A stretch of 64,000 nucleotides of DNA from Berberis thunbergii. Taxonomy: Eukaryota > Streptophyta > Magnoliopsida > Ranunculales > Berberidaceae. Under the pieces are notes generated by a model. It was not told where the DNA came from and did not search any database. It saw only the letters and a list, made by a program, of their open reading frames with translations. The translations under genes were made by a program, and so were the position numbers. Below are positions 1-64,000 of this stretch, piece by piece. Where the stretch lies: positions 124,001 to 188,000 of the forward strand of contig QNQO01008283.1 in the NCBI GenBank assembly GCA_003290165.1, given 5' to 3'. Within the stretch, counting starts at the first letter, position 1, and each line of letters begins with the position of its first letter.

Positions 1-1066
1 TGCTAACCAACTCTTAATGGCTATCACAAACTCCTTATCACTTCGGCTAACAATATTTCATTTACATATGATACCAAGATCACAAAATTGTCATTGGATA
101 TTTAACATATACGTAGTGGTCCTCATTAGTCATGTTAAAATCAAATGAGATTCAGGATTGATGAAAATATATTTACCACTATTTGGAAGACTATTTTAGA
201 CCATAAATTGATCTTAAAAGCCTACACACTTTGTGTTTTTCGCTTTCTTTTATGAAACCTATAGGTTGTTCCATATAGATTTCCTCTTACAATTCTCAAT
301 TGAGAAAAACAATTTTACATCCATTTGATGTAAATCAAGATCCATGTTTGCCACTATAGCCAAAATAAGGCGAATAGTGGTAAATCTCACAACTTGAGAA
401 AATATTTCTTCGTAATTAGTTATCTCTTGTTGAGTATACCCCTTAGGTATAAGCCGAGCTTTATATCTTTTAATTATTTTGTCAACCTTATGCTTAATCT
501 TGAGAACCCATTTGTTCTCAATTATTTTCTGTCCATTTGGAAGATCAACCAATTGCCAAACTCGGTTAGATCTCTTTGACTCCATTTCTTTTCCCATTGT
601 TTTATCAATTGTTCCTTTGCGGAGCATATATGACAACCTCCCCAAAAATTTTCTGTTCCATCTCGATAGGGAATATTTCAACGACTACTACGTACACTTG
701 TGGGGCTATAAGAAAAGTCTCACCCTTGATTTCAAAATAACGATAGGGAATATTTCAACGACTACTACGTTGTAGTTGATTTTTTTGTGAAACAAATTCA
801 CTATTATTTTCTTGGCTCCATCTCGAATCAGATGATCTGGTTGAATTATCTAATGAATTCACCAATTGGTTTTGCGTAAGCACTTTATTTTAATCTGTCG
901 TTTCGAAGAGAGTTAAATCACGATTTAACTTGCCCCTGCTTGGAAATTTCGTTTCAAGAAACATAACATCTCGTGATTCAAATTCAGTTACACTACCACT
1001 TGCTTAATCCTCGATAAATACATATCCTTTAGAGTGTTCAAAGTATCTTATAAATAAGCTCTTCCA
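1..1066 (-). pseudogene. Ty1/copia pol fragment (integrase tail to RT)
   Basis: Read on the minus strand, 1066 to about 940 encodes the stretch linking integrase to reverse transcriptase (EHSKGYVFIED, then ESRDVMFLE). Bases 681-259 encode the RT start, with NKWVLKIKHK, RYKARLIPKGYTQ and HQMDVKLFF. These are standard Copia landmarks in the usual order. Stops and frame breaks interrupt the frame and no LTR is visible, so this is a dead fragment. It ends abruptly at the edge of the Tat-1 element. Family certain; lineage not assigned. Confidence 0.85.
664..770. repeat. 30-bp direct repeat inside the Copia fragment
   Basis: Bases 664-693 and 741-770 are the same 30-base sequence (starts CGATAGGGAATATTTCAACG). 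They are 47 bp apart and lie between the integrase tail and RT of the Copia remnant, so the copy has suffered a local duplication. Confidence 0.9.
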
Positions 1067-1139
1067 CCCAGTGCAAGGCCAAAAAACGGTAGAGACATCT
1101 TTTTCGAGCGGTACAGGGGCAATAAGCTCTTCCACCCAG
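1053..1139. repeat. 19-bp direct repeat at the Copia/Tat-1 junction
   Basis: AATAAGCTCTTCCACCCAG occurs at 1053-1071 and again at 1121-1139, exactly where Copia coding sequence stops and Tat-1 sequence begins. The 49 bp between are not obviously either element. Such short duplications are typical of break repair with template switching, which would explain how Tat-1 lost its 5' part. Confidence 0.85.
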
Positions 1140-1330
1140 CGAGTAAAAAAGGCCATGGTAAGCGAGAACACACTCCCCGACATTTCCTCGGCGCGGAGAT
1201 CCGCCCCTCTGCAAGGTTTACTATTCAGTAACCTATGTAACGCCTTGACAGTCCGCCGAATGATCCGCGAGAGCAACCCGAATTCACTTCAAGGCCAGGA
1301 TCAATTTCTCCATGTCAACAGTTAGTTTGC

Positions 1331-2274
1331 TTTAAGTTTCCCTTTCCATAGTCAATATTGAGTTTGAGTTCTTAAAAAGACTTATGTGATTTTCAATCAT
1401 TTACGAAATAAAGGAATAACTACGAAAAACAAATTCTAATGATTATTATAAAGATGTAACAAGCACCTTGAGGCAGATACAAAAGGCTACATATTATGAA
1501 CGCCCTAAGGCAGATACAAAGACTGAGCACCATAAGTGTTTGAATACAACTCGAACTAAACTAAAAGACTCGCTTAGACAGTTCTGTTACGGACAACATC
1601 CAATGAAAACTTGCAAACGCTCCGATGCTAGCAATCTGCAAGTAACATCAAAGATAAGAGAATGGGATACGCTCGACACCTTCCCAAGATAAAGATGAAG
1701 TGGCAAAAGAGATTGAAAGATTGTGCAGTCAAATTGCTTCGTCAAATCACCCCAGAAAAAGTCTTGTACTACAGCATTGTAGAACTCACAACAGGCTGCT
1801 GATTTCCTCAAGAGACATCGCACCCCCTTATAATTTCCTCAAATAGATTAGAAGAAGGCAAATGAGGATGGCCACAAGCAGCGACGCAGTTACGGCCTCA
1901 CAATTCTATCAAGAGAGAACACTTTTCCCATATGCGATGGCAGGTGTGACTGACAGATACCACACTTGGAGACATCGCACACCGATTAACACTTCGATCA
2001 GCCATTGGTTAGCAGTGGGATTTGAGCACACGAAGAGAAATACAGTACGGTGTAAGACCAAGGCATCTCTCTTGGGCCAAATCCGTACTACTTCTCCGCA
2101 ACATTAGAAGAAATTACGAGACCTCAGCGGATCAACTACGTGTCCACCCATATCAGGTGACCACGAATAACAACAACTATCTTTATGTCTTATCAGCGCA
2201 AATGTCAGAACATTCGAAGACTCCAAAGACGGAGATTTAGCTTCAGCCTTTGGAAAACCCAAAGCATTTCCTCA
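1331..2274. other. Tat-1 3' untranslated region, left part
   Basis: No gene supported. The stretch aligns by eye with 18850-19760 of Tat-2, sharing for example the TTATGTGATTT and CAGATACAAAAG-like segments. Short ORFs here are not conserved between the two copies. Confidence 0.7.
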
Positions 2275-2279
2275 GCCTT
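2275..2279. repeat. Target-site duplication GCCTT (left copy)
   Basis: GCCTT lies directly before the 5' LTR and again at 10108-10112 directly after the 3' LTR. A perfect 5-bp duplication fixes both ends of the Athila-like element and shows it is one insertion event. Confidence 0.95.
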
Positions 2280-3865
2280 TGATAGGGGCATAATTATGCT
2301 ATTTTTAGTACCATATTTCTATATGTATTACTAGCTATTATTTGTTAATTATGGTACTAATTGCTATTTTCATGTTTGTGTAGGTTTCTAATTACAATAC
2401 TTTAAAATAAAAGCAAATTGGCAATTTAGGAATACTAATTGCACAAGGACTTCACACCAACAAGGACTTCAAACCAACAAGGAAACCACACAAGCAAGAA
2501 AACCACAGAAAGAAGAAAACAAGAATAAAAAGGGGACATACCTGGCTTTGAGAGAGGATCCATTGACCCATCCAGTAGAGCATCCCATCCGCCGCCTCCA
2601 TCATCTCCTTTTCCTCCCTGATCATCCTCGCACGAAAACCCTCACCCCGGGTCTCTCTCTCTCACTGTCCCTTATCGCAATCTCATCAGAACCACCTCGC
2701 CAGTAGCCACAGTCTCTCTCGTTGTCCCTTGTCTTCGCTATCTTCACCGTCCGCATCTCCTTCTCACCTGATCTCTCTCTTAGCTGATCGTCGTCCCTCC
2801 ATCGCCTGCTTCATCTCTCGCAATCTCTCGTCATCCACACAACCGAAGCAGCGATTGAAGAAGGGAGCTAAGGAGGCAGAGAACGAACAGCTCGCGAAGT
2901 GAGCAAGGAGGGTGAAGGATAATTTTGCGCTATTCGCACCCACTTCTGCTCAATACCACCACAAAACAGTGTTTTGTTTTCATCTCTAAACATCTATTTC
3001 TCTTAATTTTAGTTTGATTATTGATTATGGATTACTGTTTAAACATAATTAATATGTCTAGCTAAACTCCTCTTAGTTAGGGGTGGATTCGAAACCCCGA
3101 ACATGTGCTTTATAAATTAATTGAATTTAATCTTTCTTGCTATTAGTGATTGTGTTTTGCTTAACTGCTTTATAGAGAACTTTTCCTTTTATGTTTGTTA
3201 AGGTGGCCAACTTAGTAAGCATGCTAGGATCTGGGGCTAGAGTATAGGAGAATTTCACCTAATTGTTATGATTCTGTACTCACAAGTAGTAAATACCAAG
3301 GAACGTTGGTAAGGTTAAGTCAAAACCTAGGCAAGAACAAGATGTTGATCATACTTGTGATTACCTAGTCAGTGTTCATATTTTCCACAAAACTTAATGA
3401 TCTTAGATTGCTATTTAACTTGCGATTCCTGTTTAGATAGCATGATAAGAATAAGTTGAAAGCGACGCTTAGTTTAATTCAACGAACTTGGGAAAATAAT
3501 AAGATTAATGCAGTGCGGTCACGGTTAGTCTTGAGCATTGTTTCTCACGAGTTAGCAAGTGATTATTGAAGATTAATTTATAAGCATATGTTTGGTGTGC
3601 GGAGATAAAACCCTTAGCTAATTTCTCATCTTTGTCATCTCTTTAGTTTATTATCTTTACATTAATTTTCGTAGTTATTTTCATAATTTAATTTAGAAAA
3701 TCCAATCCGCTTTTATTTAATTAATTAGGTTGTTAGTTGTCTTTTAATTATTATTAGTGTAATTAACAAGCCCTCTAATCCCTGGTCTAGAACGATCCCT
3801 ACTTATTCTATACTACAAATCACAAAGCAGGGTATTAAGTTGTGTGCTACTAAAATAGCGCATCA
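2280..3865 (+). repeat. Athila-like 5' LTR
   Basis: 1,586 bp, begins TGATAGGGGC and ends GCGCATCA. Nearly identical to 8540-10107. It carries an extra ~18 bp caused by a repeated ACCAACAAGGA-type unit near 2457-2485. A pyrimidine-rich CTCTCTCT section lies around 2640-2830. Confidence 0.95.
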
Positions 3866-3870
3866 ATTTT

Positions 3871-3887
3871 TGGGGCCGTTGCCGGGG
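3871..3887 (+). other. Primer-binding site, tRNA-Asp type
   Basis: TGGGGCCGTTGCCGGGG begins five bases after the 5' LTR. It matches the complement of the 3' end of plant tRNA-Asp(GTC), TGGCGCCGTTGCCGGGG as I recall it, with one mismatch. tRNA-Asp priming is usual for Athila elements. Confidence 0.85.
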
Positions 3888-3984
3888 ATTAGAAAAGTTG
3901 TTGATTACTTAATTAGTTTTTTTTATTTATTTATATTTTATTGATTTTTTCTTTCTTTATTTTTTTTTTCTCAGGTACCAGTTC

Positions 3985-6686
3985 ATGCACAATAAGAGAT
4001 CCAGCGAAAATTTAGTAGAATACGATTCGGAGCCTGAGAAAACATTTAGAAGACGAAGAAGAGAAACAAAAGAACTACAAACATCTGGCTTTGAATCTGA
4101 ATCTGAAGAGTTCGACATGGGAGATAATAGATTTATTAAAGAACTTTCGGCATCCACCTTGGACAATGCGGCACCCTTGTGCATTCAGTACCCATTAGCC
4201 GCGCAGGGCAAGACTGAGTCATTTGAGCTGAAATCTAGCCTACTTCATCATATTCCGAAGTATCATGGTCTTTCCATGGAGGATCCAAATAAACATTTAA
4301 AGGAATTTGAAATAGTATGCTCCAGTATGACTCCAATAAATGTGGATGAAAACATTCTAAAGTTGAGAGCATTCCCCTTTTCTCTGACTGATAGGGCTAA
4401 GGATTGGCTCTATGAACTACCTTCCGGAACAGTATATTCTTGGGAAAGCATGAAGAAGGTGTTTTTAGAGAAATTCTTCCTAACTTCCAAAATTATCTTA
4501 TTGAGGAAGAAAATCAGTGGCATACAACAAGGTCCAGGAGAATCATATCCGGCTTACTATGAGCGCTTCAAAACTCTCATAGCATCATGCCCGCAACATC
4601 AAATGAAGGAGGAACTCCTGATTCAATACTTTATGAGGGATTGCTTCCTTTTGAGCGACAGATGTTAGATGCAGCGGCAGGAGGAGCTTTGGTTGATAAA
4701 ACTCCAACAGCAGCAAAAACTTTGATTGCAAACCGAGCCTTAAATGCCCAGCAGTATGAAGGAATTGGAGAGCCTTCACGCCAAGTCAATGAGGTAAGTA
4801 CCAATTCTAGTTTGGAAGCTCAAATGGCTAATCTTACCTCACTTGTGACTCAAGCCCTAGGGAAGCCGAATATGCTAGGAGTTGCACAGGTTTGTGGCGT
4901 GTGTACAAAGCCAGGACATCCTTCTGATCAATGTCCTCAACTGATTGAGAATGGCGGTTGGGAGAATGTCAATGCAATAGGTTTTCAGGGGCAAAATCAC
5001 TATAGAAGTAATCCTTATTCGAACACTTACAATGAAGGTTGGAGAAATCGCCCAAATTTTGGATGGAGAAATTCAAAACAACCTCAACAACAGACTTCGA
5101 ATCGACCACCCCCTGGTTTCTTTCAAGGACCACCTGAACCACCTCAGTACAATTCAGGTATGCCGCTTAATTATGATGAGATACTGAAATCATTAACTAT
5201 TTCTCAGCAGAATCAAGCAAAAGATATAGCAGATTTGAAGCTACAGATGGGACAAATAGCTGAGTTTATTGGACAAATTCGTGAGCAAGGAAAACTTCCT
5301 AGTTCTACCACTCCAAATCCAAAGGGCAGGTTTGAAACTGCAAAAACAATTACATTGAGGAGTGGTAGGCAGATTGAGAATGAGCCAATCGTCCCTAAAC
5401 AGAGTCAAAATAAGAAAACTGAGTTACAGAAGGATGATCCATCCAGCATTGAAACACCAGAACCCCAAGGTAAGAAGGTGAGTATTCCAAATTCAGTTTC
5501 TGCTAATCTTGTTCCACCTTTTGTGCCTTTTCCAGGTAGGTTTGCCAAATCTAGGAAAGATGAACGGGATAAGGAAATTTTAGACACCTTCCGAAAAGTC
5601 CAAGTCAATATTCCTCTTCTTGATGCTATTAAGCAAGTGCCTAAGTATGCAAAATTTTTGAAGGAGCTTTGCACAACAAAGAGACGTCTTCGAGACGGAG
5701 AGGTAGTTAAAGTAAGTGAGAATGTCTCCGCAGTTCTTCAAAGGAAATTGCCACCGAAGTGTAAGGATCCAGGTAGTTTCACTATCCCTTGTGTTATCGG
5801 TAATACTAAAATTGAAAATGCAATGTTAGACTTAGGTGCTTCAATTAATGTTATGCCGTATTCTATTTATCAATCTATGAATCTTGGGAAGTTAAAAAAT
5901 GATGGTGTTATTATTCAATTGGCTGACCGTTCTAATGCATATCCTCGAGGTTTGTTGGAAGATGTGTTAGTGCAGGTTAACCATTTGATATTCCTAGCAG
6001 ATTTCTATGTGCTTGAGATGGAAGATTCGGAATTTTCAGCACCTTTGCCTCTTCTTTTAGGGCGCCCCTTCATGAAAACTGCGAAGACAAATATTGATGT
6101 ACATGCGGGGAAACTGACCATGGAATTTGATGGTGATGTGATTGGCTTCAACATCTTTGAAGCCACGAGATATCCTGATAAAAATCATTCTTGTTTTTCT
6201 ATTAATGTGAAGGACAATTTGGCCCAGAAATTGTCAGACCTCAAAAATGAGGATGAACTTGAGACCAACATCACTAATGCCGTTGGATATGAGAGCAATG
6301 GAGTTCCCTATGACACAAAGAAGCGAAAGAAATTTCAGTTGAATGAGCTTGAAAAGATTCAGGATGAGGCTTATGATAGTAAAAGCAATTATAAGGAGAA
6401 CACTATAGTTTTTCATGATCAGATGATCCATGGAAATACTTTTGTCATTGGAATGATAGTCTTGCTTTTCCAATCATGTCTTAGAACTGGTAAGTTACGT
6501 TCTGAATGGGTTGGTCCTTTTATTGTTACTAATGTTTTTCCTCATGGTGTTATACAGATTAAGAGTGTCACAACCGGAAAGGAGTTTAAAGTGAAACATC
6601 ATCGACTTAAGCCCTATTATGAGTCATTTGTGGAGCATGACGTGGAGGACGTATCACTCCATGTTCCCACTTATTCTGAGGATTAA
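3985..6686 (+). pseudogene. gag-protease-integrase C-terminus polyprotein with one frameshift
   Basis: The first frame (3985-4668) carries the gag N-terminus and the retrotransposon-gag core from about 4280. The reading passes to another frame near 4628-4633, where a T-run looks one base short; the second frame is open to 6686. It has a zinc knuckle CGVCTKPGHPSDQC (CX2CX4HX4C, about 4893-4934), then an aspartic protease whose active site reads DLGAS (about 5829), with the LLGRPF motif near 6055. At about 6322 the frame enters an integrase C-terminal domain (GKLRSEWVGPFIV, HHRLKPYYE) without any RT, RNase H or integrase catalytic residues. The protease-to-integrase join is in frame, so the deletion was clean. 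The gag frameshift prevents a full product from this copy unless ribosomes shift. Confidence 0.9.
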
Positions 6687-8524
6687 TTGGAGATACCGTC
6701 AGGTTGCACGACGTTAAGACAAGCGCTTTTTGGGAGGCAACCCAATCAGATTTGCTTTCTTTATCATTTTAATTTATTTTTGTTATTTTTGCTTTTGTTT
6801 GTTAGTAGTTTGTTTATTTCGCGTTTAAATCTTTCATTGCATGTGCTATAATCTATTAACATTGAGGACAATGTTAGATTTAAGTGTGGGGGAACAAAAC
6901 ATTGTTTTATTTTGCAACATTATTTATAAAAAAAATAAAAATATATTGGTTTTTATTTTCTTTGTTGGTATTAGTGTCATAAAATAAAAAAATAAATAAA
7001 AAAATAAAAAATAAAAAATAAAAAATTATATTTGTTTTGAGTCTTAGGATACTTTCCAACACAATGATGAGATTTGGTTTTTAATTGCATGACTTTAAGA
7101 TGATTTATAAACATGATTCAAGATCTAATATTATTCTTTGGTTAATGCTTATTTATGGTTATCATATGCAAATTCACATGTAATCAACTTAGTAATTGGT
7201 ACTCGTAGCATGCTTAGTTAAATTTAACTCATTCTAACCCATATGTGAGTTTTGAGCCTATTGTTCCTTTGATTTTGAGAGTTTTTAGTTAGGTCATCTT
7301 TTATTTCTTTTGTCAATAATAATTCGTTGCATGATCTCTATTTTGTTTGCTTTGGTTGCTACCTGGATTGCTTTCAAAATTAAGAATTAAATACTAGAAC
7401 TTGTATTAATTTCGTTCAAGGCATCATATTGAATTGCATGACATGCTTGACATGATAAAGGCACCTAGTTTCCACCATTGCCAAATAAGCCCGATCCATA
7501 ATATTTTTCCTTTAGGTTAATCCCATTGAGCCTGTTATTAAGCCTTTTATTTCATTACCCTCATTCTCTATCCTAATAAAACGAGTGGAGCATAATTTGA
7601 TTTGCAGATACTTTATTATGGTTCAAGGTATGTTGAAAAGCAAGTGTGGGGGAAGACCCTTGTGGTAGACAGTTCAAAAAAAAAAAAAAAAAAAAAAAAG
7701 AGAAGAAGTTACAAAAGGGATACAAGTCCTTATCTTTGTCCATTCAGTATTACAGTACCATACAGATAGTTCAATTCTTTTTTAAGTAGATACAAAATAA
7801 TTGCTGAAACTCTTCATTATCAATGGGCTACCTCGTCATTTTCCCACTTATGTCTTGAACCATATGATTCTTTGCTAATGTCTCTAATCTTATTGCATGC
7901 TTTCACAATTTCTTCAAGCCCTTTGAAAACTTCATATCCGTTCTTTCTCTTCCCTTGACCCCTGGCCCCATTACAACCTGAATTAAGACCTTTTGATTGA
8001 GTGTATCTTGCAATGTCACGATGTGGAGATTCGAATGAGGTATGAGCATATGGTGTCACTAGTTCTTGCATTCAAGTAGTAGCATTCCTTCCATGAGATC
8101 ATATAACTATAAAAAAAAAAAAAAAAAGTCAGAAAATGCCATTCTTTCTTGTTATATCATATGTGAGCTATTTGTTTCCCTTTCACATCAATTCTCTCAC
8201 ATATAGCTAGAATAGGAAGAGTGATTTTACCAAACAATCAGTGAAAAAGAAAAGAGTGCATTCAGTGAGATTTTTGGGTTAATTCTTCTTGGCACGCGCT
8301 TGAGTTTCACAGTCACTTGGATTGATTTAATTGTAAATTTTTATATCATTGCTATGAACGTGTATTAATTTTCGAATGATGTGGATTTAATCTTGTGTTT
8401 ACAAAGAATCTTAACATGTCATGATCCGTTGAAAATCTCTGAGACAAATGTTGAAAAGTATAGATTGAGTCATTTGAGTCTTTTATTTTTGTTTCTTAGA
8501 TTTGCTCGAGGACTAGCAAAAGAT
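6687..8524 (+). other. Athila-like 3' untranslated region
   Basis: No supported gene. It begins with a TTGGGAGGCAACCCA motif (about 6728-6745) that I associate with the region after pol in Athila-type elements. It contains A/T-rich ATAAAAA runs (6980-7030), homopolymer A tracts (7674-7700 and about 8111-8127) and two internal copies of the polypurine-tract 13-mer AAGTGTGGGGGAA (6882-6894, 7642-7654). An 83-codon minus-strand frame at 7820-8071 has no recognisable motif. No env-like frame is seen. Confidence 0.75.
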
Positions 8525-8539
8525 AAGTGTGGGGGAATT
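8525..8539 (+). other. Polypurine tract of the Athila-like element
   Basis: AAGTGTGGGGGAATT directly precedes the 3' LTR start TGATAGG. Position and composition are those of the plus-strand primer of gypsy elements. Confidence 0.9.
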
Positions 8540-10107
8540 TGATAGGGGCATAATTATGCTATTTTTAGTACCATATTTCTATATGTATTACTAGCTATTA
8601 TTTGTTAATTATGGTACTAATTGCTATTTTCATGTTTTTGTAGGTTTCCAATTACAATACTTTAAAATAGAAGCAAATTGGCAATTTAGGAATACTAATT
8701 GCACAAGGACTTCACACCAACAAAGAAACCACACAAGCAAGGAAACCATAGAAAGAAGAAAACAAGAATAAAAAGGGGACATACCTGGCTTTGAGAGAGG
8801 ATCCATTGACCCATCCAGTAGAGCATCCCATCCACCGCCTCCATCATCTCCTTTTCCTCCCTGATCATCCTCGCACGAAAACCCTCACCCCAGTTCTCTC
8901 TCTCTCACTGTCCCTTATCGTAATCTCATCAGAACCACCTCGCCAGTAGCCACAGTCTCTCTTGTTGTCCCCTGTCTTCGCTATCTTCACCGTCCGCATC
9001 TCCTTCTCACCTGATCTCTCTCTTAGCTGATCGTCGTCCCTCCATCGCCTGCTTCATCTCTCGCAATCTCTCGTCATCCACACAACCGAAGCAGCGATTG
9101 AAGAAGGGAGCTAAGGAGGCAGAGAACGAACAGCTCGCGAAGTGAGCAAGGAGGGTGAAGGATAATTTCGCGCTATTCGCACCCACTTCTGCTCAATACC
9201 ACCACAAAACAGTGTTTTGTTTTCATCTCTAAACATCTATTTCTCTTAATTTTAGTTTGATTATTGATTATGGATTACTGTTTAAACATAATTAATATGT
9301 CTAGCTAAACTCCTCTTAGTTAGGGGTGGATTCGAAACCCCGAACATGTGCTTTATAAATTAATTGAATTTAATCTTTCTTGCTATTAGTGATTGTGTTT
9401 GCTTAACTGCTTTATAGAGAACTTTTCCTTTTATGTTTGTTAAGGTGGCCAACTTAGTAAGCATGCTAGGATCTGGGGCTAGAGTATAGGAGAATTTCAC
9501 CTAATTGTTATGATTCTGTACTCACAAGTAGTAAATACCAAGGAACGTTGGTAAGGTTAAGTCAAAACCTAGGCAAGAACAAGATGCTGATCATACTTGT
9601 GATTACCTAGTCAGTGTTCATATTTTCCACAAAACTTAATGATCTTAGATTGCTATTTAACTTGCGATTCCTGTTTAGATAGCATGATAAGAATAAGTTG
9701 AAAGCGACGCTTAGTTTAATTCAACGAACTTGGGAAAATAATAAGATTAATGCAGTGCGGTCACGGTTAGTCTTGAGCATTGTCTCTCACGAGTTAGCAA
9801 GTGATTATTGAAGATTAATTTATAAGCATATGTTTGGTGTGCGGAGATAAAACCCTTAGCTAATTTCTCATCTTTGTCATCTCTTTAGTTTATTATCTTT
9901 ACATTAATTTTCGTAGTTATTTTCATAATTTAATTTAGAAAATCCAATCCGCTTTTATTTAATTAATTAGGTTGTTAGTTGTCTTTTAATTATTATTAGT
10001 GTAATTAACAAGCCCTCTAATCCCTGGTCTAGAACGATCCCTACTTATTCTATACTACAAATCACAAAGCAGAGTATTAAGTTGTGTGCTACTAAAATAG
10101 CGCATCA
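8540..10107 (+). repeat. Athila-like 3' LTR
   Basis: 1,568 bp, TGATAGGGGC to GCGCATCA, followed at once by the TSD GCCTT (10108-10112). Differs from the 5' LTR by scattered substitutions and a missing ~18-bp repeat unit. Confidence 0.95.
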
Positions 10108-10112
10108 GCCTT

Positions 10113-11016
10113 TGAAAAACCAAAATCATATTCTTCAAGCAAGGACATTACAGAAGATAAGCTCTATGAAAGATAGTACCTACAATGATTGAAAAACACC
10201 ATTATATAGACATGATGGTTCACTAAGCGGGCACTCAAGCATTAATTGCCAAGCATTGAATTCCATATAGGAAACTGGAAGACGATAGTTCCTAAGGAAA
10301 TTGCATAGACCTCGTCAATCAATTAATGGCATTGCACGCAACCCCATCAATTGAAGCGGAGTAAACGATACGCAACCGTCACAAATCTACGTCATACACA
10401 CAACGCACCGTGCAGTAAACCCTAGCCCTTCCTCTGCGGTACCATGGGCTCAACCTATTATTCAAACAACACTCTGTCGCATGCTTTGCACAACACTAGA
10501 GATCCTAGTCAACCCTGACATACGGATTGTACTTACAGACCACTAGCTGATTTAAGGTAGCTTCGTCCACCCATGCACAGGTAGATAGACTAGGTTACAA
10601 TGCCCCCTAGTAGGCATAACCTCCTTTTAAACAAGGCAAGCTTAGTCGGCCAAAGCTAATGACAACAGTTTCTAGTTCAACCCGATATCTAGTCCGCTTA
10701 GCACGGGCATTGACGGTTTAGGAAGTGAAAGTCTAATCAGTGCTATCACGCCTGGTGATGACGACTCGCCAGGGATCATTGCCCCCTTCGCAGTCAATGA
10801 TCGCCGAACCTAATCAGGTAAGCCTAGCTGGTGACAACATCCTCTGGTTCAACCCGATACCTAGTTCTCTTAGCGTGGGCATTGCAAATTTAGGAAGTGG
10901 GATTCTAATTAGCACTATCACGCCTGGTGACGGCAACTTGCCAGGGATCATTGCCCCTTTCGCGGTAGGCAAGCCTAGCTGGTGACAACTAGCAACGAAA
11001 GCTTATGATCAAAACC
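10113..11016. other. Tat-1 3' untranslated region, right part, with ~180-bp repeats
   Basis: Non-coding and continuous with Tat-2 19760-20520. Around 10620-10985 a ~180-bp unit occurs about twice. Its marks are CACGCCTGGTGA, GCCAGGGATCATTGCCCC and AAGCCTAGCTGGTGACAAC; a shortened version is at 20300-20500 in Tat-2. Confidence 0.7.
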
Positions 11017-11391
11017 TTGACTTGTAGCCTCCACTGGGAAGGTGTAGATAGTCTAGAAGGTGGAAGCCTAGTCAATGCTGAACGGATTCGGATGTCTTGC
11101 CACGAGACCATTGCTTTTTAGCGTGGCCGCCAAATCACAAAACCTGGACTTGTAGCCCCAACTGTGAGGGTGTAGATAGTCTAGAAGGTGGGAGCCTAGT
11201 CAGTCCCAAACATATTTCGATGGCTCGCCACGGGACCACTGCTATTCAGCGTGGCCACCAAATCACCAAACATGGACTTGTAGCCCACGTTGCAAGGGTG
11301 TAGATAGTCTAAAAGGTGGGCGCCCAATCAGCCACGACCTGATTCCGATGGTTTTCTATGGGACCACTACTTGTAGCCCACTTGCAGCCAG
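11017..11391 (+). repeat. ~128-bp tandem repeat, about 3 copies (Tat-1)
   Basis: Units start near 11017, 11148 and 11276, each with GACTTGTAGCC, GGTGTAGATAGTCTA, AAGGTGGGAGCCTAGTCA and GCGTGGCC. The homologous place in Tat-2 carries about six units, so copy number differs between elements. Tat-lineage elements are known to hold tandem repeats between the coding region and 3' LTR that can seed satellites. Confidence 0.85.
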
Positions 11392-11577
11392 ACTGTTCTT
11401 CACGACACTAAGTTAATGCCACCCCAATTCAAGCTGGTTCTCGACCTTCCTCGCTTCTAGAGCATAAAACTCCACATCGAATTCCAATTGTTGTTTCTCA
11501 CCAGCCCAGTCGACTTTTTTCGAAGCACTCTCTTCAGCGAAAGACAATACTTCAGAACTCGCCTTAGCCGCAACTTC

Positions 11578-13494
11578 CTAGGCAACCTTGACTTCTTGGC
11601 GGATACGACTCAACTCCTGCAAAAGTCCGTCCCTTTCGGACACCGCCTTTGTCAGATTACGCTCAAGGTCCTCTAGACGAGCCCTCTGAGCCTCAGTAGC
11701 CACGGTTGACCTATTCAACTTTTTTACTTTGGCCTGCTTCTTAAGCCGCTCAATTTCATGGAGTGCAACAGAATACATCCTCTGCATATGCGAGAAGACA
11801 CGCTCCAAGGTGTATACTCTCTCATGAGCCGCCTCTACTTCCGTCCCAACAATAACCACGTGGCTTAAATGAGACATACCCATCATAAGGTACTTCAAGC
11901 CCTTATCCATACACCCTCCAACGAATCCTCATCGGGTTTTGGAGTGTGATCCATCAGCCAGCTGTGACGCCTGCTTATATGCTTCCTTGAAGCGTACTCT
12001 ACGTCCACCTTATGGTGCCGACCTGTGAACTCAGCTTCATGCAAACAAGCTTATCCGTGCATCTAGATGAAGCTTTCTCGGATTGAGAACTATGCCGGCA
12101 CTGCCCTTCACGGTCGCCACTGTCCTCAAGCTCTCCTCCATTGCCTTTCCCATGTCAACAACAACAACCCCTTTTGTGCGAGACGACTCAATGGGATCCA
12201 GAGGGAGAGAAGGCAGTGGAGTATCCAAAGGACCCTCCAACACCTCTAGCTAAGGTCTAGAGTTAGACGGTGAACAATGCGGACTGCAAGAGACACGGCG
12301 GGTACTGCGACCACTATCAAGCGAGGCAACTATGGGGCAATCAGATTCTACCACCTCAGGCAAATCCTCACAAGAACCTTTTGCCGGAGCGGCCCCACAC
12401 GAATCAGCACCAGCGGAAGCTTCCATTGCAACCTACACTAGATGGTCATTCAGAGCCTCGACATGCGCATCACTAAGCCTCGACTTGACTACGACTCCTG
12501 CCAATTGTAGGTAATCCTTCTCCAACCCAAAAACATCAGTTTCCGCCTCAACAAGCATAGCATACTCGCGCACCCCTTCAACGGAGTGGGTCGTGCCGAA
12601 GACGGTCCAATTTTAAACCAAGACCTCTTCCTCACGAATGAGGCAAGAGTCTCGGACGGCTCCTCCGCATCAGACTGAATAGGAGCTTTGGCTCCAGTAG
12701 CCTTCATCTTCTTGAAAGTTTCCCCATCTTCCAACTTAATGCACGACTCTCGATACAAAGTGGGGGCGATGTGCCAGTTGTCCCACAACCCACTACGAAT
12801 GAAGTTGAAAACCCTTATGACATCAACCGTCTTTCTTTTCGGCAGGACGTAGAACTTCTCCATGGTGTTTTCTCCTATAAGGTAAGGGGATTAGTGGGAA
12901 ACCTTTTTGCAGAAAAAAGCATGCGATGGTTAATCGACCCACTATCAAGCATATCAAAGTCACAAGAAAAGAGATGAACTTACGAAACGGCTTGAACTGT
13001 CGCTCGAGCGAACAACCCTTACATTGAAAATACTTCGAATCTGCAGGGGTCAAGAAGCAGTACTTCTGCCTGAACGTGAAATCATCAGAAAACTTAACGA
13101 AGCAATTTGGCAACTTCATCTTACAAACAACATTACTTTTTAGCAGAGGAGAGGTCAACAACTGAATCACTCGCGGAGTCATGATAACGCTGGCTTCCTT
13201 AGCACTAAAAAGAATCATGAGGATGGTCCATTATCCATTGGGCCCCAACTAAGCCAGAGGAATCCATAAGAAGTCCAAGAACTCCCAGATCACATCGAGA
13301 ACTGGAAAACACACTCCAGTTTGAAGCATCCTGCAGTGCAAATAGATAAAACCAGCTAGAGGTGACATTGGCGTCTGGTCACCCGTCAGGAGATACAACG
13401 GCAGGTCCTTAGGGACTCCAAACTTCGTACGAATTTCAGCAAGACCAAGTTTGGACAACGACATGTCTTTGAAAAACTCTAGACCCTCAGCCAA
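11578..13494 (-). pseudogene. Antisense ORF of Tat-1 (plant gypsy-type accessory protein), broken
   Basis: Antisense to the element. The first exon (13494 to 12984) begins MAEGLEFFKDM and contains FGVPKDLPLY and TPMSPLAGFI, matching the antisense ORF of Tat-2 and the Pfam-style 'putative gypsy type transposon' family. Two in-frame stops interrupt it near 13245 and 13225. A GTAAGT donor lies at 12983-12978, but the matching acceptor near 12908 has AA where Tat-2 has AG. Exon 2 (about 12907-12489) retains GLWDNWHIAPTLYR and EEPSETLASFV. The C-terminal part (11910-11578) is predicted coiled coil, rich in E, L, R and K (AHERVYTLERVFSHM). Function unknown; its biochemical role in the retrotransposon is not established. 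Confidence 0.75.
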
Positions 13495-13769
13495 GACAGA
13501 TTCATCAAGAAGGTTTTCTTGAGCAATGAAGAAGATGAATAGTCTTTTCTAATTAGATTGGCAGCTTCGAAAGCAAAGAAAATAGAAGAATCAGACTCTA
13601 CACAGCAGATGACCTAAATAGTGGTTGGCTTCCCACCTATTTTCTGGTGAACCAACGCACGTTCAATTAATACAACGCGTGGCTCAAGCAACGACTCAGA
13701 CTCAATCATCATGAGCGGCACATCCCTTCAAGAGATGACTTAGAGAACCGATGTGACGACACACTAATT

Positions 13770-13782
13770 GGAGGGGAGTAGC
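13770..13782 (+). other. Polypurine tract of Tat-1
   Basis: GGAGGGGAGTAGC directly before the 3' LTR start TGATGATACA. The Tat-2 counterpart is GGGGGAGTAGC at 24281-24291. Confidence 0.8.
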
Positions 13783-14459
13783 TGATGATACAAAAAAATG
13801 ATCACACCCCAATGCCATACACGTGTCATGTTGATCTAGAGGAATTACGACCTCAGGCGTAAGCCCAACACTGATCCGGCCCAAGTGGTTCTATACTCGC
13901 CCAACTACAGTCCTCCAAGCGGACCAGAACTCTCAAAGCATGCTAGGCCCACACGTCTCACAGCTATCCTCAATACTTGTAAGCCCTCTTCAGGCAAGTA
14001 TCTCAAGGATCAGCTTCGGACGAGCAACTATAGCTGCTCTCTGCTTCCAACTAGGAAGCAAACACCAGAGTATCTTCCACACAAAGAAACTCCCTTCTAC
14101 GGATTGCTCTTGGATTGGAAACTATCTCTTGCGTATCTACAAACACAGAGCTAATAGGAAACTTCCCTTATATAGCACGACTCCTAATTAGGGAGGGATC
14201 TCCACAAAGATCTTCTTCCTAAACAAGGGCTACGGTGGCTTGGTAGAACCAGGACTCCTTGCATTATAAATAAGACATGAGGTTGGTAAATTAAGGTACG
14301 CTCAAATTCCCAGTTACAACATTACACCTTCCTTAGAGCCCTGTCTGACTTTAACATTGGAGTGCCATCAACCACCCCATGGTGGCATGTGGCTCACGTT
14401 CGTTACTTGTGCAGGTCAACAAGACTAGATCAAAGCAGGGAGAGGAAAAGACTGCATAA
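13783..14459 (+). repeat. Tat-1 3' LTR
   Basis: 677 bp, TGATGATACA to about TGCATAA (ancestral end TGCATCA). Aligns throughout with 15070-15756 and 24292-24964; shared marks are CACGTGTCATG, ACACGTCTCACAGCT and TTACTTGTGCAGGTC. Promoter-like TATAAATAAGACA lies at 14262-14277. Confidence 0.88.
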
Positions 14460-15069
14460 GATACCTAATGCTCTTTTATAAATACCCCAATTCAAAAATA
14501 CACTCAAACAACTCCGTAAACACACAATTTGAAAGGAAGAAGTAATAAAGATAAGTAAATGATATCTTAAGTCTTGATTAACCACTAAACATGCAATGTG
14601 CTACGAATTAACAACAACAAGTACCATCTCTTCCTTGCAAAGATCAAACCCTCTCTATCAAAACTCATCTATTTTATACCAAAAATAGTACAATTCTAAC
14701 AAAGTCCTCTAGAAATCAAAGGGTAGACTTTCAAATATCAATTGAATTGATTATAAAGATATGCAATTAGCTTTTATAGATACGCATTTCCTAAATACAC
14801 TCAAATAACAACATAAACAGGTATTTCGAAAGAAAAAAAAACCAAAGATAAGTAAAGGGTTTCTTAAGTCTTGATTAACTATTAAACACACAATGTGCTA
14901 TAGATTAATATCACAAACAAGTACAATCTCGTCCTTGCAAAAAATAAACCTTATCAAACAGAACACATTGATTTTATATGAACAATAGTAAAACTAGAAC
15001 AAATTCCTCTCAAAATTGTAATGTAGACATGTAAACACCAACAATTAAGCATATTTTACAGATACAATT
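14460..15069. repeat. ~300-bp tandem repeat (units A, B and start of C) between the two Tat elements
   Basis: Unit A (14460-14757) and unit B (14758-15060) align at moderate identity: AATACACTCAAA, AAGATAAGTAAA, TCTTAAGTCTTGATTAAC, CAATGTGCTA and TCCTTGCAAA occur in both in the same order. Unit C starts at 15061 (GATACAATT), is cut by Tat-2 and resumes at about 24966-25035 (AACAAATACACTCAAATAAC). The repeat is non-coding and unrelated to the LTRs. Confidence 0.8.
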
Positions 15070-15756
15070 TGATGCTACACAAAAGCGGCCACATCCCTAA
15101 ACCATACACGTGTCATGATTATCTCGAGGAATTACAGGCCCCAACTTGAGCCCAACACTTATCCGGCCCAAGCGGTTCCAAGCTCATCTAATTTAGTACA
15201 CCAAATGGACTTGAACTCTTACAACATTCCAGGTCCACACGTCTCACAGCTGTCCTCAATACACGTAAGTCCTATTAAGGAAAGTATCTCGAGTATCAGC
15301 TTCGAATAGGCAATTACAACAACTCCCTGCTTCCAACAAGGAAGCAAATACAAAAGCATGTTCCACACAAGGAAACTTCATTCTACAGATTGCTCTTGGA
15401 TTGGGAACTATCTCCCGCGTATCTAGGAGCACAGGGCTAACATGGAACTTCCCTCATACAGTACGACTCCTAAATGGCGAAGGATCCCCACGAAGATCTC
15501 CATCCTAAACTACGCCTTCGATGAGCTGGTAGAACCAGGACTCCAACACTATAAATAAGACACGAGGTTGGTAAGCTAAGGTAGGCTACCAATTCCCTGT
15601 TTACAGCATTACACATTCCTCAGATCCCTATCCGACTTTAGCATCAGAGTTCCATCGGCCACCACAATGGTGGTCCGTGGTTCACATGTGTTACTTGTGC
15701 AGGTCAGTTGGCTAGCCAAACTAGTTCAAAACAGGGAACGAAAAATGACTGCATCA
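15070..15756 (+). repeat. Tat-2 5' LTR
   Basis: 687 bp, TGATGCTACA to TGCATCA. The end is fixed by the primer-site-like sequence that follows and by agreement with the 3' LTR. TATAAATAAGACACG near 15551 is promoter-like. Confidence 0.88.
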
Positions 15757-15778
15757 TTTTGAAGCCGTCCGTGGGGAC
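15757..15778 (+). other. Primer-binding-site region of Tat-2, mutated
   Basis: TTTTGAAGCCGTCCGTGGGG follows the LTR directly. Tat-3 has TTTGGTGCCATCCGTGGGG at the same place, closer to the usual Tat form (TGG start). I do not assign the tRNA. Confidence 0.7.
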
Positions 15779-15830
15779 GATAAAGTTTCTAACTTTTCAC
15801 TAGCACTGTCTCCCTTCAAAACCCAGAGAG

Positions 15831-18650
15831 ATGGTGACCAGTAGATCACGCAACAATGGAGAACAAAGGGACATGTCAAACGCTTAGGCTGCCGATGTAC
15901 CGTCGGTTTCAGTGGTCCGATCATGCATGGATAGCAGACTTACACCCGTGCGGACAATAGCAACGATGGACCCCAGAACAGATATGTTGTCATCTCAAAT
16001 ACAACAGATCGCCAAAGCGGTGGAGGCACTCACGCGACAAAATCCACCACCTACTAATGGAAACAGGGAACAGCATGGGCCTTCGTCTTTGGAGGATGGT
16101 AGAGAGCAAGAACAAGAAAGCCAATCTCCCGCTATTTTCATTGGACTAGAGGAGGTTACGAGGCTAATAACGCTGAGCCCGCCGCCAGGGCAGAGAGGCT
16201 CAACCCTCAGAACCCCATCCGCAAAGGGGCACACGACCTGGATGTGTTGTAACATCTATCTTTCCCACCATTTGTAAATCGAATCATGAATGAGGCCCTT
16301 TTGAGGAAGTTCACTCCACCAAAGCTCGACTTCTACGACGGAACCACCGACCCATTCGATCACTTGCGCCATTACCAACATGTAATTGCTCTCAAAGAAG
16401 GATCTGAGTCGGTAATGTGCAAAACTTTTCCCACTAGCCTGAAGAAGTCAACACTAATGTGGTTCCATAGCCTTCCGCTGAGGTCGAACGACTCTTTAAA
16501 GATCCTGGCAAAGGAGTTCATGACACGTTTCATTGGGAACCAACGTTTCCAAAAAGGCCCACACTGCATACTCTCTCTGAAGCAGAAGTCCAATGCAGTG
16601 TTCTAAAAATCGGTCTAGGCGGCCGCCTAGGCGCTAGAAGGTGGAAAACCGCCCAGATTAATGCCTAGGCAGCTGTCTGGGCGGGTCTAGGCGGGTCTGG
16701 GCGGGGTTTAGGCGGCCTAGGCGGGGTCTAGGCGGGGACTAGGCGGTTTGGGAGATTTTTTATTTTTTTTATTTTTTTATTTTTTAATAAAGTTGATTGT
16801 GTTCTTATTTTATTTTTCTTTCCTATTTTTTAGAAATAAACTATTTAATTGTTTTTTCAGAAAATCTCGGGAATGGGCTTTGATGATGATAATGATGATA
16901 TGTCTAAATGTAGCGAAGGATGATTACTTAATGGAATTCTCAAAGGATCTGCCGGTACCAATTTTACTAATGTAGATTTTATCAAACATAACTGAGGTTA
17001 TTCATGCAATTTGAAGAAAAATAAAAGAGTACACAAATTCAAATTTATATAAAGTACCCATCATGACCAACTTCAGTCATTTGAGTTTTAATAAATTTTG
17101 TTCACGATTGTTAATTTTTCATGTTTTTAAATTTTGCATATATATATATTGACATTAAATTAGATGTAATTGATAAGGTATTATGCTTAACTTTTGTAAA
17201 TTATTAAAGTTATAATACAACACCTAAGACCGCCTAGGCACCCGCCTAGGCCCCTGGGCGCTAGGCACCTGCTCGCCGCCCGCCCAGCGCCTAGCGATTT
17301 TTAGAACACTGGTCCAATGTGACACTCAGAGAGTATGTCACTCACTTCAACAACGAGCTGACTCTCATTGACGGATGCAGTGACAAAATAGCCGTGACGA
17401 CCTTCATTGCGGGCCTCAAAAAGGGAAAACTCTATGAAAACCTCACCTTGGAACCCCTTCTGGACATGACAAAGCTCCTCAAGAGCGCCCAGAAACACAT
17501 TACCTTGGAGGAATTTAGGACCGTGAAGAGTGAAACTGAAGGCGAGAAGAAGCCATCCCCTCCCAAGGACAAGAAGGAGGGAAAAAGACACAAGGATGAA
17601 GAAAAGAGCAAGAGAAAGCGCAATGACAACAAGTCAAATCCTAGTCGGTCTAGGCCAGAAAAAGCCTCCAATTACGTAGGATCCAGAGCCGTGACACCCC
17701 TAAATTCTTGCCTGTCGAGCGTACTAAACTCCATGAAAAACTGGGAAGATCTGAAGTGGCCACCAAAGTAGCGGGGAGACCCCTCTAAGCATGACAATGG
17801 CAATTACTATGCATACCACAAGAAGGGTGGCCATGATACCAACGACTGCAAGAGTCTGAGATATGAGGTTAAGTATTGAATCCGCAGGGGCAAACTAAAA
17901 GAACTTTTTAACTTTGAGAAGTGACCAGAATGAATCAAGGATCGGGGGGAGTTAGTTAAAGAAATAGAAAAAGTGACTCCAGAGATAATCTATGTCCTTA
18001 ATGGAGTCGGACCTATTGAAGGCCAGTTGTATAGATCCCGCAAGAGAACTATATTCAAGACGCGGACACAACCTGTGGACGAGGACAAACCTCAAGGGTT
18101 AAGAACCTCATTCCCACCTTGATCTTTATGGACAAAGACCTTGAAGGAGTACGAGCACCGCACAACGACACCCTAGTCATCTCGGTCTCCATTGCAAGGT
18201 GGGAGGTAAAGAGAGCTCTAGTGGACACAGGAAGCTTGCTCAACATCTTGTTCTACAACGCATTCCACAGTATGGACTTAAATGAGGAAAACCTGACGTC
18301 TACAGATTCCTCCCATATTGGATTCAGCGAGGAGAAATGCTTCCCCATCAGATAGATAAGGTTAGCGATAGTGGAAGGATAGCCGCATCTAAGAAAGGTC
18401 TTGTTTCTGGACTTCATGATAGTAGACGCGCCATCGACTTACAACCTTATCCTGGAAAGACCATGGCTCCACCAGATGGAAGCAGTATTCTCTATCCTTC
18501 ACTAGTGCGTTAATTACACCGCTAACCACTCCGAATGGACAATACGTGGAGACCAACATATGGCACGAGGCTACAATTACGCCGCACTCAAACAAATAGA
18601 ATGCTCCCAGATCCAACTACATCCAGCGGCACAGCCTGAACCAGTGCTAG
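15831..18650 (+). pseudogene. Tat-2 gag-protease remnant
   Basis: The ATG at 15831 opens the gag, which breaks soon after and resumes (DPRTDMLSSQIQQIAKAVEA, 15960-16050). The gag core follows at 16286-16590 (PPKLDFYDGTTDPFDHL, MWFHSLP). The hAT insertion interrupts it, and it continues at 17319 (TLREYVTHFNNELTLIDGC). The knuckle near 17812 reads YYAYHKKGGHDTNDC, with the expected first Cys changed to Tyr. The protease is at about 18150-18560 with active site VDTGS and LERPWLH in place of the usual LGRPWLH, plus at least two in-frame stops. No RT follows. A dead copy of a Tat-lineage gag-pro. Confidence 0.85.
16596..17311. mobile_element. hAT-type non-autonomous element with 8-bp TSD
   Basis: 716 bp bounded by perfect terminal inverted repeats CAGTGTTCTAAAAATCG and CGATTTTTAGAACACTG. 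It is flanked by the 8-bp duplication GTCCAATG (16588-16595, 17312-17319), diagnostic of hAT insertion. Subterminal regions are packed with GCCTAGGCGG/CCGCCTAGGC motifs in both orientations. The AT-rich interior encodes no transposase. It splits the Tat-2 gag, which reads on in the same register when the element is skipped. Confidence 0.95.
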
Positions 18651-20520
18651 GTTGAATGACGTTAGAAGCCAAGGCACACATGAATGCAACCCCTCGACCT
18701 TCCATCAGTGTGGAGACAAACCCCTACAAGGTTTAGTCTTCAGTAACCTCTAAAATGCCAGCAACGCCCAACAGTCGGCTGAGAACACTAACAATCCACT
18801 AGGGCCATCCGAATTCACATCAGGGCCATGATCAATCTCTCTCCGTCAACAGTTAGTCTTTTACAATTGTTTATTTCTCTTTCCATAGTCAATGTAGAGT
18901 TTTGGTTCTTTAAGACTTATGTGATTTGCAATCATTTAAGGAATAAAGAAAGGATTACGAAAACAAACTCTATTGATTACTTGAAAAATGTAACAACAAA
19001 CGCCTTCAGGCGATTACAAAAGACGACATACTACAAGCATCTGAATACAGTACAAAATAAAGTAAAGATTCATTTCGACGATCAAAGTACATAAGGTATC
19101 CAAAGAAGGCCATACAAGTCATTTGCAAGTGACAACAAAGGTGTTTGATGGACTTCGTTTGACCCCTTCCCAAGATAAAGACAAAGTGTCAGAGGGAATT
19201 GAAAGAACATTGCATCTGATTGCTCTGTCAAACCACCCCAGGAAAATGACATGCCAACAACGATGCGGACCTTACAACGAACGACTGACTTCCTCAAAAG
19301 GCATCCTACCCCCTTGCAGACTTCCTTAAATAGTTTTTGGCCTCTCGAAGGGGTTAGAAGAAGGCGGATGAGGATTTCCACAAGCGCCGAAGCAGTCAAG
19401 GTCTCACAATGCTGCTAAGCGAGAACACTTTCCCATGCGCGATACTGGAGGTGACTGAGAGCTACCACCATCGGAAGCACCGCACATCCACTAACACTTC
19501 GATTAGCCATGAGTTAGCAATGGAACCGCATACACGCGGATACAAGCGACATGAAGTAACACCAAGGCATCTCCCTTGGTAGAAACCCATACTACTTCTC
19601 CGCAATATGAGAAAAAATTACGAGATCTCATTAAATAAACTACGTGCCCACCTAGGACAGGTGACCACGCATAATGGCCATTATACTCTTGCTTGATCGG
19701 TGCAAATGTCAGAACATTCGAAGACTTCATTGTTGGAAATCTCCCTTCAGCCTTTGACCCAAAGCATTTTCTTCAAACAAGAACATTACAAGAGATACTC
19801 TTTGCAAAAGATAGTGCCTACAACGATTGGATAACACCATTATGTAAACATGATGGTTTACCAAACGGGCTTCCAGCATTAACTGTCAAGCGTTGAATAC
19901 TGAATGAGAAATGAAAAGACGACAGTTTCTGAGAAAACTGTGTAGACCACGTTCGTCCAATTAATGGCATTGCACGCAACCCCATAAATTGAAGGGGAGT
20001 AACGATACTCAACCGTCTCGCAGCCTATATCGTACACATGTTACCGCGCAATCTACGCCGTACACGTAGCTCAACTGTACAGGAATCCCTAGCTATTCCC
20101 TTGCAAGCCCATGGGCTCGGCCTACTATTCAAGCAATATTCTACCACATGCCTGGCACAAGCACTAGAAATCCTTGTCAACTCTGGCATACGGAATGTAC
20201 CTACGGATCGCAAGCCAATTTATGATAATCTTGTCCACACAGTGCACGATGCTAGCGGACATCACACGCCCTCTAGTAAGCAAAACCTCTCTCCAATCGG
20301 GCAAGCTTAGACAGTCGAGGCTGACGACGATGGCTTCTAGTTCACCCTGATACCTAATCTGTCTAGCGCGGATCGTGATGGTGTAGGAAGTGGGATCGTT
20401 GCCCCCTTCATGGTGAAGATGATTCGCCAGGGATCGTTGCCCTCTTCATGGTCAATGATCGTTGAACCTGATCAGGTAGACCTAGCAGGTGACAAGTAAC
20501 AAAGAAAGCTTCTGATCCAA
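18651..20520. other. Tat-2 3' untranslated region
   Basis: No conserved coding frame. It corresponds to 1140-2279 plus 10113-11016 of Tat-1. The gag-protease joins this region without RT, RNase H or integrase. Confidence 0.75.
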
Positions 20521-21263
20521 GCTTAGACCTGTAGCCCCCACTGCAAGGGTGTAGATGGTTTGGAAGGTGGGAACCTAGTCAGCCACAAACTGACTCCGAT
20601 GGCTTGACAGGGGACTACTGCTTTTTAGCGTGGCCGCGGAATTTCCAACCCTGGACTTGTAGCTCCACTGAGTGGGTGTAGAAAGTTTAGAAGGTGGGAG
20701 CCTAGTCAACCACGAACTGATTCTGATAGCTCGCCACGGGACCATTATTTTTCAGCGAGGCCACCAAATTGCCAACCCTAGACTTGTAGCCCCACTGAGC
20801 GGGTGTAGATAGTTAGAAGGTGGGAGCTTAGTTAGTCGCGAACTGATTCCGATGACTCGTCACAAGATTACTTTTTTTCAACGTGGTCGCCAAAAGCTCC
20901 CAAATTTGTAGCTTGATGCGCACAGGTGTAGATGATTTAGAAAGTGGGAGCCTAGTCAATCTCGAAGTGATTCCGACGATTTGCCATGGGGCCACTGCTT
21001 TTTAGTCTGGTTTTTAAACCCCTTTGATTCAAAATTGTAGCCACCACCGCACAGGTATAGATGGTTCTAAAGGTAGGAGACTAGTCATCCCCCAACTGAT
21101 GTCGACGGCTAGCCACGGTACTACTGCTCTTCAGCGTAGTTACCAAATCCATACTCCCCGAACTGTAGTCCATATTGTTCGAACATAGATGATATGAAAG
21201 GTGGGAACCCCAAGCAGCTCGCCACTCGACCACCGCTCTCCTTCGAAACAACGGCCGCGAAGT
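20521..21263 (+). repeat. ~128-bp tandem repeat, about 5.7 copies (Tat-2)
   Basis: Units start near 20521, 20653, 20782, 20906, 21035 and 21165 (last partial). Each keeps a TTGTAGC, GGTGTAGAT, AAGGTGGGAGCCTAGTCA and GCCAC...ACCA pattern. Divergence among units is clear, so the array is not freshly amplified. Homologous to the three-unit array of Tat-1. Confidence 0.87.
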
Positions 21264-21282
21264 CGAATCTAGCTTATTCAGT

Positions 21283-21491
21283 GTCTTTACACTCAAGCGA
21301 ACTAGCATCCTATTACCAAAAAAGACAACTCATGCTGACACATTGATCATCCCGCTGGAGCTTAGAACACCTAAATCGCTTGAGTTGGAGCTTGAGTGTA
21401 AAGACAGTTGGAGCTTAGAACTAGGTGATCATCCGATTTAGGTGTTCTATTACCTATAGTGTGCCAGTTGGAGCTTAGAACACCTAAATCG
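21283..21491. repeat. Compound inverted and direct repeats in Tat-2
   Basis: GTCTTTACACTCAAG (21283-21297) is the exact inverse of 21391-21405. GGAGCTTAGAACACCTAAA is present directly at 21357 and 21470, and its 3' part is inverted at 21433-21449 (CCGATTTAGGTGTTCTA). The segment is absent from the corresponding place in Tat-1. Several alternative hairpins are possible. Confidence 0.85.
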
Positions 21492-21949
21492 GTACAAACA
21501 CTTCAACGCGTACGCTCGACTATCGCAACTTGCCCATAGAAGCAGTTGTAGCCAACCAATCAGACAAGCAAGGCAAGCCTCCAGCAGCTTACCTCAAGGA
21601 CAAAACACAGCTCTGGAAAACCAACCCCAGACTAAATTGTCCGCAACATGCCCGCTATTGAAAATTACTATGCAACAGTGACTTTGAGTCATTATCAACG
21701 TAAACGGTCAAGCTCCTTGCAGCAGACAGACCACTCGACGTCCTAAATGTTCTTATAGCGGCTGGGATCCCACTTCGAGTGCTCCTGCTGTGTATGACCC
21801 AGCAGAACTTTCATTTGCCTTGTTCCTATCGAAGCTCTTCCACTCGCGCCTTCGCGTTAGCAAGTTCGCGCTCCAACAACTCCAACTTGCCTGTCAGCAC
21901 GTCAACCTGAGACTGCTCTGTGTCCAGATTACTCTTCACAACGCTGAGC

Positions 21950-23993
21950 TCATGTAATTCCAATTCGACCTAGTCCTCTAGTTTCCTTGTCCCCCCCAGG
22001 CATTGAACTCCACATCAAATTCAAACTGCTACTTCTGAGCAACCCAGTCAGCCAACTTCGAAGCATTATTTTAGCAAGATACTTCAATTTAGAACGCGCC
22101 TTAGCTGCAGCTTCCTGCGCAGCCTCCATGTCTTGGCAGATCTGGCTCAATTCCAGCTTAAGTTCGTCTCTTTTGAACACCACCTCTGCCAAATCATGCT
22201 CAAGGGTCTCGGCGACAACGGATGACTACTCCAGCCCTTTTTCCTTAGTCTGCTTCTGTAGCCGCTCAATTTCATAAAACGCATCAGAATATAGTGCATG
22301 CATGTGTGAAAAGACACGTTTCAAAGTGTATACCCTCTCATGTGCCGCCTCAACTTCAATCCCAGCAACAGCCACCTGGCTTAAGTGAGACATACCCAGC
22401 ATAGGGTATTTTAAACCCTTATCCATACACCCTTCAAGTGTATCCTCCTCAAGTTTTGGAGCGCAATTCATCAACTAGATGTGATGCTTGCTTATATGCT
22501 TCCTCAAAGCATATTCCACATCAACTTCTTGGTGCCAGACCTGAGTGTTCATCCTTTCCAAATCCGGTGCAAACAGGCTTATCCGCGTATCCAGATGAAG
22601 CTTTCCTGGATTAGAATCACGCTCGCACCACCCTTCGCAATTGCCACTGTTCCCAGGTTCTTCTCCACGACCTTCCCCTTGTCACAAACAATTGACTCTT
22701 TAGTGCGAGACGACTTGACAGGGTCTGGAGGGAGAGGAGCAAGCGAATTATCCAAAGGATCCTCCAACACTTCATGTTGTGGCCTTTAATGAGGTGGTGA
22801 ACAATGCAGACTATATGAAACTTAGCTTGCCCCACCATGGCCACTATCAGATAGTACACCAATAGGACGATCAGATTCCACAATCTCAGGCAGATCTTCA
22901 CAAAAACTTTCTATTGGAATAGTTTTGCGCGAATCAGTACCGATAGAAGCCGACATTGTAACTTGCATCAGCCGCTCATTCAAAGCTCCAGCCGCGCAAG
23001 CCGTAGGTAATCTTTCTCCCAATCGGATACATCAATCTCCGTCCCGATGGGCCAATTAAACTCGCGCTCTTCTCTCACTAGAGTGGGTCATGCTGAAGGA
23101 AACCTAATTCTGACGCGGGACTTCTTCGAACTCACGAAAGAGGCAAGCGTCTCAGACGGCTCCTCCACGTCGGATAGAATGGGTGTTTTGGCGCCAGTAG
23201 CCTTCTTCTTCTTAGAAGTGGCCCCATCTTTAGGCTTAACCCGCGATGTTCTGTATAGAGCGGGGCTACGTGTCAATTGTCCCACAACCCACTATGGATG
23301 AAGTTGGGGATACTTATGACATCCACCACGTTCCTTGTTGACAAGCCACAAAATGTCCCCATAGTATCTTGTTCCTCTAGGGTAAGGGGAGTAGTAGGAA
23401 ACCTTCCTGTGAAAAAACACAAGCAATTAGTAGCTAACCTGCAATCAAGCATAGCAGAGTCAAAAGAAAAAGCTACACTTACGAAGCGGCCTGAACTCTC
23501 GTTTGAGCGAACGACCCTTGAGCCGGAAGTACTTTGAATTCGCAGGGGCCAAGAAGCAATACTTTTGCCAGGACTTGAAGTCGTCTGGTAAATTCATTAA
23601 GCAGGTCAGCGATGTCATCTTACAGACAACATTACCCTTCAACAAAGGAGAATTCAGCAACTGAGTTACCCGCAGAGTCACGCATGCACCAGCCTCCTTT
23701 GCCCTGATCAGAATGAAAAGGATAATCTTATATCCATTAGGCCCCAATTGGGCCGAAGGAATCCCAACGAGCCCCAAGAATTCCCGAATCACGTCCAAAA
23801 AAGGAAAACACATTCTAGTTTGAAGCATCCCACGATGCAAGCAGATGAACCCCGACGGTGGTGACATTGGTGTCTGGTCACCGTTCAGGACATACAACGG
23901 CAGGTCCTCAGGGACCCCAAACTTTGTACGGATTTTAGCATGGCCGAGCTCAGAAAGCAACTTGTCTTCAAAAAACTCCAAGCCCTTGGCCAA
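21950..23993 (-). pseudogene. Spliced antisense ORF of Tat-2
   Basis: Antisense to gag. Exon 1 (23993-23483) encodes 170 residues: MAKGLEFFEDKLLSELG, FGVPEDLPLYVLNGDQTPMS, IPSAQLGPNGYKIILF. This fits the plant 'putative gypsy type transposon' family as I know it. The intron is 23482-23407 with GTAAGT and TTTTTTCACAG. Exon 2 starts at 23406 and is in register: the protein continues to SGLWDN, where Tat-1 has W and Tat-2 has a TGA stop. Further parts (EEPSETLASFV near 23150; coiled coil AHERVYTLKRVFSHM at 22474-22226; 22192-21950) are conserved with Tat-1 but lie in shifted frames. Function unknown. Conservation of the protein and intron in two diverged copies argues that it once was a real gene of the element. 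Confidence 0.78.
23407..23482 (-). other. Intron of the Tat-2 antisense ORF
   Basis: 76 bp on the minus strand, donor GTAAGT and a polypyrimidine tract ending CACAG. Joining the flanks gives a frame that matches the same junction in Tat-1, supporting the splice. Confidence 0.75.
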
Positions 23994-24291
23994 GGTTGCG
24001 TCATCAAGAATGTTTTGTTGAGCAATGAAAAAGACGAATAATCTTTTCTAATCAAAAGATGAACATAGCAGTATCTTCAAAAGCAAATAAGATAAAACAG
24101 TCAGATTCTGCACTACGGATGACCTAAATAGGGATTAGGTTTTCGCCTTTTTCCCGTTGAACAAACAGACGTTCAATTAATGCAGCGCTCGACTCAAACA
24201 ACGATTCAGACTCAATCATCATGAGCGGCGTATCTTTTCAAAAGACGACTTAGTGAACCGATGTGATGGCTCACTAACTTGGGGGAGTAGC

Positions 24292-24964
24292 AGATGACAC
24301 ATCCCTGAGCCATACACATGTCATGATGATCTCGAGGAATTACGGGCCCCAACGTCAACCCAACACTGATCCGACCCAAGCGGTTCCAAGCCTGCCTAAT
24401 TCAGTCCGCCAAATGGATGTGAACTCTTACAGCATGCTAGGCCCACATGTCTCACAACTATCCTCAATATCCGTAAGTCCTATTAAGGCAAGTATCTCAA
24501 CGATTAGCTTCGAACAGGCAATTAGAACAACTATTTGCTTCCAACTAGGAAGCAAATACTAGAGTACATTCCACACAGGAAAACTTCATTCTACGGATTG
24601 CTCTTAGATTGGGAACTATCTCCCGCGTATCTAGGAGCACAAGGCTAACAACAAACTTCCCTCCTACAGCATGACTCCTAATTAGAGAAGGATCTGCATG
24701 AAGATCTCCTTCCTAAACTACGCCTTTGATGGCCCGGTAGAACCAAGACTTCTGCACTATAAATAATACATGAGGTTGGTAAGCTAAGGTACGCTACAAA
24801 TTCTCTGTTTACAGCATTACATCTTCCTCAGATCCCTATTTGACTTTAGCATTGGAGTGCCATCAGCAACCACAAGGGTGGTCTGTGGCTCACGTATGCT
24901 ACTTGTGTAGGTCAACAGGTCAACGAAACTAGGTCAAAACATGGAGCGGAAAATTACTGCATCA
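24292..24964 (+). repeat. Tat-2 3' LTR
   Basis: 673 bp, starting AGATGACACA (ancestral TGATG) after the polypurine tract GGGGGAGTAGC, ending TGCATCA. Matches 15070-15756 with many substitutions and a short deletion near the start. Confidence 0.87.
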
Positions 24965-25619
24965 CCAATCATTTTTTAGATATACCCAATTAACAAATAC
25001 ACTCAAATAACATCTTAAACAAGTAAAAGAGCATACAGAGAATAATATAAATACGTGTTCCATGCATGGACTACTTAATTCATAGAGACGTCTGCTGAAT
25101 TTTAATAATATAATAGATAATATTGAGACATATCATCACTAACAGTAAGAGAAATGTATGGTAATTATGGAAAATGAGAAAGATCATACAGAGAATAACA
25201 TAAATGAGATGTAAGCATGTAAATAACTCACCAATGTTTACACTAGTCTGCTAGCTTTGATTGGTTGTAACCTCCTTTAGCTTCTCATACAAAACCATGT
25301 CTTGTTATAAGTTATATTGACCTTGAAAGCTCTATCTCCTAGTTGCATGTAAACCATTATTACAATAGACCACAAACATAGAAATGTTCTGCATCCCAAA
25401 ACCACATACCAAGACACCAACTAATTAACTTTTAATGGTATTAACAAAGAGTTGAGACTCTCAGCATATTGATGGAATGAAAATGTTTCAAAAGCACAAT
25501 GAGTCATGTTGAAAATTGAATAAAATGAATAAACAACACATATAGTAAACCATAAACAAGACTATGAAAAAATCAAGCAACTTCAACCCACTAAATGGTA
25601 CACAACTACCTAGAATTTT
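24965..25619. other. Non-coding flank of Tat-2
   Basis: The first ~70 bp complete repeat unit C of the ~300-bp repeat. The rest is AT-rich with a repeated CATACAGAGAATAA motif (about 25051 and 25189). Nothing coding is visible. Confidence 0.6.
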
Positions 25620-27642
25620 CAACTACAAGAAATCTGACATTTACCAACAAAAACTTTTCTACGAAAAATAATTTCCTTGTTAATATGGTATCATTGTCAA
25701 CGAAAAAAACCATAAACTTTTTATTTTTTTCAACAAAATATATTTTGTTGGAAACTCTCCTTATTAAATAGGTGGTGGGAATCATTCCCTCCAAAACTAA
25801 TTTCCTGCCAAATTGACTTAACAACGAAATATTTTTTATGGCCACAAAATACTAGTTCTTTGGTAATTATTGCATTATCTGGAATGAATATTTTGTTGCT
25901 TAAGAAGACTAATTTTAACAACAAATCACTTTCCTTGTTAACGGAATATTAACACTTATTCTCTCTCTTTAGTAAGGAAATATGTTTTCCTAGATAATAA
26001 TCATGTTATTAGAAATTATTTGATTCGTTGATAATGATTGATAATTTTTTCCATTAGCTTTTTTCTTGTTACAGCTCATTTACTCATTTATAGCAATAAA
26101 GTAATATTTCATTTAAAATTGTTACACTATTGGAAATTTTTTATATTTTTTTGGAAACAATGTATTTTTAATGAAATATCTGTAGCAAGGAAAAAAAATT
26201 TGTTGGTAATTATAATCTTGTTGGTCACAAATAGTTTTTGCAGGTAAAAAGTGATAATTACTATCATGAAAATATAATTCTCGTTAAAGCTCACTAATTA
26301 TTTTATAAGGACAAACCATTATTTTGTTGGAAATTGGTACACTATTGGCAACAATTTTTTTTTAGAAACAATATCTATTTTAATAACATCTCTACAACAA
26401 GAAAATGAAATTTTGTTGGTAATTAGAACCTTATTGGTAACAACTTTTTTCCTTGTTAAAAACCAATAATCATTTCCATGAAAATTTATTTCTCAATAAA
26501 GCTCATTAATTCATTATTGTTTCTTTGGAAATTGTTGAACCATGTGACAACAAATATATTTATTGAAAATTATTTTTATTTGTTGCAAAAATATTGTATA
26601 GGGATAATTCAAGGAATCCAAGGACAAATTTTTTGTTGGTACAAATTTTCCCAACTAAAAGTGTATTTTTTATAGAGGAAAAAAATTCCGTTGACAAAAG
26701 CCTTGACTGTAGTAATGTTGCTTGATTGGAGGCTTGAAATTCAACTACTGATTGTACTAAATTAAATTCTTTTATAAGGATCAAAATTTGGACTATTAAT
26801 TAGCTATGGTTCAAAGTCATGCATTACATGCGAGGCAAAAGTCTCTTTTGAAAACACTCAATTGAATTTTTGAAACAAGTTTGAGTGATGATACCCAACT
26901 ATTGACCAACACCCATGCTTTCAGATAGAAAAAAATTATGATACTTTTTACAAAACCTTTGTTATTCAGATTTATTAGAAGAATGATCTCTTGGGAAAAG
27001 ATAAGATTGAGATAATGATTTGTTTTGTTACTTATAATGAAATTTTTTTCCACGAAATATTTTTATATTTAAGCTTCCAAACTTTTTTATAGTGGCAAAA
27101 TATTATTTCGTTGAAATTTTTTATTAGTAGCAATGATATTATGTCATCTGAAAATAGAATAGCATTTATTTAACAATAAAATAATTATTGCTAATTATAA
27201 TATTATTTATTGGTTCCTATTATATACATAGCAATATTTTTTTTATTGTTAAAGAAGAGTAATTTGATTTAATAAACTATAAAGTTGTTTCACACAACAC
27301 AATTATTCAAATAGCTCAACTGGTAAAGATTGCAATAAATAAATAATTTATAGAGTCATATACAGATTTTCATAGTTTGGTCTCGTGATCCTTAGAGGAA
27401 ATAATTTCCTTGGTAATTGTAAATGGTACCTAGTTTCAACTTTGGTTGATATGCAAACATTTTATCAACGAAAAAGTTCTATGATAAAGATAGTTACTTT
27501 TTCCGACAATAATTTTCCTTAATGATTATAAGTTTTTTTTTAGAAAAAAAATCATAGGTAATTAATTAATTATTATTTTTTTAACAGAACAATTTGTTGG
27601 TAAAGATATTTGATTTTTACCAACAAATTTCTTTTGTAGTTG
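25620..27642. mobile_element. Degenerate CACTA-like non-coding element
   Basis: Left end CAACTACAAGAAATCTGAC (25620). The right end read in reverse is CAACTACAAAAGAAATTTG (27642). Both resemble the CACTACAAGAAA terminus of plant CACTA elements with one inserted or changed base. The interior is full of scattered TTTACCAACAAA / TTTGTTGGTAA and TTCCTTGTTAA motifs in both orientations, like CACTA subterminal repeats. No transposase and no clear TSD. Similar motifs continue to about 27800, so the true right end may lie further on. Confidence 0.45.
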
Positions 27643-27823
27643 TCAGTATTACCAGCACAATGTTTCCTTGATTTATCATCCGTTTTACCAACAAAAACTA
27701 AATTCCTTGTTTAAAAACCTTTAGCTATGGGGATGCCTCCACAAACCTGGTAACAATTTTTTCCCTTGTTAAATGTGTATTTTCAACAAAAATTTGATTA
27801 TTTTCAAGGATACCACTTCTAAG

Positions 27824-27990
27824 CCGTTGGTGTGTTTGCCACGGCTAAAAACCGTGGCTATAGTGCCCAACGGCTTAAAACCGTGGCTAAAAAAGGCTTG
27901 GCCACGGTTCTAAACCGTTGGTGTGTTTGCCATGGCTAAAAACCGTGGCTATAGTGACCCACGGCTTAAAACCGTTGCAAACGTGCACGT
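27824..27990. repeat. Left subterminal repeats of the CACTA-type composite
   Basis: A ~88-bp unit occurs twice (27824 and 27912), each beginning CCGTTGGTGTGTTTGCCA and containing the self-complementary GGCTAAAAACCGTGGC. This is the motif class found at 41065-41520 and 43985-44160. Confidence 0.85.
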
Positions 27991-28147
27991 GTGTTGCACG
28001 TGAAGGTGTGGAGAATTAGGTCGATTTCAGGCGGGTGAAATTTTGCGAAATTTTTTTTCTTCCCGCGCGTTCCCGCTGCATCTCCCCCTTTTCTCAACCC
28101 TTTGCTTCTCCATCTCCCGCTCCATCTCCCCCTTTTCAACCCTTTGT

Positions 28148-28798
28148 GAAAAAACCCTAAAATTTCAAGGAGAGGGAAAGAGAGAATGAGAAGGAGAAGG
28201 AGAAGGAAAGAGAGAGGGAGAAGTCGAGCAACCCAAGCAGTGTCTGTGTTTGTACAAGCAACAAAACGCGATGGGGTTTGGCCATCTAGCCATTCGAGCT
28301 TCGAGATCCTCCTCCTCCTTCGCAGCCTTCAATCGAGGAGTTTCTCTTCATCTTCCAATCACCATGGGGTTTGGCCATCTCTAAACTTTTTCCTTCAATT
28401 TAGGTTTTTATTCGTCAACTATGATTTCCTTTCTTGTTATTGATTTGAGCCATCTTTTAATTCAATTTTTTATTTTATTTTATTTTATTTTTTCAACTGT
28501 GAAATGATGGAATTGGTTTTGATCAGATGAGACGGCGAAATGGGAAAAGATAACATATCTGGGAATCGGTTCTTGCACCATCTTGGCATTCTACAATTTG
28601 TCCAAGGGTCATCCCCACTTTGAAGAGCCTCCGGTAAGTCTTTTACTAATTATTTTCAATTGTATGACTGTGTTTCTTATTTTGGAAATGTAGCTAGCTC
28701 GTCTCTTTAACTTTGTATATTAATCACGACGTCGTCCGTTTGATGAATCTTGCAGGCATACCCTTATTTGCACATCAGGAACAAGGAGTTCCCCTGGG
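28148..28798 (+). pseudogene. COX6A: Cytochrome c oxidase subunit 6a fragment (promoter/leader to exon 3)
   Basis: Exon 2 (28532-28633) encodes TAKWEKITYLGIGSC and LSKGHPHFEEPP. Exon 3 (28756-28798) encodes AYPYLHIRNKEFPWG. Splice sites GTAAGT and TTGCAG are intact. These are the conserved core of plant COX6A, a small inner-membrane subunit of complex IV. The likely exon 1 ends at 28368 with FSSSSNHHG, comparable to the mitochondrial presequence end, and joins exon 2 in frame. A telo-box AAACCCTAA at 28151-28159 and purine-rich leader (28168-28223) suggest that the original 5' region was taken too. The last part of the protein after PWG is missing. Confidence 0.82.
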
Positions 28799-29902
28799 GT
28801 AAGTTTAGATTTCTATATATATATATATTTTTTAATGTTTTAAGCTCATTGAAAATTGAAAACTTTTCATCTATTAAGCTTAATATTGTAATGGCCTACT
28901 GAGAATAAAATCTATTGAATTTGGGTACATGGTTGGTGCACTAAGTAGTATGATATGATAGAATTTTAAGTTAGATATCCAAAGTTTTGTGCTCCCAATT
29001 CTGCATGAATTCCTTCATTTCAATAATCTTGTGAAATAAAGCACCATTTCATGCTTTCATATTTTTTTTCTTTTCTTTAATATTACTTGTCCCCCATCTT
29101 CCCATAGATCGTCGAAGTACCTCCAAAACAAATTAAGTGAAAGATTATATAAAGTTAATATTTGCGGTTTGTTTGACCCAGTGTCATCATTATCACCTGT
29201 GTAACAATGATATGCGTAGTCGGCTACACCTACATGTGTCCTTGTTGGACTCGTGTATGAATGTCAAAAACATCAACACTGAGAATTCTCACTACTTGGG
29301 ATCCATGCAAATGGAGTGCATAGGTTTTCAAATGTACGATCATTCTACTATTTATATTGGAATTGAAAAGGCACCCCAGGTCTTCTTCTTCTCCTTCTCT
29401 ATTACCCCTTTCTCTGTCTCTCTATTGCTTGGTTTGGTTTGGGTTCCATTTCTCTGTAAGTCGCAAATTGGGTGATTTGATCGAATGGGTTAATTGGAAT
29501 GTTGGAAGAGATGCAAACCCAGTGCTGGAAAGAAGGTTAGATCTTCTCTCTTTATTTATTTTCAAGTTTTAATTTTTTTAGTACTATTTGGGTATAATAT
29601 TTTTGTTCTAATTGTTGTTCTTTGTTTCAGATTTTGGAGAAGTTGTTGAAGAGGGGTGGAAAGCTTAAAGGTTTTGTCCTTGTCTCTCTCTCTCTTGTTC
29701 TTTCTCCACTGAATGTTTGTTTTCATGCTTTGTGCATTGCTTTTTGTTTAAAATTAGAATTTGGGTATATTTCAATTTGTAAAATTGATCAATCTGTACC
29801 CTTGGTTTTTTGGGGTTCTTGTTTAGTTGTTAAAGCTTAATGGGTTTTTTTTTTGTATGAAAATGATTTGATCTTGTTTGGGTTGTTTGTTTTTGTGATT
29901 AG
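28799..29902. other. Stretch between COX6A and PLPBP fragments
   Basis: No recognised gene. At 29462-29535 and 29632-29671 exon-like pieces (EWVNWNVGRDANPVLER and ILEKLLKRGGKLK) with plausible splice edges could be from one unknown protein; I cannot name it. Includes the first copy of a 55-bp direct repeat (29361-29415). Confidence 0.45.
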
Positions 29903-30043
29903 AAGACCAAGCCATTCTCCCTCATTCGCCAAGTCTATGATGATATTGCTGGGCATCGATGTTTTGGAGAAAACTATGTGCAGGAGTTAATTGAAAAGGC
30001 ACCCCAGGTCTTCTTCTTCTCCTTCTCTATTACCCCTTTCTCT
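29361..30043 (+). repeat. 55-bp direct repeat flanking the PLPBP exon
   Basis: Bases 29361-29415 recur at 29989-30043 (AATTGAAAAGGCACCCCAGG and onward to CCCCTTTCTCT). The repeat covers the last codons of the PLPBP exon and its intron start, so the exon end and donor site have been duplicated 628 bp upstream. Confidence 0.92.
29903..30007 (+). pseudogene. Pyridoxal-phosphate homeostasis protein (YggS/PLPBP) exon
   Basis: The 105-bp exon reads KTKPFSLIRQVYD and GHRCFGENYVQELIEKAPQ in one frame, the N-terminal signature of the YggS/PROSC family, a PLP-binding TIM-barrel protein. It is bounded by AG (29902) and GT (30008). A short extra insert (DDI in place of one residue) disturbs the VYDAGHR motif. 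Only this exon is present, and its end is duplicated at 29361. Confidence 0.82.
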
Positions 30044-30324
30044 TGTCTAAAACCAAATGCATGGTTTCATTGATTTTATTAGGGTCAAGGTTCATTCCCA
30101 TAATTCTTCATCATCTTCAAATGGTCGAATCATGTTAGCATGATAAAGTAGAAATAGATCTTCATCCCACTCACATAAAGCCCTTTCATTTTTATTTGTT
30201 ACTTATATCAATAGGACACATGTTAGCATGATAGAGTAGCATCGATACAATTGGAATATATTAAATGGTTGAGGATCCGCATGTACTTCCTCAATATTTT
30301 TTCTCCTTTCTTATCAGAACTAAA

Positions 30325-31640
30325 AATTTTCAATGCATAGAGTACAAAATACATCTATTAGCATGAATCCAATCTCTGCCTAATAAAGTTATAAAATTAA
30401 GTGCACCATCTATGACAAAGAATGTTTTCTCTGAATGGTTTACTCCTAACTATTATTTCTAATGGCACAATTTTTTGGCCATCGTTTTATCTTTCCAATA
30501 ATCCAGAGATAGTAATCCTGGTTGTCACTAACTCAACATCTTGTTTATTTATTTTCTTCGAAGTATTAGTAATAATGACTGATGCATCATTGTCTACTAA
30601 TGCCATGTTTTAAAAGTTTTCCATTAAACCCTTTGATAAATAGTGGTTTTACATTTAACCATTTCTTGAGTTGGTTCTTCATAAGTATAAGGCAAGTTGG
30701 CAGAAGTGAAATAAAACTGTGGAGTAGTCACCTCTTCACTCTCATTCAATCAAATCTCTAAATCATCTGAACCAACAGGAATGTTCTCCATTTCCTTAAT
30801 TCTCCCTTGCAGCAAATGTCTAGCTAATGTGGTAGCCATGTTTTTCCAAGTCAATGAGCATATCTAGCAACAAATCATTTTGTAAACCTGTGTTGACATC
30901 TTCCTTTATTTTTCCAAGTTCCATGTACTCCTCCATGTCATCTCTAATAAACCTCGGATTTGGTTTATTAGAAACAGTCTGCACATAAAGTTTTTTTTTT
31001 TTTTTTATTCCTCCTGTAAGTCCATGTCAGTGCTGAACTGGGAGTAGGAGATTTCAACTCAGTGACACTCCATTTGGTTTAGGCTTCACAAACTTGTGTT
31101 TATCCTTAATAGATAATGCTTGCTTGCTTTGGACTATCATTGGATCCTGCAAAATAAATCAGTCAGGTACACCCAGTATTAATCCTTTGGGTGGATGTTT
31201 TGTAGTTCCAGGCCTGTTTATTAAGGTTTTTTGCCTTTGATTTTGCTCTAATTTGACTTCATGCAATCTAGGCCAGCAATGAAGCCCATGCTCAGTCTTT
31301 TAGAAATAGGTTTGTTGAACTTAGTTTCCCTAGGTAGGACTAATTGTGGTTCATTAACTTTCATTTTCTTGTGACTTTCTTCACCTGGGAATTCACAGCC
31401 ACAAGCTACACATTAGTGTTGAACACAAATGTTGGTTCCTTTAAATACTCCCTTGTTGGACTCGTGATTTACATTACCAAGATTCACACGCATTTCATTG
31501 GCCGTTTGGAATGTATCCTTGACAATTCCCATTGTTGAGTCTGAAAACTTGAGTTTTTCCTTTTTTCAGCAACTCTTGAATTTTGTTCCTAGAATCAAAA
31601 CATTCATTTGCAGTGTGAGACCAGGAATCATATCATATCA
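30325..31640 (-). pseudogene. Degenerate Ty3/gypsy gag-protease remnant
   Basis: On the minus strand, 31620-31560 encodes HTANECFDSRNKIQELL, like a gag C-terminus after the knuckle. Around 30620-30570 is ALVDNDASVIIT, resembling the protease active site with altered residues. At 30425-30330 is FFVIDGALNFITLLGRDWIH, the conserved protease end. Stops and frame changes are frequent. It lies inside the composite, opposite to all the host fragments. A T-run sits at 30990-31006. Confidence 0.7.
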
Positions 31641-31644
31641 TACA

Positions 31645-32061
31645 CACAGTCACTGACACCCATAATTGGTATGATAGGCTGGTGGTCAAATTTGATTCAT
31701 ATTGGTATATGTATGTCATATTTGATTCAAGTTTAGCACTAACTATAGATATGTAATTGCTACATGCATGTTGTTCTGGTTCTCATTTTCCTCCCTTGTC
31801 TTTGCACACAGTTAAGCAACTTCCCATGTATCTATTTAAACATTTATGCCATTTGACATGTTTTTGAGAGTTTACATATTTGCATTGTAATAGAAATCTT
31901 TCCACCTCAATGTTTACCAATATAAATGATCATATCTTTCCACCATTTGACCTATACACCATATTTTGGATTCGAAAGCAAATTTTCTTGTAAATTAAAT
32001 TTTATTTTACTTCTTTTCTTTATTTTTATTTTACCATTTGACCTAATGCTGCACTTTCCAG
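31645..32061. other. Non-coding stretch before the DOHH exon
   Basis: AT-rich, with short repeats of ATTTGATTCA (about 31689 and 31712) and CATTTGACC (about 31943 and 32034). No exon recognised. Probably captured intron sequence. Confidence 0.5.
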
Positions 32062-32132
32062 AGTGCTCAAGGATGTTGAAGAGCATCCTATGGTTAGACA
32101 TGAAGCTGCTGAAGCACTTGGATCAATTGCAG
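32062..32132 (+). pseudogene. Deoxyhypusine hydroxylase exon
   Basis: The 71-bp exon encodes [20 protein letters not shown] plus SIA. It is bounded by TTTCCAG and GTAACAG. This is a HEAT-repeat segment of DOHH, the di-iron enzyme that completes hypusine on eIF5A; the HE pair is one of its metal-binding motifs. Only this exon is found. Confidence 0.82.
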
Positions 32133-32833
32133 GTAACAGTTGATATATATATATATATATTTTGTCGCACATACTTCCAGGAAGCTAGTATCCATTCCTA
32201 CAATGTGCTATGTCATGCTTCAATAATTTTCATAGCTGAATAAAATGTTCACTGCTCACTTGGCAAAAGGTGAGTATACTGGTGCAAATTGTGCTAAATT
32301 AGTACATATTACAATTCTTTGACTAGAATATGCTACTAGGCATGATTCACTTCGGTTTAGACCAATCATTCTAAAAATGGGCATGCCTCTGAAAACTTAT
32401 TGTATAATATTTCAGCTGCTTCAGTAATTGCTTCTCCCTGTTGTTAGACTTTTATCCTATACTATTATACATTTAATTTGAAAAATTGTAAATTAATGAT
32501 TATAATGGATCTTAATTCTTAAACTACAATCATTGCACGAATATACACATAACACGCATACGCAGAAAGTTAGTACAAATATAATGCAAGGAGAATAAAC
32601 AAATTTGTTGAGATGACGAGTACAGGGTTATGTACGCAAGGTTTAAAGATCTCAGCTCAAAACCATCTCGAGTTGTGAATGTGCAAGTCCAAGTGTACTT
32701 AAATTAGATTGAGCCCTCAGGACTTGGATCTGACCTATCCAAGTTTTACCTTTGATAGAATACCTACAGTGTGTTGCATTGTTAATTTCTTTCATGCATA
32801 TGGTTTTAACTAGCTTTACAATCTTTGAAACAG

Positions 32834-33622
32834 ATTGGTCCTTTGCGTTGTTGGCCAGGGGTGTTATGCCTTTCGAGGTCGATTGGAGACATGGATGTTG
32901 GCGAATTTATAGTTCCTATACCCTATGTTAAACAAGTTAAGGTGCGTGTCTTTTTCTTGACTATACATTGATTTTCTTGGTTGATGATTTTCGATTTGTC
33001 AAGACCACAATTCTATTCTTGAATTCTAGTTATTTTATTTTATTTTTATATTTTAATCTTAAACAAGATTTAATTAATGAAAACAGTAACTCAGTGAAAG
33101 GGGAATCACTGAGAATCTGAGCAAATTCCTTTTATTTGTAAGTGACCGAATTGTTATATGGAATTGCTGGTCTTTATTGAGTTTCAAATCCTAACAGCTT
33201 CGTTGGTAAATCAGCTGTCAAATGCAGGAGGAAGACTTATAATCGCTTCTGATGGTATCTGGGATGCCCTACTCTCTGAAAAGGCTGCAATATCTTGTCG
33301 TGGATTGCCTGCAGAGCTTGCTGCTAAGCAAGTTGTTAAGGTGATTTAAACGTTAAGGTGATTTAAACCAGTGACTGCTTTTTCTGGTTATTAATGCGTT
33401 CACATGAAGCCTTTCTATCCTGCATTGAATCACATGAAAATCTCCAACTTCTTATGGGTTTTCATCAATGAGGGGCTAGTAGTTTGATACGCTTGTTGAA
33501 TAATGGCTTGGAACTTATTTTGATCAAGTTTGGTGGCTTACTAACAGGAGGCATTGAGGACTAGGGGGTTGAAAGATGACACAACCTGCATTGTAGTTGA
33601 TATAATTCCTCCAATTCTCTAG
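32834..33622 (+). pseudogene. PP2C-type protein phosphatase, last three exons
   Basis: Three exons with canonical splice sites and matching phases: 32834-32941 (WPGVLCLSRSIGDMDVGEF), 33215-33340 (GGRLIIASDGIWDALLSEKA) and 33548-33622 (LKDDTTCIVVDIIPPIL, stop TAG). They cover the C-terminal half of a plant PP2C, including the SDGIWD and DDTTC metal-binding motifs. The N-terminal catalytic part is missing. The frame is open across all three exons, so decay has been slight since capture. A 7-bp tandem copy of AAGGTGATTTAAAC lies just after exon 2. Confidence 0.88.
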
Positions 33623-34141
33623 TAATAAATAATAATAATGTGTTAAACTAGAATAATGCAAATTTGTTATATTGGAAATATAAAACATAAAATGTAAAAA
33701 AATGCGTCTAAACAATCCCATCCTTGGTCTCACTTATTCATGTTACTAGTGTCAGTGAACACATTGTTGTCATGCCTGTATTGTTAATTTTTACTTATTC
33801 ATGTAAATTTTACTCCTTGAAGTTGATATATGGTCTTTTCTTGATGAAATTAGACGGATGCAGTGTTATCTTTCCTAGTTACATCAAGTATTAGCTCACA
33901 TGTTCTCTGCTAGCCATGGAGAGTATAATTGTTTTCGTAAAACTCACATGGTGCCATATATAGATCTGTGTAAACACTATGTCTACTGAATAAGATCAAT
34001 TACAATTCTCATTGAATAATTTGGATTTCTTTCATGATGCTCATTGAATAGTTACAATTCTCATGTTTCTCAATGATTAATCAGTTGCTTGGCTATTGAT
34101 CAATATCTCAATGATTAGTCAGTTGCTTGGCTATTGATCTG

Positions 34142-34464
<323 letters not shown>

Positions 34465-34569
34465 TAAATTTGTTCCTTCTTTTAATTTTTTAACACTTGT
34501 ATTATTACTATTAATGCCCATACTTTTTTTGCTAAAACAACACCTCGATGATCTCGGATAAGAGCTCCA

Positions 34570-34698
34570 TACCCCCCTGTTGAGCCTTGCATTGAGCCAT
34601 CTGCTCCTGCTGCTGAAACAGCTTCATAACCCCCTGTTGAGCCTTGCAGTGAGCCATCTGCTCCTGCTGCTGGAACAGCACCTGTTTGAGCCTTGCAG
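34570..34698 (+). repeat. ~56-bp tandem repeat, two and a half copies
   Basis: CCCCCTGTTGAGCCTTGCA followed by GAGCCATCTGCTCCTGCTG occurs at about 34576 and 34631, with a third partial (TTTGAGCCTTGCAGT) at 34686. It lies directly before the pyrophosphatase exon. Confidence 0.8.
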
Positions 34699-36015
34699 TT
34701 AGATTTACTCATTGAGATTCCAAAGACAGTTGAGGCTACAAAGATAGATTTGCCAATTGAGATTCCAAAGCCAACTGAAGCTCCGAAGGCACCTTATGAT
34801 TTTCACCATTCATCCACCCATCCACCTCTTAATGAAAGAATTCTTTCTTCATTATCCCGGAGATCAGTTGCAGCTCATCCTTGGCATGATCTTGAGATAG
34901 GTGTGTATCACAGTGAACTATAGCAACTCTTTAGGATTTTAGTTAAAATCATACATTTTCAAAACATTATTGAATGGATGTTGAAGTTTTAGATATTCCT
35001 TTACTGTGTGTCTTCATATAATGTTATTAATTATGGTGTTTAACTTTATCAGGACCTGGAGCTCCAATTATCTTCAATTGTGTAAGCACTCTAAATGTTA
35101 TCCTGGAGAAAATTTTGATAGTTGGTTTCACATTAAGTTCTTGAAGAGTTCTTTTGAATTGCTGCAAGTTTATTTGCTTCATCGTTTTTTGTTTTTGTTT
35201 TTGTGGCATATACACCTTAAATCGAAATGGGCAACTTAAGTGTGTTTTGTCACTAGAATGACATCTAAAAATGCTCTATATTAGATCTTCAAATGTTTGG
35301 ACGCACTCTCTGTACTCCATGTGTATGATTTCTAGTGTTTGTGTAATGTTTCGTCTACAAGATGCTATTACGAAAAAGTTGCAGATGCTTTTGATTCTCC
35401 ACTTGATTGTCTAATGGATTGTGAAAGTACTTTAGTAAACGAAATTACATCCATGCACTCAGGACCAGAACCCCTAGGGCTTGATTAGTGTTCCTACTAA
35501 TTGGTAGGTATAACCAGGCTCCACTCATGATGATGACATATCTTTTAGTTTTAAAACTTAATTCAAAACATGATCTCAAATTTTCTTTTACCTGACCCAC
35601 TTGGTATTGCTTGATATCCCAGAGGCTACGAGTATGAACAATTGTCTATATTCAGTTGTATGGGTTCCTTTCTCCTCCGTTCCCTTTAGTTCTCTATTTA
35701 TGTAAATGCTGTTAGCGATTTTTGTCTAAACGTATTCATCTTAGATGACTTCTGCAGGTGGTGGAAATTGGAAAGGGGAGTAAAGTAAAATATGAACTGG
35801 ACAAGAAAATTGGTCTTATCAAGGTAATCAAGAAACTTCTACTCTTTATTCCCTCGCCTTCTTTTATTTATTGTGTATTGATGATGGGTGTTGATTTACA
35901 TGTGCAGGTTGATCGTGTATTGTACTCATCAGTTGTGTACCCCCACAACTACGGTTTCATCCCCCGTACTCTCTGTGAGGACAGTAACCCACTGGATGTT
36001 TTGGTCATAATGCAG
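34699..36015 (+). pseudogene. Soluble inorganic pyrophosphatase, four 5' exons
   Basis: Exons 34699-34900 ([20 protein letters not shown]), 35053-35081 (GPGAPIIFNC), 35758-35823 ([17 protein letters not shown]) and 35908-36015 ([34 protein letters not shown]). Splice sites are canonical and phases agree, giving one open frame. It matches plant family I pyrophosphatase (PPi to 2 Pi) up to about the middle of the domain; the exons with the later metal-binding aspartates are missing. The N-terminus has a repeated IEIPK segment not typical of the enzyme. Confidence 0.9.
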
Positions 36016-38433
36016 GTATATTGATGATCAGCATATTTGTACTGAGTTCATTTGCAATGTATCGTACTTCATAAATGCATATAAATTATGAATTTCGTTA
36101 ACTGAGTGAAACCTGAATAACATATGACTAAAGAGCAAATATCAGAAACTTTATTGAATTTTTCCAAGTAATTGAGCCGTTGAGGTTGCACTTTCTCTAC
36201 ATATTCATCCCTGATTGGCTGTCTCACAGTCGTCTTTTGGCTGGACTAGTCGGAAATTTTACTTACATGACCTATCAGTATGATTATTGTGTGAAACTGT
36301 CATCTAGTTTATACTTGGGGAAAACACACACACAAATATTACTGTGGATACGCGTTAGGCTGATGGACGATGTTGCGTCGCAGAGCGTCCTGTTGCTGTG
36401 CTGTGTTCTGAGCTGCTGCGATGCAGTGGCCTTCATGCGAACACGCTGCTGCGACACTCTGCAATATGGGTTTTCTTATTTATGTGAATACAATTGCTGT
36501 TTAGGTGCTTTTTATTGTTTGCGGGGATCATTTATACATGGGTTTTCTTATATTTGACTGCCTAAGAACAGGAATCTCACCTCCAAAAGAGCATGAGTGG
36601 AAATCTAGTCTGAATTTTCTTGACGAAATCTGTTGCAATTGATATTAGTACAATTTATACATGTTTGGGCTTTTGAAATGATTGATACATAGTTGTCATT
36701 TTCATAAGTTGCAATATTTTAATCTCAATATTTCTAGGTCTCTTATTGCTTTTATCTGGGTAAGTTTCAAGATTGGACTTTTATTGCTTTTGAGGGCTCT
36801 TCAATGAATGAATGTATCTCACTGTTTTATGATCTATGGTTCTTCTTCAGGTACTCTTAGCAACTATTTCAGGCTGAGATGTTTCAGATCGTCTTCACAA
36901 GAAAAGAAATATTTATCCAGAAAGGCATTCGAGCTTGCAGTTGGTGTTCAAGGTAAACCTAAACACAATCAAATCAGCTATAAAATTGGGAAACTGCATG
37001 ACAAGTTAAATTCGAAGTAATGTTTGTTGTCCCTGGAATTGATGTTGCACATACGTAAACTCAGCTACATAACCAGTTTGCATATCTTTTTAATGGAAAC
37101 TGCTCTAAATGAAGTCATTATATGGATGAATATTGTAACTAGCTTTTAACGTCAATTTGTGTCTCATTGTTATGCTTGTAATTGGAGTCTGAAATTTGGA
37201 TATTCAATTTTCTTGTTTTATAGAAGGACCAATTATGAGTATCCATTTGACATTCAAATTAACTTGACTTTGTTATTTACTTGGTCAAACACTACAAAGG
37301 CATCATTGCTGAATCGGTTTGGGGATATGTACCAATAACTGTGTTTTTAAATATGAAGTGGTGAACATGGTAATTAGAGTATACCAACCACCCTTTGGTA
37401 TTATCCACAATCTTGCTTCAACTTAAACCGTTTCCCCTCTGCAGATTGGTCCCATCCTGATTCATTACCACAGTTGAAACAAGTAGAGGTAGTTCCTGTA
37501 AGTTTTTATTATCTTTGATCATTCGCACAAGATTGCATATTTGAGGAAACCGCAATGAATATGTGTGGTTTTAATTGTTTGGAAATGGTGAAGTGGAGTA
37601 TCAATGGCGAACAGATAATCTGTTTTTTGGTCAAAAAACAAAGTTTTATTAGGCTCGATCTGTTTTCAGTCTGAAACAGAGCACATTGGGGACGTGTTTC
37701 AGCTGAGAATGCCTACTGCATTTATTTCACAAAACAGAGTGTTATTAGGCTCTATTTTTTGGCCAAAAACATAACTGATTGGGGGCGTGTTTCAGCTGCA
37801 GGGATCATGGGATGGGGAGGCTTTCTTCAGTTGGAGGAATTGGAGATTTGTTGACAACAATTGGTGCTTAGAAGAGGTTTGCAAATTTTGGACAATTCTA
37901 ATACATTCCATAGTTTCTCTGTCTACATCTTTTGGTTATGAATTACTGCTTCTGAACTTATTTGGTATTACATAATCTCAGTCTTTGTCAGATTCTGGAA
38001 CTGAAACAGGCAGCTTATATCAAGATTTGGTTCCACAATATACAGAGATTTATCCACATCTGACATTGGTGCTGATCTTGCATTGCTTGGAACCCCAAAT
38101 TCTGCAGAAACAAGAACAAAGTAGGTCAGTTCTTAACATTCTGTTTATGAATATGGGTTAAAAGTGAAGATAAGATAGAGGACTATATACTGAAGCGTGT
38201 CTTATGAAATATGTACTAGAATAAATCATGATATTGTAATCTTGTCCTAAATTCGATGGTTTCTACTATGGACTAGAATAAATCATGATATTATGATCTT
38301 GTCTTTGAGGCTGGATTGTTTACATGACGATAAACATTCAGTCTCTACAGATGGTTTCTAAGCAGTTGATCATTCTTAAATTTTCACTATGTTCATACTT
38401 CTTACTTGAATTCTTTGATGTATGCTGAACTAG
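36016..38433. other. Mixed stretch with unassigned exon-like pieces
   Basis: Exon-like segments at 36850-36952 (EKKYLSRKAFELAVGVQ), about 37444-37497 (WSHPDSLPQLKQVEVVP) and 37795-37877 (GSWDGEAFFSWRNWRFVDN) have splice-like edges but I cannot assign them. A GC-richer patch with imperfect palindromy is at 36370-36465. A ~100-bp imperfect repeat (TTATTAGGCTC, CGTGTTTCAGCTG) occurs at 37645-37705 and 37740-37802. The rest is AT-rich intron-like sequence. Confidence 0.4.
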
Positions 38434-38559
38434 GTTGGGTGCATAACAAGGTTGGTTCCACAGAAGGGTGTCCATCTCATTAGGCATGCAATATTTCGAA
38501 CAATGGAGCTAGGAGGGCAGTTTGTTCTTTTAGGTTCAAGTCCTGACGAGCATATCCAA
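38434..38559 (+). pseudogene. Starch synthase (GT5, SS IV-like) exon
   Basis: The 126-bp exon, open throughout, encodes VGCITRLVPQKGVHLIRHAI and MELGGQFVLLGSSPDEHIQ. It is bounded by CTAG and GTAATT. The sequence is the start of the C-terminal GT-B lobe of plastid starch synthases, closest to class IV from memory (class III possible). Only this exon is recognised. Confidence 0.82.
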
Positions 38560-40036
38560 GTAATTTTCCCTTAAAGACTTCAGTTTGCATGTTTTCTACA
38601 TTTCCTTTCAGATTGATCAAAGCACCAACTGCAACAATGCATGTCAAACCAAAGACTTATCTCTTTTATGTTGTATGTTGCCCACAAGTAGTAGAGTTTT
38701 CGGCTGATTTTTTTTAATATGATGGTTTCTCCACAATGAAGATCATCTTCACAAAAATTAGTCCGTTCTTACATAATCCTGAATTAGATTTTCATGTTGA
38801 TTATTGAATTATTTTGGTTGGTGTTACAAAACAACCATTTTGGCGTAGTGATTGGTCAGCAGTCTCATGTGTTGTTAAGTGGTTTTAGGAGGCTTCGATT
38901 GCTTCACTCCCGAACCTAACACTCTCTAGACCCAAACTTGGCGCCATTGATTATCTCTGCTCCAATTAAGCATTGTTTCTAAAGCACTTCATGCAACAGA
39001 CTCTAATCCGCACCTGCTCATTAAGACAGATAAACCGGGTTCTTAGAACTGGTTCTTTGTGATCTTGAAGACATCCATAACTGAAGAGGAGCAAGGCATT
39101 AAAAAAATAGATGCACTGGATTCTCTTATGGATGCTTGCAGAGGCTGCAAACATTATCCACCGAGATATGATGGTTATTTAATTTGGAGGCAGTGGGTAG
39201 AAGGTCCTCCATAGAAGTATTTTGACTCTTTCTGGAATTTTTAGCTTTCCAGATTCTAGGAAGTAAAGAGAGATTAAGAGGTGGATTTGATGTAGATGGG
39301 TCTTTTAGTGAGTTTAGCTTATAGAAAAAATCTATAACCTTTTGCCACAGAGAACTTGCCTGATTTAGTAGCTGATCAAACAGGAGTATCAACCAAGGAA
39401 TGTGATTTTGTGAAATTTCTGTTGCTTCCAGGAATCACCATTTGCAATGTTTCATGCTAACCATGGTATATATCTGTCTGTTGTGAGGACATCTCACTGC
39501 CCTCATTCATGGTATATATATGTTATTTCTCTTTTCCATACAATAATACATGCATCACTACATTGTTTGTATGTATGTGTGAGTTTGATGTGTACATATG
39601 TATGTGCAGATCTTGGGAAAGTTTTGTTGCACCGCCATCTTTTGGTGAGTTGCCACAGTGGGTTGTTGTGGGTAAGTCATTCTAACCAGTTTCAATGATT
39701 TTAGAGGAGTCTTTTTACCATATGATCAATAGTAGTTTCTAACGTTTAGTGAATTATAATTTTTGAATTGATATGGCTACATTAAATCATTTAGGATTCT
39801 AATTTATTCACTATCTCAGTGTATACAATCTCTACTTTTAGGTTTTACCGTTTTAGAGTCCCATTGAAGTGTTACATGTGGTCTGTTTTTTTTTTTTTTT
39901 TGGTTGGTTGTTGTTGTATGTATCTAGGCTGATTTTACAATTTTGCTTTGGGCTCTACTATCTAAGGCCAGCACTTGTCTTTTAGCTTCATATATGCTAG
40001 GAGTTGACTCTTATGTCTCCCATTCTTTCTTTACAG
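38560..40036. other. Non-coding stretch between starch synthase and OTU-like exons
   Basis: No recognised exon. AT-rich, with a T-run at 39885-39901 and a short open stretch (SWESFVAPPSFGELPQWVVVG, about 39610-39672) that I cannot place. Probably captured intron or intergenic DNA. Confidence 0.4.
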
Positions 40037-40234
40037 GTAATATATGGTAGGAGCTTTCATTACACTTACATGAATGAAATCCATAGTAATTCATATGGAA
40101 GTTCTAGCTCAAGTTTAAATAGCAGCCTTCAAGATACAGACGAAGATAGGACCATTGCTAGTATCCTGGCAGAAGAATGTGTTAAAGAGGGTGGTGGACT
40201 TGTGAGGCGGCTGTCTCATTTAGATTCTATCCCA
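40037..40234 (+). pseudogene. OTU-type cysteine protease (deubiquitinase-like) exon
   Basis: The 198-bp open exon has TTTACAG before and GTGAGT after. It encodes YGRSFHYTYMNEIHSNSYG and EDRTIASILAEE, then GGGLVRRLSHLDSIP. The second half resembles the segment just before the catalytic domain of plant OTU proteins (acidic-RTIA, RRLS.L..IP). The catalytic DGNC exon is not present. Assignment moderate. Confidence 0.6.
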
Positions 40235-41064
40235 GTGAGTCATCTCAACAACTAACACATTGTCAGCTCACGTTTATCTAAAATTGTCCCTCTTCATGAT
40301 TGGAAGTGCCAACTTCCCTTAGGTTTTTAGTTGTTTAATGTGATTTTGAAAGTATCAGTTGACGAAAGGTTTCATGTTTCAAAACTCAAAAAGTTATTGG
40401 AAGACCTTCATGATAGTAAATTGTTCGATTTAAATATTTGGAATTTTGTTAATTAATTTACTAGCACGTAACCCAAATGTCAAGAAGACCAAACCTTGAA
40501 GGATAAGAGACATGAAACAAGATTGACTAAATTTGTTTGAATATTGAATATGACTGATCAAACTGATCTTTGATTAGCTTGCTTCACTTCATTTTCTGGG
40601 TTGATTTGTTTCTTGATTGTGATCATTGTTTGATTATAATTCATTGTAAGACATCTCACAGGACTGCACCTTCTTGTTTCCAATTTTTTTAGGCTCATGA
40701 AGTTGACATTTTTTAATGAATGAAAGAATGAATACACACCATTTTATGATTACCTGGAGAGTTGTCTGCGACACAAAGCAGAAATGGTGATATTTGAAGC
40801 TGCTAAAGCAATAACAGAACTCAGCATTGCGTCTCTCGTAGCAGCAGCAACAGCATTGTTCCACTTTCTTTGTATTTGAGATATTTAAGTTTGTGTGTGT
40901 CATTGTATTTGAGATATTATTTGACTCAATGTAATACATTTTCTTATTAATTACATTACTTTGTCTCCATTAATTACATTACTTTGCCTCTATTATTTGA
41001 TAGATTTTGACTCAATGATTCAAAGTCATTTGATAGAAAAAAAAAAATTTAAAAATTAAAAAAA
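40235..41064. other. Non-coding stretch inside the right end of the composite
   Basis: AT-rich; TTAATTACATTACTTTG is repeated (about 40946 and 40971) and A-runs lie at 41036-41070. No coding evidence. Confidence 0.5.
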
Positions 41065-41541
41065 AAAATATTTGCCACGGTTTTAAACCGTGGCTAACTA
41101 TTGCAACAGCTAAAAACCGTGGCTACCTTGCCACGGCTTATAACCGTGGCTAGGTTTAGCCACGGCTAAAAACCGTTGCTATCTTGTTAGACACGGTTTA
41201 TAACCGTTGCTAATAACTACACTTTGTAACGGCTTGGAACCGTTGCTATTTTTGCCACGGCTTAAACCCGTTGCTATTATTATTGCAACGGCTTAGAACC
41301 GTTGCTATTTTTGCCACGGCTTAAACCCGTTGCTATTATTATTGCAACGGCTTAGAACCGTTGCTAATTTCTGAAAATCACGCCCACCATTCAAGTATAA
41401 AACCGTTGCTACAATGTTTAGCAACGGTTTATAGCCGTTACAAAGAATTTTGCGACGCCCCTGTAGTCCACGGCTCTTAGCCGTGGCAATGGCTTGCGCC
41501 CACGGCATAGAACCGTTGCTAATGGGGGTTTTTGGTGTAGT
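41065..41541. repeat. Right subterminal repeats and CACTA terminus
   Basis: At least a dozen short inverted motifs of the type GCCACGGCTTATAACCGTGGC and GCAACGGCTTAGAACCGTTGC. One ~68-bp unit (CGGCTTAGAACCGTTGCT) is repeated in tandem at about 41235-41365. The terminus TTTTTGGTGTAGTG (41528-41541) is CACTACACC in reverse. CACTA transposition uses such subterminal arrays as transposase-binding sites. Confidence 0.85.
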
Positions 41542-41559
41542 GTTAGCTCCACAATCTGT

Positions 41560-42060
41560 TCTTCTAACCTCCTTTGGGCTCTTAAATAATGTTCCTGCAT
41601 GAAAAATTTTAAAGATAGTCATAGTCCAAACAAAACGAAGTACATAAAACAAATAAAAACAAGAAAATAAACAATCCTCACATAATCAGGTGTATGATTG
41701 ACAAGTGCATTGTCTGCAAGACAGAGGGTCCATATTGTTTTGTTCTGACCCCGGTAATTTGTTAAATTTATCAGAATCCGAGTTCTCCAATTTTGTGACC
41801 TGCTTAAAAGGTTAAAACTGATCTCTTATGTCATCATCATCCTGTACAAATTAATCTGAAGTGGAAAAAAAGAAATAACAAATACTCACAGAAACAGGAG
41901 TGGACTGTCTGCAAGACAGAAGCACCATATTGTTTTGTTCTGTCTCAGATATTTTGTTAATTGTACCAGATTCTGAGTCCTCCAATTCTATGACCTGCAT
42001 AGAAGGTTCAACTTGATCTCTTGTGTCATCATCCTACGAATTAACCCGATCACATGTTAT
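41560..42060 (-). pseudogene. Duplicated exon-like segments of unknown protein
   Basis: Two related segments on the minus strand, around 41820-41700 (QVTKLENSDSDKF) and 42030-41890 (QVIELEDSESGTINK), each flanked by GT/AG-like edges. They look like a tandemly duplicated exon. CACTA elements often have a second gene (Ptta/TnpA-like) with such acidic C-terminal exons, but the similarity is too weak to assign. Another segment, RAQRRLEEQIVEL, is at 41585-41545. Confidence 0.35.
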
Positions 42061-42227
42061 TAAACTAACAATGTATAGAACCATCAAAAACATAGAAAAC
42101 AAATAAACTCACACCAGCAGGTGTATAACTTGTAACCGAGCACTGTGATGTTGATACTGAGCATTTTGACATTGATGCAACCTCCACAATGTCATTTTGC
42201 ATCTTCGATAAGTCAATGATTATATCA

Positions 42228-42387
<160 letters not shown>

Positions 42388-42591
42388 CTAATATCAGCCT
42401 ACATTGATTCTTTATTTAGGGGAAGCTAGACCAATATCTCTGAGACAAAATCCATGATCACCATGCGTCAAGTAAAAGCAATGCCAGTATCTGGAAAGCC
42501 ACTTACACACACCTATTTCAGCACTTGCACTCCCAGAAAATAGGTACCATCCATAAAATGATTATGGAACAAAGGTGGATAGTGAACATAC

Positions 42592-42949
42592 CGAAAAGCA
42601 GCTTCACGAGCGGCATCTCGAACTTCAGCTTTCTCAATTATCCTCTTCTGCATAACTTCCAAGGTAGAGCCAACAATAGACCTTGAATAAGCTTCTTGGT
42701 AGCCCTGCGCTTCTTCTTCACAGCCTCTGCAACAATGTCCTGCAAACATCACAAGTTCAATCCAATTACATAAATTAAAGAGAAATAAAATGCCACATAA
42801 AAAATGACGTTCAACTTGAATAGGTGACAACTATAAGAGATAAGCACCTTCTTATGTTGCTTTCTGTACATGTTAGTCCATGTAAGCTTCGATGGCTTGA
42901 GTCAGTTGTGGAAGTACCTATTGCATTTTGAGTTTGCAAAGAGGAAAAC
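42592..42949 (-). pseudogene. RPL24: 60S ribosomal protein L24 fragment, two exons
   Basis: Exon 42949-42848 encodes VFLFANSKCNRYFHN, a TGA where Arg is expected, then LKPSKLTWTNMYRKQHKK. Exon 42739-42592 encodes [16 protein letters not shown] and, after a one-base frame loss, [16 protein letters not shown] and [12 protein letters not shown]. Splice sites are intact. It matches eukaryotic eL24 from the middle onward. Both lesions make it a pseudogene. Confidence 0.88.
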
Positions 42950-43984
42950 CTACATTTATGAAATTGTTTAGAGTTTCATATTGTTATGATGCGAACATAT
43001 TAGAAAACTACATCACTCTTGTATTGGGAAACAAATAGTTCATATGGTATCTGTGAATGGGATCGAATAAATCTTATACCCTTTCAAGGGTAAATCTTTT
43101 GACCACTAAAACGACAGAGTTCAATTCTGAAGAACATACAATAAAGAATCATTCAATTCAAAACTTTCTGAAAGTTTCAATCTTAAACAAGAGATAAGTA
43201 CCCCATATCTCACACACAAAATTTTATATGGTATGCTCATACAACAAAATATTTGACATTCCCGCGATACATAATGTACACACAGTTTCAAGTCCTACAC
43301 ATCAAGTGCATACATAATGTACTTGCAATAAAACAAGTCTTATGGTTGAGCCTACTAGTTTCCATGGGACAACGATCTCAGAAAACTAAGATATACATTC
43401 TCGAAACAGAACACGTACATCTCAGAAAACAAGTCATATACCCAATCAAAATGAACCCTAACATCCAATCAGATCTAACAAGCCAAAACCCATGAAAAAT
43501 AACGAATACCCATTATGAACAATTATGATTTTTCAAACCCCACTTCAGTATAAAACGATTTCATTCAACTCTACATATCAAATCAGATCAGAAACTAGAT
43601 GATAAATGTTAAAACCAACTATAAAACATAAAACTAACACAACAAAAAGAGAACAGTGAAAGATAGAAGGAAAAACCCATATCAATAATCGAAAATGAAC
43701 TCACTTGAGAACCATTGTGGCTAATATTCTCTTCTCCTCTACAGTACTGGATTGAAATCACTTGTTATCTTCCATTAACTCTCTCTGAAGCTTTCTCAAG
43801 CTCCTCGATCTCTCCTCTGCGCCAAACCTCTCTCTGACTCTGATTTAGGTCAAAAAAAATTTCGCAATGACAGCGCCAAATTTTTTTCGCCAAAGCGCGA
43901 AACCTATTTCCGCCACCCATTTTCTCCAGAACGCGAAATCCACTCTCCAAATCACTCGCAGGAGCGCGGCACGTGCAAAACAGT
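42950..43984. other. Non-coding part of the second CACTA segment
   Basis: AT-rich to about 43700. Then a pyrimidine-rich, leader-like section on the plus strand (43730-43960) with repeated GCGCCAAA/GCGCGAAA motifs, which read on the minus strand could be the element's own promoter and 5' leader. No product recognised. Confidence 0.4.
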
Positions 43985-44172
43985 TTAGTTTAGCAACGGT
44001 TTTTTGCCATTGCAAAATATAGCAACGGTTTTTAGCCGTGGCTAATTAACCCACGGTTTAGAGCCGTGGCAAACTATTTTTGTAGCTACGGTTTTTGGCC
44101 GTGGCAAATAAACCAACGGCTTTGAGCCGTGGCCACCTCCCCGTAGCTAAACAAGCCTTTTGGTGTAGTGTT
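43985..44172. repeat. Subterminal repeats and terminus of the second CACTA segment
   Basis: Six or more motifs such as AGCAACGGTTTTTAGCCGTGG and GGCTTTGAGCCGTGGCC are shared with 41065-41520 and 27824-27990. Ends TTTTGGTGTAGTG; the bases after it are TTA, as after 41541. Confidence 0.85.
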
Positions 44173-44589
44173 AATAATGGAAGAACTCAACCCAAATCAT
44201 CAAGGATACTGAGGTATAATTAATAAAAATAATTCAGCCTCGAATCTTGAAATGATAGAGGTGCGGAAAAGCTCAACACCAAATACAAAACTCAAAAGCA
44301 TTTAATTTCTAACAATCCCTTGCCTGTTTTTATAGGCATGGCAACTAGAGGCGTTGTTTTGAGGAATGGTGAGCAATGAAGAAAATGAGGCATTCAACAA
44401 AAGAAGCCAATCATTAACCCAGACAATGATCCCAAAACTATACAGAACCCCAGCCAACAAATTTCTTCAGATGACATGTGTTCACATAGGACAACTGGAA
44501 GAGAGTCAGGATAATCATGATATGGTTGATCATCAATGTGATCATTTTCGTATGAAGGTTTAAAGAATACAAGAACAACGAACTCTTTC

Positions 44590-45117
44590 AAATCGTGGGG
44601 TATTGTCTTTGCATAGCCAAGGGTGTTGCAGAGACGCTCAAGCTGAACATGGCTCTCATTCTTATCCATGTATGTCGAAACACACTTACAAAGCTTATAT
44701 CAACATTTCTCAGTAGATTCTTTCCTTTTGAAGACAACATTAATTTCCACAAGGTAATTGCATTCGGTATTGTTATTGGGACTTTCCTCCATGTATTCAT
44801 GCATATGACCCATGACTTTCCACGGATAATTAGATGTCCAAAGGAAACTTTCATGGAGGTGATTGGTCCGAATTTCTAGTACGAGCAACCATCTTATATC
44901 CGCTTGGTATCTACTGTGCCAGGTACTACAGGCATCGTGATGGTCATCATCATGTCATTCTCCTTCACTCTCGCTACCCACTCGTTCAGGCGAAATGTTA
45001 TACACCTGCCAAAACCCTTTGATGCTCTGGCACACTTTAACGCCTTCTGGTATACACATCACTTGCTAATCTTTGCTTATATTCTCTTCTACATCCATGG
45101 CTACTTCCTTGTTCTTT
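44590..45117 (+). pseudogene. Respiratory burst oxidase (RBOH, NADPH oxidase) membrane-domain fragment
   Basis: A single frame encodes WGYCLCIAKGVAETLKLNMA, CRNTLTKLISTFLSR, FEDNINFHKVIAFGIVIG, then an in-frame TAG at 44878-44880, then TGIVMVIIMSFSFTLATHSF and HFNAFWYTHHLLIFAYI. This is the ferric-reductase transmembrane core of plant RBOH with the haem-ligand regions (HVFMH, YTHHL). The FAD/NADPH domain and EF-hands are missing. It lies outside the CACTA terminus at 44172, so it may be a remnant of a resident gene or another capture. Confidence 0.78.
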
Positions 45118-45119
45118 GA

Positions 45120-47290
45120 TATGAAAAATAGTTAATGAAACTGTTGAAGATATAAAACCATTTTTTGCTAAATTGAATGATGGAATAAATTCTTCCGGTT
45201 GTGTGACAAAATAGTGGAAAAATCATTTTTCTTAGTCCGACTTTTTTTTTGCTGAGTTTTGGAGTGAACTGGTAGATACCCATTGAAGAACTGTTGAGAA
45301 AAATCACTGGTACCTCTTTATTTGTGTGTAATTGTATTTTGTTTTGTAGGGCTAGGTGTTCAGTTCCATGAACCCAAGAACCAGACCCTTCTTGTGTTGG
45401 ATCTTGGACTTGAGAACTCCAAAACAAGAGCAAAAAAGCTTTTAATACCATCCACATTCCCTCTCTCTCGTTCATCTCTTTTACCTTGAAAGAAAGACAC
45501 CCTCTCTTTCGTGGGCACAGAAGTATAGTGATTTGAGTGAGTTGGGAGGCTTATAGCTTTGTTTAAAGAGATTACAACAAACCCATTGTTTAGAAAACTC
45601 TTCATCAACTGATATTCTTTCTTTGCTTCTGCCTCTGGTAGTAACTTTCGTTTTTCTTATTGTTTGGGATTTTCTAGCATTTCCTATTTTCCATATCTCA
45701 AATCATCTTATGGTTTCATTTCACTATAGTTTTAGCTTCTTCAGCCCAAACCAACTTTAGTTAATAGCTCAATTCACTGGTTCTTACTTCAATTCCTCTG
45801 GCAGGAGGAGATTCTCATCTGGGGTCTTGTTTTTAGCCTGGAAAATCAAGGTGAAATGCCTTAAGTTCTCAGGTTAGCTATTATAATGTCATTTTAATGG
45901 AATTTTTTCTGGGGTTCTGTTTTTTATGGTAAAGAATCAAGTTTTATACAACAATTTCTCATTCAGGGGGTTTATCGATTTGAGATTCTCAGCTGAAATT
46001 CAAAGCTCTGGCAGTTTGGGCAATGGCCATTGGACTCCAAAACTAGGATCAGGTATCAAAAAATCATCCAAGGAAACAACTTTCTGTAGCTGTTAGGAAC
46101 ATTCAATGGAGCTATGCTATCTTCTGGTCTCTCTCAACCAAGCAACATGGGTATTATTTCTTTAAATATGTTTAAGCTTTATTTCCATTCCCTAGATAAC
46201 TTAGTTGCTGATTTTACGTCCCTGTGAAATATAGGTGTTGATATAAAGGAATGGTAAAAAAATTGTGTATTGATTGTTAATGTCAGCTATATCTGTCTAT
46301 TTAGATCTCTCTCACTAATAGTCTTCTTGAGTAAAGACTCAAATGTCTGCTTATAAAAAATTTCCAGTTGTTATTTCTTGTGATGTGAAATTTTTGTTTG
46401 AACCATAAAAATACTGATTTATCGTGGACATATGGATGTCAAGTGATTAATTTGTATATTAGAAATTCATCTGTCTTATTTCAAACTAAGTTTTGCATAT
46501 GAACTGGACTTGTGTTATATACTTGCACGAGTCAAGTTGTGCTTTCAAAATTTCTAGCCTATGTATTGTTAACATTACCATCGTTGACATTAATAATATT
46601 ATGTGGAGATTTTAGCCGAACTTTATACTCAAAGAATTAGGATCAGTTGGAGTACGGTTGATATTTAATAAAGATGATGACAGTTATAGTTAAATTTCAA
46701 GCATTCAGTGAACAATGCTAAAATGCTCTTGATAGTCTGTATTATGTGTCATTTTTCTTATTCAACACTGTCTTTGTTGTGTACGATTTTTTTTTTTTTG
46801 AAAGGTGTATGATTTTTCTTATTGCTATATATTAATATGATGAATGGAGCATTATAGGGATACGTTGAAGCAATGATGCATAGAATGATGTCCAATATGG
46901 AATTATCAAGATAGTTTGAATATTTTTTAGTTTTCTTGGTATTAATATACTAATGATGTACTTGATACATGCAATTTTTTTTAAATACTGATTCAATATG
47001 AGAAACGATGTTGTCATTAATTGCAATTATTTCACTTTGTAATGGTTGCCAGATTATTTTAATTTTGGTATTAACATTGGTATTTGAATATTTGAATTTT
47101 ATAATCTCATTGGATGTCATTCTTTTGTTGATATCTTTTTATTTATATGATTAAAAATAAATAAAATTTTACATATTAATATTTGTAAAAAAAATTTAAA
47201 AATAAAAAATTGTAACACATTGTGTTGCTAATATTTGAACATTGACATTATTTGAAATGATCATATATTCCTCATGATACATATAAACCT
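45120..47290. other. Long AT-rich stretch without recognised genes
   Basis: 45360-46160 has pyrimidine-rich and leader-like segments with possible splice motifs but no protein I can recognise. 46160-47290 is strongly AT-rich with T-runs. No terminal repeats were noticed. Confidence 0.5.
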
Positions 47291-47298
47291 CCCAAGAT

Positions 47299-47694
47299 TG
47301 TGACACAACCTAGGTTACAAAATCATGATTCCCTAGCAAAATTCCAGAGAGAGAGATATGCCAACACTTGTTTACTTGTGTTAATTGGCACTCAAGTTTT
47401 CAGTGCAACATGGCATCAGAGATTGCTAATAATCTTAACCCTCCATCGACAACACCTACCAGTCTCGACTGCCTCTCTCGAATCATGCAAATCTTGATGC
47501 ACGAACATATTTTCCCTGCGCACCCCAATCCTGTGGATGGTGACGAGACTCTCTATGGTCTCAATTATTCATCCAAATGGATACTAAAGGATGCAGAGTT
47601 CAGTCTGGCACCAATGGTTTTTGGCTCAAAACCATCCCTACTTAGCAACCCCATGAAATTACTTGAGCAAATGTGTGAAAATTTGTGCCACTAG
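47299..47694 (+). mobile_element. Possible LTR end plus Met-type primer site (Copia or TRIM remnant)
   Basis: ATGGCATCAGAGATT (from 47409) contains TGGCATCAGAG, close to the tRNA-iMet primer site TGGTATCAGAG, directly after a sequence ending CAACA as an LTR would. The preceding TGTGACACAACC (47298) could be an LTR start. A following open frame of 95 codons has no known motif. Second LTR not seen. Confidence 0.3.
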
Positions 47695-47699
47695 TTTTG

Positions 47700-48089
47700 G
47701 TATGGCACATGGTAAGGAAATACACCAAAATTATTACATCATGCACAAAAGTTGATTAGCTGCTGATGCAAATGGACACCAAAATTATTACATCATGCAC
47801 AAAACTTGATAGATTATAACAAAAACAAAACCAAAAGAACATGAGCTGACCGCCTCTCTCACTCTTTAAACACTTAAAAACCTACCATCAACAGTTAAGG
47901 CCCATGTCTCCCAAGCCCAACATTAGAACATGTACAGAGTCGGAAAATATACACATCATTAAAAGGGCTGATGGACAGGGCCCATACTAAGCTCAAAGAA
48001 AAGCAAGAAAATAAAGCCATTGATTCTGTCTCTTTTACGTGGCGTCAAAAAGCCTATTTTAGGTTGAAAAGGATTGTTGTGGTTCAAGT
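47700..48089. other. 3' flank of the DUF789 gene
   Basis: Contains a ~36-bp direct repeat (ACACCAAAATTATTACATCA at 47722 and 47776) and probably the 3' untranslated region of the minus-strand gene. No other gene. Confidence 0.5.
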
Positions 48090-51000
48090 TCAGCCATGCC
48101 GAATCCCAGTAAAGTAACAGAAATCATGGTGTTGAACACTCAGCTGCTTTAGCCATGAATCTGCCGCACTATACAATGATAGCACCCTCTCTTGGTCCTG
48201 TCCATCCTCACTAGAGAACCACACATTTCCTTGCATCTTATATGGCGTAAGACCAAAGGGCGAGAGTGCAATACCACTTTTCTTTGTCTTTCTTTCGGTG
48301 ATCCCCATCTTCTCTCCCTCATCTACATCTATACAACAGGTGTTTAATTAAAACATATGCGATTATACGTACACCATAACAAAAGGCAAATAGGAAAAAA
48401 TAAAATTACCTTGAAAAGAAGAAGAAAGGGTGTGGTAAGTGAGGAAGCATGCAGACAAGTCCTTCACAGTTTTTACAGTGGGAATGTGATAAATTGGATA
48501 CCTAAAAACAGGAACACTTTTCCATTACCCAACACTATCATGAACTCTGCAACTATAGCAATAATTTAAAATTGGATCATGTGATTCATATGAAGCATTT
48601 GTAATCTTTTCCATCAACCATGTGTTGGTTACAAGTCCTATCCATCATTAATCAAATTTATGGATTACACTTAAATGGGTGTTTGACATTTTATAATATA
48701 CCCGGTAGGAGGCAAACCGATGATTTAGGAGGGGGTATTCAATTCCGGATTTGAATGGACTCCGAAGGATTTTAAATCTAATGAATAAAAGATTTCAAAG
48801 GATTTTACAAAATTCACTGGATTTTGATGGATTTTAAATGAATGGTTTGTATAATTTATAAAGGTTTGTTATGGATTTCTATGGATTCTTATAAATATAG
48901 GAAGCAATGAAAAAACAACACTATATTGTTATCTATGCCAACACAAATCATAAAACATCTTTCAAAACATCAATTAAACAATTGTTTGTATGCTACAAGA
49001 ATTTTACTTCAAATTAAAAAAAAAAATCAAATACATTGAAGATGATCCAAAAATAATACAAATAACTATTTTCCTTTTTCTTTCTGAAAAGAAAAACAAT
49101 GCAAATAATTCTCTAATAAAAATGGATAGATAAACCAGAAAAAAAAATCACCATCTTCATTGCTCATCGTTGACTCCCGACACTCACAACATCTCCCCAC
49201 ATATTTGAAGCTATAGTTGTTCTTCATTCATTAGCTTTCTCTCGTTGTTCATCTTGGGTTTGAAAAACTTCTTATTCTTCTTCTTCAATCACCACCACCA
49301 CCACGCTATCACCACCTCTTCTCCTCCTTCCTTCTTTTTCTTCTTCTTCTCCATCAAACACCACCGCCACCTCTCATCCCACCTCCTCCCATCTTCATCT
49401 TCTTATTCTCCTCCTCCCCTCCCCCTTACCTCTTCTTCTTCTCTGTTTTTTTTCTTTTCTTCATCTTCTTATTCTCCTCCACTTTTTTCTCTCTGTTTTT
49501 TTTTCTCCGTTCTTTTTTTTCCTCTTTTTTTTTTCCTCGCGAAGGTTCTGGCAAGCAGGGAACCTCCGCAAGGGCGAATGAGAAAAAAAGCATGGGAGAA
49601 GAAGAAGAGAGAAGGAAAAAAATAGAGAGAAAATAAGAAGAAGAAATCCGAAGGAAAAAATGAGAAGAAGAAAAACAAAGATGAAGAGAAGAGGGGACAA
49701 GAAAAAGATAAAATAAGCGAAATAAGAAGAATAATAACAAAAAAGAAGAACAAAGGAGAAGAGGAAGTGTGGGTGGTGGTGCAGCCAGCGGTGGTAGGGC
49801 GTGGTGGTGTGGCTGAAAGTTGTGGGGCAAGGTGGTGTTGCTCCTATGAAGAGATAAGAGAATGTGGAAAAAGAAAAGTGGTGGTGTCCTCCAGTAGATC
49901 CCCAAAAAAGTGGGGCGGAAGTATCCTTCAACGAAAATGGTGGTGATATCCTTCAATGACCAATACAAATCCGTTGAAATATGAAGAGGAAATGTTGAAT
50001 TTGAAATGACTCTTTTTATATATATTTTCCACTCACAAATCCTTCAAAATCCACAACTTTAACAAATCTATTAAAATCCATTACTTCTTAAATACCCCCT
50101 AATTTTTGTGGACTTTTAAAAAGCATGAATTGAATACCCCTGATTTTGATGGATTTTAAAACAATTATTTAAAATCCGTATTTGAATACCCCTAGATTTA
50201 CATGTATTATTTTAAATCTTTAATTAAATACCCCTGAATTTTAATAGATTTTAAAATCCTTCACAATCCATTAAAATTCGTAATTGAATACCACCCCCTT
50301 AATTTCCTTTTCATGGCTAGTGACATTGACCTCGACCATGGATATCTAGCTATCCACACTGTTGAATCACGTATATTTGTACCTTATTGTATTGTTGCTA
50401 TTTTGATTGCCCCGTCATTTCCCAAATGCTTATGAATAGATCGCATTTGACGTTTAAGGAGGAGTTCATGGAGCTTGTCTATGTATCTTAATCGAATTAG
50501 AGGTCTAAATCTTGCGAAGTATAAGCATGTTAGTACATGGTGCTTGTCTATGTATCTTAATCTAATTAGAAGCCTAAATTTATTGAAATGTAAGCATGTT
50601 TTCAAGAGATCGGAACACAAACCAAGCAACTGAAAGCCAACTAGCGGGTGAGAGATCTGTGCTCTTCAAAGTCATTAATCCATTAAACCCTTCTGCCAAG
50701 TCTTTGACCTGAAAATAATTAGTAGATAAAGATTAATGGAAAACGTGGCACTAACAATGTGAACAGTAAACCATTAACAAAGTCAAAAAAATTCCAATAA
50801 ACAAATGATGCAAGTAAGATTTTGTAAATGAAAAAGATTAAAGAATATATGGAGATAAGGATCATAATAATATATACCTTATCCATGAGAGGGACTCTTC
50901 CATAAGGAGATGTTTTCTCAATATACTGAAAACAAAGGTAACCCAGCCTCTCATTTTGATTGTACAGCCTTTCTTGCACTTCAAACCCAGAGTCATTTGA

Positions 51001-52030
51001 TGATCCACCTTCCCATCTCCATGATTTATCACTCTCATTCTCATCGCTACACGAATCACTAGAAGAATCCTGAGGTTCGCTGTAACCGCCACTACTACCA
51101 TCCCTGAAATCCCATTAAATTTCTTCAATTGCTTACAACAACAATTACCATCCAAGTTTTCAGAGAAGACATCAATGCATACAAAACAAAAGCAAAGACA
51201 TAATGACTGGATACTGATACTGTCATGTTGATTCATTTCATTCAATTCATATAAACTTGATACCAAAATTGGCCTGAAAATATAATTCATTAATCATCAA
51301 AATCAGTATGTGATGAGCCTGGCTAGCACCCATTGAGAAAAAGGATCAATCAAGCCTGAAGACTGATCCAAATGAACATTGAAAATCTGCAACATTTCGA
51401 ATGTCGGTAAGGCACGTCTGAAAGGAAATTTCTTTGAGATTCCTCAAACCCCCATTGTTCTAAAGTTTATATCAAAAACAGAAACAATAAATCGAACGAA
51501 CAAAAATTGACAAAAACAACTACCAACTTATGATGACTATAACAATGAAATGAAAATTTGTACAAAAGTTCTACTTTGTGTCGTCAACACTTCAACAACC
51601 ACAGCAAATGTTCTAATGTACTATTTTTAGAGAAAACTGAGAAATTTTACCTGAAATTGTTCAAAGATGCAAAGCTTGTATAGATCTGAATTGCTGAAAG
51701 ATAAGGAACATAATACTGAACAACACTTTCCTCCTTGCTTAAAGCAATTGGAACCCCAGCCCCATAAGCGCTCCATTCATCATAACAACTCCACAGATCT
51801 CCCAATGTGAAGTATTCAATCTTTTCTGTTCCCAATGGATGCCAAATCCTATCAAAACTCCTTATAGCACTCTGCATAAACAAAATAAATAAATAAAAAT
51901 AACCAAAAACATAATTGTGAAAAAAGGGGTCACAAACCTTGGGTAAAACTTGTGATGGCACTATGGGAGTAGTGGACTCGAGAAAACATTCAAGGTTGGA
52001 TTGGGGTTGCTGGGCCTTACCAGAACTCAT
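48090..52030 (-). CDS. DUF789 family protein, six exons, apparently intact
   Basis: Exons read on minus: 52030-51938, 51871-51651, 51103-50878, 50708-50623, 48501-48410, 48328-48090. All have GT/AG edges, and the phases join to one 957-bp frame (318 aa plus TGA). Start context: ATG at 52030 opens [20 protein letters not shown]. Family landmarks in order are [34 protein letters not shown], an acidic serine-rich linker ([13 protein letters not shown]), [42 protein letters not shown] and [15 protein letters not shown]. Plant DUF789 proteins (about 290-380 aa) have this layout; their function is unknown. Intron 5 is 2.1 kb and holds a TIR element. The 5' flank is pyrimidine-rich on the coding strand. 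Confidence 0.88.
48729..50299. mobile_element. TIR element in intron 5 of the DUF789 gene
   Basis: Left end GGGGGTATTCAATTCCGGAT (48731). The right end in reverse is AAGGGGGTGGTATTCAATTA. A ~60-bp subterminal unit (TTGAATACCCCTGATTTTGA-like) recurs about four times at 50085-50290, and inverted versions (GGATTTTAAAT) lie at 48765-48850. No transposase. The interior is mostly the pyrimidine/purine block. Superfamily not assigned; TSD not clear. Confidence 0.65.
49240..49760. repeat. Pyrimidine tract followed by purine tract
   Basis: 49260-49535 on the plus strand is almost all C/T (TTCTTCTTC, CCTCCTCC). 49560-49760 is almost all A/G (GAAGAAGAA). The two halves are partly complementary and could fold back. 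Between them is GAGGTTCC/GGAACCTCC palindromic sequence (about 49540-49568). Long open frames here are low-complexity artefacts. Confidence 0.8.
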
Positions 52031-52700
52031 GATTGAGAAAGAAAACGAGAGAGATCAAAAGGGAAAATTTCTCTGTTCCCCAAAGAGAGATTTTTTTGGG
52101 GTGATTTTGCCTTGAATTGAGTTTGAAAAGAGGGGGGACTTGGTAAATTAGTGGATAATTCTATATATGGAAGTTTAGAAAACTAATTTAGTGAGAAAAT
52201 CAAAACCTTCTTAAAAAAACACCTTGTATAACCTCACTCCCTACAAAACCCCAAACACCAAAATCCTCAAAACCCACAGCAAGTTTGGTCTCTCAAACCC
52301 ATACACATAAAAGAAGGGATGCTTCTATATCTTTTGCATTGATTGGTGAATGGGTTTTGAAAATGGGGAAGAATCAAGTAGACCCACATGCCTGAAATTC
52401 ACAAAATTTCATCTCGAAAAGGAAATTTTAAAGGTGGAATTGATTTCCAGCATCAAATAAAAGATGGGGTTCTTAGAAAAAGGTACAAAAACCAACAGTG
52501 GATTGATTAAATAAAATCAAATAAAATATTCTCTTTGAAAACAGAGGATTTACAGAAGAAACAGAGGAGATGAGAGAGAGAGAGTGTGTGTGTGTGTACA
52601 AGGGGTCTGTGTAACGCTTGTCTTCGTCACAGAAGAACACAATGAAAGGGAAAGGAAGGGACAGAAGAGGGAAATTGGAGCGATTTGCCGCGTTTTTGGC
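52031..52700 (-). promoter_or_regulatory. Leader and probable promoter of the DUF789 gene
   Basis: Reading on minus toward 52030, a CT-rich section (52620-52560, complement of GAGAGAGAGAG with an adjoining TG/CA run) is typical of plant 5' leaders. CATATATAGAA at about 52160-52170 is TATA-like. The start of transcription is not determinable. Confidence 0.4.
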
Positions 52701-52848
52701 TCAGTGTTATTGTTGTGATTTGTATTTGTACAAAACAATATGTATTATTGGGTGAGTTGGCTCAGTTGTATCTGATTTGTACTTATTGGTGAGGTTTTTT
52801 GTTGTGTAATTAACGAGTGAGGGAAGATTAAAATATTGGTGTATGAAT

Positions 52849-52873
52849 GTATATATATATATATATATATATA
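52849..52873. repeat. (TA)n microsatellite
   Basis: About twelve TA units directly left of a small inverted-repeat element. Confidence 0.95.
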
Positions 52874-52884
52874 CGAAAATTCTA

Positions 52885-53018
52885 GGGGTAGAGGGAGGGA
52901 GCGAGGGATGGTTGGAAGCCACTCATTTGCCCTGAGATGAGCGTCATCGCGTATTTCAAATTTGATGCGCTTATCTCGAGACAAATGGGTGGTAACCACT
53001 CATCCCTTGCTCTCTAGC
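52885..53018. mobile_element. Small foldback element, GAGCGAGG family
   Basis: The left half (GAGCGAGGGATGG, CACTCATTTGCC, GAGATGAGCG) is repeated inverted in the right half (CGCTTATCTCGAG, CATTTG, CATCCCTTGCTC). Flanked on both sides by TA microsatellites. Related to 53093-53193 and 59830-59992. Confidence 0.65.
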
Positions 53019-53022
53019 AAAG

Positions 53023-53025
<3 letters not shown>

Positions 53026-53076
<51 letters not shown>
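53026..53076. repeat. (TA)n microsatellite, about 25 units
   Basis: Uninterrupted TA run separating two foldback elements. TA-rich targets are typical for several MITE families. Confidence 0.95.
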
Positions 53077-53079
<3 letters not shown>

Positions 53080-53092
53080 GGAGGAGTCTACA

Positions 53093-53193
53093 CAGTGAGG
53101 AAATGAGCGAGGGGAGTGAGGTGGTGGGGGTAGAAGCCGTTCACTCCACTCAAAATGCATGCATTGACGTTTCCTCGCTCATTTCCTCGACAC
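53093..53193. mobile_element. MITE with GTGAGGAAATGAGCGAGG termini
   Basis: ~100 bp. Left end GTGAGGAAATGAGCGAGG (53095-53112); the right end CCTCGCTCATTTCCTCGAC (53173-53191) is its inverse with one or two changes. Followed by ACTTAGAATTTCTG; the copy at 59830-59992 is followed by the similar ATTTAGAATTTATG. Confidence 0.75.
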
Positions 53194-53199
53194 TTAGAA

Positions 53200-53903
53200 T
53201 TTCTGATATATGGAGAGTTGAAACTGTTTGTGTTTGGTTCATTTAACTTGGGTGTTACTAACACAGAGTTATTGCAAAGAGAGGTTTGAATTGTTGTCAA
53301 TCATGAATGAGGTTTGGATAAGTTTCATTGAGTTTTGATTGATACGGTGGTGGCTCTGGTGGGTGTTTCTAACTAGTCCAGCAAGTACATTACTTGCTTG
53401 TTCATTTGAGAGTGAATTTCTTCAAACGAGTTTTGGATATTCATGTGTTGGTAATTGTCGATGACACCATAAACGGATCAAATTGAATGATCCATGCGCA
53501 ATGGCATGCTTCATTGTTGTTAGAAATGCGAAAATGCTTTAGTGTTCCATTAGAATATTGTGCATCATGCATCATATTTCTTTCATCATTGAGCTTTCAT
53601 TCCTAATGTTTTGTTGTTTTTGGTTGCTATGGATGCGTGGAAGCCATTTAATTTATGTGAAATGAGTTCAAGATTTGTACTTGAGTTGATCTCGCAGTAA
53701 CCCTCATGTGAATGTCATGTCCAAAGGAAACGGAAAAATGAGATGCTCGAGTCATTTTGATTATGTCAATCAATTCTGTACAAAATTTGTATATGCAATA
53801 GATAGAGAAAAACTTGACTATTGCAAAAAAAAAAAAATTGGCTCGAAAGCTTATTTGCAGACCCATGTGCATAATGCGCACTACACTTTCAAAAGTTTTA
53901 TGG
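53200..53903. other. Non-coding flank of the Copia element
   Basis: AT-rich, no conserved frame; an A-run lies at 53826-53838. It holds the left TSD CTTTT at 53904-53908. Confidence 0.55.
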
Positions 53904-53908
53904 CTTTT

Positions 53909-54133
53909 TGATGAAATGTTAGACACAAAGGAAATGATTTGTGTGTATTGTGTTATCATTTTTCATTCACAATCTCCTGTTTATATACAAACTAATCCAG
54001 AGAATATTGTGAGAATATTCACAATATAATCTGCTAATTTCCTTAAAATTATTATACAATATTGACTCTATAAGCAACTTTCCTAATACAAATATTCCCA
54101 ATCAATCAGGATATTCGCAATATATTCTCAATA
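53909..54133 (-). repeat. Copia 3' LTR
   Basis: 225 bp; on the coding strand TATTGAGAATATATTGCG to CATTTCATCA. Next to the left TSD. Confidence 0.92.
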
Positions 54134-54146
54134 CCCCCCCTCAAGT
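54134..54146 (-). other. Copia polypurine tract
   Basis: On the minus strand CTTGAGGGGGGG runs directly into the 3' LTR. Confidence 0.85.
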
Positions 54147-57100
54147 TAGTGCATGGAGATCTCGTATGCCCAACTTGCGAAGTAGATACTCATATTGTCG
54201 TTTGCCCAATGTTTTTGTGAAAATGTCAGCGAGTTGCTCATTGGATGGGACAAATGTGGGATTGATATGTCCAGCAACAATGTCATCACGGACAAAGTGA
54301 CAGTCGACCTCAATATGTTTTGTCCGTTCATGAAAAACGGGATTTTGAGATATATGGAGAGCCGCCTGACTATCACAATGAAGAGACATAGGACGTGTGT
54401 GAGGCATCCCGAGGCTAGTTAAAATAGTTTTAAGTCATTTCAACTCACATGTAGTCATAGCCATAGACCTATATTCCGCCTCTGCTGAGGAGCGGGATAC
54501 AGTATGTTGCTTCTTTGTCTTCCAAGATATCGGCGAGTTCCCAAGGAACACCAACCAACCAGTGAGGGACCGCCGAGTCAAAGGGCATCCGGCCCAATCA
54601 GCGTCACACCATCCATGTAACTGCATGTCACACTTACTACTCAAATGTATACATTGACCTGGATTACCTTTTAAGTACCAAACCACGCGCAAAGCGGCTT
54701 CCCATTGGTCCGCCCGAGAATGTTGCATAAATTGAGATAAAACATGAACACTATAAGATAATTCGGGTCGAGTGAAACACAAATAAATTAGCCGTCCCAC
54801 CAAGCGACGGTAAGGCTCCGGGTCAGCGAGCTCTGGACTCTTGGACAAGGCGAGTCGATGATTTTGTTCCAATGGCACTGCCGCGGGCCTTGCCCCTAGC
54901 AATCCGGCCTCAGAGATGATATCTAGCGCGTATTTGCGTTGACAAAGAACAAACCCATCCGGTCCGCGTGCCACTTCAACCCCCAAGAAATACTTTAAAG
55001 GACCCAGATCTTTCATATGGAAACAAACACTGAGGTAACCCTTGAATTTCTGTATATCCCCCGGATTACGCCCAGAGATGATAAGGTCGTCGACATAGAC
55101 AAGAACACTGAGCTGAACCGCACCTCTTTGTAGAGTAAACAAAGAATAATCTGAATAAGATTGTCGAAAACCATAATTCTTCAAAGCAGTCGACAATTTA
55201 GCAAACCAGCATCGGGGTGCCTGCTTCAGCCCATATAATGATTTCTTAAGCTTGCACACCTTTCCAGAAGTCCCCACCTAAAAACCAGGTGGTAATTTCA
55301 TGTATACCTCCTCCGTAAGGTCACCATGTAGAAAGGCATTATGAACATCCATCTGATGGACTTCCCAATTCTTGGCAGCCGCAACAGCAAGAAAGACCCG
55401 TACTGTAACCATCTTAGCTACTGGAGCAAAAGTCTCTGTATGATCAACTCCTTCAATTTGATGATTGCCAAGAATAACCAGCCGAGCCTTCAATCGTTCA
55501 ATGGTCCCATCAGAGTTATATTTGATCTTGTATACCCACTTGCATCCTAGAGCTTTCTTTCCTGGTGGCAAGTCGGCTACAACCCAGGTTTCATTAATCT
55601 CAAGAGCCTCAATTTCTCGTCGCATGGCATCCCTCCAGCGGCTGTCTTTCGCGGCCTCAAAATAACACACAGGTTCCCGATTTGCTGTCAAGGCTGCCAG
55701 AAAATGTCTATGTCGCATAGAAAAATTATCACAATTCACATAATGTGCTATAGGATAGGGTGTACCTGAGGAATGTCGTGGTACGAGTGAAACTGGTACG
55801 AATAGACTCATTTTTCGAATGGTATGAGTAACGTAATCACGGAGTCGTACCGAGGCTTGCTTTCTGCGTTGACCCCTGCCCAACACATCTTCCTGACTTG
55901 CGTCCGGGTTGTCCTCCTGGTTCGCACAATTCGGCTTCCCAGCAGCCTCATCCGGCTGTACAATCACCTTGGCACCAGCATTTGCCCCATCCTCGGCACA
56001 CACCGACTGCCCAACAGCCCTATTTGGCTGAACAAACTCCTCAGCACATGTCGGCTGCCCAGCATCCCCATCTGGTTGTACAAACTCCTCAGCACCCTCC
56101 CTCAAAACAACTGTAGATGTCTCCTCAAGGTCCTCATGAACCGCCTCAATATTAGGCAGACCATCGTGGTCTAAATTAAAATGATCTGCAAAGGGAAAAA
56201 CTCCTTCCGAGAATACAACATGACGAGAAACAAAGAAGTCTCGTTTCTCCAAGTCATACAAACGCCATCCCTTTTTTCCATAAGGGTACCCAACAAAGAC
56301 GCACATTCGACTTCTACTGGCAAACTTATCCCCCGTCTGTACATGCGCATAACACAAGGACCCAAAAATGCGCAAATGATCATAAGTGGGTGTGCTACCA
56401 TATAGAACACTATAGGGTGTTTTCCCATTCAAGATCAAGGAGGGAGTCCTATTTATCAAGTATCCAGCCGTCAACACACATTCTCCCCAAAACTCAATAG
56501 GAAGAGAGCCCTGAAAACGCAGCGCCCGAGCTACATTCAAAATATGTTGGTGTTTTCATTCAACCCGCCCACTTTGTTGAGGTGTTCCCACACAAGATGT
56601 TTGAAAAACAATCCCGTGATCAAGAAAATATTGTCGCTGACAAGTGAATTCAATGTCGTTATCACTCCGCAAGATTTTGACCTCTTTATCAAATTGTCTC
56701 GTAACCATTGAAAAAAACATTTGAAGAGTATGAGAGACCTCTTTCTTATCAACAAGTAAGTAAATCCATACAGCACGAGAAAAATCATCAACAATGGTCA
56801 AAAAATAAGAAGCACCACAAGAAGAAGTTGTTCTATAAGGTCCCCATAGATCAGTGTGAATAAGTTCAAAAATGGTCGTAGCTTTATGTTCACTAACAGG
56901 AAACTTATTTCTACTTTGCTTTGCCCTCTGACAGACATCACAATTTTTATTCAAGCGATTTTCGTTTCACTAAAACTTACTTCGGGAACTTTGTTACTTG
57001 TAGAGATGGATGACCCAGTCGCTGGTGCCATAGATCAAGAGACACCACATTATTGGCCTTTATTGCGTGAACCTGTGGCAGCCCCCAAAAGAAATAGAGT

Positions 57101-58520
57101 CCATCCCGTCGTTCACCCGCACCAATCAGCATCCTCGAAGTGCGGTCCTGTATAACACACAGATCATTAGTGAATTGGACAAAACAGTTATAGTGATCAG
57201 TTAATTGCGACACAGAAATTAAATTGCAAGTTAGCCCTGGCACATAAAGAACATTTTTCAAACAAAAATTTCTTTCAAGAGTGATCGTCCCCTCTTTAGT
57301 AGCGATACCGCTACTCCCATCTAGCAATCCCACGGGACATTGAGCAATCGCATTTAAGTCACGGAGATCCCCGATCATGCCAGTCATGTGATTCGAGGCT
57401 CCTGTGTCAATAATCCAAGACTTATCAGTCATTTTATCGGTCGTTGCGGATTTTGACCCGCCCAGCATTTGGAGAAGTGTCTGCCACTGATCGGTATTCA
57501 GCCCAGGCAGTGGAGATGTATCTGTCTCAATCACTCCTGCCCCAGCAGAACCTGTTTGAGCAACGTTGGCACGATGCATACCCTTGGTTCCTCGACCACG
57601 GCCTCGAAGACTTGACTGCCCTCTACCGCTACCAGCACCAGCACTTTTTCCATCGCTTCAGGGTCGGTCACCCCACCATTCCGGATATCCGTGCAAGGCA
57701 AAACAATTGTTAGATTCATGCCCCGTCCTTTTATAGTGGGAACACACCGTACTAGATTTATCCTTTTCGTCAAGACGGGTTCGTGTGGCAAGTGCCATAA
57801 TTTCCCCGCGTTCTTCCTTGCCCCGAGCGATTTTCTTTACTCGCTCCTCTTGAATGAGAATTGAGTATACCTTGTTCATGTTTGGCAACGGATCTTGAGC
57901 CAATATATTGGATCTCACTGTTTCGTACAAATTGTCATCCAAACCCATAAGAAACAAATGTACTTTTTCTTCCTCCCGTTTTTTCTCCAGAATCGAAGCG
58001 AGATTGCATGTACATTTCCCGCACTTGCACGTCGGTAATTGTTTGAAATTACCTAGTTCATCCTACAGTTGTTTGAGTCGCCCATAGTAATCCATTATGG
58101 TCAACCCCTTCCGTTTGCAATCTGCAAGATCTGATTTCAGTTGTTGAATCTGTGGTCCGTTAGTAATGGAGAATCGATCCTTGATATCATTCCAGAGATC
58201 CTGCGCTATTTCCACATGAGAGATAGTGGAGCGTAGGGTAGGTTCGATGGTATTTCGGATCCAGGACACCAAAAGCGAGTTGATAGTCCACCAGTCTTGA
58301 GGTCTCGTGACTGCTCGCCAGGTTGTGTGATAGTTCCGTCAATGAACCCGAATTTCTTCCGAGCCCTCAAGGTCGTTCGAAACGAACGAGCCCATTCATC
58401 ATAATTGTCCCCTTTCAATTGAACCTGAGTAATTGAAAGTCCGGGATTATCAAGGGAAGTGATGTCATAAGGTGAAATCGTCTTCCGAGTTTCACCAGTA
58501 GAGACTTCACCGCCAGCCAT
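54141..58520 (-). pseudogene. Copia gag-pol, interrupted by stops
   Basis: The gag starts at 58520 (MAGGEVSTGETRK; QLKGDNYDEWARSFRTTLR). A frame break near 58270 and a TAG near 58062 interrupt it. The knuckle CSHYKRTGHESNNC (about 57745) has Tyr for the second Cys. The protease has WIIDTGASNHMTG (about 57420). GAG-pre-integrase LDLWHQRLGHPS and integrase HTDLWGPY, LRSDND and QQSGRVE carry the D, D, E residues, followed at once by a stop (about 56556). RT spans 55600-54900 with [24 protein letters not shown], a stop after KLPPGF, KKSLYGLKQAPRCWF and the YVDD motif. RNase H includes WCDADWAGCPLTRRS and RSSAEAEYRSM, then a stop in CELK. The stops seen (CGA, CAG or TGG changed to TGA or TAG) are C-to-T or G-to-A changes. 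Confidence 0.93.
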
Positions 58521-59176
58521 AATCGGTGTTCAAAAAGAGATTTCAAAATGCCGCAGAGAAACAGAGATTTTTTTTTGTTTAATATATTCCTTTTTTCCCG
58601 TTTATTTTATTTTATTTTATTTTCTTTTTCTTTTACTTATTTATTACACAAATAGAGAAACAAAAAAATAAAAAAATAAAAAAACCAGAGAAAACATAAA
58701 CAGAGACAGAGAAATGAGAGGGAGATCTCGCTGATTTCTTCTCTTCTGCTACTTCTTCGACAAAGGAAGGAGTCTGTGGATCTCGCTGATCTCTTCCTCT
58801 CTGTGCGATGGCGACGGTTCCTGGAGCTTTGATTTGGGAGATCGTGAAGCAAAGACAGAGACAGAAAGGTTCAGTTCAGTTCGGCAATGGAAGTCGAAAG
58901 GTTCAGTTCAGTTCAGCAAGGTTCACCGTTCAGGTTCGATTAGGATCGATCAGGTTCCTGGAGCTTTGATCGATTAGAGGTTCGATCAGGTTCGATAGTT
59001 CATTCTTCGATCAGAGGTTTCGATAGTTTAGAGGTTCGATCAGATCTGAATCGCACAGGTTCGTCGATCAGGCCAGAGGTTCTTCTTCTTCGTTCCTTCT
59101 TATTCAAAGAAACCCTTTTCATTCAAAGAGGTTTCGATCAGGTACCTGTTCTCCCTTTATGATACTCGTATGATAG
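58521..59176 (-). other. Copia 5' leader with short GGTTCGATCAG repeats
   Basis: Between the primer site and gag. GGTTCAGTTCAGTTC, GGTTCGATCAGG and CCTGGAGCTTTGAT occur two or more times (58805-59150). TCTCGCTGATTTCTTC-like segments are also doubled (58725, 58782). A T/A-rich block is at 58565-58690. Confidence 0.7.
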
Positions 59177-59188
59177 GCTCTGATACCA
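59177..59188 (-). other. Copia primer-binding site, tRNA-iMet
   Basis: The minus strand reads TGGTATCAGAGC directly after the 5' LTR, the classic complement of initiator tRNA-Met used by plant Copia elements. Confidence 0.95.
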
Positions 59189-59424
59189 TGATGAAATGTT
59201 AGACACAAAGGAAATGATTTGTGTGTATTGTGTTGTCCTTTCTCATTCACAATCTTCTGTTTATATACAAACTAATCCAGAGAATATTGTGAGAATATTC
59301 ACAATATAATCTGCTAATTTCCTTAAAACTATTATACAATATTGACTCTATAAGCAACCTTCCTAATACAAATATTCCTAATCAATCAGGATATTCGCAA
59401 TAAATTCTCAATGTATTCTCAATA
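59189..59424 (-). repeat. Copia 5' LTR
   Basis: 236 bp, matching 53909-54133. The extra 11 bp is a tandem ATTCTCAATGT-like duplication at 59404-59424. The TSD CTTTT follows. Confidence 0.92.
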
Positions 59425-59429
59425 CTTTT

Positions 59430-59829
59430 TGGAAAGGAAATTACTGAATTTTCAGTCCAATACTATAATCAAAAGAGTTGGCCTCTTATATCCTACAAAA
59501 AATCTAAAATTATACTTTTGAGTAAAATCTCAATTTGTCTCATAACAATTGCATTACAACCAATTATCCATCCTATTGTATGTAGTGAATAAAGAATCAC
59601 AACATGGGGATAATTAAATAAGAATACACACCACGTTAGAAACACATGTGAAGTATATAAAACACACATTAACACTTGATAGTTTGTATTTGTACCCGAA
59701 ACTTATTATGGAGAACAAATAAGAAGATAACAAAAGAGAAGAAGTCAATTAGGTAAGACTTTAGAATAGGAGACAAGAAACATGTAGTATGGTGGGTCTC
59801 TCCCTGTTTCTGATTCGAGTTATCCTACA
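59430..59829. other. Non-coding flank right of the Copia element
   Basis: AT-rich, nothing coding or repeated noticed before the MITE at 59830. Confidence 0.5.
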
Positions 59830-59992
59830 TGGTGAGGAAACGAGCGAGGGGATGGAGGTGGCGGGGTGGGGATCGCGCACCTCCATTGAAATGCGTGACA
59901 AAAAAAGATGACATACATCTCGAGGAAGGTGAACAATCCTCATCTCGCCACCTCCCTCCCCTCGCTCGCATCCTCGCCAACTTCCTCGACAT
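59830..59992. mobile_element. MITE with GTGAGGAAACGAGCGAGG terminus
   Basis: ~160 bp. The left arm GTGAGGAAACGAGCGAGGGG is mirrored in the right arm (CCTCCCTCCCCTCGCTCGCA, CTTCCTCGAC). Same family as 53093-53193 and longer in the middle. Confidence 0.7.
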
Positions 59993-60001
59993 TTAGAATT
60001 T

Positions 60002-61276
60002 ATGTTCAGATTCAGATCTTACATGCTGATCTTGGATCAGTGGTCTCAATCTGCGTGTCCCTTTTGCAGTCTTGTTTTTGTTTCATGATATATGTATTTT
60101 TTTGTGGAATTCCTCAAGTTTCTTGACCATATGTGATCAACATTTTTCTAAAACATCTGCAGGATATGCTCATGGTTATTAAATCAATGGTTGTGGGGTC
60201 CCTGAGTTCTGTCACAAAAATTTCTTATGACCAACATGTTTTTGAATTCAATCCATGACATAATATTTTCCTAGATAATTGAAATTTCGACCATTTTAAT
60301 ACCATCCACTGCTTTTTACTACTAGCAACATTTTGGGTCACATACTTTATTTGAACCTTAAAAGTTATGAAAATTTGGACTTCATGTCCATGACTAAAGC
60401 AAGTAGGGTTTTGAGAGTCGCTCAAGCCTTTTTCAGTGTTTTTCATTAATATATTTTTTTTCTTTCAACCAAGCGTGCTGCATCTAGGATTATTGTATAT
60501 TACCGATAATCATCCAATATTGTTCCAAGCATCAAATACAAAATTTGTATACAATAGTTAATAAAAATGGGGTACTAGCTCAAGTAATATACTTGTGGTG
60601 GATGGTAACACAAATCCAATATTCAAACCCTGCTATAGGCACTTAATGGTTATGAGATCTAATAAAAACCTAGCTCGCCTTTCAAAAAAAAAAAAAAGGT
60701 TAACAATTATGCTTGAACCACAAAGTTTATGAGAATTGCGTAGGACATCCAAGATGGGCTCTACATTGGAACTTCCTAATCAGATGATTATGTTTTTTTT
60801 TAGGACATCCAAGATAGGCTCGAAATTGGAACTTTTCATGGGCCAGGCATTGGGAATATGAACAAGGGCGACTTGACCGAGAACTGAAAAATACTCCAGA
60901 GACTTTGGATGCCCAATTACACCAAACTCAATTATTGGGAAATTGTTAGGTTTTTGATTTTTTTTTTCTCTATTTTTTTCTTATGACAGGCGGAATAAAG
61001 AAGAAACAAAACTATCATACTATTAAAAAAACATCTCTTGAGCAACGACATGTAGCGCGACAAAAACGAAATATTCAAAATGAACTTAAAGCAACGAACC
61101 ATTCATTAGAGTCGCGCTTTTGCAAAAAATGGTTAACTAGATAAAGCGACGAAAGTGTTCATCGCGTAAATTAAGCTGATGAGACGAAACTTAACCCTGA
61201 TCATCACAGAAATATTGAGCGACATCGTCGCCTAATACGAGCACTTTCGTCACCATAAAATGTCATTAATGTTTTC
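60002..61276. other. Intergenic stretch before Tat-3
   Basis: No gene supported. GGACATCCAAGATGGGCTC (60745) recurs as GGACATCCAAGATAGGCTC (60803). 61140-61255 holds inverted CGACGAAAGTG / CACTTTCGTCACC and other GCGACGA motifs, like the subterminal region of a small DNA transposon. Confidence 0.5.
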
Positions 61277-61970
61277 TGATAATACATCAAACTGTCCTCT
61301 GATCAACACCGTACATGTCTCATGATAATCTTGTCAACAGAACAAAGCAGTCTCGATTGCATGCTCAATCCAGAGAGGCTCAGACAACATTAAGCCCACT
61401 ATTGACAAATCCCATAACGGTGGACTCGAATCGCAATGTACCACTAAGCCCACGTGTCACGCGGTCAAGCCTAATACTCGTAAGCTCTGATAAGGCAAGA
61501 GTAAGCCCTGATAAGACAAATATCTTGGGGATCGACCCAAGAAGCAGTACATCGGTTTCGACTAGGAAACAAATACTATAGTATAAGTCGGGCAAAGAAA
61601 TTTCCTTGCATGGACAACGCTCAGAAAGGGAAACCTCTCCCACAGATCTAGGAGCACAAGTCGTATAGGGAAACTATCTCATATGAACAGCTCCCAACTA
61701 AGAAAAGATCTTCAGCAAGATCTCTTTCCCCCAAGCTACTCCACCAAAGGGCTAGCCGAATAAGGACTCTCACACTATAAAAGGGAGATAAAGTCACTGA
61801 ACTTATGGTACGCTATAGAATCTTAGTTTACAATTTTAAGTCTCTCCTCATCCTTATTTGACATAAGCATCGGAGTATCATCTGTCACCACATGATGGTT
61901 TTTGGCTCAAGTGTATTACTTGTGCAGGTCTAAGTAAGCAGCGAGGAAGGAGGGCAAGAATCGACTACAA
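61277..61970 (+). repeat. Tat-3 5' LTR
   Basis: About 693 bp from TGATAATACATC to about CTACA. Aligns with the Tat-2 LTR along its length: GTACATGTCTCATGATAATC, CTAGGAGCACA, TTACTTGTGCAGGTC. TATAAAAGGGAGA at 61776 is promoter-like. Confidence 0.82.
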
Positions 61971-61973
61971 TAG

Positions 61974-61995
61974 TTTGGTGCCATCCGTGGGGAAC
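61974..61995 (+). other. Tat-3 primer-binding site
   Basis: TTTGGTGCCATCCGTGGGG, the usual form for Tat-type elements (TGG start), a few bases after the LTR. Confidence 0.8.
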
Positions 61996-62049
61996 AACAG
62001 AGTTCCTTAGAAGAAACTGTAGTACCACCTTTTCCAGATAACTAGAAAG

Positions 62050-64000
62050 ATGTTGACAACAAGGTCTCACAACAAGGGAGATGTGGCAGAACGCTCTAAT
62101 AATCAAACCGGCAAAGCGTCGCCCATTCACCCGCCACCATGGGAGGAACCCCCTCTAACCCCCACACTGATGGCAGCCACGGTGGACCCAAGGGTGGATC
62201 TACTATCAACCCAGATGCAGCAAATCGCAGAAGCACTGGAGGCACTCAAACAGGGGAATCCTCCACCTGCAGAAGGAAACCACAAGTAGCGAAGGGCTCA
62301 GTCCCCAGAAAACACGCTCAGGAGAGTCGCGCTACTCCAACTAGGGTTAAAACCGAACCGACTTTGATCGGTTTCAAATTTTCAAACCGAAACCGAACCG
62401 AATCTAATTTATGCAAACCGTAACCGAATCGACTAAAATGGAAATAAAACCGAACCGATCGATTATTTTAAACATATTATATTATTTTTGTATAAAATAT
62501 ATAGTATTTATTATATATATTCAGTCGGTTCAGCTTTGTCGGTTAAAATCACATAGAAAAAGAAAATCAAACCGACCACTTCGATTTTAATTTTTTAAAA
62601 TCGTAACCGAGCCAAACTGAACTTAAATCGAACCGATCGGTTCGGTCAGTTTAATTGGTTTGGTTAGTTTTTTGTTCAACCCTAGCCCCAGCAGCTTCTC
62701 AATGGACCAGAGGTGGAAGAGCGGCTAATAGAGACCCAACATCCAGAGCCATCAGACACGTCTTGCACAACCTCATCCACAATGAGGCCACAAACCTAAA
62801 CGTGTTTGTTTAATCTAACGATCCCTTTGTTCACGGATCATATCATGGACAAATTGTTGCCAAAAAGTACACACCACCTAAGCTGAGGTTTTACGACAGG
62901 ATAGGAGACGTGTTCGATCACTTGCACCACTTTCAGCTTGTTATGGCACTCAAGGAAGGGTCTGATGCGATAATGTGCTGATCATTCCCAGCCAGCCTGA
63001 AGACGTCAGCACTGACGTGGTTCCACAGCTTCCTCCGAAATCTATCGATTCATTCCGGACGTTGGCGATGGTGTTCCTCACACGCTTAGTGGGCAGCCAA
63101 CGACTCAGGAAGGGCCCGCATTATCTACTGACCCTACAGCAAAATAGAACGAGACGTTGAGGGAGTACGTCACTCATTTCAATGATGAGTTAACCTTCAT
63201 TGACGGTTGTAGTGATGAGACCACTGTTACGACTTTAACTTCGGGTATAAGAAAAGGCAAGTTCTATGACTTTCTTACCCTGGACCCCCCAACCAATATG
63301 ACAAACTTGCTCAGGGATACATCACTCTAGACGAGATGCTAGCTGCCAAGAGAGAAGCAGAGTCGGAGAACAAACATTGTAGTCCTCAATGACAGGAAAG
63401 AGGGGAAGAAGAAAGAGGACAATGACGGGAACAAGAGGAAGCGCACAGACAGCAATATCAACTCGGGTTGTAGAAGTCAGGACAAGGACTCTAATTATAT
63501 TGGGTCTAAGTCTGTCACTCCTCTCAATACTTGTCTGTCTAACATCCTTGATTCCATCAAGGATTGGAAAGAGCTGAAGTGGTCGCCTAAGTAGCGAGGA
63601 GACCTCGCTCGGCCCAACAACAACAAATAATGCACCTACCACAAGGAAGTCGGACATGATATCGAGGATTGCAAAAACCTCATAGGAGAAGTCGAGTACT
63701 AGATTGGGAAATGCAAGCTCAAGGAGTTTCTAAGCTCGGACAGGAGGTAGGGTCGAGCAAAAGAAAGAATAGACGTTGTCAATGAGATTGAAAAAGAAGC
63801 TCCTAGCATCATTTATGTTCTCCACTGGGTCAGTTCAGAAGGGAAGCAATCTAACAGGTCCTGCAAGAGGACACTGACCGAGATGCAGATATCATCTAAG
63901 TATGAGGACCGACAAGTGCATGCACAAATTCACAGCCCAATCCCATCACCAACGTTTACGAAAAGGGATCTCCAGGGGGTACATTCTTCTCACAATGACG
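62050..64000 (+). pseudogene. Tat-3 gag, interrupted and partial
   Basis: The ATG at 62050 opens MLTTRSHNKGDVAER and DPRVDLLSTQMQQIAEALEA, ending in a stop at 62287-62289. A MITE sits at 62341-62685. The core resumes at 62850 (YTPPKLRFYDR, FDHLHHFQLVMALKEGS) with a TGA where the sequence should continue (about 62980) and later frame changes. The tail has LREYVTHFNDELTFIDGC (63160), a basic stretch (63400-63450) and a knuckle CTYHKEVGHDIEDC (about 63631) with its first Cys intact. Inactive copy. Confidence 0.83.
62341..62685. mobile_element. 345-bp MITE with CTAGGGTT termini in Tat-3 gag
   Basis: Ends CTAGGGTT and AACCCTAG are perfect inverses. Inside, AACCGAACCGA-type motifs fill the left and TCGGTTCGGT-type the right, so much of the element is self-complementary around an AT core (62465-62525). 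No coding capacity. TSD not resolved. Confidence 0.8.

Follow-up and report, generated by a model that had tools for sequence, protein, structure and literature searches.

A Pack-CACTA element carrying pieces of eight host genes in Berberis thunbergii and its young, amplified family

A stretch of 64,000 nucleotides from the genome of Berberis thunbergii (the window) carries a transposable element, here termed element A, in which pieces of eight unrelated host genes lie one after another. They are all located on the plus strand, retain their introns and are positioned between two arrays of a CCGTGGC-type motif. The initial annotation, made from the sequence, had named these genes in this order and orientation, and all eight were recovered through protein and Pfam matches. 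The features of element A are as follows.

27817..41543, plus strand: element A, a Pack-CACTA that holds pieces of eight genes and is short by about 44 bp at its left terminus
27817..28088, plus strand: alpha-end region, CCGTGGC-type array and leader (motif counts; sharing with type III elements)
28527..28798, plus strand: COX6A exons 28527-28633 and 28756-28798 with their intron (PDB 7jro, Pfam, splice sites)
29903..30007, plus strand: PLPBP exon (matches to yeast and E. coli relatives)
32062..32132, plus strand: DOHH (HEAT repeat) exon, 24 residues (match to 4d4z)
32834..33622, plus strand: PP2C final three exons, 32834-32941, 33215-33340 and 33548-33622, through the stop codon (Pfam, 3.4e-10)
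34157..34439, plus strand: OPR first exons, 34157-34182 (end placed by eye) and 34299-34439
34697..36015, plus strand: soluble inorganic pyrophosphatase, a first exon ending at 34900 and exons 35053-35081, 35758-35823 and 35908-36015 (6mt1, 6e-54)
38434..38559, plus strand: starch synthase 4 (SS4) exon (match at 8e-20)
39712..40531, plus strand: OTU11 deubiquitinase piece, intron-exon-intron, exon 40037-40234 (parent gene; Juglans match)
41061..41543, plus strand: beta-end region, array of 21 motifs, final letters ...TTTTTGGTGTAGTG
41544..41546, no strand: TTA target site at the right end of A; left partner lost, single TTA in the element B copies C308 and C2

The COX6A piece matches plant COX6A (7jro) at 1e-28 and its Pfam family at 6.8e-6, and the OPR piece matches artemisinic aldehyde reductase and OPR3 with E values of 9e-24 and 5e-23. 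For PLPBP, the values are 3.5e-4 against the yeast relative, with an insertion of two residues, and 1.9e-3 against the E. coli relative, and about 60 bp comprising the exon end and intron start are found as a second copy at 29361-29419. The DOHH piece matches 4d4z at 4e-12 across just 24 residues of one HEAT repeat and scores equally against synthetic HEAT-repeat proteins (1.6e-16 summed over repeats). The OTU11 exon shows a 71% match to Juglans along its length. A Pfam search alone yielded no family for the PLPBP, SS4 and OTU11 pieces, nor for the eL24 piece of element B described below. The splice sites had been annotated as intact and, with boundaries picked to fit, AG is present at 13 acceptors and GT at 13 donors, although no acceptor was found for the first pyrophosphatase exon and the donor of OPR exon 1 (GT at 34183) was placed by eye. 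Chimeric transcripts from A are a prediction; the COX6A, PLPBP, DOHH and PP2C exons, when joined, give no single open frame.

The CCGTGGC-type motif occurs six times at 27817-27990 and 21 times at 41061-41543 and is absent from the 13 kb separating the arrays; shuffled controls gave means of 0.78 for the interior and 0.045 for the right array. The subterminal short repeats of A occur in both orientations. Thus far the annotated picture of cargo flanked by arrays holds, although it omitted the nesting with element B. In the family, CACTACACC termini and perfect 3-bp target site duplications (TSDs) were found in all eight copies that were read at both ends, examples being C1760 (13.6 kb, TGT) and C5876 (8.8 kb, TTC). 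The two ends are distinguishable, alpha being CACTACACCAAAAGG and beta CACTACACCAAAAACC, and each carries a CCGTGGC-type array. The CACTA... and ...TAGTG terminal inverted repeats are present at both ends of these eight copies, while the window copy has the right one only. The inference that CACTA termini enclose the cargo is therefore borne out by the shared ends and TSDs, but about 44 bp are missing at the left of the window copy which, because of this truncation, is now probably immobile.

Two observations had been set against CACTA capture at the outset, namely separate insertions with their own boundaries and Helitron ends, and neither was made. The cargo lies between common, TSD-flanked ends in 8/8 copies, consistent with several unrelated genes having been captured within CACTA ends, and the Helitron 3' end (hairpin plus CTRR-T) is absent from both strands of A (mean of 0.2 in ten shuffles). 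Helitrons are not known to generate TSDs, and Pack-MULEs produce TSDs of 9 bp; the 3-bp TSDs and CACTA ends do not match a Pack-MULE, while the absent 3' ends and the TSDs present speak against its being a Helitron. A Helitron could still have gathered the pieces and now be concealed within CACTA ends, since maize helA elements, in the available text of PMC3288121, hold 0 to 12 gene fragments gained stepwise, but with a mobile unit delimited by CACTA ends and 3-bp TSDs, and no hairpin plus CTRR-T end, this origin is highly improbable.

Element A is nested inside a second, reversed relative, element B, with the following features.

41544..44170, minus strand: element B remnant, with an alpha-like end CACTACACCAAAAGG at 44170
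42287..42366, minus strand: ubiquitin-conjugating enzyme (UBC) exon, borders by eye (Pfam, 1.4e-9)
42592..42739, minus strand: eL24 exon, frameshifted, its borders placed by eye; the exon with the start codon lies near 43715 (8azw, 1.5e-14)
43976..44170, minus strand: alpha-end array of B, six motifs, inverted match to 27838-28002

The B copies C308 and C2 retain an empty site, a single TTA without A. Not counting the window and its allele, B has 14 full copies. The inverted match of A's left array to the B array (77%), and the sharing of the entire stretch with C525, might suggest that 27.8-44.17k is a single composite element. However, A's related copies carry their own ends and TSDs, and we reject the composite, which is scarcely credible given the empty TTA site in B copies. 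C525 itself is collinear with the window across 21018-46580 and allele-like; since this includes the flanks, it is allelic or a large duplication and was not considered an independent copy of A.

The initial annotation described the locus as a capture denser and more uniform than usual. Uniqueness finds no support, as tens of places carry blocks of A. Beyond the window, as shown by the genome search for other copies that had been suggested, 26 contig places carry the COX6A-PP2C stretch, whole in four and as pieces of at least 2.5 kb in the rest. The PP2C stretch is found at 39 other places (40 in all) at 97-100%, whole in 25 of the 39, and the pyrophosphatase piece also at 39 other places, starting exactly at 34697 in 28/40; both counts may include parental genes. 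OTU11 exon 1 is present at 91 places, 88 of them outside full OTU11 genes, and the OTU11 exon around amino acids 98-128 at eight. The block at 39.55-41.31k occurs at 96.9% or higher in 14 of 30 loci, window and allele included, with 11 distinct right flanks. Divergence of the shared block in the family is about 1%, and the family is young. The shorter copy C5876 was examined as a less-loaded ancestor of A but its three junctions, relative to A, show overlaps of 4 bp, 5 bp and none, and it is read instead as a deletion derivative; stepwise gain is therefore not shown by this copy.

Aligning pieces to parents, also suggested initially, succeeded for one of the eight. An intact OTU11 gene on C377 matches at 97.9% across 824 bp, the match edges are sharp and the piece is just 820 bp. 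No CACTA motif was found around the parent in the 2.1 kb read, nor any clear microhomology at the borders. The OTU11 cargo was captured at the level of genomic DNA, introns included, and its source gene is still present. For SS4, a candidate parent on C5203/C37 contains exons of the gene, but the captured exon is absent from the 7.5 kb examined and the candidate was dropped.

Sister elements of types II and III have the right module in common with A but carry cargo from CDT1, M18 and CHD or from MetE and ABC, and type III resembles a hybrid of types I and II. Type III elements, with their other cargo, share the leader up to 28088 at 90-91%; it is therefore part of the element end rather than clearly COX6A, as had been annotated. 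The uniform orientation noted for A holds and extends to the sister elements: each of the 15 captures with support, whichever of the four cargo sets it belongs to, runs in sense towards one end (alpha-to-beta), a count that leaves out the type II IMS/REV1-like (0.18) and AP3B-like (0.13) pieces.

This polarity could arise by accident or detection bias, as the supported captures number just 15, and capture events may be fewer because blocks are common to several members; in grapevine, moreover, the available account of Cactavine-5 copies describes an oppositely oriented PPR piece (PMC2528002), an antisense capture in a CACTA, and sense polarity is, on this account, no rule for CACTAs at large. 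The pieces of A were, in addition, first found by plus strand reading. Antisense ORFs were, however, also scanned against Pfam, the 80 longest of 127 in A and of 130 in types II/III (160 ORFs in these elements), and they gave one marginal match each (0.0093 and 0.0086, respectively), as against six Pfam families, representing five genes, among the sense ORFs of types II/III. We consider accident or bias unlikely. Tentatively, a rule may apply to all cargo sets whereby only pieces in alpha sense are taken or kept, the element being a transcribed, exon-collecting cassette that starts at alpha and reads through spliceable pieces to beta, with blocks swapped between members; capture would be tied to transcription of donor or element, or antisense pieces would be selected against.

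With high confidence, we interpret A as a member of an amplified, non-autonomous Pack-CACTA family in which different cargo sets lie between the same ends. A CACTA transposase, presumably of the TNP2 type, would act in trans. Gene pieces would be gained singly, probably through a switch of template while a gap left by excision or breakage was being repaired, a process that short internal duplications fit, and blocks would later be reshuffled among family members. Transcription from near alpha would run across the cargo and splice it, so that antisense pieces would not be taken, or would be lost. In the tandem-fusion model of Catoni, as related in the available text of PMC8903248, adjacent Pack-CACTA insertions lose their inner ends, move together and trap the DNA between them. 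A tandem pair on C448, 44 bp apart and in the same orientation, the hybrid-like type III and the location of A within B, with loss of an end, are in line with this model, but it is confronted with 13 kb between A's arrays devoid of the subterminal motif and with a sharp-edged OTU11 piece of only 820 bp. As the source of the cargo we find tandem fusion doubtful; it may account for the swapping of blocks rather than for each of the small captures.

How DNA transposons gather pieces of unlinked genes is an unsettled question. In a young family such as this, where several cargo sets lie between the same ends, copies number in the tens and at least one parent can be found, the order, edges and orientation of many captures can be read directly, and the family provides a test of gap-repair versus tandem-fusion models, as well as of transcription-linked capture. 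The amplified host exons can also mislead gene annotation of the B. thunbergii genome.

Among known systems, and as far as the available texts extend, the soybean CACTA Tgm-Express1 is similar to A in carrying exon-intron pieces from several unrelated host genes, five in number, which are spliced as cassette exons (PMC1947982), whereas A carries at least eight and shows recurrent blocks and interchangeable cargo. Maize and rice Pack-CACTA and Pack-TYPE elements are likewise non-autonomous elements with terminal inverted repeats and coding DNA of several loci, the maize Pack-CACTAs having the greatest number of distinct loci among Pack-TYPEs; CACTA Pack-TYPEs are mostly of low copy number, in contrast to the blocks of A at tens of places, and we found no counterpart of the sense-only polarity in the part of that account available (PMC8903248). 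On wheat chromosome 3B, 140 CACTA capture events involve 145 genes, about one gene per event compared with at least eight in A, and one captured gene is common to two CACTA families, recalling the sharing in A's family (PMC4290129). The maize helA Helitrons resemble A in their multiple fragments, stepwise gain and blocks common to different elements (PMC3288121), and differ from it in their ends, those of A being of the CACTA type and flanked by 3-bp TSDs. Multi-gene Pack-CACTAs are, therefore, already known from Tgm-Express1, and what is unusual here is the number of genes, the amplification, the interchangeable cargo and the sense-only polarity.

The window contains element A, a Pack-CACTA element, inserted into a copy of a reversed relative, B. 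As the initial annotation had proposed, eight gene pieces lie within A on a single strand.

Features of the window (nucleotide positions)
2278-3865 and 8538-10107: direct repeats, 98% identical, flanking a gag-like ORF (by eye); probably an LTR retrotransposon
25.02k-27.81k: AT-rich, packed with TTGTTGGTAA- and TTACCAACAA-like motifs; adjoins the truncated left end of A
27817-41543, plus strand: element A
28.5k-40.5k, plus strand: COX6A, PLPBP, DOHH, PP2C, OPR, soluble pyrophosphatase, starch synthase 4 (SS4) and OTU11 pieces
41544-44170, minus strand: element B, with eL24 and UBC pieces
44556-45116, plus strand: just beyond the alpha end of B, pseudogene resembling an NADPH oxidase (RBOH), its two intronless parts divided by a stop (Ferric_reduct 1.6e-4 and 2.2e-5, under Pfam's cut-off; RBOH assigned by eye)
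48.1k-52.0k, minus strand: host DUF789 gene, apparently intact; best E-value match Ranunculus, 69%

Among the pieces of A, PLPBP (3.5e-4) and DOHH have the lowest sequence support, the 24 residues of the latter matching DOHH 4d4z at 4e-12 yet also synthetic HEAT-repeat proteins, and Pfam alone yielded no family for the PLPBP, SS4, OTU11 and eL24 pieces. For the SS4 exon the best E-value match was to Ranunculus (86%), with other plants reaching 91% over a slightly shorter span. Judged from best hits alone, this match and that of the DUF789 gene would point to a host in Ranunculales or a nearby group. Another SS4 exon piece (aa ~670-739, with TAG) occurs at many genome places and was perhaps amplified by other elements. 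The splice sites described initially were recovered, with AG at 13 acceptors and GT at 13 donors where boundaries were picked to fit, as were the arrays of the CCGTGGC-type motif: six copies mark the left end and 21 the right, with none in the intervening 13 kb.

The CACTA flanks claimed for A were borne out on one side: the right terminus is present (...TTTTTGGTGTAGTG, then TTA) while the left CACTACACC is absent from the window. Copies elsewhere in the genome carry the full left terminus and the window copy is therefore about 44 bp short at its left. Perfect 3-bp target-site duplications (CTG, TCT, TTC, TAA, TAT, ATC, GTT and TGT) were present in all eight copies read at both ends, to which the tally was restricted, one end having been read for further copies; for five of the eight (contigs C1661, C5312, C1, C23 and C1760) the two ends came from separate stretches of one contig. 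On contig C448 (stretch L052), the beta (right) end of another family member lies 44 bp upstream of an alpha (left) end in the same orientation, forming a tandem pair.

A second, reversed end (CACTACACCAAAAGGC...) at 44170 is similar to the family's alpha ends rather than to the beta end, and the eL24 and UBC pieces are sense relative to it. The whole B stretch occurs at 88-94% identity at no fewer than 14 places beyond the window and its allele (best 40 of 3843 candidates). The B copies on C308 and C2 read ...CTTTCTTAGCTCCACAATC with a single TTA at the site of A's right end in the window, which shows that A was inserted into a B copy. No match in the window corresponded to the B sequence that should lie left of A, and we infer that deletion or rearrangement removed it together with A's left terminus.

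A genome-wide check for other copies, suggested in the initial annotation and run on the genome from which the window comes (2.24 Gb, 11732 contigs), located A's blocks at tens of places, some whole; the counts are lower bounds and not strictly independent because the best N of M candidates were listed and allelic contigs included. The COX6A to PP2C stretch (28003-34300) was present at at least 27 contig places including the window (best 27 of 3022); the window and four other places have it complete, the remaining 22 as segments of 2.5 kb or more. All 40 places scored for the PP2C stretch (best 40 of 114) matched it at 97-100%, 26 of them over its full length, and the OPR-pyrophosphatase stretch was present at at least 40 (best 40 of 413), with six whole, including window and allele, and partial copies starting at 34473 in two, exactly at 34697 in 28 and further in for four. 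Some of the places counted for PP2C and pyrophosphatase may be the parental genes themselves. The window's contig has a further copy of the pyrophosphatase piece some 54 kb rightward, at C8241:214052-215392. The 39.55-41.31k block occurred at ≥96.9% in 14 of 30 loci (from the best 40 of 5672 candidates), window and allele among the 14, with 11 different right flanks. Its mean divergence across 11 sites is 0.98% (0.42-1.64%), window and allele differing by 0.82%, and the spread is therefore young.

A parent was located for one of A's eight pieces, OTU11. The proposed fragment-to-parent alignment matched the C377 gene to window 39712-40531 at 97.9% over 824 bp of intron-exon-intron with sharp edges (C7626 gene, 97.6%; C6 paralog, 85%), so that the piece was taken as genomic DNA from a parent still present. 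Multi-exon OTU11 genes occur on C6/C4837 and C377/C7626/C3606. Among the best 150 of 178 candidates, exon 1 (aa 1 to 57-65) was found at at least 91 places, three of the 91 in contigs with other exons, and the exon around aa 98-128 at at least eight.

The cargo is interchangeable. A's right module, the beta-side block, is joined in type II members (C674, C205, C1, C851 and C23, 2.23 Mb) to a different left part common to all five, which in C674 carries CDT1 (CDT1_C 4.5e-10) and M18 aminopeptidase (1e-10). C1661 and C5312 have the left end of type I, to which A belongs, over 270 bp at 90-91%; in C1661 (type III) it is followed by MetE (1.5e-32), an ABC transporter piece (5.2e-12), type II sequence and A's module. 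Sequence common to types II and III holds a CHD-type DUF1087 piece (1.2e-9), placed by reading at L034:3371-3487, its member lacking a name in the profile output. In the 13.6 kb C1760 copy, which has both ends, about 2.5 kb of extra sequence separates A's left block from the pyrophosphatase piece.

The 15 supported captured genes, with one count per gene (A, eight; type II, three, one of them common to III; type III, two; B, two) and treated as independent by assumption, all lie in the sense direction relative to the alpha end. In types II/III the sense ORFs (80 of 119) yielded six families from five genes, with E <1e-8 in five, and Pfam control scans of antisense ORFs gave single matches, at 0.0093 for A (80 longest of 127) and 0.0086 for types II/III (80 longest of 130); the batch scans thus covered the antisense strand of A and both strands of types II/III. 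A grapevine CACTA holds a PPR piece in the opposite orientation, according to PMC2528002, and thus there is no sense-only rule for CACTAs in general. Open-licence literature, searched mainly by listings, contained no description of a CACTA family whose captures are all in sense orientation, which does not prove absence.

Transcription would begin in a start region near alpha and the cargo would then be spliced. Since the joined COX6A-PLPBP-DOHH-PP2C exons share no common frame, one chimeric protein from them would be unlikely. Pack-CACTAs with DNA of several loci are already known (PMC8903248, PMC1947982), most of the CACTA Pack-TYPEs treated in PMC8903248 are low copy, the number of fragments per maize helA Helitron ranges from 0 to 12 (PMC3288121), and exons in Tgm-Express1 are spliced into chimeric RNAs (PMC1947982).
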